Assembly (NCBI GenBank): GCA_000611775.1
Contig: KK106981.1
Span: forward strand, 4,714,927 to 4,778,926
Origin: Umbilicaria muhlenbergii
Lineage: Eukaryota; Ascomycota; Lecanoromycetes; Umbilicariales; Umbilicariaceae
Length of the DNA: 64,000 nucleotides
Direction: 5' to 3'
Shown here: in pieces, positions 1 to 64,000 of the stretch
Layout: each line of letters starts with the position of its first letter
Numbering within the stretch: position 1 is the first letter of the stretch
Notes under the pieces: generated by a model
The model's input: the letters and a program-made list of their open reading frames with translations, nothing else
Told to the model about the DNA's origin: nothing
Database searches by the model: none
Position numbers and translations under genes: made by a program

Positions 1-1960
1 TGCGCGTGGAAATTGGAAAAAACAAAGGACACGAGGAGGCTTAGCTTTGGGGGTCTACCAACAAGGACCTGCCAAACCGTGCCCTGTTTCTTTTGCTCCT
101 CTCGTAGACCGTAAGAGGATCTCTCAAATGCCGATAGAAAGCCTCTTATCATTTGCGAAGGTACTGTAGAGTCAGTGACTGCATCGAAAAGGTCAAATGT
201 CAGCGTTGCGATATCGGAACCTTGAATCCTGGGCGTCTGGGCAGTTGTTGGGAGATGACCACTCCTGACTACCACGTCTTTGATAAATCTTAAACTCTTG
301 AGGCAATGGCGCCGAAAATGTCGCGAGACTTTGGAGCACGCCCAGTAAGTCTCGTCGTCGATGTAGTCCAGAATGCTCTCATAGAGTTCTGCAGGGAGTC
401 TGCCGTCATTTGCAGATGCGCGGCTCAGCGACCGACCTGTGGTTGCCTCGAAGCAATGGATCATGGCCACGAAAGCGCTAGGCTCATAATGTGTGGTCGA
501 CGGATCGGATCCATCGGAAGTTGTGGAGCTACCTTGATTCCCACTGGGGCTGTGAACTTCTTCCGCCGGTGCTTCAAGCTGCGTCGGCTCTTGCCAACCT
601 TCTATTTCGCATCTAACTTCGAGAGGATACCGGTCCAAGGAACTCTGAGTGTAGTGGATCGGGATATCTAGCAAGGAAAGCAATTCTGTGTGTTCGATGT
701 GATCTGGGCAGACCCTCAGGATAATAGCATGCTCTATTGAAAGCAGGATCGCATCAAAATTAGGGTCCTGGCTCTCACGACGGCCGCACTCTGCTGCCAG
801 CACTATCGCTTGTTGCACTGCACCAGGTTGGTCCAATTGACTCTCAAGCCGGACCAATACGCCTTTGAACCAATAACTGCTTGCAGCCGGTGCGGATCCA
901 GGCTGGAAACCCTCCAAGTGACATCCCAGAGCCAGCTCAGCGGCAAATTGCGTAGGCCCATTGGGATCATCATCGTGAACGATGCCCATGTAGCCATTTT
1001 CGGGATCACCTTTCAGCCGTCGAGCATCCACGAAGGTCAGACTGCCGGTCAGGCCTGCAGCCAGAGATACGATAGCGAAGGCTATCTCTCGAAACGCGAA
1101 GTCATCCGGACTTAGTCCTTGTAGGACATACGGCATTTCACCTTCAAGCTTAGACCTGAAGATGAGCCACAGGTTACTCAGAATGGCGGGACCATGACTG
1201 ATGATGGGATCAAAGTCAGTGTATCCTTTTGGACGCACCTGACGGAAGATCAGCTTCTCATATCTGCGTGAGGACTGTATCGGACCCGTGTGGAGGTATC
1301 AATGTACGTACTAACTGTGGAACTAACATCTCATATGCAACAGAGGAGCTCCTTGAACTGTGACCTGGCTCTACAGGTTGGCTGATCATGCTGGCGAGCG
1401 AATCGGCAGGTACAAGATGGGGTAGGATAAGTCTTCCGCCGTCATTGTCAAGGGCTAAAGCTTTAACCCAATCATCCTTTGGGATTTTGTTCAGTTTGAA
1501 GTGACCTCCATTGTCGATGCTGAATATTTCACGGTCCAGATCAACCGTATACGTCCATTCAATGTAAAGGTCATTGAAGCCAGGTCTGTAGCAGGGAAGC
1601 ATAGATTCGGTCAAACGCTCATCCAGCAAAGCTTGTTGTCTGGGTTCGTGGTCACGTCTCTGACCAAACGATGTGGCCTGCAAGTCGGTATTCTTGATTC
1701 TTAACACCTCTTTCTGAAGCACCTCATCCCACTTGGCAAAGAAGGCTCGCTGCTGCTGTAGCCAGACTTTGCTTATGTTAGTAGATGTGGTCGCCTGGTG
1801 GGTTGGCACTGTGGATCAACTCACGCTGATACTCATCAGGATCTTGAGGTATCTGATCGACCAGCCATTTGCCCATGCCTTCTGGGTAGCTGCCCCAGTG
1901 ATTATACAGAACATAGTACCGGCCGCGGAAGTGGACGATTCGAAAGCCACGGGTGCCCAT
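1..1960 (-). CDS. Conserved fungal protein of unknown function with F-box-like C-terminal motif (partial, runs off left edge)
   Basis: I assign three exons: 1960-1825, 1766-1328 and 1263 to the window edge, with introns 1824-1767 (GTGAGT donor, TACTAAC branch site) and 1327-1264 (GTTAGT donor). About 612 residues are visible and the last exon stays open for 421 codons. The chosen start gives MGTRGFRIVHFRGRYYVLY, which together with the following YNHWGSYPEGMGK stretch is, from memory, the typical opening of a Pezizomycotina family of unknown function; an in-frame extension to 2176 looks non-coding. Near 300-410 the sequence LPAELYESILDYI followed by a Cys/Ser/Arg-rich helix resembles an F-box, which would imply a Skp1-linked ubiquitin ligase adaptor (inference). 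The second intron's acceptor could lie a few bases away. No enzyme motif was seen. It is divergent from rpt5 across a 1-kb shared upstream region. Confidence 0.72.
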
Positions 1961-2953
1961 GACGGAATGGATCTGATCGTAATGTTTCGGGTTTCGGAGC
2001 GCAAGTACTTCAATCAAAGAGAGAGGTAGCTTATTATGGGGACGTAGAGTGCAACAGAGCTGTGATAGGAGGTGAGAGCAGGACGAGAAGTAAATCTGGC
2101 GAGCAGACGGTCCAGTTTTGCAGATAAAGGTTCCAATCTTCATGCAATGCACGAGAGAGGCTTTGTGTGCTTCCAATACTTAGTCGGGGTGAGGCGAGTG
2201 AGAAGCGAAGAAGGATTGAGTGAGGTGTAAGCGGTACTGTGCCCTATGTGTTGAGGTATCAGATCTGGTTGGGTTGATTTGAAGGGAGCCTGAGGGTCAC
2301 TGAACAGCAAATGAGATCAAGATGGTGGCCGCTACACAACCTGATGGAAGATGTGGTTTCCTAGTGCCTTAAGATGTCAATCGATTTGATTACATGTACT
2401 TGGTCACTGCAAAGGAAGCTGGTGGGTGTAATAGCATCACGAAGCAAGGTGCCTTGCCGTGCTTTGCTCAAAGCAAGTGTGTTCTCTCATGCATCATGCC
2501 CTTATGCCTCCTGCCTCATGCCTCATGCACCGTGCATCATGCATCATGCCTTCTTGTTTGGAAGGCAATCGTGGCAGTAAAGAGGTACCGGTATTCACAA
2601 GAATGTAGCGCGCGTCTTCAATCTGTCTATTGCGCTTAACTTAAGGCAAAGCTCGAGCCGCGGTCACCTCGCGCTAGGCACGTGCATTGAAAAGTTACCT
2701 TACCATACCATACATGATACAGTGCATACTTCGTGAGCAGCTGGAGCCTTTGGCATCAACTACATTCATCCTCCATCCCAATCTACACCTCGTTCGCCGC
2801 GAGTAAGCAACAGCGTCCAGCAATCCACCATCCTCAATCCTCTATCCTCTCGATCACCTTCCTCATATACTAACCCTTCGACACCGCTGTCTCTAATCCA
2901 ACCGATCTTGCCACAACTTAAGATATAACCTATCGTAGCCCACCACCACCATC
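1961..2953. promoter_or_regulatory. Shared upstream region of the F-box-like gene and rpt5
   Basis: This 1-kb interval separates two divergent genes and must hold both promoters. Pyrimidine-rich sequence at about 2760-2890, directly before the rpt5 start, is typical of a fungal transcription start zone. A block at 2489-2550 is built from repeats of CATCATGC/CTCATGCC words. TTGCCACAA at about 2908, read on the minus strand as TTGTGGCAA, loosely resembles the proteasome-associated control element GGTGGCAAA bound by Rpn4 in yeast. The match is imperfect and regulation by an Rpn4-like factor is only a suggestion. Confidence 0.4.
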
Positions 2954-4529
2954 ATGTCAACTCTCGAAGATCTGGATGATATGGAACGTGAAGGCAAGGA
3001 AGACAAGAAGGACGAAGGCGACAAGGATGGCAAGAAGGCAGATCAGAATGGCGATGCCGAAATGAAGGATGCCGATGGAGAGAAGAAGGAAGACGAGAAA
3101 GAGGAAGATGTGCTAGATTCGGAGATTCTGCATTCGAGTACACGAGACATCAATATGCGGAAACGGCTACTGGATAACGACATGAGGATCATGAAGAGCG
3201 AATACCAACGCTTGACCCATGAACAATCGGCAATGAAGGAGAAGATAAAGGATAATCAGGAGAAGATCGAAAACAACAGGTATGTCATCGCCTCTTACCG
3301 CGTCTCTGCGGAAGTTATTGGCTCGCTGGACTGACACATCTATATAGGCAATTACCTTATCTAGTCGGCAATGTAGTGGAGCTGTTAGACCTCGACGTTG
3401 AGAAAGAAGCAGCAGAAGAAGGTGCGAATATCGACCTAGATGCAACCCGGGTCGGCAAATCCGCAGTCATCAAAACCTCCACCCGACAAACCATATTTCT
3501 CCCTCTCATCGGCCTAGTAGACCACGACAAGCTCAAACCCGGTGACCTCATCGGGGTGAATAAAGACTCATACCTTGTCCTCGACACGTTACCGGCTGAG
3601 TATGACAGCAGAGTCAAAGCTATGGAGGTGGACGAGAAGCCTACGGAGAAGTACACGGACGTGGGGGGACTTGACAAGCAGATAGAGGAACTGGTGGAGG
3701 CTGTCGTCTGGCCGATGAAGGAGGCCGAGCGGTTCAAAAAGATTGGCATCAAGGCACCCAAAGGTCCGTATTTTCCGCACCAAAGTTGGGCTTTTCCACG
3801 TACTAACGGTGTTCTACTGATAGGTGCACTTATGTATGGACCTCCTGGGACTGGTAAAACCCTGCTTGCCCGTGCTTGCGCCGCTCAAACCGACGCCACT
3901 TTCCTGAAGCTCGCTGGTCCGCAACTTGTACAGATGTTCATCGGTGACGGCGCCAAGCTTGTGCGCGATTGCTTTGCTCTCGCCAAGGAAAAAGCCCCCT
4001 CCATCATCTTCATCGACGAACTCGACGCCGTTGGTACAAAGCGTTTCGACAGCGAAAAGAGCGGGGACAGGGAAGTGCAGCGGACGATGTTGGAGCTCCT
4101 CAACCAACTTGACGGCTTCGCCTCCGATGACCGAGTGAAGGTTCTCGCCGCCACCAACCGCGTTGACGTACTCGACCCTGCCCTCTTACGTTCGGGGAGA
4201 TTAGACCGCAAGATCGAGTTCCCTCTACCAAACGAGGAAGCGCGGGCGCAGATCCTCAAGATTCACAGCCGCAAGATGACGGTGGACGAGGCGGTGAACT
4301 GGCCGGAACTAGCGCGGAGCACGGACGAGTTCGGCGGCGCGCAGCTGAAGGCTGTCTGCGTGGAGGCGGGGATGATTGCGTTAAGGAAGGGAATGACGAA
4401 AATCGGGCACGAGCATTATGTTGATGCCATCGCGGAAGTGCAAGCAAAGAAGAAAGATACGGTGAGTAATGCGAACAATCCCCATCTTGGCCATTTACTG
4501 ATAAACAATAGGTCAATTTCTATGCGTAG
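2954..4529 (+). CDS. rpt5: 26S proteasome regulatory AAA-ATPase subunit Rpt5 (6A)
   Basis: Four exons (2954-3279, 3348-3763, 3824-4461, 4512-4529) join cleanly in frame to 465 residues. Rpt5 is one of six ATPases in the base ring of the 19S particle; it unfolds ubiquitinated substrates and opens the 20S gate. Visible in order are a Lys/Glu-rich N-terminus (1-55), a coiled coil (about 60-108), the OB domain opening with QLPYLVGN (110-190), Walker A GPPGTGKT (253-260), the pore-loop MFIG, Walker [10 protein letters not shown] (308-316), and the second region of homology [12 protein letters not shown] (365-376) with its Arg fingers. The final 6-codon exon encodes VNFYA, so the gate-opening HbYX tail (FYA) depends on splicing of the last 50-nt intron. 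Length matches the family. Introns: 3280-3347, 3764-3823, 4462-4511. Confidence 0.97.
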
Positions 4530-6195
4530 GTGCGGGGGAAGGGACAGGACTGGCATTGCATGGCGACGGGTGTACCACTAGATTAATGGAACTTGCGGCA
4601 GCGACTTCGCCGTGCTTGTTTTCCAAAGTCGGACTCGGTGTCGAGAGTAGTGTTTCTGTGAATCACGATGTTGCACACCGCGTGAAATAACATGGCTATA
4701 AGCTCTGCCACCTCCAGCTTTTCAAGAGCAGGAGTTCGTGATGGGATGGTTGGGGTGATGGAAGCCCTTCCACCATCACGCATATTTTGTGTTGCTAACA
4801 GTCAAGCAGCAAGCACGGAGACGGAACACGCTCCCTGTTGTTCGCTGAGGGCCACCTGGACAACTCAAAATTACGATGCGACATCCTGGGATCCGAGGTA
4901 CGCAAGCTTCACAGCTTCGCCCTTGTAGACCTCCACGCCGAATCTCCTCTACAAGTTCACATGTCACATGGATAAGGGGGTTGACGGGTGAGGAGGGTTA
5001 CGGCTTTTGATTGAGAGGCTGCGAGAGCCAAAACACTTCGGGAAGCGTTCAATTTTCGAACTTTGCAACGAGTCCCCCAGGAAAAGTAGCGCTGGTGGGC
5101 ATCGTAACTGTTCGCATCTACAGACCCGAATGTTTCTTTCAGTTGTTGATTTACTGAGACGGGAAGGGCAGCCACATATCTGGCACTGCCCACAAAGGTC
5201 TCGGCCCAAGACCGCCACCCGGCCTTGTAGGCCAGCCTACCTCAGTCTCACTTGATGGCTGCCCAAGTTGTCACATGAAATGCAATAAGGCACTCGTGGT
5301 AGAACAGGTGAGTGTCCAATCGAAACCGAATTATGAGGCTTTCTAATGACTAGCTACTCTGACTTCGACTGTGGACTCTGACTTGGGAAGAAGGCAGGTA
5401 AAGTTCCCAACCGCTCCACTCAAGGTGCAGAGACCTCGACCAACGAGTGTGACATGACAGCACTGGCCCAATGAGTTTTTCCTTTCCACCGCCGTCATGA
5501 AGTGTGCTTTTAGGGAAACGGACTAATTACAATTTTGGTGCGCAAAAAGAGCCAGCTTCGAAGCCAGGGTCTTCCGCCATTTGCTGCGGATATGCCCTCG
5601 CTCGACGAGTGTCGAGGGAACGAAACCGATTCCACCAGCTTTTTCGTTTCCGCCGTCATCAAATGTGCATCCGAACAACAGGAGATAATTGAACACAACA
5701 GCCTCGACCCATGCCACCCCGATCCACTTGTGGACTCTGGACATGATCCCTTTATGCATAGTTTGAAAGCAGTAGTCGACGAATAATAGGGCCCCGGTAG
5801 CCAAAGGAATTCTATGCAGCGCATGCTATACAGCAATGAGATCGTAACGCCAGGTGAAGCCAACAGAGAAATTTTTAAAACACGAAAGGGAAGTCGTTAG
5901 GTAAGAGAAAGGCCGTAAGAGCTTGGAGGCTTCTCTATCAGATCTCTTCTGTGATCAAAGGCCCAATGAAACATCAAGAACGTTATCGACGATCCGGATA
6001 AGGCCCACGCTATCTATCGCTGGAAATGGGACGGGCCAAGTTTGAAGTTCGCTTCATCCACGACCGAAATGAACACAACAGCCCACGTCTCCGCCAAAAA
6101 GGTCGTAGCGGATGACTTGCGCAGTAAACCGTTCTGCAGGAATGAAGCTCAGGTGGCGCTTGTCGACTGAAGGTCGAGCACGTTCTGACCAAGAG
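4530..6195. other. Intergenic region between convergent rpt5 and the Pho80-like cyclin gene
   Basis: These 1.7 kb should contain two 3' untranslated regions, which would need far less space. Open frames here (for example 5510-5863 minus) show no recognisable domain and no typical codon pattern. Two short stretches near 5440-5505 and 5598-5665 are imperfectly alike, sharing a CGACGAGTGT-like word and a CCGCCGTCAT word followed by AATGTGC or AAGTGTGC, so the interval may hold a decayed local duplication. I see no RNA gene. Confidence 0.45.
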
Positions 6196-7644
6196 CTACC
6201 CAGCGACAGGTTGCGGTCCGTGGCCCGGTGCCATGAAATACCGGTCATGCCGTGGGGAACAATATACACATCCACAACCTATGCCGTGGGCGCCCCAGTG
6301 GCTGTGAGTGTAATGCTGAGCGTAAGGAGCATGATATGCTCCCAGCTGAGTAGACGACGGAAGAATCTGCGCAGGAGGAGGTATGGCTCTCGAGGAATAT
6401 GTCGGCGCCACGTAATTTTGTCCGAAAGCGCCCATCCTTCCATACCAATCTGGTGTGTTCGGTCCAGTTTCCGGCGCAGAAGGTGGCGATCGCTCATCGA
6501 CAGACCCGTGCGGCGACCACTGGTCGTAGCGGGAAGTTTGCCATTGCGCTTGTAGACGATCAATGGGGCTAGATCTCGAAGTCAAGTCGCTGTTAAGCCT
6601 AGGATACATAGGCAGAGGCAGATACTGCTTGCTCACGGAGCGTTGCCTCCGAATGTCGGCGTCCAAAGGGGTGAGCTTCAGCGAGTCCAATGTTATCTCA
6701 ACTTTCTTGGCTTGCCACTTCACCCAGTGCTGTCGCCATAGAACAAAGCCGTGGCTGTCGTCAGGATCGATATGCATGTTCCAGTCGATCGCCAGAAGCC
6801 ATTCGATTTCGAGTACGTTGAGCTCAGCCACAGGTATATTGCTGACTTCGGACCAAGAACGGTTCTGAAATGTGTTGTCATCCAAGAATTTAGAGCCGAG
6901 CAAGAGGGAAGTTGTAAGCATGCGATACACCTGGCCACTGCCAGCGCTGTATCTTCCTTTGGCAGATAGCATGCCCATGCGGGTCGCCAGATAGTAAAGT
7001 CCCAGGAGAATGGTGGAGCTGGGAAGTCGGGTTGAGGACAGAATCTGTGAGACGTACTTGCGAAAAGCTGGAGGCACGACCGTGTTTGGGTGGACACTTC
7101 GAATAATGTCAATATCTGCAAGGCAGATTCGGGAGATATAGAGGTCATACATTCCCTGGGCCATCTCAGCTACGAAATCGGACATCTGTTCCATCTCATA
7201 GTCAAGGTGGGCCGAGACACCCCCGACTGTTTTTTCATCCTTCGGTTGAGGTTCGGCATTGGCTCGTGTGCTATGCTGTCGCTGGTACTGGCCATAATTG
7301 TTATCTTGAGTAGGTGGTTCCGGAATACGTATTGGCGGTAAGATAGGTGCAGCGATAGGGCCATAGATATTCTCGGTGTGAGCCAGAAGGCCGACAGCAC
7401 TCTGTCCGTTCGACTGCGTCGCTTGCTGATTGTATGAAGTAGCAAAGCTAGAATGAGGATATCGCTTGGCGTACTCGTAGCAAGATCCAAGAGGATCGTA
7501 GCGGGTGCTCAAGCCATTGTGTCCTGTATATGGTAGTGTTCCGGACTGAGAGCCAATTCCCCCGCCGCTGAGGTAACTGCCAGAATAATCGGGTGGCGTC
7601 AAAGGCATCTGCCGAGGCAGTGTATTAGGGTAGAAGGACGGCAT
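6196..7644 (-). CDS. Pho80/Clg1-type cyclin (PHO85-class CDK partner)
   Basis: A single 482-residue coding exon. The cyclin fold lies at about residues 146-292 and includes YISRICLADIDIIRS, the helix LLGLYYLATRMGML, the stretch MLTTSLLLGSKFLDDNTFQN where cyclins of the PHO80 class carry their conserved ALLLAxKFLDD-like core, and ELNVLEIEWLLAIDWNMHI. The following WRQHWVKW segment is, from memory, shared by filamentous-fungal Clg1-like cyclins. The first 145 residues are Pro/Gln/Ser/Tyr-rich and likely disordered, as is the Pro/Tyr-rich tail with a short Gly/Cys cluster. Such cyclins bind Pho85-type kinases in phosphate, glycogen and polarity control. I chose the ATG at 7644 because the frame upstream has no other ATG and is preceded by a spliced leader. 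The kinase partner is inferred from family. Confidence 0.85.
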   Translation of the reverse strand: MPSFYPNTLPRQMPLTPPDYSGSYLSGGGIGSQSGTLPYTGHNGLSTRYDPLGSCYEYAKRYPHSSFATSYNQQATQSNGQSAVGLLAHTENIYGPIAAPILPPIRIPEPPTQDNNYGQYQRQHSTRANAEPQPKDEKTVGGVSAHLDYEMEQMSDFVAEMAQGMYDLYISRICLADIDIIRSVHPNTVVPPAFRKYVSQILSSTRLPSSTILLGLYYLATRMGMLSAKGRYSAGSGQVYRMLTTSLLLGSKFLDDNTFQNRSWSEVSNIPVAELNVLEIEWLLAIDWNMHIDPDDSHGFVLWRQHWVKWQAKKVEITLDSLKLTPLDADIRRQRSVSKQYLPLPMYPRLNSDLTSRSSPIDRLQAQWQTSRYDQWSPHGSVDERSPPSAPETGPNTPDWYGRMGAFGQNYVAPTYSSRAIPPPAQILPSSTQLGAYHAPYAQHYTHSHWGAHGIGCGCVYCSPRHDRYFMAPGHGPQPVAG

Positions 7645-7694
7645 GCCCTCAATGGGATTGAGTGCGGTCAAGGGAACTTTAGGAAGCGACGAGT

Positions 7695-7758
7695 CTATCC
7701 TCCTTAATGTTAGCCTGGTGCCTCGCGAAGTGACCTGGTGGTGTCGCGGGTTGCTTAC
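7695..7758 (-). other. Probable intron in the 5' leader of the cyclin gene
   Basis: Read on the minus strand, a GTAAGC donor at 7758 is followed by a GCTAAC branch site and an AG acceptor at 7695 (or 7703). It lies 51 bases upstream of the chosen start codon, and the upstream exon has a stop and no ATG, so it is best explained as a 5' untranslated intron. Confidence 0.6.
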
Positions 7759-8639
7759 CGTCTACCTCCTAACTTCCCAAGACGAGAAGAGAGCTCGACA
7801 AGCGAGACTCCCAGGGCCCTGAAAGAGATCTCGTTCCTTAATGGCTTCCCATGCACAGGTGAAGAGGTGAAATGTGTTGGTACAGTATGGGTAGCCCTGA
7901 TGTCTGATGATGCGCAGGCGGTGGAGCGATGCTAAAGGGAAGGTCGTGACGCTAAAGTGCAAGATCGATAGGACAAACGCTTATTCAAACAAAAACTGGA
8001 GGCGACGAAAAGTGTGCGGTACTGCTGCAGCTGGTCGTAAAATCGGAAATGCGCAGAAAGACGGTTCGGTAAGGTCGTGTAAAGAACAATGTCTAAAAGT
8101 CCGCAAGTCTCAGTGAAGAGCTCGCCGGGCTCTAGATGCTGCGTGAACCGGTATTCTCTCTGAGGTGTTGAAGGATGAAGCGAAATCTATGAGCTCCCAG
8201 CCATGCGATGGATTTTCCCGGTGCAGAGCGTGCGCTTTCGGAAAGCTCGGAGAGACTGAAGGACCTAGTAGCCAGGTGGTCGGGAGGCAAGCAACCGCTT
8301 CTGTGCCTGTTTCCCAGGAGTCTGATACCGTACACTTGGCTTCCTGAAGGGTAGCTTGTAGGTTGAAGGAGCTGCGAAAAGGATGTGGAGTAGGAAAAGC
8401 GAGCCGGACGTAGCCCCGATGGAAGGTCGAGTCGGTACAGGCAAGCGGTTATCGCGACTCCGTCAACGTGCTGCAGCGAGCAGGACAGCGAAAGGGTTTG
8501 GGTGGTCGGCCTCTTTGACGTTGGAACCCCTTTGATCCGGCTGGCCGAATTAGTCGTCTAATCTCGACATGTGGCGTTCCCGAAACCAGATCGTGGCGGT
8601 GAGCGAAGGCAACGACACGAACGACACGGGCGACACGCT

Positions 8640-8970
8640 GCGGACTTTTGCTCTCTGCTAGTGAAGAAGGACGCGAAAGACGTCGGCAGGAGGAGAGAGG
8701 CAGTGGTGAGTTGGGTCGAGGAGGTAAGGGAAGAGGGGAGAGAAGAGGGAGGGAGAATGGACTATTGTTGGTGGTCGGAGTTGGGAAAGGATTTCGGAAA
8801 GGGAGAGGGAAAATTACGGCTAGGCAGGGAGGGTGAGAGTGAGTTTGAGTGCGTCGTGGTATTGGCTACGGGTGCGCCGGTTCTTCTTTCGGTCTCTCCA
8901 GTCCGATTCGCAAGCATGGAAAAAGAGAAAAAGCGAAAAAGCGAAAATGAAAAAACTCGAGAAAAGCCAG
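8640..8970 (+). repeat. Purine-rich (polypyrimidine on the opposite strand) tract
   Basis: About 330 bases dominated by GGA, GAA and GAG words on the plus strand. On the minus strand, the sense strand of the downstream cyclin gene, this is a CT-rich tract of the kind found near fungal transcription starts. It is a composition feature and not a gene. Confidence 0.6.
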
Positions 8971-9528
8971 CGGGCAGAGATCTAACCTCATCCACCGTCA
9001 CCATGACTCTGACTCCTCCACATTATGTTTTCCCATCCCCCGCCCGGAACTCACCCAAGTGCGACGAAAGTGTATCTGGTATGCTACGAGGGAGCTACCA
9101 ATAGGATGCCCTTCCAACACCCTTACCCTCCATGATGACCACCCATCCGCCGCCATCCAGCAGCAGAGCACACACGAGAGTAAGGTAGGCGATGTTTGGC
9201 GTGAGTAATGTTCTTGTGCAAGCGGCATGAAGAGTCATACTTGATTTTCTCGCCAGGACCAACACTGCATTCTCACCAAGCGCACGTAAATAGCAGTGAA
9301 ATGTGTCATGTGCTGCTCATGTTACCGTGTGTTTATTAGTCGGGGCTGAAGACACCGATGGGAGGAGCGAGGGCGAGAACGAGAGCGCGAACGAGGGTGA
9401 GGACACCGACGAAGGTCGGGTCGGAGGAGTCAGCGTGGGTGGGCGTGGGTGGGTGGATGACGGTGTCGGGGGGGCCTTGCCGGTAAGAATAGAAAGAGTG
9501 TGCCGGCAGGCAGAAGCACGGGACGAGT

Positions 9529-9579
9529 ACCTAAGGTACCTAAGGTAGATACCTTACCTCCTACATGTACCTTAGGTAG
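9529..9579. repeat. Cluster of CCTAAGGTA / TACCTTAGG inverted words
   Basis: Two direct copies of CCTAAGGTA overlap GGTACC centres, and an inverted copy TACCTTAGG follows about 25 bases later, so the cluster can be read as a set of palindromes. A related palindrome CTAGGTACCTAG lies at 21302-21313. They could be binding sites for a dimeric regulator; none is known to me with certainty. Confidence 0.45.
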
Positions 9580-10077
9580 TCCAAGTCATCACTCCGCACC
9601 TGCAAGAAGGCGTCACCTCTTCATCCCCTCGGCCTCCTCAGCCCTACCGCGCACTGGCTCGGCGCGAAGCGGTGAAGCACTAACGAAGGCCGTCCATAAG
9701 GGAGACTGCTTTCCACACAGCGCAACGCATGTCAAGAATAGTAAAGGCCCAAGTGAAAAGCCCAAGTGAAAAGTGGCCACCTTACGCTTGTCACGCGTGT
9801 CTCACATGTTTCACGTGCTTTGGTCGCATGCGCTGAACTGCATACGGTCGGGTCCGATTACACAGACCGTACATCGGCCTTGCCTGGCCGTATCATATCT
9901 AGGCAGCTGTCTCATGGCGGAGTCACAGGTGGGAAGGGGATTTTCCAGGACAGAGTGATCCCCGTCCCACATTCATTACGACCCATGTCCCGTTCGATAT
10001 CACAGCCGCTTCCAGAGCGCCGGGAAATAGCGGCGCCTCTCACCCGTCCAAGTTAGAAACACCCAAAGAATCCAATA

Positions 10078-11847
10078 TCACGTGTTATAGCTGATGCGGA
10101 GTTTTGCCCGCGCACCGTCGTCGTCTTCCGTGCCCCAGCTGCCCTTCCACTTCTTCTCTTCCGCCCGTGCCAAGTTGAAGGCTTGCCGACAAGGCTCCGG
10201 CAGTTCCGACACAATGTGTTCGGGCACGTCCGTGAGCCCGCCCGGTCCGATGTCCAGCACCTCTCCATCCGGACCGGGTATACCCAGGCCCGACAGCGGA
10301 GGCGTGACGAGGTAGGTGTCGGCTATCATGAAATTGCGGGTGAACATCGGTGCGATGTCGGGGAAGATGGAGTCGCTGCTATGCTCTCCATCTAGCTGTG
10401 CTTCGCTGCTGATCCGAGCGAGGCTTCCATTCACGTGCCTGCCGCTGCTACCATTGGTAGTGATCCGCGCTCGTTTTGATGCCGTGGCCGGTGGGGGTAG
10501 CTGCTCCCACCGCGCGTGTGTGGGCTGCATGATTCGGGGGTATTGCATGGTGTTGGTGTGTGTGTCGTAGATGCCATTTGAATTCTGGCGCCGGTTAGCC
10601 GTGAGGGCGGAGTTGAAGCGGCTGCAAGTAATTAGCAAATCCAACCCTCATGAGTCCAAAGCTAGCTGTTCAATACCTGGCTTCTCGCGCATGCTCAAAC
10701 ATCCAGTTGACACCGGTGACGATGACTTTCCTTTTTTTGCCATCGACGGTTTTCCCGTTCGGCATTGGAACGCTTGGTGCACCCGAGTGATACACGCTGC
10801 TCGCACCGTGCCAGGCTACATAGCGATTCTTATCGTACGTTTCACCGCCGCCGGGCACCTTGTCGTCCGGCACCGCGAGTTCACCTTCAACATCTCCATT
10901 AGCCCTGGCCGCCGCCACCTGGTAATCGTCGATGACCTTCCTGCCACCGATGACGATACGTGCTCCAAATTCTCGAAAAACGGAACGGGCCGTGACCACG
11001 CCGATGGCCCGGCCTTTGTAGGAATGAGGTATGATGCTTCGTTCGATCAAATCGCGTTTCGCTTCCTCGGCAAGAATAATCTTGTAGAGCTGTCGGTGCT
11101 TCTGAAAAAAGAGGTAGCTGTCGCGGAAACCGATACACCTCGCGGGTTCGGTGGACAGCATGTATAATCGATCCCCCTTCCCAGAAATCGTAAAAACTCT
11201 CACCCGGTATTCTCGGCCGTCTTGTAACCGCCCCATTTTGTCAACCTTGGTCTCGCCGTCCGGATCCTCCGGCAGCTCGACTTCGTCGTCTCTGACGTTG
11301 GCCATATTGCCCTCCTTATCAACTGGCACCTGTGTAACATGTGACGGTCCCCCTCTTGCCTTGCCCCATCTGCCCCCGCCGAATCCACGTCCTCGCCAAC
11401 CTCCCCGCTTCCGGGGTGTACCAGTGTCTGATGCTGCATCTCGAGTGTCATGATCGTCTGGCGCATCCCAGTCCGGCGGACGGTTCTTGGGAGGTCTCCC
11501 CAAACGCCGCTTCCGTGGTATCGATGACTGTCCCCGCGCCGGTGTCAGTGGACGCGACAGCGCCTCTGAATCGTTCGCAGGCGTCCCGGGGTCCTCTTCC
11601 TCATCCTCTGCAGGATCTTGCTCTTCCTGCTCGTCGCCTTCGTCTTCCTGCGGCGTTGCAGGACCAGAGGGAAGTGCATCTGCCATATCGTCATCCGAAG
11701 CCTCGGGCACAGGCGGAATAGATGTTCCTGTACAGATGTCCGTTACTGGTAATTCACCCATAAAGGTGGCTTCTGCGCTGGCAATGGTGTTGACATACGT
11801 AAGGATGCGGCGGCAGCTTGCGCCGCTGCGCGTGGCCTTCTAGCCAT
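10078..11847 (-). CDS. rsc7: Chromatin-remodelling complex subunit Rsc7/Swp82 family
   Basis: Three exons (11847-11799, 11727-10677, 10621-10078) join in frame to 547 residues; introns are 11798-11728 and 10676-10622. Rsc7 (Npl6) in RSC and its paralogue Swp82 in SWI/SNF are accessory subunits of ATP-dependent nucleosome remodellers in the nucleus. The protein opens MARRPRAAAQAAAASL from a tiny first exon. An acidic stretch follows (about 40-65), then an AT-hook-like KRRLGRPPK (about 89-97), an Arg/Gly-rich segment (124-142) and the conserved domain (about 175-370). That domain contains YMLSTEPARCIGFRDSY, VTARSVFREFGARI, DDYQVAAAR and RYVAWHGASSVYH. The second intron splits the conserved FEHAREA-SRFNSAL junction. 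The C-terminus is a PP.SGLG-type proline segment common in filamentous fungi. The start is upstream of the ATG at 11761, which lies inside intron 1. Confidence 0.92.
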
Positions 11848-14451
11848 GATTCCTCGTAGGTCCCCAGGCCGGATCTTCGCGCAAACTTGTATAGTTACTT
11901 CTTTTCGGACCTTACCTTCACTTGACGCGTCAATAGTACTTTACGATTTGAGCCATGCGAATGGAGGTGAGGATCGCGACTTTGGCGAGCCGCAAAGTTT
12001 AGAGATTGCGCATGCTTGACAAGAGTCTATGCTACAACTCTTTGCGTACAAGATGTTTTGGAAACACCCTTTCTTACCTTCTCCACAATGTAACTCAGGA
12101 ACAATATAGAACGACAATCTACTAATCTACATAACATGCAAGTTATGTCGTGACTCGCTTTTTCAGACTGATTATGGCTGTCGAGCCAGGGCTTCCTTTG
12201 TGGATAACCAGTGATAACTTAAAATTACAGGGCAGTCTTTCATAGCCAGATGATGTGGTGCAGCTCCGACAGACCGTCATTTGTGTAGCAACCCAAATCA
12301 TGAATCACTAGCCACCCATATATCGTTGGCCCCTTGAGCTGCCATGTAAGCATCGGAAAGCCTTGACAAGGCTTGTTATCTCAGGCTGAGAGGCTTCCTT
12401 TGCCGCCACTGAAGCGAAGGCTCAGACCCAACATGAGGTGCGGTATTGTATGATGAACGCGTGCGCGCTCAGCTATCGTGGTACTTACATGCGAGGTGCG
12501 TGGCGAAGGGCAACGCCTGATGAGCTGGCGGATGCCCGAAAACCGTATGCCACACCTTCTGCCCCCGGCGATCACCCCATTCAGAGAGTGGTATATACGT
12601 GTCAATGCCCGCAAGAATCTCAACTGTGCTATCCTAAAGCAAGGTTGCATCGGTCTCTAGAAGTTCGGTATTGATCCTCCTGCCTCCCTTTCGGACAGCG
12701 ATCGGCCAGGCAGCCCAACAAGTATATCTTGCAGCTTCTCTTCCTTCACCAGAGATGAGTGGGGACTTTGCTTGTTGAGTCGACGGATCTCTTAACTCAA
12801 GTTCCGCAGGCTGGAAAGGAAGAGAGCTTTACCTTTACCCGGTCATCTATGAAGCAATCGCTCATCCCTATTTCCTAACCCCTAATCCCGAGATGACCAG
12901 ATCCTAGAGAGGTAGACTCTTTCTGCGGCAGGAAGATTAAAGTCACATAGCTTAGCCAATAGTCAAGCGCCTAGTTGTGACTTGTGAACCGAGGGGCGTA
13001 AAGAAGACCGAAGGAATCAAAGGCGACGAGGGAAGGGCAAAGAGGGAAGAGGGAAGAGGGGGGAGAGAGGAGAGAGGAGAGAAGAGAGAGTCTCCCCTCG
13101 GCCATACTGAACTCTTATTTGCGACGATGACGATGCCTCCCGTTAGCATTGCAGCTCATGCGGGAGACCTACTTTTGGGTTTGAAGCTGGATCTGGGGAA
13201 GCGCAAGTTATCCTCACTGCTACCATCACCCTCAGCATCATCCTTACCATCATCATCATCAGCATCGGCAGCAGCAGCATCAGCTCATCCATCCAAGAGA
13301 GACTGCCGCTATTCTTCCAGATCAGCCGCTGCGCTTGCTCTGGCCAATTATTTTGCCGCCTTCCCTGCTGACGCGAGCCTCTGGACTTGCCCCACGATCA
13401 CGACCACCGAAAGCGCAACTCATGTAACCAACCCGCCGTCTCACTCTCGTAGCGACTCTACTCTGCCACCCTCACTCCCATCATTGACACGCAAAGCACG
13501 AGGTTCGTCTCCGAGTGCCACCGTCGACGCAGTGGCTGGCAGTACGAGCGCAACGCGACACGGTGGTTTGGGAAAGCATCCACGGAGCTCGCCCTCACCC
13601 TCCATGTCAACTCATCACGATGGGTTCAACCCGCACACGGCAGCGGATTTACTCCGGCAGGCCATGCTCTCAAGGTAAGCCAGTATCTTCGTCTTCACTG
13701 TGTTGCTGTTGGCACTTCCGATCGTCTTCAATGTGCTGTGCTATTGTTCCATCCCATCCCGAGTCTCCGCTATCGACATTGGCCATCAGGCAGTTTGGAT
13801 TTGGATTTGGACTTGGACTTGGACTTGGACTTGGACTTGGATCTTGACTTGGACATGCACCTGGGCTTCGATTTCGACTTCGACTTCGCGGGAGAGCGGG
13901 GCAAGTGGAGAGGTCCAGCGGACTCGATTGCCGGTTCTGGCCAAGGCGGACCAGCAGACTTTTCACCTTCCCACAGAGCACTTTGATGGTCATTACCCTG
14001 CCGAGTTATTCCCATCGCCATCCGCTGTTGACCTTCTTGCTGGCCCCCCGCTGCTGCCTCTGTGTACCGCTCCCCTCGTACCTTCGTACCTTCTGTGCGC
14101 ATCCAAATCGACCAGTACAACGGCCAATCCACATGCTTACTGCCCTCTGACCAATGATCGCATTGCGGTACGAACCGAGGAACCGAGGAATCGATTACTT
14201 TTCCATCACCACAAATCTAGCATCTTGGATCTTGAACCTTGAGCGCTCCGATTCAGCTCTCCAACAATCCTAGGCTTGGTCCAATCCATCCAGCAGCTCC
14301 ACTGCATGAGAGACTCCTCAACTTTCCTAGCCTGCCAAAGTCTGTGGCGCTCGGCCAGTCTGACAATCCCCGCATGAGCTTCCACAGTCCCTCTTGTGCT
14401 GTACCCTTCTTGAACCGATCTACGCGCGCACCTTTTGTAGCAGTCTGGAAG
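11848..14451. promoter_or_regulatory. Divergent upstream region of rsc7 and sch9, with long probable sch9 leader
   Basis: No separate gene is supported in 2.6 kb. A purine tract occupies about 13000-13092. A 233-codon frame (12977-13678) is Ser/Ala-rich, ends at a good donor (AAG-GTAAGC at 13675) and could be an upstream exon or upstream frame of the sch9 transcript, but I find no acceptor that joins it in frame to the kinase. The hexanucleotide TTGGAC is repeated at 13795-13855. The pattern suits a very long, structured 5' leader for sch9, which is inference. Confidence 0.4.
13795..13855 (+). repeat. TTGGAC hexanucleotide microsatellite
   Basis: About ten tandem units of TTGGAC with TTGGAT and TTGACT variants. 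In one frame it reads Leu-Asp repeats, but the flanking frame lacks any domain, so it is treated as a simple repeat in the sch9 upstream region. Confidence 0.85.
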
Positions 14452-17346
14452 ATGGAAGAACATAACGTGACGGATACTAACGGTGTACATGAGTCCAGTC
14501 GCACGGCGGACGATGACCATGACCAAATCGGATCCAGCAGCACCACACCATCGGGTGTTGCCACACCGCGGCCAGACCCTTCAGACAAACGTTTGCCGAG
14601 CATAATGCATAGCTATTTTGGACAGGTTCGTGCAAGATCTTGTACAAGTCCTCCTTCCCCAGGTTTTTGTGCGCTTGCCACTCCTGCCGTGGACAACGGT
14701 ATTGTAAGCTACGAACCTGAGCAGCATGGGGTTCATGAAAGACCGGGCGACGCTCTCCCGACAGCTCCTAGTTCGCAGGATGGTTACACTAGCGATGGAG
14801 AGGATCATGCTCCGCCGTTGTTGCCACATGAGCGACTGCAGTTTCTGCAGCAGGGAGCCAAGTTTGATCATATCGAAGTTTACCCATTACCAACGCCACC
14901 GACGTCTTCATCGGCATCTTCCATCCACAAGGATGTGGAGACAGAGCCATCCGCGAAGGGTGTCACGCGTGGCAATTACGATCCTGTTGACAGTCGTCCT
15001 GCATTAGGCCGACTGAAATCAGCAACGGACGTTATGCCACTACGTACGCGCCGGCACACCTTTGGCCTGATCCCCCTCCACAGCATCATAACGAACTCCT
15101 CAGTCCATGCTGCGCATCTTTCGAACCCCACTGCCCCTTACCCGTCGACAACGCCCAGCACCCCAGTCAAAGATCCATACGCTGTTTCTGCCCACTCTTC
15201 TTTGACTTGGTCATTTTCTGAATTGGCGAAGCTAACATATGGCGTGGCGGCTCCGCCGCGTATGAAGAATACACCGCCACTTACTCCGAGAGCGCTTTCA
15301 AGCGAAGGCTCAACCGCCACCAAACCCGCCACGAAAGCTCCACAGACAACCCCAAGTCCGTCAAAGACCCAACCAGAAGACCCAGCCGCTAACGGGGGCC
15401 CGAAAAAAACTACTACTGTAAACGGTACAAATGTCCAGTCTATACCCAACAGCTCTGCGTCAGTTGGTCCACCCAAGGGGAAGTTGCTGGTTAGGATATC
15501 CGAAGCGAGAGGGCTGAAGCCGAGTTACGATCCCTACGTGGTTTGCGTTTTCGAATGGAATGAATACATATCACGGGGTCCGAAGCAGGAAGAGGTAGAT
15601 ATGGATAATGAGGAGCCAAAGGGGAAAGAAGATTCGTTAGGCAGCGTGCCCATCAAGCGATCGGGTAGTGACATGGGGAGAGCTATGGCGATCCCCATGA
15701 AGAGCCGTCAAAGTAGCACAACCAGTCTATCAGATCAAAAGAACTTCAAGAACGGCAGACAAGTGACCAGTCCAAAATGGGATCATGAAGCTATATTGTA
15801 AGCGTGTTGTCTTACTTCTACACCAGGTTCAAGCTGATTTTCTACGAAGTGACGTGGTTAGCAAGGAGTCAGAGCTGGACATCTATGTCTACGATCGCTC
15901 TAACCAAGACGCCTTCCTCGGCCATGTCAAAGTACGCCCAAGTATGAGCGACGATAAGACGGACCTCGATGGCTGGTTCAAGTTGGAAGGGCGACAACCT
16001 GACGAGAATGTCACTGGAGAGATCCACCTTAAGATGCGGTTTCAAAAAACAGATAAGAGACATTACGGCCCCGAAGACTTCCAGATCCTGAAGCTTATTG
16101 GGAAAGGTGAGGCGCGTTATGCTGTCTTTACGTCCGAACAGATCTAACTTGTAGATCAGGCACATTCGGTCAAGTATATCAAGTTAGGAAGAAGGATACT
16201 CAGCGCATCTATGCCATGAAAGTACTGTCTAAAAAGGTCATTGTGCAGAAGAAAGAAGTCGCCCACACTCTGGGCGAGCGAAATATCCTAGTCCGCACTG
16301 CTATGGCCGATTCAGCCTTCATCGTTGGCCTGAAATTCTCATTCCAGACTCCTACCGACCTCTACCTCGTGACAGATTATATGTCAGGGGGGGAGTTATT
16401 CTGGCATTTGCAGAAAGAGGGTAGATTCAACGAAGGGCGTGCGAAATTTTACATTGCCGAGCTCATTCTAGCACTTCAGCACCTCCACCAGCACGACATA
16501 GTGTACAGGGACCTGAAGCCGGAGAATATCTTACTCGATGCGAACGGTCACATCGCTCTGTGTGATTTCGGTCTGTCCAAAGCCAACCTCACCAAAAACG
16601 ACACTACAAACACCTTCTGTGGAACGACAGAGTATTTGGCACCGGAAGTTTTGTTGGACGAACAGGGCTACACCACCATGGTCGATTTCTGGTCACTTGG
16701 AGTTTTAGTGTTCGAGATGTGCTGTGGATGGAGTCCATTCTATGCTGAGGACACGCAACAAATGTACAAGAACATTGCTTTTGGCAAAGTCCGCTTCCCG
16801 CGCGACGCGCTCAGTACAGAAGGGAGGAACTTTGTCAAAGGGCTCCTGAACCGCAATCCGAAGCATCGCCTTGGCGCCACCAACGACGCAGAGGAGCTGA
16901 AGGCACATCCTTTCTTCGCCGACATTGACTGGGAAGCGTTGGCTCGGAAAAAGGTTGTGCCACCGTTTAAGCCCAAGCTTAAATCAGTCCTGGACACGTC
17001 GAACTTTGATCCCGAATTCACCAATGCTCTTCAAAACTCGTCGTCACTGAATGCTCGCGCGGCCGCCTTGGCAGCAGGTATTACCGCCTCGACGCCGCTC
17101 TCTCCAGGCATGCAAGCAAACTTCAAAGGCTTCACCTTCGTTGACGAAAGCAACATAGACGAGCATTTCAGAAGTCATGATTTGGAGAAGATGGATGAGG
17201 ATGAGAAAGAGGATGAAAAAGATGATGACGACGACTGGGAACAGCCATTTGATCTACAAGAAAGGAGTGAAGATCGTATGAGTGGCATCATCAAGGCCGG
17301 AAGCAACGAGGATGGGGTCTTCAATGAGAGCCACTTCGACGTCTGA
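14452..17346 (+). CDS. sch9: Sch9-type AGC serine/threonine kinase with N-terminal C2 domain
   Basis: Three exons (14452-15797, 15850-16106, 16160-17346) give 929 residues. Sch9/SchA is the fungal S6-kinase/Akt-like effector of TORC1 that couples nutrients to growth, stress and ageing. A Ser/Thr/Pro-rich N-terminus carries the GVATPRPDPSDKRLP block typical of filamentous-fungal Sch9. It is followed by a C2 domain (about 343-520: KLLVRISEARGL, YDPYVVCVFEW, DIYVYDRSNQDAFLGHV) with a 60-residue insertion, then the kinase (about 526-785). Catalytic features are GKGTFGQV, K555, YRDLKPEN (D652), DFG (D670), T-loop TFCGTTEYLAPE (T686), turn-motif STPLSP (near 846-849) and hydrophobic motif FKGFTF (T860). 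Introns 15798-15849 and 16107-16159 interrupt the C2 domain and the glycine loop. In-frame ATGs at 14374 and 14452 compete for the start; I prefer 14452. Confidence 0.95.
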
Positions 17347-18154
17347 CATTGCTCTTACTCGTTGACTTGGAGGACTCGATGCACACGTCTTTAGCAGCCT
17401 TCCTTCTCGACTTGTGAAGTGCATGCATACCATACCTCCTTGCTGCTGGGCTTTTTTATTTCCTCGCGCGGTTTATGTGGTCATCTGGCCATTGATGAAG
17501 ACGGCGATCGTCTATGCTAACGGCGCTCATGAGTACATACGCATACTCCCACTGTTGATGGAGGTTCCTTGCTTGTTGGAGCGACGCTGTGAAATACTTG
17601 CATTGGTAGGCGCAGGGGCAGCATTAATCGCATCATTGTCAGGGGGCCTTTTACATGACGGTTAGCAAAGCCAATGCATTCGTACATGCGTCCTGTGTAT
17701 AGTACTTCGAAAGATGCCGTCTTTACCACGTTGGCTCATGAGGCTGTCTCGTAAAAGATGACCGGTTGAGCGTACAGTGTTATATGCTTTGGCTTGACGC
17801 TCGTGAATACGACCATAACTCAACCATGTGTGCCTCTTGATTTGAACTTATTAAACATTGTGACGATTTACCATGCAGCTTGTAGCAGGACCTGGTGTAA
17901 TTCAAACAAACTCGTGTGAACATTTTTGGTGTGAGTCATTCATCCACGTTGAACTCCACTCACTCTCCCGCGCTGTGGTATTCCGGAATATTGATTCAAT
18001 CTCATTCAAGTAGCACTCACATCCCAAAAGCTTTCGATCCAAACTGCGTCACTTATCGGTAGCTATCCAATAATTTCCAATCACCGCATCACTTCCAGCA
18101 GCTCCATAGCCTGCATCAATCCCTTTTGGCATTCGCCAGCACTCACCACCAGAA
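17347..18154. other. Intergenic: sch9 3' end and deaminase-gene promoter
   Basis: About 800 bases between tandem genes. The first half reads as 3' untranslated sequence. The CT-rich stretch 18020-18150 directly before the next start looks like a promoter/leader. I see no gene or structured RNA here. Confidence 0.5.
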
Positions 18155-19715
18155 ATGTCTCCACGCACCGACCATTATTTGTCTCTCTGCCTCCACGAGG
18201 CTGCCAAGTCCCCTCTGCACTATCGTCATGGTTGCATCATTGTTCGTGGAGGCAAAGTTATCGGGCAAGGCTACAATGACAACCGTCCAGGTTTTGACGG
18301 CGGTTCGTTGAAGACTGGACGGCTGGCTTCCGCTGGCGGACTGAACGCTGTACTCGCTCTCAAGCAGAGAAAGGCACCCAAGGCTGAGGTGGAACATGGG
18401 CAATTAGCTGACTCTGTTGGCGGTGGACATCTGGCAAATACACCACTGTCAATGCACTCGGAGATGATGGCCATCCATTCGGCCCTTTCCCTCTCTAGTA
18501 ACCTTTCTGCGTCCAGCTCCCGCCGCGCTGCCTCATTGTTGCAAAAACCGTACCTCAAACTACAGGGTCGTGGTAAACGACAGCTACGACTACGAGGCCT
18601 TGAAGCGTACGTCAAGTCCGCATGCGGTCAGCAGCAGGCCGCCGGTGAGGGCATCGTCGCTCGTGGCAAGGTCGAGTCCGTCAACCAGCACGGTGGCGCG
18701 TCGCCGGTTCAAGAGTCACGCTTTGAAACCTTTGCATCTCAACGCAGTCAAGGACAAGGAGGAGGGCAAGGAGCAGGAGGAAGAGGAAAAGAAGGTGCGG
18801 GAGCCCCTCAACAACAGTGCCGAGAAAAACCGCAAGAGGACGCGATGTGGGAATTGTCACAGCGGTACGTGTTTTCAGCAACATCACCATCATCATCATC
18901 GCATCGCTCCGTTGCAGCAGCGACAAGAACAACAAGAAGAGCATAAGCGGCGTGTATCTGAGATCAGGGATGGTCGGCACGAGATTGGCCCGGCAGGTAC
19001 GATCATGAGCTCCCGTCCCACTGCACACGGCATTTGCAACGGTGGAAGACTATCTGGCCTGACTGTAAGTAAAGGAAATCAGCTCAATAGATCCAAAGGA
19101 ATTAATGTTAGTCAGGAACCACAATGCGACAACAGGAGCGAAAGAAAACAGGTCAAGCCGGCGCCCGCTGTACTCGCGCCTCAAGGTCGGACCGGGTCCA
19201 GTTCTCGAGCTGTTGTAGACAGGAAGAGAGATTCACGCTTGCAGGGTTCCGACTTGTATGTGGCTCGACTCGGCTGGGGATCACGCTTGCAGGTGCCCAG
19301 GCAGGACAGCGAGTCGTTACCGACCGCAGAGCTATCCAGCGAAACAGGGGATCGGCATGTTTCCGCAGGCTCCTTGCACGACGAGCTACGGGACCCTCAC
19401 CCTAATAGTCGAGGCCAAATACTTCGAGAGCCTAATACATCCAGTGGGCAGTCACCAGTGATCGGTGCCTCCCGTCCGTGCTATCGGTGCATCTCGATGG
19501 CATCGTCGGTCGGAGTCAGGCGAATGTACTGGACCAATGCCCAAGGTGAATGGGATGGCGGCAAGGTCCGCGATCTCGTCGACGCTCTCGAGCTTGCCGG
19601 ACTCGCGGAGGCGGACGACGGGCGTGAATGCGGGCTAAGCGGAGGCGCTGCAGGAAAGGGGTTCTTCGTGACCAAGCATGAAGTGCTCAGGCTCCGGAGG
19701 ATGATGGGGCCTTGA
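18155..19715 (+). CDS. Cytidine/dCMP-deaminase-fold protein with widely split zinc motif
   Basis: The N-terminal part (frame from 18155) has MSPRTDHYLSLCL, SPLHYRHGCIIVRGGKVIGQ and the zinc/catalytic half-site MHSEMMAI (H101, E103). The C-terminal part, in another frame, has the second half-site RPCYRCIS near 19468-19490 and RRMYWTNAQGEWDGGKVRDL, ending FFVTKHEVLRLRRMMGP. This order matches a Pezizomycotina family of deaminase-like proteins whose half-sites are separated by a long low-complexity insert; its substrate is unknown to me. An intron must join the frames. The best donor is GTACGT at 18865 with an acceptor near 18967 (18864/18968 joins in frame), but other acceptors are possible. 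A second, frame-neutral intron 19065-19115 (GTAAGT ... GTCAG) is plausible. The conserved blocks LYVARLGWGS and GSLHDELR in the second frame support it being coding. Confidence 0.78.
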
Positions 19716-21691
19716 CCGTGACTCGCAACGGGTATGGGGCGGTTCGAGGCCTAGTAATTCCAATGCGTCTGGGCAAAGAAGATACGGGTAGGAGTGCAAC
19801 GGCTAGCCATGAAAGAGGTACGGGTAAGCGCCCGCGCCCGAAGCTATCTCGTGGTCGAGCGACATAGACGCCTCAGCTTCCCAAGGCGGTAGCAAAATAG
19901 CAGTATCCAGGGGCTAAGGTAGTGCTCCTTTATGGCGTGACACCCATTTCCCAGCGTTTATTGCGCGTTCGGCTCCATCGAAATATAGCGACGTGGTGAT
20001 GAAGGATAGGAGAGTCGAGTTTATCATTGATCACGCCTAGAGTCTTCACGCAGCACGACGTGCGGTCCAGCATCACACCTCTATCCTTTGAATTGGCCCA
20101 GTGATCTGTGCATTGATCTGTCAAGCGCAAGGCGGCGCGACAGAAGAACAGGGGCCGCCGTGGGTGCAGGGAGTCCTTGTCATTCCCGGAGTGGACGGTG
20201 ATGCCCTCGAGTTCACTTTGTTGGGTGACACCAGCATCGCTTGCCCGTGTGCGCTGGAGCTGTGCATGTTGTACGACACCAGTGCGGAGAACAAGGCTGC
20301 GGCATGCGGTGCCTGCCAAGCAACAAGGCCGCGCACATGGCACCGGGAAGCGGCAAGGGTCGAGCGGTTGTCTGACCTGACTTTCAAGCCACTGTTTCCT
20401 CGACCAATCAACTGCAATTGCACCATGTCCACTCTCGAGTCTTCCTGGAGGGACCCAGTTTCCTTTCCCTTGTACCTCGTGCCACCAGCAATGGGCTACG
20501 ATCCGACTACTCGGAGTACTCCTACTCCGTACTCGCGTCCGTACTTTAGCTGCCACAGTGCCAAGCTCGCCGGTGACGGAGAAAACCGGGATCGTAGATG
20601 GCTCAACAGCTCAACAGCTCAATAGTTCGACGAGGTTGATAGATACAGAGGCATCCTCGGTGACAAACTTATGGAGCTAGACTAGATCTACAATGACGTC
20701 CCCGAAAGGAGTTGAATGTATCTTGATATTGTGAAGTTATCTGTTGATGAAACTTCTGTCGCTTATCAAGGTACGGGCATTCCTTATTCCGTACGAAAGA
20801 CCCACTTTACCGGATGAGGTGCTGACAAGATTCGCTGATGGTGCTTACATCATCAATCGCCGTCAGCCGACGCTTCTCCCAAACTCTACAAGTAGCACAC
20901 CATCATGCTGCTGTTCCTTGTGACGAGTGTGTGACGACTGCCTTGTGGTCTGCTGGTCGATGCCTTCGGATGCCTTCGGATGCCTGATCAAATGCACGCT
21001 GTCAATTTTCCATCTCCTCCGCAGCAAAGGCAGCTCCAGTCCTCCGTACCCTATCCCAGCTTGTTTGCCACAGGCCGTTTTCTTCTTTGCGGACCAGGGA
21101 TCGTCCTCCGGAGGCTTCTCCTCGTTCCTTTGGGGATGGTCGAAGGGGTGGAGATGCCCCATCTAGGCAAATGGGCAGACGACACCCCTGTCCAGCCAAC
21201 CGTCACGGATACGAATCAGAATTATTGGAATCATGAGAGTGTGGGTGGGACAAAGTGTGGCTGTGCCTGCGTCTGCGTGTCTGCCGAATGGGGGGTCGAA
21301 GCTAGGTACCTAGCCGTCACTAGCACCTGGGGTTACCTTATTCTTGGCCTCATGCTCTTCCCCGTCTTGGTCGCAATCTTCGCATCCCATCGCCATCGCC
21401 ATCGCCATCGCTCTCGCTCTCGCATCGCCATCGCCATCTCGGGGCTCTCACTCCTTCATGTCATCTCCGTCGCTATTCGATTATCCAACGAGTATCTACG
21501 TACTTTGTCTTTTCACATTCCTCTACGGGTATCCTTAATGTAATCACCTCTTGTCTGAAATCGACTACTTCCAATAAGCAAGCTGGACATGATGGATCCC
21601 TATCGAACAAAGCGACGGACCTTGGACCCCATGGATGCGGTTAATAACAGGCAGGCTCCTCGTACTCAGCCCTACGTCCTGACTCATACTG
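19716..21691. other. Intergenic region with no supportable gene
   Basis: Two kb between tandem plus-strand genes. Overlapping long frames on both strands (19930-20556 minus, 20101-20625 plus) have no recognisable domain and look like chance frames in GC-balanced DNA. Notable are a GAGTACTCC/CTCCGTACTC palindrome cluster at about 20509-20545, CTAGGTACCTAG at 21302-21313 and a CATCGC microsatellite at 21381-21440. A short frame starting ATGATGGATCC at about 21591 overlaps the next gene's start out of frame and could be an upstream ORF. Confidence 0.45.
21381..21440 (+). repeat. CATCGC/TCTCGC hexanucleotide microsatellite
   Basis: Tandem CATCGC units followed by TCTCGC units and CATCGC again, in the upstream region of the F-box gene. 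A simple repeat without coding support. Confidence 0.8.
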
Positions 21692-23629
21692 ATGTCGAAC
21701 AGACCAATGTCCCATCCGAGACAGGTCTACGATCCTGAAATCCTAGCGTACAGGCCACAAAGATTCTCTCTCGGATCCTCCAAAAGCTCGGTTTCATGGA
21801 ATTCAATGGATTTCGATCCTGCATCGCCACGCTCCTCGGCTTCGTCGTACGTAAGCGTTGGGTCGAATACCTCCGGCTACTCCAAGTATTCTACCGCTCA
21901 AGGCACAAATACTACATCCTTAGCCTCTCGACCCTCGTCATTCACGAACATACAAAGGCTGCGTTCGACCAATCCACCGCCGCCGTTGTTCAAGCGGCTA
22001 CCCCAAGAAATATATGAATGTATCTTGCAGCACTTAGCTACTGTCCATTTAAGTGTATCATCCACAAGCTGTGCCACGTGCTACATGAGGGATCTGTGTA
22101 GCCTTGCTTTGACCAGCCGGGCCTGGGATCGAGCTGTGCGGACGCAACTGTAGGTCATTCCTTGCTGTGATGAATCGCTTGGCCAACTCAACTAAACAGG
22201 GTTTGGCAGGTATGATAAAATATATATCGTCGGTGGTGACTCTCCAGCACACATGAAGAAGTACAAGATGAAATCGGGAGTCCGTCTGAAGCTTTTAAGG
22301 CGAACACTTCGCGAGCGGAGAGTGCTGGCACAATACGTTCGCGAAATCAAGGCTCCTTGGTTGCAAACTGAGATGATAGCCAAGCGGAGTGAAAGTGTTG
22401 ATTTAGTTGCATCCATTGTAATGGCCTGCCCAAACCTGGAGAGATTGGTCGGGTTTTACCCTATCTACGGCCACGAATTTGACCGTCTGACTCATGCTCT
22501 CTCAACGCGGAAGAGGTTAAAAGAGCATGCCTGGATAGTCGGGGAAAACGATGCAGTGACCGAACGGTCACATCTGCAGTTGCCGCCTGGTTTGATGGAT
22601 ATGGAGCAGGTCAACAATTTTCTCCACTTTCATGAGGCATGGACCTCACTCACTACGCTATTGATACATTCTCACAACCAGGGGGTCCTGGAGCATGATA
22701 TATTCATCGACGTCTTCGACCGGCTTCCGTCTCTACAACATCTCTACGTTTCCGGATTTGACGTTGACGACTTTAATGACGCTACATTGCAAGCATTGCC
22801 GCCGTTGCAATCATTACGACTCCAAGCCCTTCAGGGTATTACGGATCAAGGGCTTTGGCAGTTTGCAAGTGCTCCAGCTGCACGTGGTATGCGGTGCTTA
22901 TCGCTGATTGACCTCGGCATCGTTTCTTTGCTCGTTGTTTCAAAACTTATGGCGCATATGACCGACCTAAGGCGCTTTACCTTGGTGCAGGAGAGTTCTC
23001 CAGAGCTTCCGGCGGAAACACTTGTCTTTCAGCCGGTCATCGCATCTCCACTGGAATACATGCATTGGGATGTTCGGACCCCTGGGTCAGCCAATGCCAG
23101 TTTGGCAAACTCAATAAGAGCAGCAGGTTTTCCGAACCTGCGAACACTCCGAGCACCTTCGGATCATGATGGGGTCTTGCAAGCGGTATGCAGACCGCGA
23201 GCGCAAATTGTTCTTCCAAGTGACAAATACAGCACGGCACATAAAAAAGCCATGACCGACAACCCGGGCAAATTCAACCGGACTCTGTTCGCTGCACGCA
23301 AATTGGCACAAGAACGGCTCGAAGAGGCGCGAAAGACGGTACAGTTCAAGGTGGTAATCGATGAAGGCGGAGTTGTGTTGCAGATCTACGATTTCAACGG
23401 CTTCATGGGGACCATAGGGTCAAAGATCACCTACAGCTTGAAACCTGATGTATCTGGGAGTGACGATGCCGTGATTGATATTCTGGATATAACGAATCAT
23501 AGCAGAGAGGTTAGCGTGAAGGATGGGTGTACAGGGTTATGGAATGCGAGTCATCCGGCAGGAAAGAAATGGTGGAGCCACACCGAGAGATATCGGTACC
23601 GACCGGTAGACTTACAGACTTTCTTCTGA
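21692..23629 (+). CDS. F-box protein (filamentous-fungal family)
   Basis: Two exons (21692-22149 and 22210-23629; intron 22150-22209 with a GTAGGT donor) give 625 residues. The F-box lies at about 100-148: LFKRLPQEIYECILQHL, a Cys pair (SCATCYMRDL), then LCSLALTSRAWDRAVR. F-box proteins recruit substrates to SCF ubiquitin ligases through Skp1. The next part has conserved LKLLRRTLRERRVLA and LVASIVMACPNLERLVGFYP blocks, then leucine-rich-repeat-like segments (LPSLQHLYVSGFDVDDF, LPPLQSLRLQALQGITDQGL) suited to substrate binding. The C-terminus keeps WWSHTERYRYRPVDLQTFF. The Ser-rich first 95 residues are probably disordered. From memory this arrangement is conserved among Pezizomycotina without a characterised substrate. 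Its context, downstream of the deaminase and upstream of pch1 on the same strand, does not identify its target. Confidence 0.9.
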
Positions 23630-24126
23630 CTTACCAGACACGAATGCGAGGGAACGGAGGGAAAGCTATAGGCTTACGGCCATGAGCTTCTGACAAAAAT
23701 AATTGGAGAGGATGGTCAAGCAAACAAGAGTTCGCTCTCATAATGCTGAATGACTTGGTGGAATACCATCTGTCCTCAGGCTTATCTGACGAACACCTAC
23801 TCATGTACGGGCAATTTCCAGGAATATATTCGCGAACACCTCACTGGAAGACCGCAGCTGAAAAGAGATGCTTGATTTCAGAGTAGCCAAATCGTACTAG
23901 TTGCCACGTAGATGAATGTGTGCTGAAGGGTGACAAGCGCTTGCGCTCTGTCAATATAAGAAAGGTAAAGCACAGGTGGAGCCAGGTGAGACAGGTGTTC
24001 AAGCGCCTTACAACGTGAAGCAGCAAGGCTTGTAAACCCAGCCACCACCTCCCAAACATCCCATCACTTATCACTACCGACTTTGTTCACACGGATTCCT
24101 TTACATATGCTGGCTCGGCATTGACC
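23630..24126. other. Intergenic: F-box gene 3' end and pch1 promoter
   Basis: About 500 bases with no open frame of note. The sequence immediately before the pch1 start (CCACCTCCCAAACATCCCATCACTTATC and on) is pyrimidine-rich as expected for a fungal leader; the interval shows nothing else. Confidence 0.5.
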
Positions 24127-25446
24127 ATGAGAATGCACGCTGTATCTGATGCCCCGATCCTCGCGTCCTCCAAATCACCGTCACGACAGCCGCCCGCTTT
24201 CCCCAACGAGCTCCTCCTCCTGGCAGAGTCGCAATGGCTTTTCACCGAATCAGAACTCCGCCGCACCCCATCCGTCCTCGATGGACTGTCACCCGAAAAG
24301 GAGCGCGACAACCGGGTCAAGGGGGTCAATTTCATCCTCCAGGTTGGTATCATGCTCAAGCTCCCTCAGATCACGCTCGCCACGGCATCCGTCTTCCTCC
24401 ACCGCTTCTTCATGCGCCACAGCATGGTTGACACCCCGGGACGCCCGGGTCTCCATTACTATGCCATCGCAGCGACCAGTCTATTTCTGGCGTCCAAGGT
24501 GGAGGAGAATTGCCGGAAGATGAAAGAGCTGGTCGTGGCGTGCGTACGGGTCGCGCAGAAGAACCAGAACAAATTGGTCGACGAGCAGGACAAGGAATAC
24601 TGGCGATGGAAGGATACGATCCTGCAGTACGAGGACTTACTGCTCGAGGCCAATTGCTTCGACTTGAGCCTCGAGCCCCCGTACAAGACGTTGTTTGAGT
24701 TCTTGCTGTTCTTCCGGGAAGAGAACAACAAGAGGCTGCGCAACGCCGCGTGGGCGTTCGTCAACGACAGCTGTCTGACCATGTTGTGCTTGCTCTTCCC
24801 GAGCAGGACGATTGCGGCGAGCGCTCTGTATGCCGCCGCAAAACATTGTGGCGTTTCATTTGCAGATGATCAGCAGGGGAGGCCATGGTGGGAAGCAGTG
24901 GGGGTGGAACTGAAGAATATCCGGAGGGCGGTTAACTATATGGCTGGAATCTACGAGAACACCCCGTTGAGGGGTGGCGGGGAAGGAAGCATCTACGAAC
25001 GGACGCCGGAGGATGGGGATGAGGGGGCCGCGAAGACGAGGGCGTCACATTCAAAGGGAGAAAGCACGCCGGTGGGTGCAGGCCTGCTGGATCAGGCGAC
25101 AGGTGGTTCGGTACGCTCGAATACAGGCAGTGATATCGGGCATGGCAAAAGGGAAAGAGAGGAGGATGACGAGGCGGTGAAGCATGAGCCGGCTGGGAAT
25201 GGTACAGCAGGAATGAATGGCTATGGCAACGGACACGCCGAAAGTGATGACATTCCCTGGGGCGGAGAAACTGCTGAGGAGCGGGAGAGCAAGAGGCGTA
25301 AAGTTGAAGACGAGGCCGGCGACGCTACAAACAAGGACCATCAGCCTGGTGATGACGCCGGTCACCCCAAGCCACCAACCGATAGCAACGGCTTGGTCAG
25401 CCCCAATGTGGATGATGTCAGTGAGGAAGGCGAGGTCGAACCTTGA
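24127..25446 (+). CDS. pch1: Transcriptional cyclin Pch1 (cyclin T/K type, P-TEFb cyclin for Cdk9)
   Basis: An uninterrupted frame of 439 residues from the ATG at 24127 (a second in-frame ATG follows at 24133). The first cyclin box (about 35-190) shows QWLFTESELRRTPSVLDGL, GVNFILQVGIMLKLPQ, AIAATSLFLASKVEEN and VAQKNQNKLVDEQDKEYWRW. The last stretch matches closely what I recall of fission yeast Pch1 (VAQKN..LVDEQ.KEYWRW). The second box (about 200-285) includes WAFVNDSCLTMLCLLFPSRTIAASALYAA. Pch1 with Cdk9 phosphorylates the RNA polymerase II tail and Spt5 to promote elongation and capping-coupled transcription. The C-terminal 150 residues are acidic, Gly/Glu-rich, contain KRRK basic words, and end SEEGEVEP. 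This is the last intact gene before the AT-rich block. Confidence 0.93.
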   Translation: MRMHAVSDAPILASSKSPSRQPPAFPNELLLLAESQWLFTESELRRTPSVLDGLSPEKERDNRVKGVNFILQVGIMLKLPQITLATASVFLHRFFMRHSMVDTPGRPGLHYYAIAATSLFLASKVEENCRKMKELVVACVRVAQKNQNKLVDEQDKEYWRWKDTILQYEDLLLEANCFDLSLEPPYKTLFEFLLFFREENNKRLRNAAWAFVNDSCLTMLCLLFPSRTIAASALYAAAKHCGVSFADDQQGRPWWEAVGVELKNIRRAVNYMAGIYENTPLRGGGEGSIYERTPEDGDEGAAKTRASHSKGESTPVGAGLLDQATGGSVRSNTGSDIGHGKREREEDDEAVKHEPAGNGTAGMNGYGNGHAESDDIPWGGETAEERESKRRKVEDEAGDATNKDHQPGDDAGHPKPPTDSNGLVSPNVDDVSEEGEVEP

Positions 25447-26769
25447 TCTGACCTATGGCGGCGTTCCCTCGGGCACAGACTCGACGTTGAAAGTGCTTCG
25501 AAAACTGCAAGACTTGGTCGGTGGAGAGCACCCCACCCACTCTCCGGTACTTTTGACACTGGTCATGCCAGCTATGCGGACGACTTATGCGGGCTCGGCA
25601 GATCAGAAGCTGCGGGCCCCAGTATTGCCACCTGTCGCTTCGTACGTGTACCGAACGCACCATTCATTGGAACTTGCAGACACTGGTCTCTTGCGATGGT
25701 GTACAGGGCTTCGTAGCAGACGAAGGCCAACTTCCAAGTGGAAAGCGGGGCGTGGAAAGGGCACAAGAGTGAGTCCAACCAAGCCTACTCATGATTTTAT
25801 CGCTGACCTCGATTAGCAGGCTCCTTGGCTAATCATATCACCCTTTCCGGCGTACAGGGTATTCTGCTCCATGTCAACTTCAGCGTCATACTCACTTTGG
25901 CTCTCTTACGCTATAAGTATCATGTGCGGCGCTCTCTACTCATTTTCAGCCACTTATACTATGATTTGTAGGTATCACAGTCACCGGTTTAGATAAAAAT
26001 AAAATACTACATATTTATCTCTTGACTATGTTAATCTGTGATGCTGTAGCGCTCTTTTCTATAAGGAGGACGTATAGCGGGGTTCATGGCAGCGTGGCAT
26101 ATTAACGAGGTATATTATATAGCCCTAACTAGATAGAACTAATAACTAAAGAATGAAGAATGTGTACATAATGCAGTGTTTTACTGTGTGCTGTCAAGTC
26201 ACTTAAGAGGTGTTAAACCTGAATGTGATTATGATCTGAAAATTATCTCCCCTTTTATATATCAGTTCTTCAGCACAGAACAACTAGTGGTACTGTCACC
26301 TCAACAATGAGGCGCTTGAGCGGTGAGCAGGTCATTCTAGATAATACACATGTATCAACCTCTGTAAGTGTATTCATTGGTACACTTGTAATTATAATTA
26401 AATTTCATAACATCCTGAGACCCCTGGAACCTCTCTCTTAATAAAAACATTATGTCAGCCTGAGTACTGAGAGTTTCTCAGAGCTTATGATCTTCAGCCT
26501 TCAACTTGATTTAGAACTCTGCAGATGCAATTGAAGTGTTTCTTTATAAAGAAATCAAATTTTGAGGCCTTTACATATAATCAATCAAAATTATACAACA
26601 ATACTAAAATATTATATAAATAAGATAATTGTTAAGCTTGCCTCAGTCACTCAGATTTTTTCACCTCAATTAAAACTAATCAAGCTCTAATGCCTTTTGA
26701 GATTAATTATAAATGCTGACTGTGTATATTTTTCAGGAAGGATCTAAGGGTGTAATCTTAAAAACAAGT
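25447..26769. other. Transition from gene region to AT-rich repeat block
   Basis: Up to about 25950 the base use is like the genes to the left. From about 25960 AT content rises, poly-A/T and TATATA words appear and CpG becomes rare, although some CpG survives to about 26340 (GAGGCGCTTGAGCGG). No gene is recognisable. The segment 26400-26769 may be the 5' part of the LINE that follows, but I cannot identify a first ORF in it. Confidence 0.55.
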
Positions 26770-27887
26770 TCAAAAATACTTTGAGGAAAATAAATATTAT
26801 GTTAATTCAAGAACCATGGATTGAGTCAAATAATAATACTATTTCACACTCAATATTTACTAGCATTATCCCAACGTCAGAACTCAGACTATGAGTTTTA
26901 ACATTTATTACAAAAGCAAACAAAGGAATAAAATGCACGCTTAGATCAGATATATCAAAGGATGCAAATTTACAAGCTTTGTTTATTTCTGCATCAAGTT
27001 TAGAAGAAATTCTACTGTTGAATGTATATAATAAAAGGTCTCTTCAGCCTGAATTAAATACATGAACAATGAAAAGAGCATTAAGTCAAATAAGTGCAAC
27101 AACTAGAACATTGGTTTGTGAAGACTTTAATGCACATCATGCATGATGAAATTCTACAATCACAGAGGCAAAAATGCAGAAAGTTTATTACAATGACTGC
27201 AAACAAATCACTGCAATTTAGTCAATATATCAGACGTCATGACATTCATCAGACATATTGTAAACAGACAATATTCATTAGTTTTAAATTTAACATTTGC
27301 AACAAATCAATTAATACCAGAAATAATTGATTGGCAAGTTAATGAAGAAGTGTATACTGATTCAGATCATGAGATTATTCAGTTTTTCATAATTATTAAA
27401 AATCTTACACTGATGAAAAGTTCTTTCAACGCGCTATTCAATATACAAAAAGCGGATTGAAAGAACTTTACAAAGGAATTACAGCAAAATGCAAAAGCAA
27501 TAAGTTTAAATCAATCATTAAAACAAATGACTGAAAACTTAAGAGACTTAATTGCACAAACTGCAGAAGATAATATTCCTAGATGAAAATCATGCAATAA
27601 ATTCAAAGTATGATAAACAGAAAACCTCATCAGGTTAAGAAAAAAAATGTCAACAGCAAGAAGACATTACAACAAGCATAATTAATCTGAAAGACAGTGA
27701 ATTAAATTCACAAAAAGCAGATCTGAGTACTTTCAAGTTATTAAAAATGCAAAACAAAAATCCTGAACAACATTTCTTACAGAAGCAAGTGGAAAAGATG
27801 TATTTTAAACATATAAATATACAAAGTCATGACTTATAGAGAAAATACCACCAATACAAGATCAAAATGATATATTATGTCAGGATT

Positions 27888-28900
27888 CATCAGCAATTTA
27901 GCAAGTTAGCTCTGAGCTAGTTTTTAGCACTTTGAGCGCTCTGAGCCTCTGATCTCATGTCTCAGCTAACAGCCGCTCTTAGCACCCTTTGAGCGCTTTG
28001 AGCTCAACCTTAAATCTTGAGCAGAACATCAAAATTTTGAAATAAAAAAACAGTTATTAAAACAATTGTTTAAACAAGTACACACACAGTGTTATAATAA
28101 CAGTAAAACTTATAATAAGTAAACTTTTGCTAAAATTCACTTTTCTGCAATAAAAAATCATGATTTGTTGAGTCTGAAAGCACTCTATAAGTGTTGAGTT
28201 CTGAATATTTAAAGAACTTCAAGATTTTCATCACTTAAAAATCTACACACTTTAATAACTTTTGCACCTCAACAGATACGAAGAAACTTTCAATGCACAA
28301 GTTATAAAGAACAGTATTCTCTATTAATGTTAAACTAAAAGTTTCTTCATAACTGCTGTTGTTCTTAAGTTATATTTAATTCAAGTTTTCAACAGCGAAA
28401 AATCTTTCAAAAAAAGTCACATACTTTAAATAACTATTGCGCTTTTATACTTATAATATAACTTTCAGTTTATAAGTTGTAGAAAATAAGCTGTTTAAGA
28501 GTTTTCTTATACAAACTTTCTTTTTATGTGTTGTTGTTGTTGAGTTATTCAAAAAGTCATTAAAAGTCTGTTTATTAATGTTGTAATTTTCATCACTGAA
28601 AGTTTGAAATCAATGCAACTTTTTAACAACAACAGTTATAAAAAAACTTGAAATTATAAAACTGTTTAATAGCTTCTTCTACAACTTATAAACTGAAAGT
28701 TATATCATAAGTATAAAAACGCAATAATTATTCAAAGTATGTGACTTTTTTTGAAAGATTTTTCACTATCAAAAACTTGAATTAAATATAACTTAACAAC
28801 AACAGCAATTATGAAGAAACTTTTAATTTAACATTAATAAAAAATACTATTCTTTATAACTTATGCATTGAAAGTTTCTTCATAAACAAGTTATATTTAC
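27888..28900. mobile_element. Foldback (long inverted-repeat) element, copy 1, right end lost
   Basis: Opens with CATCAGCAATTTAGCAAG like the two other copies and continues with GAGCGCTCTGAGC-type words. Its core is a large inverted repeat: sequence at about 28280-28520 (ACTTTCAATGCACAAGTTATAAAG onward) recurs as reverse complement at about 28640-28890. There is no coding capacity. The right terminal repeat seen in copies 2 and 3 is absent, and a piece of the LINE between its endonuclease and RT parts is missing at this junction, so insertion and a deletion both occurred here. Confidence 0.75.
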
Positions 28901-29332
28901 ATCCTCTGCAAAGAAAGCACCTGAATCAGATGATATTTCCTTTGCTATTATTCAAAAAGCATATCAGGCAATATCAGAATTAATGTTTACAATCTATAAA
29001 TAATTAATTCAAGCAGGCTTTCACCTGAAATGTTAATGTCAAGGCACAGGTGTTATTCTAAAAAAGCTGAAAAAGTCAGATTATTCAAAATTAAAAGCTT
29101 ACAGAATAATTACATTATTAAATTGTTTAAACAAAGTGGCAGAGAAAATCATAACAACCAAATTATTATATTTAAGTCAAGTCACAGACTTATTAGATCA
29201 AGATTAAACTGAAGAAAGAAAACAAAGATCAGCAATTAATGCAGTATTAACCTTAACACATGATATAGAATCAGCTCAAAACAAAGAAAATGTTCTATCA
29301 TGTTTATTACTAAACGTCAAGGGAGCTTTTGA

Positions 29333-30229
29333 GAGAGACAAAGAACTCACACCTTCACATGATGTCTCCTGTCAGTACTTACCAGATGTTGTGCACCTGA
29401 TAGAGAAGTCAAGATGAGTTTAAAAAACATTAATCAAACTCATTGAGTCTACAAACGTGACTTTGAAAGCTCATTACGCATGATCAGCCTTCATAAACAT
29501 TGACCTCAAACACGTGACTTCAGAAGCTCATTACGCATGGTCAGCCTTCACAAACATTGCCTCAAATGCAACTTTGAAAGCTCATTACGCATGGTCAGCC
29601 TTCATAAACATTGACCTCAAACACGTGACTTCAGAAGCTCATTACGCATGATTAATCTTCACAAACATTGACTCAAACATCAACTTCAGAAGCTCATTAC
29701 GCATGGTCAGTCTTCACACACATTGATCAAGCTCATTGAGCCTACAAACATGATTTCAGAAGCTCATTATGCATGAACAGCCTTCACACACATTGACCTC
29801 AAATGTCAACTTCAGAAGCTCATTACGCATGATCAGCCTTCACACACATTGACCTTAAACATGTGATTTCAGAAGCTCATTACGCCTGATCAGCCTTCAC
29901 ACACATTGCCTCAAATGTTGACTTCAGAAGCTCATTACACATGATCAGTCTTCACAAACATTAACTCAAACATGACTTTGAAAGCTCATTACACATGGTC
30001 AGCTTTCATAAACATTGAGAGAGAGTGAGGATGAAAATCAGGAAGAGAGTTGAGGAGATATTAAAAGAAATATTTAAAACTGTGCAATTCTGACACCAAT
30101 AGCAGCTGTCAAAAAAATTGACAAAATAAGTTGACTAGAGAGTTTTCTCTCACAAATGTATTGCTAAATTACTAGTCAGTGTCATAGTCTTAAACTGCAT
30201 ACACTTAATGAAGAAATAAAATAAATAAA
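29333..30229 (+). mobile_element. SINE-like retroposon: 57-bp tandem repeats plus LINE-type 3' tail
   Basis: The element splits the LINE reverse transcriptase and is flanked by the 14-bp target duplication AAGGGAGCTTTTGA (29319-29332 and 30228-30241). Its body is about ten repeats of a 54-58 bp unit. From about 30027 its 3' part is clearly related to the 3' untranslated end of the host LINE at 38340-38530: both contain GAGGATGAAAATCA, GACACCAATA, GTGTCATAGTCTTA and CTGCATACACTTAATGAAGA, then an A-rich tail. Homology begins just after the LINE coding end, so this is not a simple 5'-truncated LINE. It is best read as a non-autonomous element moved by LINE enzymes through a shared tail. No coding frame is evident. 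Confidence 0.75.
29432..30018 (+). repeat. 57-bp tandem repeat array
   Basis: The word AGCTCATTACGCATG (with variants) recurs about ten times between 29468 and 29985 at spacings of mostly 54-58 bases, each followed by ATCAGCCTTCACAAACATTGACC and a CAAACACGTGACTTCAGA-like part. Copies differ mainly by C/T and G/A changes, and many retain the CpG in TTACGCATG and CACGTG. One unit near 29725-29760 carries a variant insert (CTCATTGAGCCTACAAAC) also found at the array's left end. Confidence 0.85.
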
Positions 30230-30604
30230 GGGAGCTTTTGATTATGTATCACTACTGCAATTACTTTCAATTATAAAGAAATTGAAGTTATCAGTACAAA
30301 TACAATCATGAACAAAATTCTTTCTAGAAAATAGAAAATCAGGATTAGCCTTTAATGATGAAAGACAAAAAATGCAAAATATCAAGACAGGAATTTCACA
30401 AGAATCATTAATATCCTCAATACTGTTTTTGATATATATAAGGTATTTATTCCTGAAAATCAAGGCTAAATTCATAGATATGAAAAAACTCAGCTATATA
30501 AATGATGTGACACTATATATTACTGAAAAATCAGCTGCAGAAAATTGCTTAAAATTATAATCAACAGCTGAAACAGCTTTCTTATGAGCAGAAACAAACA
30601 CAGT

Positions 30605-30811
30605 TGTTACAATTAATTATTTCACTTCATAAGCAGGCTTAAAACTGTTGCAAGAGGTGAGTTATTTGAATTTAAAAAAGTACAAAGAAGGAAGCAGTCT
30701 TGTGAGTGTGATTATGATATAAATGTCAAGGTGTCAAGACACACTAATCTTAATTTAGTTTAACATCAGGTAATTCAATATTCATCAGTGTTAATTGATT
30801 ATATTATAACA
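30605..30811 (-). repeat. Family A LTR (3' LTR of copy 1)
   Basis: 207 bp beginning TGTTACA and ending TAACA on the plus strand. Its match is at 36402-36608, and the same LTR bounds the second copy at 51755 and 57766. Confidence 0.88.
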
Positions 30812-33800
30812 TCACCTCTCTTCAGACAGAAGGCCTGTCCTCAGGTTTTACAAGTTTATGTTTTTCTACACAATCTTGTCTTCTTTTTTTTATTTACTGT
30901 TGTATTGTTCTCCTTCACAGGGTTGAGCTCCTTTTCAGTTTTGTAAGCTTTCAATTAAATATTCAGTCTCATTGAGGGCTCTGTCTTCTCTGAGTAAGTA
31001 TCATGATACTGTTTAAGCTTGTGCAGTGATCTGATGAAGCCATTAGCATCATATCATTCAGAGTTGAGGTTATAACCCTCTCAATTAACCTGATATTGTA
31101 GTACCTCATTATGAACTCAGCTTGTTAAAATCTTGTTAACAGTATACTTTGATTTCCTGTTAACTTCTGTTGATGACTTCAGGTCTTGAATTTAATTTGA
31201 TAAAAAATCATCAACAGCTTTCCTTAAGTGATCTGCATGAAAGACATTGTTCATCTTCATGTGCTTAAGTAAGTTCAAGACATAAGAGTGACCTTTCATA
31301 AATAAAATTCAGTATGAGCTCATGACCTGATGATTTAACTTTAAGCTTAACTGCTCAGTGGTTCACCCTTTGCATGTGATGTAGACTTAATCATCAACTT
31401 TAAAGTTAAACTTTCTTCAATGCTTGTTGACCTGAGCTGTCATTTTATTTTAAGCTCATTTCAGGTTTTCCTTTGCTCATTTAATCATGTCATGAGTCTT
31501 AATAATGAAGGTTTGAGCTTCTTCTCTCATCAGTTGCTCTCTTACAGTGTTTAAGGATTGCATTCACTCTTTTCAATGAAAGTGTAGATGAGGAGTTTAT
31601 CTCAGCTTCAACTCATAAAATGACATGCCTGTAGATTCATGAGTGAGAACCACTTAAGTGAAATTCATTGTCAACAAAAGGTCTGATCAGTTATTCTGAA
31701 AGTGATTCACAAATGAGTGTAAGTGCTGATTGATGTACTGATTCATTACCTCAGTGTTGTCATTCATCTGTGAATGATAAGTGATCAACAGCTTTTGCTT
31801 GACTCCTGTTAACTTGCAAAGCTCATCAGTGAATGTTGATACAAATTGAGGATCATGATCTGAGATAGCAGTCTCAGATGACCTGTAAATCCTTCAGATG
31901 TGCATTCAGTGACATGTTTAACAGTTCAAAACAAAAACTGAACAATCATTTGACAGACTTGATCAGTAGTACTGAACTGATAATAACTTTGTCATCTTGA
32001 TCTTGCCTGAGTGTGCTGTCACTGATGTTGAATGAGCTTCATTAATTAAATGAGTCTGCAAAGTGTTCATGTTCAGCATCATGAGCTTTTCAAATCATGT
32101 AAGAAGGCTGTCTTAAAGCTTTCAGCCTCATTCCTCTTTCCTTGTTATCTGATGATACTGATTTAATGATTCATGAGAGTGATTGACCTGCAGAATTTAA
32201 TTCATCAGCTGATAAGAGTTTTTCATCTGTTTAATCTCATTCAGAGAACCACCCGCCTGTTCAATCTCATTTGAAGAATTACTTTCAATATTTATTAAAC
32301 TCTCATCTATTGCAGCTATTACGCAACTAGGATTCAGAAATAATTATATTCATGCAGTGATGTTCTTTTCTTTCTGAGTAATCAACTCATCATGTTTTCT
32401 TATCAGAGTATTAACAATGACGTTGACTGTTCCTGAGCAGTAAGTAATCTTGAAGTTGTAGTTTATCACAATATCAGCTCATTTAGCTTGCCGTGAGTTG
32501 AGTAAACACTTGATGATGAAGTATTTCAGTGCTCAGTGATCTGTAATTGTGACAAATGAGACTGCTTATAAGCTTAATAGCATGTCATGTCATTCTTAAA
32601 GAGCTTTAACAACTGTTAGCATCTCTTTGTCATGAATCTCATATCACATTTCCTCAGATAACATTGTCTTCAAGAAGTAAATTACAGATTTTCACTTATC
32701 ATCTTTCTGTTGCTGAGTAAACATTTTTATAACAACTCTGCTGCTGACATCTGTCTTCATTTAAGTCTTCAAATAAGGTGAATAATGAGCTCAGACAACA
32801 TCTGACAGCATAAGTTCTTTTGTCTTCTTAAAAGCTTGAATTTTCAGCTCTTCTAAGGGGTGTCAAGCTCCTTTTGCAGTCAGCTTTGTCAACAGGTGTA
32901 TGACTCAACCTCATTTTTTTAATGAGTAATAATAAAAGTTGCAGAATCTCAGGAAGAACTGAATTTCCTTGATTAATTTTAATAACAATTAATTCTTAAT
33001 GATGAAAACTTTGTCTGAGTTCATTGCAATACCTTCAGTGCTGATGATGAAGCTCAAAAACTTTGTAGATTGAATGCTGAACTCATTTTTCTTTATGTTC
33101 ACTTGTAGGCCTGCTTTCTTAAGGTGTTGAAGCACTTTTTTAAACTTGAGTGTCATGTTTCAACAGATCCTCTGAGTAGATCAAAATGTTATTCACATAA
33201 ATTATGCAGAAATCATTCAGGTAATCAAATAAAATGTTGTTGATATATTTTTGAAAAAAGGTGAGTTCATTGCAAAGACTGAAAAATAAAATCTTGTATT
33301 TGTAGAATCTATATCTTATCTGAAAGATGATTAAATCCTTAACAGACTTTTTCATCTGTATTTGATAAAATGTCTGCTTAACATTTAGCTTGATAAAAAC
33401 CTTTGCTTTAATCAGTCAGGTCAGTGTCTCCTCAATTAAAGATAAAAAGTATTTATTCTTTTTTGTGATGATGTTGAGTTTCTGATAATCAACACAGAAA
33501 CATCATCCCTTCTCTGACTTCTTCACAAACAGAACTGATGATGCATAAAGAGTATCATTAAAGATTATGAAACTCTTCTTCAGATGATTCTTTAAATAAG
33601 TTTTAATTAACTGTAACTGCTTTAATGACATGCTGTACAAGAAGCTTGAGATCAGGTTATTTTCATCTTTCAAGATGATATCATGATTTATTTTTTCCTT
33701 ATGTAATGACAGCTGATCTGATGTTGTCTTGCTGAAAACCTTCACAAACTTTTAATACTGATGAGATAATTTTTTCTTTATTCTTTAATTCAGCTTCACT

Positions 33801-36401
33801 TCATTCTGCAACAGCAGACAGGGATTTCTTCAGTTTTTTATTAAATGATCAACCTCATGAATATTAATGACATCAATAATCATCTCTTCTTTTTTAACAT
33901 TGTGTAAGAAGTTTTTTGCTTTCAGAAGTGTGATATTCACTTCTTGATAAAGAGGAGGTTCATGATTCTTTAATTTCTTTACATTTAATGAACTTTAACC
34001 TTCATTCATTGAATTACTTGTGTGATTCATTGAATCTTCTTTTTCATTCAGTTGTTTTTTTATCTCATTGATGTTGATCTGCTGCTGAGCTCTTCATGTC
34101 TTTGATTGTGCTCACAATTGTAGGATTGACTTTTTGAAAAGTTTAATAAGCTTTTCCTTTCATTCATTTAACCTCATCAGATGTTCAGTATTCTCAGAAT
34201 TAACTTCATTAAGTACTCTTGTGATTTCATCTCTTTCTGCTCTCTTTAAGATCTGAGTTGATGTTACTGCCTCATGCAAGTGATTCTGATGATCAACATC
34301 TGCTTAATGTTCTGATTTAACTTCTGATAGTTGTAATTCTCACCTTGATATCATTAAGTTCTTGCTTACTTGATATTGAGCCTCCTCAGGCCAAATCAGC
34401 TTTCAATTGAAGCAATTAATTAAAATTTAAGTCTTTTCAAATCATTTTCTCTTGATCAGAACATCATGCCTGCTGATATCATAAAACAAGAAGTGAGTAA
34501 AGATTCATTTTTCATTAATCACTAAATTTGCTGTAAATGCTCTGAAGATTATCTCAGCATTTTGATTATTATAATTTATTAAGAGAACTGACCTCTGTGC
34601 TGTCTTGATGTATAATTACAGATGCTTTTTCACAAATTTAAAGTGCTTCTTGTGAATAAAAGTCTTTTTAATAACACTGATGTTTAGCAGAGCTGCTACT
34701 CTCATGATTAAGTTATTAACTGCAAGTTGATAATCTCAGGTTAATGATGATTTTTTTAAAATGTTTAACATCTTCATCTTGCTTATCTTTGCTCCTTTTA
34801 TTGACTTTAGGGTGAAGACTTCATCTAGAGTAACTTATTTTCTGAATTTAAATGATCAGACTTTACAGCTTTTGTCTCAGCTTTCTTTAACTTGTTAGAA
34901 CAATCCCTCACTAAATGCTCTTTCTTATTGCAGATGTAACATGTTATGTTAATTAACATTAACTTGATTGCTTCTCATGTGATGATGATGATTATGATGA
35001 TTGTCTTCTTTTTAAATTTAAAAGTTAATTGTTTTTTCTGCAGCTTCTGTTGATCTTTTCATTTCTTAATTCTCTCATCAGCTTTAACAAGATCCCTCAT
35101 GAACTGTTGAGCCTTTTTATAATAAGCATCAAATGACATGTCCTTGTCAGCAACATAGATTTTCATTTAAACTCAAAGTGAATTATATAACTTGTCATGA
35201 ATTTTCTCTTTTCATTGATCTGTTGACATCTTCACTGAATTCACTAACTGTAAGAATTCTGACTGAAATACATTAAAGTTCTCAAGATAAGACATCTTGA
35301 ACTTCTTCAGTTGCTTTCATGCCTTCAAGTGATGATCTGAATCCTCAAAGATGTTCTCAAGATATTAAATAATCTCTTTAACATAAATCTCTCTTCCTGA
35401 CTGAGTCTTCAATCATGAATAAAGGTGTTCAGTGACCTTGCTGTCAACTCATGTCTTGATGTAAATCACTCTGACATGTTCAGCTTCATCTAGGTTTGAT
35501 TGATCAAATCAATCATCATTGATTCATAACTTGCTCTTTATCTGATCATTTCATACCTGAAAAGTGAGCTTAAGATCATCATTCAGAATTAATGAGTTTA
35601 AAAACTTCACTGAATGCTTCTTCATTGCATCATTTATGTTTAATTTAAGTGTGCCTTCTCTTGATCATTCTGCTTCAAGATTATTAAGTCATCAAGTTAA
35701 CTTCAACACATTCTGTTTCAGTTCTTGTTTCTTAATTGTTAACTTTTTTATTTAAAAGTTTTTCTGATTATTCTGTTCTTTTAGATTTTGTATCTGTGCT
35801 TTGTACAAATCCCTCTGATTTAGTGTCTTCAACACTAGATGACAGGTGTTCTCTGAATCATGTGTTACTCATTATTGTAAGTTTTCAGAGGTCACCTCAT
35901 TTTAAGAGTTCATCTTTATGTTTATTATTATTTTTAATCTCTCATGATCATCTGACTGTCCTTCAGTCAAGAATAATTTTTTAAATTAAGAAGAGATTCC
36001 TCTCTTCTGATGTGATTTAATCATGATTTCTTCAGTGCTTCAAACACTTACTCTTAATGCTGAGATTATTCAGTTCAGAACCTTGCTTTTTCAACTGCCA
36101 TTACTAAATTGTCTGTGCTTATAAATAAATCTTTTCATTTACTGACTTCTCACAGTTACCTGTCATCATGACAGAGTACTTCTTAATCATTCATTGCTTA
36201 CTCCTCACAGGGCTTGAGAATTGATTGTTGATAATTAATTAATGAATTTAAGATGTTCTAAGAACCTTCTGATCACTCAGTAAACTGTGAGTTGAGATGT
36301 TTGATGATGTTGAGGAAATTTTTTTTCATCAATACACATGTTTATCTCAGCTGATATTCTGCCACCTTCAGAGATCAAAAAGAGTGTAAGTACTTTTTTA
36401 A

Positions 36402-36608
36402 TATTACAGTTAATTATTTCACTTCATAAACAAGCTTAAAACTGTTGCAAGAGGTGAGTTATTTAAATTTAAAAAAGTACAAAGAAGAAAGCAGTCTTGT
36501 GAGTGTAATCATGACATAAATGTCAGAGTGTCAAGACATATTAATCTCAATCTAGTTTAACATCAGGTAATTCAATATCCGTCAGTGTCAGTTGATCATG
36601 TCATAATA
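36402..36608 (-). repeat. Family A LTR (5' LTR of copy 1)
   Basis: Same 207-bp length as the partner at 30605-30811, followed on the right by the target duplication ACAGT and the continuing LINE. Confidence 0.88.
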
Positions 36609-38536
36609 ACAGTACAGTTTGATGACAGTAAATTTAAATTAATTCACTTTGAAAAGTTAAAAAAACCTGCGGAAAACAGTATTACATTATCAAATGACAT
36701 GATGATAAAACCAGTCAAAGAAGTCAAGTGATTAGGAGTTTGATTAAACAGAAAATTGAACTTTAAAACACATGTTCAAAAAAAAGTATCCACAGTGATC
36801 AGAGTAATGCACTTAATCAACAGATTAACAAATTCAGAATGAGGTCTTTCAGTTAAAAATGCAAAACAACTTTATCAAGCATACATTACATCAATTAGTG
36901 ACTACGGGTCAGAAATTTGATGAAAAAACCAGAAAGACTACTTAAAGCAATTAGAAAAATTGCAAAACTCAGCATTATGCAAGATCTTAAAAGCTTTTAG
37001 AACTTCCTCAGGAGCTGCAATGAAAATTGAAGTAAATATTCAGCTGATACAAGTCAAATTAAACAAAAAATACAGGAAATATGCATTAAAGATTATAACC
37101 TTATCAGAAAATCATTGTATCAAGCAGAGAATACTCACTTCATACTCATCAGAGTCACAAATAAGTCAAGACATACTTATAAACTTTAAATTTCTAGATT
37201 GAAATCAAAATACATCAGGGAAAAAACACCCTACACAGTTAATTAAAATACTAAACAGTATATCTACATTAATATCATCAAGACAAGTGGAAAAGCCTAT
37301 TACAGCTAAAAAAAAATGACTACAAAGTAATACACAGATTGCAGATATTCAAGTTTCAGCAGAAACAAAAGAAATCACAATTAAAAAACACTTTGCTCAA
37401 GTAAAGCAATTGATTGCATGCAAAACATCAGTCTTTTACATTGATGAGTCAAAAATCAGTGTAAAGACAACACAAAGCACAAAAGACCACATAGAAGCTG
37501 AAATTTACTATATAAAAAACAATTATATAAGTACAAAAAGCTACTTTCTAGGTCAGTACATGAAAGTACTAGATGCAGAGCTTTATGCTATAATGCAGGT
37601 TACAAAACAAGCAATACAAAGACAGTTTTTAAGGAAAAACATCTGAATATTTACAGATAGTCAAACTGCAATATAAAAATTACAAAAATCTGCAAATACA
37701 GAAGTTTTACAACAAATTCAGTTAAATCTGCAGAAATTATGGCAAAGTCAAAAGTTAATTCATATACACTGAATTCCTAGCCACAGTCAAATACCAGGGA
37801 ATGAATTAGCAGATAAAGCAGTCAAACAAGAAGCTTTAAATGCAGGTAATGCAGTTATTAATGCAGACTCAAGGCATATTTCTTTATCTTATATGAAAAA
37901 AGATATTGAGGAAATTGCCAAAGAGGAATGATTAATAAAATAGCAAAATGCAAATCAAGGTCAATAATACAAGACATATGCTACAAGACCTGACCTAATT
38001 ATAAAGTTAAAAGAATTGTACAAATGTGAAAGGTTAACCTTTATAACATTTACACAATTAAAATTAAGACACAGCTATTTTAAATCATATCTTTACAAAT
38101 TATCTACATATGAAAACAATCAATGTTTTCAGTGTAAGATAAAACAGTCATCAGAGCATTTACTGTTAAATTGCAGGCAGTATAAACAAGAGCAGCAGGA
38201 GTTAAAACAGGAAATACAAAAAGTAAAATTTACACAATTAACATTACAATCACTACTTTGTACAAAGGAAGAGATTAAAAATACTTTAGTATTTTTAAAA
38301 CACACAAAAATAGCTACATGAAAGTGACTTTTAAGGGGGGTTGAGGATGAAAATCAAGAAGTAGAATAAGAAGATATTAAAAGACATATTTAAAAATGTG
38401 TAATTTTGACACCAATAACAGTCACAAAAGAAATTGATAAAACAAGTTGACTTGAGGTAATAAATACCTCACATATATAAACTACACAGTGTCATAGTCT
38501 TAGACTGCATACACTTAATGAAGAAATAAAAAATCA

Positions 38537-38701
38537 AAAGAGATATATTATGAGGTTAAAACATGTTTTATTTTCTTTTTTAACAATAATTCTTTACCTA
38601 TTAACAATATCATACTATTGTGAATCATCAACTATAAGCTTAAGTCATTATTGTCACATAACTTCATAATTTCTTAATTAAGATATTACCTCATGATAAT
38701 A
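38537..38701 (+). repeat. Inverted fragment of a family B gypsy LTR
   Basis: Read on the minus strand this segment matches about 160 bp of the family B LTR (compare 40870-41030 and 47735-47890): GAGGTAATATCTTAA, TATGTGACAATAATGACTTAAG and TAATATGATATTG-like words. It is opposite in orientation to the nearby full element, lacks both LTR ends, and is wedged between the LINE tail and foldback copy 2. Confidence 0.75.
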
Positions 38702-40239
38702 CATCAGCAATTTAGCAAGTTAACTCTGAGTTAATTTTTAACACTTTGAGCGCTCTGAGCTTCTGATCTCATGTCTCAGCTAACAGCCACTCTTAGCATC
38801 CTCTGAGTGCTTTGAGCTCAACCTTAAATCTTGAGCAGAACATCAAAATTTTGTGATAAAAAAACAATTATTAAAACAATTGTTTAAACAAGTACACACA
38901 CAGTGTTATAATAACAGTAAAACTTATAATAAGTAAACTTTTGCTAAAATTCACTTTTCTGCAATAAAAAATCATGATTTGTTGAGTCTGAAAGCACTGT
39001 ATAAGTGTTGAGTTCTGAATATTTAAAGAACTTCAAGATTTTCATCACTTAAAAATTTACACACTTTAATAACTTTTGCAACTCAACAGATATGAAGAAA
39101 CTTTCAATGCATAAGTTATAAAAAACAGTATTCTCTATTAATGTTAAACTAAAAGTTTCTTCATAACTGCTGCTGTTGTTAAGTTATATTTAATTCAAGT
39201 CTTCAATAGCGAAAAATCTTTCAAAAAAAGTCACATACTTTGAATAACTATTGCGCTTTTATACTTATAATATAACTTTCAGGTTATAAGTTGTAGAGAA
39301 TAAGCTGTTTAAGAGTTTTCTGATACAAAGTTTCTTTTTATGTGTTGTTGTTGTTGAGTTATTCAAAAAGGCATTAAAAGTAAATCATGATTTGTTGAGT
39401 CTGAAAGCACTGTATAAGTGTTGAGTTCTGAATATTCAGTTTAAAGAACTTCAAGATTTTCATCACTTAAAAATTTACACACTTTAATAACTTTTGCACC
39501 TCAACAGATATGAAGAAACTTTTAATGCATAAGTTATAAAGAACAGTATTCTCTATTAATGTTAAATTAAAAGTTTCTTTATAACTGCTGTTGTTGTTAA
39601 GTTATATTTAATTCAAGTTTTCAATAGTGAAAAATCTTTTAAAAAAAGTCACATACTTTGAATAACTATTGCGCTTTTATACTTATGATATAACTTTTAG
39701 TTTATAAGTTGTAGAGAATAAGCTGTTTAAGAGTTTTCTTATACAAAGTTTCTTTTTATGTGTTGTTGTTGTTGAGTTATTCAAAAAGTCATTAAAAGTC
39801 AGTTTCTTAATGTTGTGATTTTCATCACTGAAAGTTTGAAATCATTGTAACTTTTTAACAACAACAGTTATAAGAAAACTTTAAGTTATAAAACTGTTTA
39901 ATAGTTTCTTCTCTACAACTTATAAACTGAAAGTTATATCATCAGTATAAAAGCGCAATAGTTATTCAATATGCTAATATATTTATAATTAGTTAAAAGT
40001 TTTTTAATTCATAACTATTGCAAATTAAAACTTATGAAGAAATCTTTAGTTTGTAAAGTGTACAGAATAAAGAGATCTAAAACTTTTCAATAAAAAGTTT
40101 TTTATTATTCATGAAGGTATAATAGTTATTTAAAGTGTAAGATTTGTATGAGCTGATTTACTGCTCAGAGAGTGCTCTGAGCACATAAAGTACTATTAAC
40201 TAAAACCTTATTTTTGAGCGGGCTGCCAAGTTGCAGATG
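38702..40239. mobile_element. Foldback element, copy 2, with internal 413-bp tandem duplication
   Basis: Imperfect terminal inverted repeats are visible: the left end reads CATCAGCAATTTAGCAAG and the right end, reversed, reads CATCTGCAACTTGGCAG. The internal arms (about 39660-39760 against 39900-39960, and others) are reverse complements of each other. A block of about 413 bp (38969-39381) is followed directly by a second copy (39382-39799), making this copy 1.5 kb against 1.0 kb for the others. CpG persists in TTGCGC and AAGCGCAATA. No coding frame. The target duplication is unclear. Confidence 0.78.
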
Positions 40240-40852
40240 TTGTGATTTAACTTTTTAAATGAGTGAGTCATTTGAATATTTTTTGTTGACAATTATATCA
40301 GGTCTCTCACTTGATATGTTGAGATTAATATTTAAATTCTGTTCATGAAATCTTCTTGTTGAAGTTGTGTTGCTGTCATGTTCTTTTATAACATCACATG
40401 TAGAATCTTCATATGATTTGTTATGAAATCAGCTTTTTCCTTCAGAATTTGTTCTCTTGTCAGCAGTGAAGTGATCAATCATTCAAGATTAAAGCTCATT
40501 CAGAAGTGATATCCTTTATTCACAAAAAATGATAAAACTTTGATGAAGTCAAAATCTGCATTGTTGGCTGTAAATTCAATCATTGATAATCATTTAGCTC
40601 AGTCATCTTGCTGATAGTTCACAAATGCTTTAAGATAATGTTCAACATTTGTATTTACATTTTCAGACTGCTCATCTGTCTTAGAATGAAAAGTGGTTAA
40701 AGGTTTTAATCTGATTCAAAGTCATTCACACAGGTATTTTCAAAGTAATGTTACAAACTGTGATCCTCAGTCTGATGTACTTATCTGTGATAATTCATGA
40801 AATCTTCACACATTTCAGAGCAAGAGTTCAACAATGTATTTAACTGATGTTC

Positions 40853-41307
40853 TGTAAGCGTACTACCGTGAGGTAATATCTTAACTAAGGAATTATGAAG
40901 CTATGTGACAATAATGACTTAAACTTATAGTTGGTGATTCATAATAATATGATATTGCTAGTAGGTAGAGAATTATTACTAAGAAAGAAAGTGAGACACA
41001 CTCTGACCTCATAATATATCTCTTTTAAAGTTAGCTTGCCTGAGGAAGATCTCATGAAGCAGTCACCTCAATGAAGCTGCCTTCATAAAGTGTTCATTAC
41101 TGAATCACATCTTCATGAGATGTCATCAATGATGTTAACTCCTTTAATCACTTTCATGAAGTGCTGAGAGTGATGTCTATTGACTGAGCTCCCTCATGAG
41201 ATTGATTCATTAGTGAAAGTTACCTTCACAAGGTTGTGCTGTTGTTAAATATAATCTTTTCTATTCTGAACTAGCACCTGATGAGTTTTGTACATTGAAT
41301 GCTCACA
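40853..41307 (-). repeat. Family B LTR (3' LTR)
   Basis: 455 bp beginning TGTAAGCG and ending GCTCACA on the plus strand; its partner is at 47717-48171. It retains CpG near its left end. Confidence 0.87.
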
Positions 41308-41549
41308 TTGCCTCCTCCCTTCAAAGGCTCATGCCCTCATGAGTATGATGACATTCACAGTTGCAAGCCTTCACTGAGAAGCACTTCACAATGCATCAGT
41401 AACAGTAAAAAAAATGACCCTGTAAGTTGAAAAAAAAAATTAAAATCATAAAAAAAATATGTTGTGAAGCTCATTAAAACTCAGTGGGAAAAAGAGTCTC
41501 CCTTCACAAGACATTTGTGAAGTTATGATTGATTTATACACTGACTCAG

Positions 41550-42516
41550 TGTTCATGATGATTGTTGCTCATTTGTAAGCCTGTTCAGCCGTTCATGAGG
41601 TCATTCAGATTCACTTTGTTAAGCATCATGAATGACTTTATGCAGGTCATAAGGTCAGAGTTTTCATTATCAACAATCTTCACAACTTCAACTCTCTCAC
41701 CCTCATCAGGTAAGTTCATGATAATGATTCTTATAATGCACTTTTATGATGTTTACCCTCATGATGCTTGCCTTCATGATGCTTGCTTTCATGATGCTTG
41801 CCTTTGTGATGCTTGCCTTCATGATGTTTTTTTGCTAACAGTGATACAGCTCATCATGCTTCACATCAATCACATCATCAACACCCTCAGGTAAATCATC
41901 TGTGATTTTCATTTATTTCCTCTGTTCATGCAGGCCTTTGACTCAGCCTCTCACAATTATTCCTTTCATGAGGTAGCTCTTCATGAAGAAGCTCAGCTTC
42001 ATGACTGCATTATCTCACAACAGCTTGTTCAACTCACTGATCATGAGCAAGATCATGAGATGATCTGTAAATGACTTTTATAATCACTTTTCATGAGAAC
42101 GCTTCATGACTGATCTTCATGATAATAATTATGAAGACTGAGGACATTTCTTCTTAAATCTGTGAGCTGTGTGTTGCTGTCATCACAGGTCACAGTTTCA
42201 ATCATTTTAAGAATTATTTCCTCTTCCCTCATGCTGTCAAGTGTGCAGAGTGTCATCAGCACATTAATAAGACCTGCATCTTCCTCTGTATGACTTTATG
42301 ATACATTTTCATGAAGTGCTTTTGTTAACTGTTTACAGCTTCATCTTCATCACCTTTAACCTCATCATCTCTCTCATGAGAACTGAGTCTGTCTTCATTT
42401 TCATCTCTGCCCCCGGTCAACCCTGACTCTGAGGGTCACAAGGAGGCGCGCAAGGCACATAAGCAGAAGAAATGTCAAGTGAGCAAGGCTCACAAAGTTG
42501 CTGCAATCACTGCTTA
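41550..42516 (+). pseudogene. Antisense accessory reading inside gypsy B, apparently intron-bearing
   Basis: Between integrase and 3' LTR, the strand opposite to the element's own genes shows a series of open blocks separated by short GT-AG segments with GCTAAC- or GTTAAC-type branch words. Four intron-like segments are visible between about 41709 and 42340. The later blocks include a Cys/His cluster (KCAECHQH) and a Ser-rich stretch, then a Lys-rich end (HKEARKAHKQKK) closing at a stop near 42516. No family was recognised. It could be an accessory antisense gene of the element, or a captured host gene fragment. It is a fossil with breaks, and the exon limits are approximate. Confidence 0.4.
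41745..41830 (+). repeat. 15-bp tandem repeat (CATGATGCTTGCCTT)
   Basis: Five to six units of CATGATGCTTGCCTT with small variants. The array lies inside gypsy B, within the first intron-like segment of the antisense reading. Confidence 0.85.
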
Positions 42517-44496
42517 AACTCAACATCTCTGTGAAGGTGAAGACTCACAGGCTTCACTGAAGGAAAATATCACTGTGATAAATTAATGATGATTGAGATG
42601 TTTAAGTTCTTTCAGAGGTAAATATCAGCTCCTGTGAGGATTTATCTCTCACAGAACTTTAACTCTGAGTCAGATCTCTTCATGATGCTAAAGATTAATA
42701 AGTTTTAACAGGTTGAAGTCAGCATGACTCATTCTTTCATGAGTCTTTAAGCTTCATGAAGTGATTTCACTTTCAGTCCTTTGATAGCTTAATGCTCTGA
42801 TAAGCAGAAAGGATCTTAACTCTTTGCTTAATTTCCTCATGAACATGTATCAGCATTGATTATGACTCATGAAGTCTCAGGAAAGTTCTCATGAAACTTT
42901 TTAATCAATTTCTTGAAGTTGCAGATGTTATTCACAGGCTCTTAAGTAATCTTTGAGGATTTCTTTCACATAATGTGATATTGTAGAACAGGTTTATCCT
43001 CAGGGCTGATCACAATTCATGAGGTTATTATAATTTTAATCTTTCACTCCTTTTCAGCTGAGTTCTTCATGAAGCAAAGTAATTTAAGCTCTGATGTATT
43101 CTCACCTGCTCATGATTTATGATCATGAAGCAGATTAACATGAAATACATCATGAATATAAAGTTTCTTCAGTAGTTTCAACTGATAAGCAACATTCTCA
43201 ATCTTCTTTATAATCTGAAAGAGTTCATAACACTGTCAATTCAGCTTTCATGAGAATCACTTCAGAGTTATGTTCTTAATCTTTAATCAGATCAACTGTC
43301 TGACTCTATAAGTCACATTAAGATGAGATTGATTGTAATGCTTAACTTGATACTCTTAAGACTTTACAAGAGCTCTGCAGACTTCTATTCAGATCTTATG
43401 AAGACATTTCACAAGCTGCTTAACTTCAATGATAATCCTCTTAACTGCAGAGTACTTCACAAGTTCCTTCACAGTGAGCATATTCAATCTAGATATGAAG
43501 TCATAGACAACCTCAAATGATGCTTTTTCAGTAGAAGAGTGTAAGCTCATGTTGTACATGAATTTAATTAATGTTAAAAGTGAGGCTCAATTGTCCTGTT
43601 GATAATTAACATAACTTCACAGGTACTGTTTCAGCATATTATTTTGTCATTCAGTCTGCTCATCAGTTTGTGAATGAAAGGCAGTGCTCAACCAGCAGTT
43701 AATCTTCAACATGAACATCAAGTTGACTCAGAGTCATGAGGTAAAAACAGATTCATGATCTGAAATTAAAGCTTAAGTGACTTCATGCAGCTTAACAATC
43801 TCTTTAACAAAGATCTTCATGAATTAATCAGCAGTTCAATCCTTTCTGACTGAAATATAATGTGTCATTTTTGAGAATTTGCACATCATCATCAATATGA
43901 CATCATACACACCCTCATAAGCATGACTCTCTGAAAGATCAGTTATAAAGTTTAAGATGAGTACCTCTCAGAGTTTCTTCAGGATAGGTATGAGCTGTAA
44001 TAATTTAAATTATCTTTCATGAATGACTTTGACTTTCTGACAAATAAGATAAGAATTACAGTATTTCTGAATTTGCTTCTGCATGTTCAGTCAGTAGTAC
44101 TTTGCACATATTAAAGTAAAGATTTTCTCTGTCATGAGGTGATCTGCAATCAACTCATCATGATGCTTCTTAATAATCTCAAGTCATAATGACTCTGCAT
44201 GAGGTATATAAAGCATTGAGTTAAAGTATAAAAGGTCATTTCTTCATAATCAGAGTGAATGAGAACCTGACATTCTTGAATTAACTTCATGAGCAGTGAT
44301 CTGTCTCAGCATATACTTCATGAGGGGATCAATCTGCAAGAACTCAGGTAACATTTCAATAAGAGAAGTGTCAACCTTCTCATAAGATTCTTCATTTAAA
44401 ACAGCCTCAGAGGCCTGTTTCTGTTGATTTCACTGCTGAGGACTTGTTGTGCTCACAATTAATACCTCATGAAGATGTACCTCCTGAGTCAATAAG

Positions 44497-44638
44497 TCAT
44501 CTTTAAGCTCAACTGAAATTAAAACTACTGTCAGGAACAGCATCTGTTGCAACATTAAAACATTCTCTCATCTTTAAGCTCAACTGAAATTAAAACTACT
44601 GTCAGGAACAGCATCTGTTGCAACATTAAAACATTCTC
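44497..44638 (+). repeat. Perfect 71-bp tandem duplication
   Basis: The unit beginning TCATCTTTAAGCTCAACTG at 44497 is repeated from 44568 with no difference that I can see. It lies in the pol region of gypsy B. Perfect identity inside a heavily mutated element points to duplication after most decay had finished. Confidence 0.9.
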
Positions 44639-47600
44639 AGTCTGATCCTCTTGTTTCACTTCATGTTGATGATCAGGTCTTCATGAAGGATCATCAACAG
44701 AATTTAAATTTTTCTTTCAATAAATGATAACAAAATCATAAGTTAATAAAGTCAACACTCATTAAACCTGTCTTCATAAGAGCTTATGAGTAATTATAAA
44801 GCTTCACAAGCTTGAATGATTTAATAACACTTCAATTGAATGAGTGAATCCTTCTAAATAGTGCTGTCAATGATGAAAACTCTCAACTATTATGAGCAGT
44901 TCTTCATCATGAGTTTCATACTTTCATTTCATGAGTATCATTTTTCATGAGAAATAAGCTGTAACTCTTCACTCATCAAGGTGCTTTTGTGAGAGAATGC
45001 CTGAGATCACATACTCTGAGGCATTCATTTCAAGCTGTATTAATAATGTGATGTTGAAATGCTACAGGAACAGAGCAGTAGTGAAAGCTTGCATAAAAAC
45101 TTTAAAAGCAGTCTGTGTCTTCAAAGACAGGAAGTCTGCCCTTCATGAGATCAACTTCTTGTTTAATTTTGCATTAAACCCTTTAGTGGTCTTCATGAAA
45201 GGTGCAGTGATATGTGAGAAGCCTGTATGAACCTTTGATAAAAGTTCATGAAGCTCAGAAATGTTTACACTTCATGCACACTTTCTGACTCTGATCAGTT
45301 GACAATGATGAATATGTAATTCATCTTCATTTCAACCCTTGTATCTGTGATAATGTATCTCAAGAAGGGCACACGCTTCACATTAAATAAGTATTTAAAA
45401 AGCTTTGTGAACAACTCTGTCATGAGCAGAGCTTTTAAAACAATCTGAACATGCTGTTCATGCTGACTCTCTTTCATTGAGTAAATCAGTATATCATTCA
45501 AGAATACAATCATGAAGATATTTAAATGTTCATGAAGGACTTCATGAATATAAGATTAAAAACTCACAGAAGCATTGATAAGCTCAAAAAGCATAATTAA
45601 ATATTCATACAGCTTGTATTTAGTATGAAAGGCTGTCTTTCACTCATCATTCTCATGTATGTGAATATGATAATAAGTGTTTTTGACATCAATCTTCATA
45701 AAGATCTGAGCATCACAGACATGATTCATGATCTCATTAATCAGTGATAAAGGATATCAGTTCTTTTAAGTAATAACATTTAACCTCTGATAATTCATGC
45801 AGAGCTGCAAGCCTTCATCATTCTTAAATGTAAAAAGCACTGATGCTTTCATGAAAGATCATGATGACTGAATAAATTTGTTCATGAGGTTGATATTTAA
45901 ATACTCCTGTAGTACAGTCAACTTCTTCATGAAAAGATTGTACATAAGATTAAAAGGTGATGTTGTTTTTTTTAACAGATTAATTGAGTGATTTTCTTTG
46001 TAATGAGGAGGCAGAGTTTCTGCTTAAGTTTTTAAAAAGACCTTCATGAGGCTCTTGTAAGCTTCAAGAATCAGATTCATGAAGTTTTTTAATTCATCAA
46101 GATTTATCACCTGCAATCTCTGCATCATGTAATTCACTTTAAGGTCTCTGAGTTTTCTCATGAGGCCTTTTATGATGATCTTTTTTAATAATGAAGTTGT
46201 TAAAAAGTCTTCTGCATCTGACCTTCACTGTACTGTAAGATTAATGAAATCAACCTTCAGATTATTCTGTTGTAATCATGATAATTCTAAGATTACTGAC
46301 ATCTTTAAGTCAGCAGAGGTAAAAGATTTATAAATTTATTTTCAAACTCTGAAAGAGTCCTGAACCTTTATTACTTCATGATAAACAGAATAAGTCCGCA
46401 AGGTATTTTCTTCAACATGATGAAACAGTAACATCTTAAAGATTGAAGATAAACCCTTCACAATATTCTTGTGAAGGAGATTGAGGTCATTAACATTATT
46501 AAAAACAGCTGAAAGTGATCTCTCTGCAAGGCATACTGTGAGTCATAATCATGTCTTCATCTTAAAAGATGCACTCTTCTCTGATCTTGACTTCACAGTG
46601 ATCTTCATGATAACCTCAGAGACTGTCATGACATGATTACTGTTGTTAATTAAACTGATTGACAGAGTTCTGTTCACAGTGTTGTCTGACTTCTTCTTAA
46701 GACAGTTCAGTTCCTTATGTTCATGCTTATCACAGTAGTTGCAGTCTTCATTAAAGAATGCTTCTCATGAGGGTTCTGAATCATGTAATGTAGTGATGAT
46801 AAATGTTGTAGATTTGTAATTCTTTTACTTTATGAAGTTCACAGAGGTGCTTCTGCTGAAGTCATTGTTCATGATTATTACTTATAAGTGAGTTTCAGTC
46901 CTGATGCTGAGATGAAGTTTCTTCATGAGTGTAATCAAATCTTCATGAGAGTTTGAAAACACAGAGTGTCCGTGAATCTTCTGCTTCATGACATGATTCA
47001 AGCCCTTGAAGAAGATCATTAACTGAATTTAATGATAATCCTTCACCTCATTTTTTATTTAAATCAGAAGTTCATCTGACTTGTGAAGATACTCATCATC
47101 AGATTCACTGTTTAACTTGTGACAATTCATTTAATTCATTCATGTGTTATACATCTGATTATCATGATTTTTTAAAAGAGACTTTAAAAAGTTCTTCTGA
47201 CTTTCTTAAGTATCTTTCAAGCCCTTTTCTTCATGATGTGTGACTCATCACTTCATAATTTTATAATTCAAATAGTGATCTGACTCTTCAAGGTGAAGCT
47301 TCACAGGAAGGTGCTCAATTTGATGTACATATTACTGAAAGTGAGGATAGTCCTTCATACAGTAAAGGTCTTCATCTTTGACTTACTTTTCATAGCAGGC
47401 GTGTTTTGAAGTTGAAGATAAATCTGATGTAAATTATTTATGAGTTTTAAGCTCAGCCTGCTTAGTACATTCCTTCTCACTCATGAGTTGAATCTTCACA
47501 AGTTGAATTTTGATATTCATCATGATGAACTCCTCAGAGAATGTAGAAGTGACGTGTCATGACTGAGAGTCAGAGATGATAAAATCATCATTAATTATTG

Positions 47601-47716
47601 CTTGTGAAGTTTCTGAAGTGATTTGTGAAACTGTTGTGAAGGCTGATTGAGGAGCTCATGAGTTTTTAATCATTCTTGTCAGACAGCATCCTTACAATGA
47701 ATTGAAGCAATAAAAC

Positions 47717-48171
47717 TGTAAGCATATTATCATGAGGTAATATCTTAACTAAGGAATTATGAAGTTATGTGACAATAATGACTTAAGCTTATAGTTGATG
47801 ATTCACAATAATATGATATTGCTAGTAGGTAGAGAATTATTGTTAAGAAAGAAAGTGAAACATGCTTTAATCTCATAATATATTCCTTCTGAAGTTAGCC
47901 TGCCTGAGGAAGATTTCATGAAGCAGTCATCTCAGTGAAGCTGCCTTCATGAGATGTTCATTGCTGAATCACATCTTCATGAGGTGTCATCAATGATGTT
48001 AACTTCTTTAATCACTTTCATAAAGTGCTAAGAGTGATGTTTATTAGCTGAGCTCCCTCATGAGATTGATTCATTAGTGAAAGTTACCTTCACAAGGTCA
48101 TGTCATTATTAAGTATAATCTTTCTTATTCTGAACTAGCATCTGATGAGTTTTGTACATTGAATGCTCACA
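47717..48171 (-). repeat. Family B LTR (5' LTR)
   Basis: 455 bp, the same length as the left LTR, with differences that are mainly transitions. It is followed on the right by TATTC, corresponding to TGTTC left of the element. Confidence 0.87.
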
Positions 48172-51100
48172 TATTCTCTCATTCTTATTTATTGAATAAG
48201 AGATATAATATCTCTTCTTGATTAATCTGTAAATAATTATTAAGATTGTGTTGAATCCTTCACTTTTAAATAACTTGATAATCAAGTTGAGTGAAATATC
48301 TTGTCATGAATAACTTAAAATTGAAAGTGATTTCAGAGCTCCTTGATACTGCTCATTCATGTTTTTTGTTTAGTGGCAAATGTGATAATTTCAAACAAAA
48401 TGACTGACTGTTCAATTCATTCAGGGTCAATAGTAGGATCATGTAAGTATTTTTAATGTTTTTTAATGTTTTATATATTCTGCAGCTGGTTGTTCATTTG
48501 CTTCTTAAATTAATCAGAGTCATAGCTCATTTTTATTTAAATTATTATTAACTTTCAAGATTCATACCTGTTTTTGATAAAACAGTCAGCCTTTGTTCTC
48601 AGTGCAGTCATTGAGAGAAATCTTTGTTGAATGTCTTGCTCTGATTCATAATAGGTTTTAAATTTCCTGACAGAAATCATCTGCTTTCACATAACAGGTA
48701 ATCAACTCATTTAAAGTTTCATTCAGAGTTTGTTCAGTTGATTCATTCAAAGCTTGTTCAACTGATTCATTCAAGGTTGATTTTAAAAGATAAGAAGCTT
48801 TTTCCTTTTGTTTAATAATGATGTATGAGTTTAAGCAGCAGCTCAGTAGCATGATTTAAGATTAATATTGTAATCACTCATCATCTTCATTCTTCTTTAA
48901 TCAGTTACTTGAGTGTTTAATGAGTGTGTTCACCTTTTTATTTTCTTTGCCTGTTTGATAGGTGATCACAAAGTTGAATTATGAGAAAAATTCAACTCAT
49001 CTGACTTGTCTGTGAGTCAGTTTCTTGATCATTATAAAGTACTTCAGAACTTTATGATTTGTTAAGATTTAAATCAGATCCTCTGTTTCTGCTAATTTAA
49101 CACATCATTCCTTTAAACTTTAAATGATGATCAACAATTCTTTGTCATAAATCTCATAATTGTATTCAGCTGATATGAGTTTCTTAGAGAAAAATATCAT
49201 TGAATGCATTAATTTTTAATCATCTTTCTGAGATAATACTCCTGTGAATATCAGATCAGATGAATCACATTTAAGATAACATGTTCAAATTCAGTCAAAG
49301 TGTTGTAATATTAACATGTTAATCAATCAGTTCTTTAGTTTACTAAAGGCTTGAAGACATTACATATTAAAGAATATGTTCTTGCTCATCAGTTTAATTA
49401 AGAGCTTTGTGATTTTGAAATATCTCTTTATGAATTGTCAGTAAAAGTTACAAAAATATAAGAATACTTGTAGCTGTTTCAGGTTAATCAGTATCTTTTA
49501 AGTCTTAATGATTGTGATCTTTTCAAGGTTCACTCAGATGTCATGATGTTTTATGATCAGTTTTAAGTATTAAGTTTTAATCTTGTGAAATTCACACTTC
49601 TTGATTTCAGTCTGTAAATTTGCCTTTCTCAGTCATTTCAGAATGATTCAGACATGAGTTCAGTGTTCAAATAAAGACTCTGAATAAATTAAGATATCAT
49701 TCAAATATGCTGTACAGCATGTGTTTAATAGATTGAATAATACATCATTAATAAAGTGCTGAAAGGTGACTAATCTGTTAGTGAGTCTGAAAGGCAAAAT
49801 CTTATATTTGTAAAAATCATGCCTTGTTTAAAAGGTTGTCAGGTCTTCAGATTCAGAATTCATTTATATGTGATGAAATGCCTGTTGTATATTGATCTTG
49901 ATGAAGTATTTTATCTTTAAAATCTGAGTCAGGGTTTCCTTAATTAAAGGTATTGAGTATCAGTCTTTCTTCATAATTGAATTCAGCTTTCAGTAATTAA
50001 TGCACAGTCATAAAGACTTGTCTTTCTTTCATATAAACAGAATCAGTGAGGCTACTGATGATTAACTGACTTTAATGAAACTCTTTTGCAAGTTATTTTC
50101 TATGTAGTTCTTCACTGCTACCAGTTCTTCATGTGACATATTGTAAAGAGGTGTATATTTAAACTTTTGCTCATCTTTTAAAACAATCTTGTGATCATAA
50201 AATCAATGCAGAGGGAGTTTATTTGCAGTCTTTTTAAAAAAGACATCAATCAGGTCATGATATTCTGAAGGAAAAATCACCTTGATATTTAATTCACTTG
50301 ACTTCAGTTCAGAGTTTAATGCTTTCTCAATCTGTTAAATAAAGATAATAAAGATTTCATTACTTTCCTTTATATTTAATGTGAACAGTGCTGTATTAAT
50401 CATCTTGATATTAACTGCATGTGAGGGGCTATTACCCTTTGATGCAGAGGCTGATTCAAGATTAATTTTTGTAATGAATTTCTTCAAGATCTGATAGGTT
50501 TTTAGTGATTCAATTCAGTCATTTGATTCAGGTTTCATCATTCAGTTGATTTGTTCATTCAGTTTCATTTATTTATTCATTCAGTTCAGTTTGTTCATTT
50601 AGTTCAGTTCATTGATTCAGTTTCATTCATTCATTCAGTGAGAAAACCACTACCTGATTCACAGAGTCAATTAAAATCCAGGTGTGATTCATTCAAAGAA
50701 GTTTTAATATAATGTTGAGATCTTTTATGTCTACAATCATCATGAGAGTGAATCACTGAGAATGACTGCAGACCTTCATAATTGAATAAATCATGTATAT
50801 AACTCATCTCACTGTCTTCTTCTGAAAATCATGTAAAGTTCAGGGCTTTGGCAATGATACTGCCTCAATTTCAGATCATTCAATCAGAGTCTTTGTCAGG
50901 TTAATATTAATGAATGCATATTCAGTTGACTCAGTATCAAGTAAGGCTTTGACTTATACCTTAACTTCATTCAGAGTGAGCTTGCAATTCACTTTGAATA
51001 ATGTTCAGGTGAACAGAATGTCTTTATTAATCATTAACATTAATATCATAAGAAGATTATCATCATTCTTTATCATGACTTTAATAAGGAAATGCCTTTT

Positions 51101-51754
51101 CCTGAATTTAACTCAGAATCAGAGTCAGAGTTGAATATGATTTATTATATTTAAAACATCATTCTTTCTTTATCTGTTGTTCTTTAATGATGTCTGAGTG
51201 TGACATTCAGTTCAGTATTCAGGGAACTGACTCAGTGATCATTCAAGTAGTCAATTTTAAGATCTTAATGAAATATTCAGTCCTTGTATGAGTTTAACTT
51301 GTGAAGAGAAGTGTCTGATTCAGTTGAAATCTGATAATCTTTTTTGCATCAAGCAGTTGTAAAGTTTGATTGATTCATTAACAGCACTTAATGAGTTTAT
51401 AAAGATCTTCAGGTCTGTCATCATCAATGTTTAATTATCATTGAATGATGTTATTCACCTTGTTCAGAAGTTCTCCTATTCAGTATAAATTAAGAAACTC
51501 ATTCAGTTCAGTAACATATCACTGAAAATCAGCTCAGAAGGATAAGAAGTTTTTAAATTCTTAATAAAGCTTGCAGAATTTATTAATAATGATATATTTT
51601 TAATCTGAGTCTTTGTAAATTCAAGTCAAATGCTTTAACAGTTTAATAATGTTCAAATAAGCTGTTCAGAATGCTGAATTCATTTAAAGCCTTATGTGCT
51701 TAATAGAGTCATCCTCAACTTTTGTTTTTATATATGTTATTTTCATCTGCTCAG

Positions 51755-51961
51755 TGTTACAGTTAGCTATTTCACTTTATAAGCAGGCTTAAAACTGTTG
51801 CAAGAGGTGAATTATTTGAACTTAAAAAAATACAAAGAAGAAAGCAGTCTTGTGAGTGCAGTCATGACATTAATATCAGAGTGTCAAGACACACTAGTCT
51901 CAATTTAATTTAATATCAGATAGTTCAATATTCATCAGTGTCAGTTGATCATGTCATAACA
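51755..51961 (-). repeat. Family A LTR (3' LTR of copy 2)
   Basis: 207 bp, TGTTACAG to CATAACA on the plus strand. It is followed by the C-run of the purine tract (read on the other strand), which marks the 3' side of the element. Confidence 0.88.
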
Positions 51962-54900
51962 TCACCCCCCTTCAGACAGAAGGACTGTTCTCAGTTTTCA
52001 TCTTAAACTTTTCATCTTGACTGCCTCTTGAATCCTCTATTGATCATCATGTTGTTTTTATTCATTGAGTTCAGCTCTTCACCTGACTTGTAAGCATTTA
52101 ATTAAACTTGTAACCTCCTCAGTGGCCTCACCTCATTCAGATAAGTGTCATGATAATCTTTTACCTTTTAAGATGACCTTATAAAGTCAACAGCATCATA
52201 TCATTCTGAGTTTAAATCATATCCCTCTCAAGTCACTTGATATTGCAGGATGTTGTTGCAGATTCAGCTTGTTAAAATTTTTTCACTGCATACTCAAGCT
52301 GATCATTAACTTCAGTCAACAGCTTCAGGTCCTGAATTTAATTCAACATTAAATCATTCATCACTTTCCTTAAATGATCAGCATGAAAGATGTTGTTCAT
52401 CTTCATGTATTCAAGTAACTTCAGAACATAGAAGTGATCTTTCATGCTGCAGATTCAGTAAAGACCTGCTGCTTAATGATTTAACTTTAAGTTAAGTCTT
52501 TCAGTGGTTCAATTCTTTCAAGTAACATAAACTCAGTCTTTAATGAAGAAGTTCAGTTTTCTTCAATGCTTATTTATTTGATCTGTCATTTTATTTTAAG
52601 CCTGTTTCAGGTTTTCCTTTGCTCATTTAACTGCATCATGAGTTTTAATAATGAAGGTCTGAGCTTCTTCTCTTGTCAGTTGCTCCCTTATGATGTTCAA
52701 GGATTATGTTCACCCTTTTTAATGAAAGTGTAGATGAGGGGTTTGTCTCAACTTTAACTTATAAAGTGACATGCCTGTGAACTCATGAGTGAGAACCGCT
52801 TGAGTGAAATTCATTATTAATAAAAGGTCTGATCAGTTGTTCTGAAAGTGATTCATGAAGGGGTGAAGCTGTTGATTGATGTATTAATTCAGTACCTCAG
52901 TGCTTTCATCTGTCTGTAAGTGATATGCTGTTGAAAGCTTTTGCTTTACCCTCACAAGCTTGCAGAGTTCATTCATGAATGTTGAGATGAACTGAGGCTC
53001 TTAATCTGATGTTGCTGTCTCAGGTGTCCTGTAGATTCTTCAGATGTACTCATAATATAATTATGCAACTTAAGCTGCTGTAACTGTCTTCTGACATGAC
53101 AGTGAGAAGGCCCTTTTTTTAAAGTGATCAACAACAACAAATATATTATTAAAGCCTTTCTTGTCCTGTGAGAAGAATTTAAAGTTGAATGAAATATGCT
53201 GTCAGCACTTATCTTCAATTAATAAAGAGTAAAGTAGGCCTGAGGTCTTGTCTTGAGGTACATGCATTCAACAGCATGTTCAACAGTTTAAAATAAAAAT
53301 TAAACAGTCATTTAACAGACCTGATCAGTAATACTGAATTAACAACAGCTTTGCCATTTTAATCTTGCTTGAGTGCATCATCACTGATGTTGAATGAGCT
53401 TCATTAATCAAATGAGTCTGCAAAGTGTCAACATTCAGCATCATGAGCTTCTTAAATCATGTAAGAAGGTTATTTTGAAGCTTTCAACCTCATTTCTTCT
53501 TTCTTGTCATCTGATGATACTGGTTCAGTGATTCATGAGAGTGATTGACTTGCAGAATTCAATTCATCAGCTGATAAGAATTCTCTGCCTGTTCAGTCTC
53601 ATTCAGTGAATCACTTTTGACATTCATTGAACCCTCACCTATTGTGATTATTATGCAATTAAGATTCAGAAACAGCTGTGTTCATGCAGTGATGTTCTTT
53701 TCTTTTTAAGTGATCAACTCATCATGTTTTCTTGTCAAGGCATCAACAATGATGTTGACTGTTTCTGAGCAGTAGGTAATCTTGAAGTTGTAGTTTATCA
53801 CAATATCAGCTCATTTAGCTTGTCATGAATTAAACAATCACTTGATGATAAAGTACTCTAGAGCATGATGATCTGTAATTGTAATAAAAGAGGCTGCTTA
53901 TAAATTTAATAACATGTCACATCATTCTTGAAAAGCTTTAACAACTGTTAACATCTCTCTGTCATGAATCTCATATCACATTTCCTCAGGTGACATTGTC
54001 TTTGAGAAGTAAATTACAAGTTTTCACTTGTCATCTTTTTATTGCTGAGTGAGTACTTCTGTAACAACTTCACTGCTGATGTCTGTCTTCATTTGAGTTT
54101 TCAAATAAAGTGAATAATGAGCTTAAATAACATCTGATAGCATCAGCTCTTTTGTCTTCTCAAAAGCTTAAATTTTCAGCTCTTCTAAGAGGTGTCAGGC
54201 CTCTTTTGTGATCAGCTTTGTCAACAGATGTACAACTTAACCTCATTTTTTTAATGAGCAACAATAAAAGTTGCAGAATCTCAGAAAGAACTGAATTTTC
54301 TTAATTAATTTCAATAACAATCAGTTTTTGATGACAGAAACTTTGTCTGAGTTCATTATAATATCTTCAATGCTGATGATGAAGCTCAGAAACTTGATAA
54401 ATTGAATATTAAACTCATTTTTCTTTATGTCTGCTTATAAGTCTGCTTTCTTAAGGTGTTGAAGTACCTTTTTAACTTGAGTGTCATGTTTCAACAGATC
54501 CTCTGAGTAAATTAAAATATTATTCACATAAGCTGTGCAGAAATCATTCAGGTAATTAAATAAAATGTTGTTGATATACCTCTGAAAGGAGGTGAGTTCA
54601 TTGTAAAAGCTGAAAGATAAAACCTTGTATTTGTAAGATCTGTACCTCATCTGAAAGGTGATTAAATTCTTGACAGACTTTTTCATCTGTATTCAGTAAA
54701 ACACCTGCTTAACATTTAGTTTAATAAAAACCTTTGCTTTAATCAGTCATGTTAAGGTCTTTTTAATTAAAGGCAAGAGGTATTTATTCTTCTTAATGAT
54801 TGCATTAAGTTTTTAATAATTAATACAAAAATGTCACCTCTCTTCAGGTTTCTTTGCAAAGAGAATTGATGACATGTAAAAAGCATCATTAAAGATTATG

Positions 54901-57765
54901 AAACTCTTTTTCAAGTGATCTTCAAGATAAGCCTTGATTAACTTTAACTGCTTCAGTGACATGCTGTATAAGAGACTTAAGGTCAGGTTGTTCTCATCTT
55001 TTAAGATGATATCATGATTCACTTTTTTCTTATGTAGAGGCAGCTGATCTGATGCTGCCTTGCTGAAAACCTTTACAAACTCTTAATACTGATGAGGTAA
55101 TTTTTCTTTTATTCTTTAATTTAGCTCTGTTTTATTCTGTAGCAGCAGACAGAGGTTCCTTTGATTTTTTATTAAATGATTAACCTCATGAATGTTAATG
55201 ATGTTAATAATCATCTCTTTTCTTTTAACATTGTGTAGAAAGTTTCTTGCTTTCAGAAGTATAATATTCACTCCTTGATAAAGAGGAGGTTTATGATTTT
55301 TTAATTTTTTTACATTTAATGAACTTTGACCTTCATTCATTAAATTACTCATGTGATTCATTAAACCTTTCTTTTTGTTCAGTTATTTTTTCATCTCATT
55401 GATGTTGATCTGCTGCTGAGCTCTTCATGTCTTTGATTGTGCTCATAACTGCAGGATTAACTTTTTAAGCAGTTTAATGAATCTTTTCTTTCACTCATTT
55501 AACCTTGTTGAATGTTCAGTATTCTCAGGGTCAGCTTTGTTAAACATTATTATGATTTCATTCCTTTCTGCTCTCCTTAAGATCTGAGTTGATGTTGCTG
55601 CCTCATGCAGATTATCACATTATTCAGTATCTGCTTAATGTTCTGATTTGACTTCTGATAGCTGTAATTCTCATCTTGATATCATTAAGTTCTTGCTTGC
55701 TTGATATTGAGCCTCCTCAGATCAAATCAGCTTTTAATTAAAGTAATTAATCAATACTTTAGTCTTCTTGAATCATTTTCTCTCAATCAAAACATCATGC
55801 CTGCTGATGTCACAAAATAAGAAGTGAGTAGGAATTTGTCTTCTGTCAATCACTAAATTTGCTGTAAATATTTTAAAGATCATCTCAACATTTCAATTAT
55901 TATATTCTGTTAAAAAAACTGATCTCTGTGCTGTCCTGATGTATAACTGCAGGTGCTTTTTCACAAATTTAAAGTGCTTCTTGTGAATGAAAGTCTTCTC
56001 AGCAACATCAGTGTCTAGCAGAGCTGTTACTCTTATGATTAAGTCATTAACTGCAAGTTGACAATCTCAGATTAATGATGACTTTTTTAAAATGTTTAAT
56101 ATTTTCATCTTGCTTATCTTTGCTCCTTCTGTTGACTTTAAGGTGAAGACTTCACTTAAAGTAGCCTGTTTTCTGAATCTGAATGATCAGAGTTTACAGC
56201 CTTTGCCTCAGCTTTCTTTAACTTATTAAAATAATTCCTCATCAGGTGTCCTTTCTTATTGCAGATGTAACAAGTTACATCAATTAATATTAATCTGATT
56301 GCTTCTCATGTAACAGCAGTGATTGTGATGATTATCTTTTTTTTAAATTTAAAAGTTGACTGCTTTCTCTGCAACTTTTATTAATTCTTTTATTCCTTGA
56401 TTCTTTCATCTGCTTTAACAAGATCTCTCATGAACTGTTGAGCCTTCTTATAATAAGTGTTAAATGACATGTCCTCATCAGTGACATAAATTTTCATTTG
56501 AACTTGAAGTGAGTTATATAACTTGTCATGAATTTCCTCTTTTCACTGATCTGTTGACATCTTCACTGAGTTCATCAGTTGTAGAAACTCTGACTGAAAC
56601 ATGTTAAAATTCTTAAGATAAGACATCTTGAACTTCTTCAGCTGCTTTCATGTCTTCAAGTGATGATCTGAATCCTTGAAGATGTTCTTCAAGTACTGAA
56701 TAATCTCTTTAACATAAATCTCTCTTCCTGACTGAGTCTTCAGTCATGAATAAAGGTGTTCAGCAGCCTTGCTGTTAATTCACATCTTGATGTAAATCAC
56801 TCTGACATGTTCAGCTTCATCTTGATCTGACTGATTGAATCAATCATCATTGATTAATAACTTACTCTTCATCTGATCATCTCATACTCAGAACATGAGC
56901 TTAAGATCATCATTCAAAATCAGTGAATTTGAAAACTTCACTGAACACTTCTTTGTTGTGTCACTCATGTTTAATTTAAGTGTGCCTTCTCTTGGCTGCT
57001 CTGCTTCAGAGTTGTTAAGTTATCAGGTTAACTTCAACACATTCTGTTTCAATTCTTATTTCTCAGTTGTTAACTTCTTTATTTGAGAGTTTTTCTGATT
57101 ATTCTGTTCTTTTAGATTTTGTATCTGTGCCTTGTATGAATCTCTCTGATTTAGCACTTTCAACATTAAATGACAGATGTTCTCTGAATCATGTGCTGCT
57201 CATCATTATAAGTTTTTAAGGGTCATCTCATCTTAAGAGTTCATCTTCATGATATTTATTATTTCTGATCTCTCATGATCATCTGACTGTCCTTCAGTCA
57301 AGGATAATTTTTCAGATTAAGAAGAGATCTCTTTCTCTTGATGTGATTTAATCATGATTTCTTCAGTGCTTCAAACACTTACTTTTAATGCTGAGATTAT
57401 TCAGTTCAGAACCTTGCTCTTTCAACTGCTTTTACTGCAGTTGTCTGTGCTTACAAATAAATCTTCAAGAGTGTTTACATGTTGCAGGACTTTTTATTTA
57501 TTATGATTACTTCTCACAATTACCTGTCATCATGACAGAGTACTTCTTAATTATTCATTGTTTACTTCTCACAGGACTTGAGAATTGATTGTTGATAATT
57601 AATTAATGAATTTAAAATGTTCTAGGAACCTTCTGATCACTCAGTAGATTATGAATTGAGATGTTTAATGATGTTGAGGAAGAATTTTCTCATCAACACA
57701 TGTGTTTATCTCAGCTGGTATTCTGTCATCTTCAGAGGTCAAAAAGAGTGTAGGTACTTTTTTAA

Positions 57766-57972
57766 TGTTACAGTTAATTATTTTACTTCATAAGCAGGCT
57801 TAAAACTGTTGCAAGAGGTGAATTATTTAAATTTAAAAAAATACAAAGAAGGAAGCAGTCTTGTGAGTGCAGTCATGACATAAATGTCAAAGTGTTAAGA
57901 CACATTAATCTCAATCTAGTTTAACATCAGGTAGTTCAATATCCATCAGTGTCAATTGATCATGTCATAACA
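57766..57972 (-). repeat. Family A LTR (5' LTR of copy 2)
   Basis: 207-bp partner of 51755-51961, followed directly by the target duplication CTCAG. Confidence 0.88.
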
Positions 57973-58522
57973 CTCAGTGAGGTATTATTTATTCATTATT
58001 AGTAAGTAGTTTCTGATCTTTACTACTCATTCATCATATTTTGAATAATCACTGAAGAACATCAGTAAATCAGGAAGCTTTAATAATCTTGATAATTTTT
58101 CAACTGTGAGTTGAGGAAAATTTAATTAAGGAGTGCTTATGACTGTGATTCTTTATTCAAGGTATATTATCACATCAGTTTATTTAATAACTTTTTTCTT
58201 CAGTTTCTTGTTCTTATTCTTCATTCTTTCATAATCTGCTTGTAGTTCTTCATGTGCCTTTATAATGATGTTGATTTCATTCAGGGACTGCTCATGATTG
58301 ATGATCAATTATTGAAGAGCAGTTATTACTTTAAAGAGATGTTCTTATAAAAGATTAATCAAAGTCTTTGCAGTCAGAGTGATCAGAATCTGATTAATCA
58401 AGTTTTCATTCAAGGTGAATTATTCATCATTCATAGAAGTCAACAAAAACTTCTTGATTCATGAGTAAACTTCACTACTGATTTCTCTGATCATCATGAC
58501 TGATTTTTAATTCAAGTTCAGG

Positions 58523-58622
58523 TTTTGATTTTAATTTTAATTTTAATTCTGATTTTAATTCTGATTCTGATTTTAATTTTGATTTTAATTTTAATTTTGA
58601 TTTTAATTCTGATTCTGATTTA
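58523..58622 (+). repeat. TTTTAATTCTGA-type hexanucleotide repeat
   Basis: About 100 bp of TTTTAA and TTCTGA hexamers in mixed order, in the gag-side piece of gypsy C. On the element's sense strand the units read as Ser-Glu and Leu-Lys pairs, suggesting an eroded acidic/Ser repeat. Confidence 0.75.
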
Positions 58623-58680
58623 TCTGACTTCAGTGTCAATTTGATTCAGAATTTATTCAGGATGCCTTGCAGCAGGAGAT

Positions 58681-59742
58681 AAAAAAAGAAATTAAAATAA
58701 TGTCAAGATTATGCAGATTATGAATTAGTACATGTGTTTTAACAGTTGATATTTAACTACAGAGAAGAGTTCTAATCTAAGAAGTAAAAGGAAAAAAGAG
58801 CATGAAGATTAAAACTTTTATATACATGTTAAGTTCATTAATTTAATCACTGTTAACCTGTTCAGTTTAATCAGTTCAGTACATCATTCAGATCATTCAA
58901 TTTAATTTAATGTTCAAGTGTAAACCTGACAAGATTAACCTGTTAAATATAATTAAATTATTTTATTTTTAAAAGATAATTTGTTCTTTTTTTATAATTA
59001 TTAATATAATTTCTTATATGAAAGAGTTTTTTGTTAAACTTTTCTTTATTTATTCTTCTCATTTATTATTTTTAATTATGAATATGACTATTAAAACTTT
59101 TTAATTATATTATAATATATTATTATTATTTCTGAGTATGACTTTAATTTTCTCTTTATCTTGAAAGTAATCAGCTTATTTATTTTATGTATTAATTTTA
59201 TTAATTTTATTTCCTTTTTGATAAATTTTTTAAAGTTGTATGAGAATAATTTCTCTGATTATTATACTTATCTACAATTTACAATCTTAATTATAATAAC
59301 ATAAAAGAGGTCTTTATAATTAGTATATATTTTAATTATATATTTAATCTCTTTTAAATATACTTTTCACTGCTTAAATGCTTTTATAATTATTAATAAG
59401 TTTTTATTATATATCTTATAATTAAGCTTTAATTTTTATTTATTTTAACTGTTATTTTCCTATTTATATCAAATATTTACAATATTAGTTTTAATATAAA
59501 TATTTTCTTTAATTACTGAAATACATCTTTATTATAATAAGCTTAGTCAGTAGGATCATAAAATGAAGTTATAATATTTTAAGATGATTAAACTGATTAA
59601 GTGTTAATCACTTTAATCACTTTAATCAAGTTGATTGAGCATTAATTATTTCAATTATTATAATTGAGTTGATTAAATATTAATTACTTTGATCATAAAA
59701 AGCAAAGAAGTTTGTAAATTATTATATAAATAAACTCAACTT
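58681..59742. other. AT-rich sequence without recognisable gene
   Basis: Over 1 kb of very AT-rich DNA with long TTTAATTATAAT-like runs. At 59590-59700 the words TTAATCACTTTAATCA and ATTAATTATTTCAATT repeat loosely. No terminal repeat of gypsy C could be found here. Confidence 0.5.
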
Positions 59743-60763
59743 CATCAGCAATTTAGCAAGTTAACTCTGAGTTAATTTTTAACACTTTGAGCACTCTGAG
59801 CTTCTGATCTCATGTCTCAGCTAACAGCTGCTCTTAGCACCCTCTGAGCACTTTGAGCTCAACCTTAAATCTTGAGCAGAACATCAAAATTTTGTGATAA
59901 AAAAACAGTTATTAAAACAATTGTTTAAACAAGTACACACACAGTGTTATAATAACAGTAAAACTTATAATAAGTAAACTTTTGCTAAAATTCACTTTTC
60001 TGCAATAAAAAATCATGATTTGTTGAGTCTGAAAGCACTCTATAAGTGTTGAGTTCTGAATATTTAAAGAACTTCAAGATTTTCATCACTTAAAAATTTA
60101 CACACTTTAATAACTTTTGCAACTCAACAGATATGAAGAAACTTTCAATGCATAAATTATAAAAAACAGTATTATCTATTAATGTTAAATTAAAAGTTTC
60201 TTCATAACTGCTATTGTTGTTAAGTTATATTTAATTCAAGTTTTCAATAGCGAAAAATCTTTCAAAAAAAGTCACATACTTTGAATAACTATTGCGCTTT
60301 TATACTTATAATATAACTTTCAGGTTATAAGTTGTAGAGAATAAGCTGTTTAAGAGTTTTCTGATACAAAGTTTCTTTTTATGTGTTGTTGGTGTTGAGT
60401 TATTCAAAAAGTCATTAAAAGTCGGTTTATTAATGTTGTGATTTTCATCACTGAAAGTTATATCATAAGTATAAAAGCGCAATAGTTATTCAATATACTA
60501 ATATATTTATAATTAGTTAAAAGGTTTTTAATTCATAACTATTGCAAATTAAAACTTATAAAGAAATCTTTAGTCTATAAAGTGTACAGAATAAAGAGAT
60601 TTAAAACTTTTCAATAAAAAGTTTCTTATTATTCATGAAGGTATAATAGTTATTTAAAGTGTAAGATTTGTATGAGCTCATTTACTGCTCAGAGAGTGCT
60701 CTGAGCGCATAAAGTACTATTAACTAAAATCTTATTTTTGAGTGAGCTGCCAAATTGTGGATG
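59743..60763. mobile_element. Foldback element, copy 3
   Basis: Bounded by CATCAGCAATTTAGCAAG on the left and, reversed, CATCCACAATTTGGCAG on the right. It aligns with copy 2 along its length but has a single copy of the internal block and a deletion in the second inverted arm (near 60450). CpG persists at TATTGCGC, AAAGCGCAATA and GAGCGCATAAAG. No coding frame. Confidence 0.78.
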
Positions 60764-62599
60764 TTCTGCATAATCAAAAACTTTATACTTAACTCAATAT
60801 AATAATTTTATATTATTAATAACAACTTCAGTTTTAATGATATTAAGTACTTAATAAAGCTTTAAATTTGTTTAAAAACAACTTTATATGATTAAAAATT
60901 AATAATCAACTGTTACACTTTAAGTATTAAAATTAACTTATCACTTACTTTATATTAAATTAATAATTATCTTACAATAAAGCTCATTTACTATCTCAGC
61001 AGAGAAGCAACTTATAATTATCTTTAATATAATTATAATTAAATTACTTAAAATTGTTTTACCTGATTTTTTTTAAAAAATAATGAATTAAGTTTTAAGT
61101 TTATTTCCTTTAAGTTAACTTGTATATTAAGTTCAACAACACTTAATTTATAATAAAATCAGAAAAAATATTATATATTATTATATATCTTTATGATAAA
61201 GCCTTTGCCTAAATAAAATCACACTTAAAGTATTACTTGAATAATGATTTATTCAAGCAAAAGGATAAAATTAAAAGAATATTTAAATTCTCAATTATTT
61301 TCAAGAAAAAAAATATGCTATAATTATAATAAAATTAAGCATTATATTAAAAACTGTCACAAATTAAAGCAGATGTAATTATTCTCAGAGAAGTATATTA
61401 AAATAATATTAAAGTATCTTCAAATCACACAGTCAGTTAATAAATTAAAAAAACATCACACAATATTATATCATAAACTACTTATTATAATGATGAATGC
61501 TTTACTCACTTAAGTGAAAAGCAAAGCTTAGGATAATATCTTTACACATTTAAAAAAAATCTTTTATATAATATAAACAACATCAGCTGAGAAAGATAAT
61601 AAAAAAGATTTTAAATAAAATAAAAACTTCATTAAAAATGAAATGAAGGAACTAATTAATATTAAAAAATTTATGACAACAGCATCAACAAAGTTCATTA
61701 AAAAGTGAAATAAAAAAATTAATCAAGTTATAAATATCTTGATCACTGTTAATTTAAATATTTTCAACTGAGTTTATTAAGTAATACAAGAAATTTTGCA
61801 ATGAATAATGAATATTTTCAAATATTAGCAAGGGCTGAATTTTTTGAAAGTCATTATTAATAAAATGATTAAACAAGTGAAAAAGTGAGCAATAAAGTAT
61901 AATATTAAATTTATAAAAATTTATAAAAAGATACTTTATACTCTTCATTAATAAAAAAACTTTATGATATTCTCAGATAATCTCACAAGAATTAAAAATA
62001 TAATTTAATATTAAATTAAAAACATATTAAAAGAAGTTTATTATAAGAATATTTTTAAAAACACTCATTGTTATGATTATATCATGATTTTATTAATATA
62101 TTATTAATATATTAACTTTCTTAGTCACCTGTTCAGGCTTAACTTAGTTTAATTCATATATAACAGGCTTTAACATTACTAATAAGAATTAATCTTCTCA
62201 CATCAAATAAATGAAACATGTTCAACAATTTGATAACAACACTTATCTCAAGCATCATAAAATACCTTGAAATAATCAGTTCTTTAAACAAATCATGATG
62301 TCACTGTTGATTAATTTAAAGTTATTCAACTTTAAGTTTTAACTCCTCTTCATTATCAGCTGCTTAGTCATCATTGATTAGCTGATTACTTTTCATTAAG
62401 CAGTTTATCATCAGTTAACTGTTTACCTCTCATTGACTGCTGTTTATATAATAAATCTTTCAAGTCATTGAGCTTCCTGTTGAATCAAATGATTTATATC
62501 AGCAATTAAATGATTTGTATTAATATTATAATTAAACTGACTTCTTCTTCTTCTTTCTTAAGTCAGCAAGCTTTTTTAACTTTAATAAATAATTTAATA
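60764..62599. other. Very AT-rich decayed sequence, with a possible gag-knuckle trace
   Basis: Mostly TATTAAT/AAATTA sequence without a usable frame. At about 61312-61360 the plus strand shows a weak trace of a retroviral-type zinc knuckle (spacing like CX2CX4HX4C), which suggests another LTR element's gag, but the surroundings are too eroded to define its ends. Confidence 0.35.
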
Positions 62600-63930
62600 T
62601 CAACTCTTGCTTATTAAATTCAAGATTTTATTAACTCTGAGCACTTTTAAAGTCAAGAAATCACCTCCTCTCACAGGCAAATCATTGCTCAATATCTCTG
62701 AATCATAATTCAATCAGGTCAGACATTCAGCTGACAGACTCATTTAAAGTTCAAGGAAGTTATTACTTGACTTAAAGAGTGAATCACTGACTTATTCAGG
62801 TTTAAATAAAACGTCAACTGTACTGTTCTTGTCATATGAGCTTCAATTGAGAGTGAAACTCATGATTTAATCACATCTGACACTGAATGAGACTGTCACC
62901 TTTTTACAAAATAACATCTCAACTCTTCACCAGCTTCTGAGCTTCTCAGATCAGAAAAAAAAGCTTAAAAATTCATGACAAATAACAAAAAAGCAGGTTA
63001 AACAGATTAAAAAAAACATGAGCAGTTATCATTAAACTGAGGCTTTATTAATAAGCAACAAGCTGAACTTACTGACCTCATAACTTAAGCAGTAACCACT
63101 GTTATGATAATTCAGCAAGCATGCAACACTAAAGAAAGAGATAATAATAAAAGTAATAATAAAAATATTAAAAATGATACTGACAACCCTTCAATTAACA
63201 GTGATGAAATCAATAAACATATTACCTTTTAAGTGAAAGATATCAGTTACTTTAACTCACAAGTTAATGCTACTGAGAATGTTGTTGTTAAAGATTAAAA
63301 TATAATATATCAGAACATCTTCTCCTTCATAAATTAAGTTTGAGTTAAGACAATCATGATTGAATCAGGATTAATTCATCAAAACCTCAACTTCTACTTA
63401 TTAAATCAAGCAAATAAGTGATACATTGAAAAGCTTTCACACATTCAATGATTGAGCTTATATCTTGATATCAACAGAGCTGAAAAATAATGCAAGGCTC
63501 TTGAATTACACTTTTAAGATCTTTTTAGCAAATCATTAATTATGCTTAAAATCATCTGTTACACTGTGAAAGATGCATGAAAGAACTGTGAGCCTGCCTT
63601 TTATATTAAATTCATAATCATCAATGAATGAAAAACTGAGATTATCATTACTGATTATGCTTAAGTACTTTTAACTTATGAGCACTTAAATAATGAGCTT
63701 CAGCTCACTCTCACTGAATCAACACCTCAGATTACAGTGATTAAGTTTATTGAATAATTAAACTCAAAGAAGCACGCCTGGTTTGAGATTTATGAATAAA
63801 ATCAAAGTCATATCATGATGCATTAACAGAATAATCAAGAATGTGATAATTAAAACTTTTAAACCAATGATAATTGAAGCTCTTGATTTGAAGGAAGTCA
63901 GAATGATCAGTTTAAAAACTTTTATTCTTT
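62600..63930 (+). mobile_element. Ty3/gypsy gag remnant (another element)
   Basis: Plus-strand sequence from about 62690 to 63800 resembles fungal gypsy gag proteins. It has the region before the capsid-like part, a block like the common YxD/EDVxxF segment near 63290-63320, a CKALELHF-like block near 63490, and a TVKDA-like block near 63565. It continues toward the right edge. It lies on the opposite strand from families A-C, so it is separate from them. Broken, with many breaks; LTRs not seen in the window. Confidence 0.5.
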
Positions 63931-64000
63931 TTTTAACTTTTTTAATTAAGCTTTATATCAGCTCTCATATTAATCTTCTTATCATTAACTTTTTTTTCCT

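Follow-up and report, generated by a model that had tools for sequence, protein, structure and literature searches.

A probable LINE-mobilised retroposon family of Umbilicaria muhlenbergii combining an HDV-like ribozyme sequence, a tandem-repeat array and a LINE-type tail

Several retroposons with a ribozyme at the 5' end have been described. First, in the R2/R1 hybrid SIDEs of Drosophila, the R2 ribozyme is joined to the 3' end of R1, the insertions show 14-bp duplications, and mobilisation is thought to occur in trans, according to the available text of PMC3414825. Second, the trypanosomatid elements NARTc, RIME and SIDER are short, non-autonomous, and carry the 5' HDV-like ribozyme Pr77 (PMC4035085, available sections). 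Third, 230 HDV variants have been reported from 26 fungal species, and in these P2 and P3 are separated by one additional nucleotide, which is usually C; the accessible part of this report states that two variants were shown to cleave and that the gene associations are widely variable, and the word "retrotransposon" occurs 0 times in its main text (PMC5640933). In addition, short, dispersed retroposons with target duplications are known from fungi in the form of the tRNA- and 5S-derived SINEs of Aspergillus fumigatus (PMC5063351, available sections). The R2/R1 SIDEs are the nearest precedent for the element described in the present study, as both combine a 5' HDV-like ribozyme sequence with the 3' end of a different LINE. 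However, as presented in the available text of PMC3414825, the SIDEs occupy one 28S rDNA site and take their ribozyme from the known R2, whereas the insertions described herein are dispersed and have a repeat array separating the two modules. Likewise, Pr77 is common to the autonomous LINE and doubles as a promoter, whereas the partner LINE of the present element is without the head, and a 57- or 70-bp array is described for the present element only, as far as the available sections of PMC4035085 extend. Among the results listed in searches of the open-access literature, there was no fungal retroposon with a ribozyme head, repeats and a LINE-type tail.

The stretch analysed, herein called the window, comprises 64,000 nucleotides of the U. 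muhlenbergii genome, and the parts of the unit and of its host LINE given below are on its forward strand. The whole unit, a composite retroposon, extends from 29333 to 30229 between two copies of a 14-bp target-site duplication, AAGGGAGCTTTTGA, the left copy (29319-29332) inside the reverse transcriptase (RT) frame of a LINE and the right copy at 30228-30241; this sequence occurs exactly twice in the window. When the unit and one duplicate are removed, joining the flanks across the single remaining copy, an open RT frame is restored (NVLSCLLLNVKGAFDYVSLLQLLSII), so that the duplication proposed in the initial annotation as the boundary of the unit was borne out. The unit begins with an HDV-like ribozyme region (29333-29425), which was aligned to the heads of a younger type of copy, type B, that match the Rfam family RF02682 from the identical first base. 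This region is followed by a tandem-repeat head (29426-30018) with ten repeat cores of about 57 bp, counted by eye within about 29455-30018 (unit length about 54-57 bp), and by a LINE-derived tail of type A (30019-30229), which has an A-rich end, overlaps the right duplication with its last bases, and is homologous to 38342-38531. The tail at 30026-30221 shares 80.5% identity with the 3' end of the interrupted LINE at 38342-38531; the alignment scored 241, and the highest score among 300 shuffles was 73. The first description of about ten 57-bp repeats fused to a LINE-like tail of about 200 bp thus holds, except that the homology starts about 25 bp before the stop codon (38367) rather than just past the coding end.

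The host LINE, which we assigned by eye to a Tad-like clade, comprises an endonuclease part (26782-27885; PF14529), an RT part to the left (28885-29332) and to the right (30228-30604; PF00078) of the insertion, and a segment encoding RNase H, the C-terminus and the 3' UTR (36607-38531; PF00075), these domains being scored in a translation search with stop codons altered where needed. The copy looks 5'-truncated at 26782, and most of the other LINE copies align from this position (query position 133); judging from its frequent stop codons, it also looks dead. Two further sequences split the LINE, an LTR-type element at 30605-36606 and, at about 27886-28884, an AT-rich insert that is partly palindromic; the 3' end of the LINE was therefore placed at 38531. 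The LTR-type element is one of two copies in the window (30605-36606 and 51755-57972, with ends of about 205 bp), the first lying inside the host LINE. The AT-rich, partly palindromic insert is a MITE-like repeat that occurs in the host LINE and elsewhere in the window (27886-28884, 38699-39969 and 59741-60768), the copies being 94-98% identical in the longest alignments.

The mobility of the unit and its structure in modules are well supported by searches of the same genome (34.79 Mb, 7 contigs). With the unit as the query, at least 51 matches were obtained, and the family comprises about 50 loci, corresponding to 51 clusters after merging the best-scoring candidates of the unit, head and young-tail searches; this count comes from hand-picked matches, some clusters may be fragments or parts of one element, 7 matches of the unit search representing LINE tails or small fragments were omitted, and matches of the head search were added only where no cluster covered them. 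Head, repeats and tail occur together at many loci. Both ends could be located in 22 copies. In 14 of these, a perfect duplication of 10 bp or more (observed lengths 11-14 bp) was present no further than 2 bp from the element start, compared with 1 of 462 swapped pairs, in which a left flank was set against the right flank of another copy. Duplications of 12-14 bp were present in all seven type-B insertions tested; the eight copies without a clear duplication are all of type A, and at least one flank was below 35% GC in all seven of these measured. The test set omits L003, where head and tail come from different copies, six loci with one end not located, cut or reading N (L010+, L015, L022, L027, L067 and L072), the tail-only loci, and L070 and L071, as L069-L071 have the same flanks and were counted as one insertion event. 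Thus, independent copies with the same head-tail structure and private duplications, of the kind that the initial annotation had expected of a mobile family, were found, and its reservation that repeats and tail might never co-occur elsewhere is contradicted.

The ends of the copies are consistent with target-primed reverse transcription, as the 3' ends are A-rich, with a run of about 30 A in L062, and L020 is a 5'-truncated copy with a 13-bp duplication. The young copies have a sharp 5' end. No protein-coding frame was observed in six type-B copies examined, the longest ATG frame being 104 amino acids. The earlier idea of a SINE-like parasite using LINE enzymes was therefore correct with respect to the mobile family, the private duplications and the LINE-type tail, and has to be modified with respect to the head, which is not only a tandem repeat. 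A classical SINE with a tRNA, 7SL or 5S head was rejected: ARAGORN revealed no tRNA in L026, the Rfam scans of the element gave no tRNA, 5S or SRP match, and A and B boxes were inspected by eye. In this respect the element differs from the A. fumigatus SINEs, for which tRNA and 5S heads are described in the available sections of PMC5063351.

With two 70-bp units as the query, 77 matches were obtained, all in 23 loci, and in each of these loci the array adjoins an element head or tail; this 140-bp query may miss more diverged repeats, and one repeat-only fragment (C2:743975-744379) is among the matches of the search with the whole unit. Free satellite DNA was consequently rejected for this query, and the repeats do not look like the satellite that they were taken for at first. 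The same results bear on the view that a 5'-truncated LINE was inserted into or beside a satellite array, which would account for a head joined to a LINE-like tail. This view is extremely improbable, as numerous loci show the same head-tail structure flanked on both sides by private duplications, and the repeat query matched element loci only. Each of the arrays of L062, L063 and L064 contains seven 70-bp units in a row without any difference among them, and the arrays are 95.7-97.1% identical to each other, so that the array variants of these three young copies are private to each insertion. From this pattern, a single unit probably gave rise to each array at about the moment of insertion, through growth during copying or shortly afterwards in the chromosome. 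Retroposons with an expandable repeat block include the SVA elements of hominids and mouse L1 with its tandem 5' monomers; the repeat block of the present element is alike and its sequence is unrelated, and we know of no HDV ribozyme in SVA or in the mouse L1 monomers. Rfam matches to mir-193 in the array (26.4 of 55 bits) were taken as chance pairing of neighbouring repeat units.

Two different tails were observed on one head. The homology of the type A tail, as in the window, extends from the 3' end of the LINE back to a point about 25 bp upstream of the LINE stop codon. The type B tail of the young copies has its own body of about 320 bp and is LINE-like in the last 60 nt or so only; it was found at 12 places by tail search, and ten loci bear a type-B head (L026, L062-L064, L066 and L068-L072), that of L072 being without a tail. 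The last 60 nt or so of the B tail aligned to the LINE 3' end with a score of 43, which was reached by none of 5000 dinucleotide shuffles, whereas the entire B tail was borderline (score 53 against a shuffled maximum of 54). No LINE matching the B end more closely was found in the assembly, and the 11 places obtained in the pattern search agree with those of the B tail. The GC content of the flanks was mostly higher at type-B loci than at 14 measured type-A loci, with flanks of 65 bp compared for B and 1300 bp for A, and the flanks of L069-L071 (type B) are AT-rich. When type-A heads were compared with L026, 321 of 369 substitution cells were C-to-T or G-to-A. In 17 type-A heads, C-to-T change on either strand affected 56% of CpC and 49% of CpG, and was weakest at CpA (29%), whereas repeat-induced point mutation (RIP) is usually biased towards CpA. 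In the AT-rich block at 38532-64000 of the window, CpG is nearly absent (26 in 25.5 kb) and CpA is common.

The first 90 nt or so of the element resemble an HDV-like self-cleaving ribozyme beginning at base 1, and the head therefore is more than the tandem repeat proposed initially. In the permissive mode of Rfam, the L026 head gave a full-length match to RF02682 (HDV-F-prausnitzii; 22.6 bits, E 0.15) and a match to CPEB3 (15.6 bits, E 0.7). Of six further type-B loci, five matched RF02682 (22.6-23.4 bits, E 0.52-0.81), and three matched CPEB3 in the same stretch (15.7-21.8 bits, E 3.5 to 0.034). Each of the six RF02682 matches places model position 1 at base 1 of the element, a coincidence that is telling because the boundary was set independently by the duplications. 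All of the scores are under the gathering thresholds, the best being 23.4 of 44 bits for RF02682 and 21.8 of 35 bits for CPEB3. In a genome-wide search for RF02682 at E<=10, in which 61 of 2294 candidates from the 34.8-Mb genome were scored, the single match reported was an element head (23.4 bits, E 0.56), and sub-threshold matches at the same cut-off appeared in 8 of 14 control genomes, so that the position of the match carries the weight rather than its score.

The predicted fold of the type-B heads is a nested double pseudoknot with a 7-bp P1, P2, a 3-bp P3, P4 and the J4/2 cytosine. As folded by hand, P1 (GGGAGAC/GUCUCCU) has G-U as its cleavage-site pair, P2 is UGAACUCA/UGAGUUCA followed by a single extra C before P3, P3 is ACC/GGU with the loop UUCACGU, P4 is CCUACCAG/CUGGUAGG, and J4/2 is GAAGCUAAGA. 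The motifs CACACCU, ACGUGGUG and GCUAAGAUG are identical letter for letter to the RF02682 consensus, and cleavage in young heads, e.g. L062 and L063, is predicted directly before GGGAGACA. In an R2 ribozyme, changing the J4/2 cytosine was shown to abolish cleavage, as stated in the available part of PMC3774820. The AGUA and GAA strands at the base of P4 could form a loop E as in the fungal HDV variants, judging by the usual loop E consensus. Those variants share the HDV fold with the extra nucleotide between P2 and P3, and differ in their usual C-G pair at the cleavage site, as far as described in the available part of PMC5640933. A pseudoknot descriptor, composed after inspection of the sequences, placed the fold at exactly base 1 in 6 of 10 type-B heads and in 0 of 17 type-A heads. 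In shuffled sequence, the descriptor made 98 calls over 29.1 Mb and 29 over 13.0 Mb; the 19 calls in 617,274 bases of real sequence comprised 7 in element heads (6 loci) and 12 elsewhere, some of the latter being the same place in overlapping loci or antisense repeats. A viral scan with the ribozyme pattern, with 8 free bases as the spacing, found none.

When the named fold was applied to 23 heads, 88.8% of cells were paired, compared with 36-49% for slid versions, and 12 pairs are changed on both sides (shuffled mean 7.8; reached by 0 of 500). Shuffled rows still pair 86.8% of cells, and the outermost P2 pair is broken in 17 of 23 rows. This covariation is modest evidence because of the bias of the type-A substitutions noted above, and the double changes may merely reflect RIP-like mutation. 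In minimum-energy folding, by a program unable to form the pseudoknot, the heads were no better than shuffles (z -0.68 and -0.66). In the window copy, the strands occupy 29333-29339/29364-29370 (P1), 29342-29349/29415-29422 (P2), 29351-29353/29361-29363 (P3), 29378-29385/29397-29404 (P4) and 29405-29414 (J4/2). This copy is degraded, with an A-C mismatch in P1 and GUCAAG instead of GCUAAG in J4/2, and is probably inactive on account of these changes.

These results also allow for a SINE-like retroposon whose head would be a promoter or a structured 5' region that has no ribozyme activity, the likeness to HDV being coincidental or vestigial. The Rfam scores under gathering and the control-genome matches reported above would fit such a head, as would the ordinary folding energy and the failure of type-A heads to keep the fold. 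Nevertheless, base 1 of the element is exactly where both the RF02682 matches and the descriptor begin, the CPEB3 matches lie in this region as well, three motifs reproduce the RF02682 consensus exactly, and the extra C is a feature of the fungal HDV variants (PMC5640933, available sections). On balance, a head of this kind appears unlikely.

The 5' end of the partner LINE bears on a further alternative. Of 43 matches to the LINE 5' region, 35 begin at query base 152 or 153, and the sequence upstream differs among three readable copies (two in L061, one beside L025); the common start and the differing upstream sequence locate the 5' end of the LINE there. The head and repeats of the element are absent from this inferred 5' end, where no ribozyme was detected in L061 by the family model, Rfam or the descriptor. 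Thus, the unit is neither a truncated nor an internally deleted copy of the partner LINE, and the suspicion that it might be a simple truncated LINE carrying the repeats does not hold. An internally deleted LINE (SIDE), in which the head and repeats would represent the 5' UTR of some LINE that has become linked to the 3' end of that LINE, has precedents in the R2 SIDEs and NARTc/RIME (PMC3414825 and PMC4035085, available sections), and the A tail is indeed LINE-derived. However, in addition to the 5' end just described, the head adjoins LINE sequence in only two of 30 LINE loci, the window locus, which is the insertion itself, and L035, where the junction is internal and damaged, and another LINE, L073, is without the head. 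This origin therefore seems quite improbable; in a variant of it, the head may have been donated by a different, lost LINE.

Several observations concern the LINE copies themselves. At L035/L065 (C2:5820900-5822300), damaged head repeats are joined to an internal LINE position upstream of the endonuclease, with damage at both ends, and this junction may be a template-switch product or nested damage. In the LINE L073 (C3:3995400-4001800), stretches of 273, 544 and 554 codons are open, and 28S rRNA-like sequence, as judged by eye, follows; L073 is possibly an rDNA-inserted element. It was rejected as a helper, since its 3' end is unlike the B tail by eye and no head was found in it. In the examined stretches of 30 LINE copies, the longest open frames were 82-517 amino acids and no intact helper was seen. 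In the first 500 bp of the LINE-oriented loci, a sequence ending in TGACAGCCTA abuts the LINE at varying positions in 5 of 12 loci inspected (L042, L046, L049, L052 and L055), and resembles the terminus of an element with terminal inverted repeats that was inserted into the LINE.

Herein, we propose that the element is a non-autonomous, LINE-mobilised retroposon with an HDV-like ribozyme, tandem repeats and a LINE-type tail, a reading that we consider probable, with catalysis and mobilisation as predictions; it would work in the manner of the R2/R1 SIDEs of Drosophila. In this model, a self-cleaving HDV-like ribozyme forms the 5' module, repeats of 57 or 70 bp in an array that can expand form the second, and a 3' end resembling that of a Tad-like LINE forms the third. 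The element would be transcribed within a longer RNA, and the ribozyme would cut just before the first base, so that the 5' end of the released RNA is always the same. This RNA would then be recognised by the LINE protein through its LINE-like 3' end and copied into a nick, and such target-primed copying would produce the 11-14 bp duplications, the A-rich 3' end and some 5'-truncated copies. In the subfamily of the window, the head would have been fused to the last 190 bp or so of the LINE, probably via template switching.

The composite retroposon offers a concrete biological role for the fungal HDV ribozyme variants, given the variable gene associations reported in PMC5640933, and extends the design of a ribozyme plus a LINE tail from a single fly rDNA site to dispersed insertions in a fungal genome. 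One head with two tails provides a natural series for the study of tail exchange, and the private, identical arrays of young copies make the growth of the array relative to insertion directly testable. Tentatively, and with less confidence than in the element itself, we hypothesize that fungal HDV variants in general might be the 5'-processing heads of LINE-mobilised, tail-exchanging composite retroposons, in which about one round of amplification per insertion would regenerate the repeat block from a single unit. If this is true, each new copy would carry its own homogeneous array.
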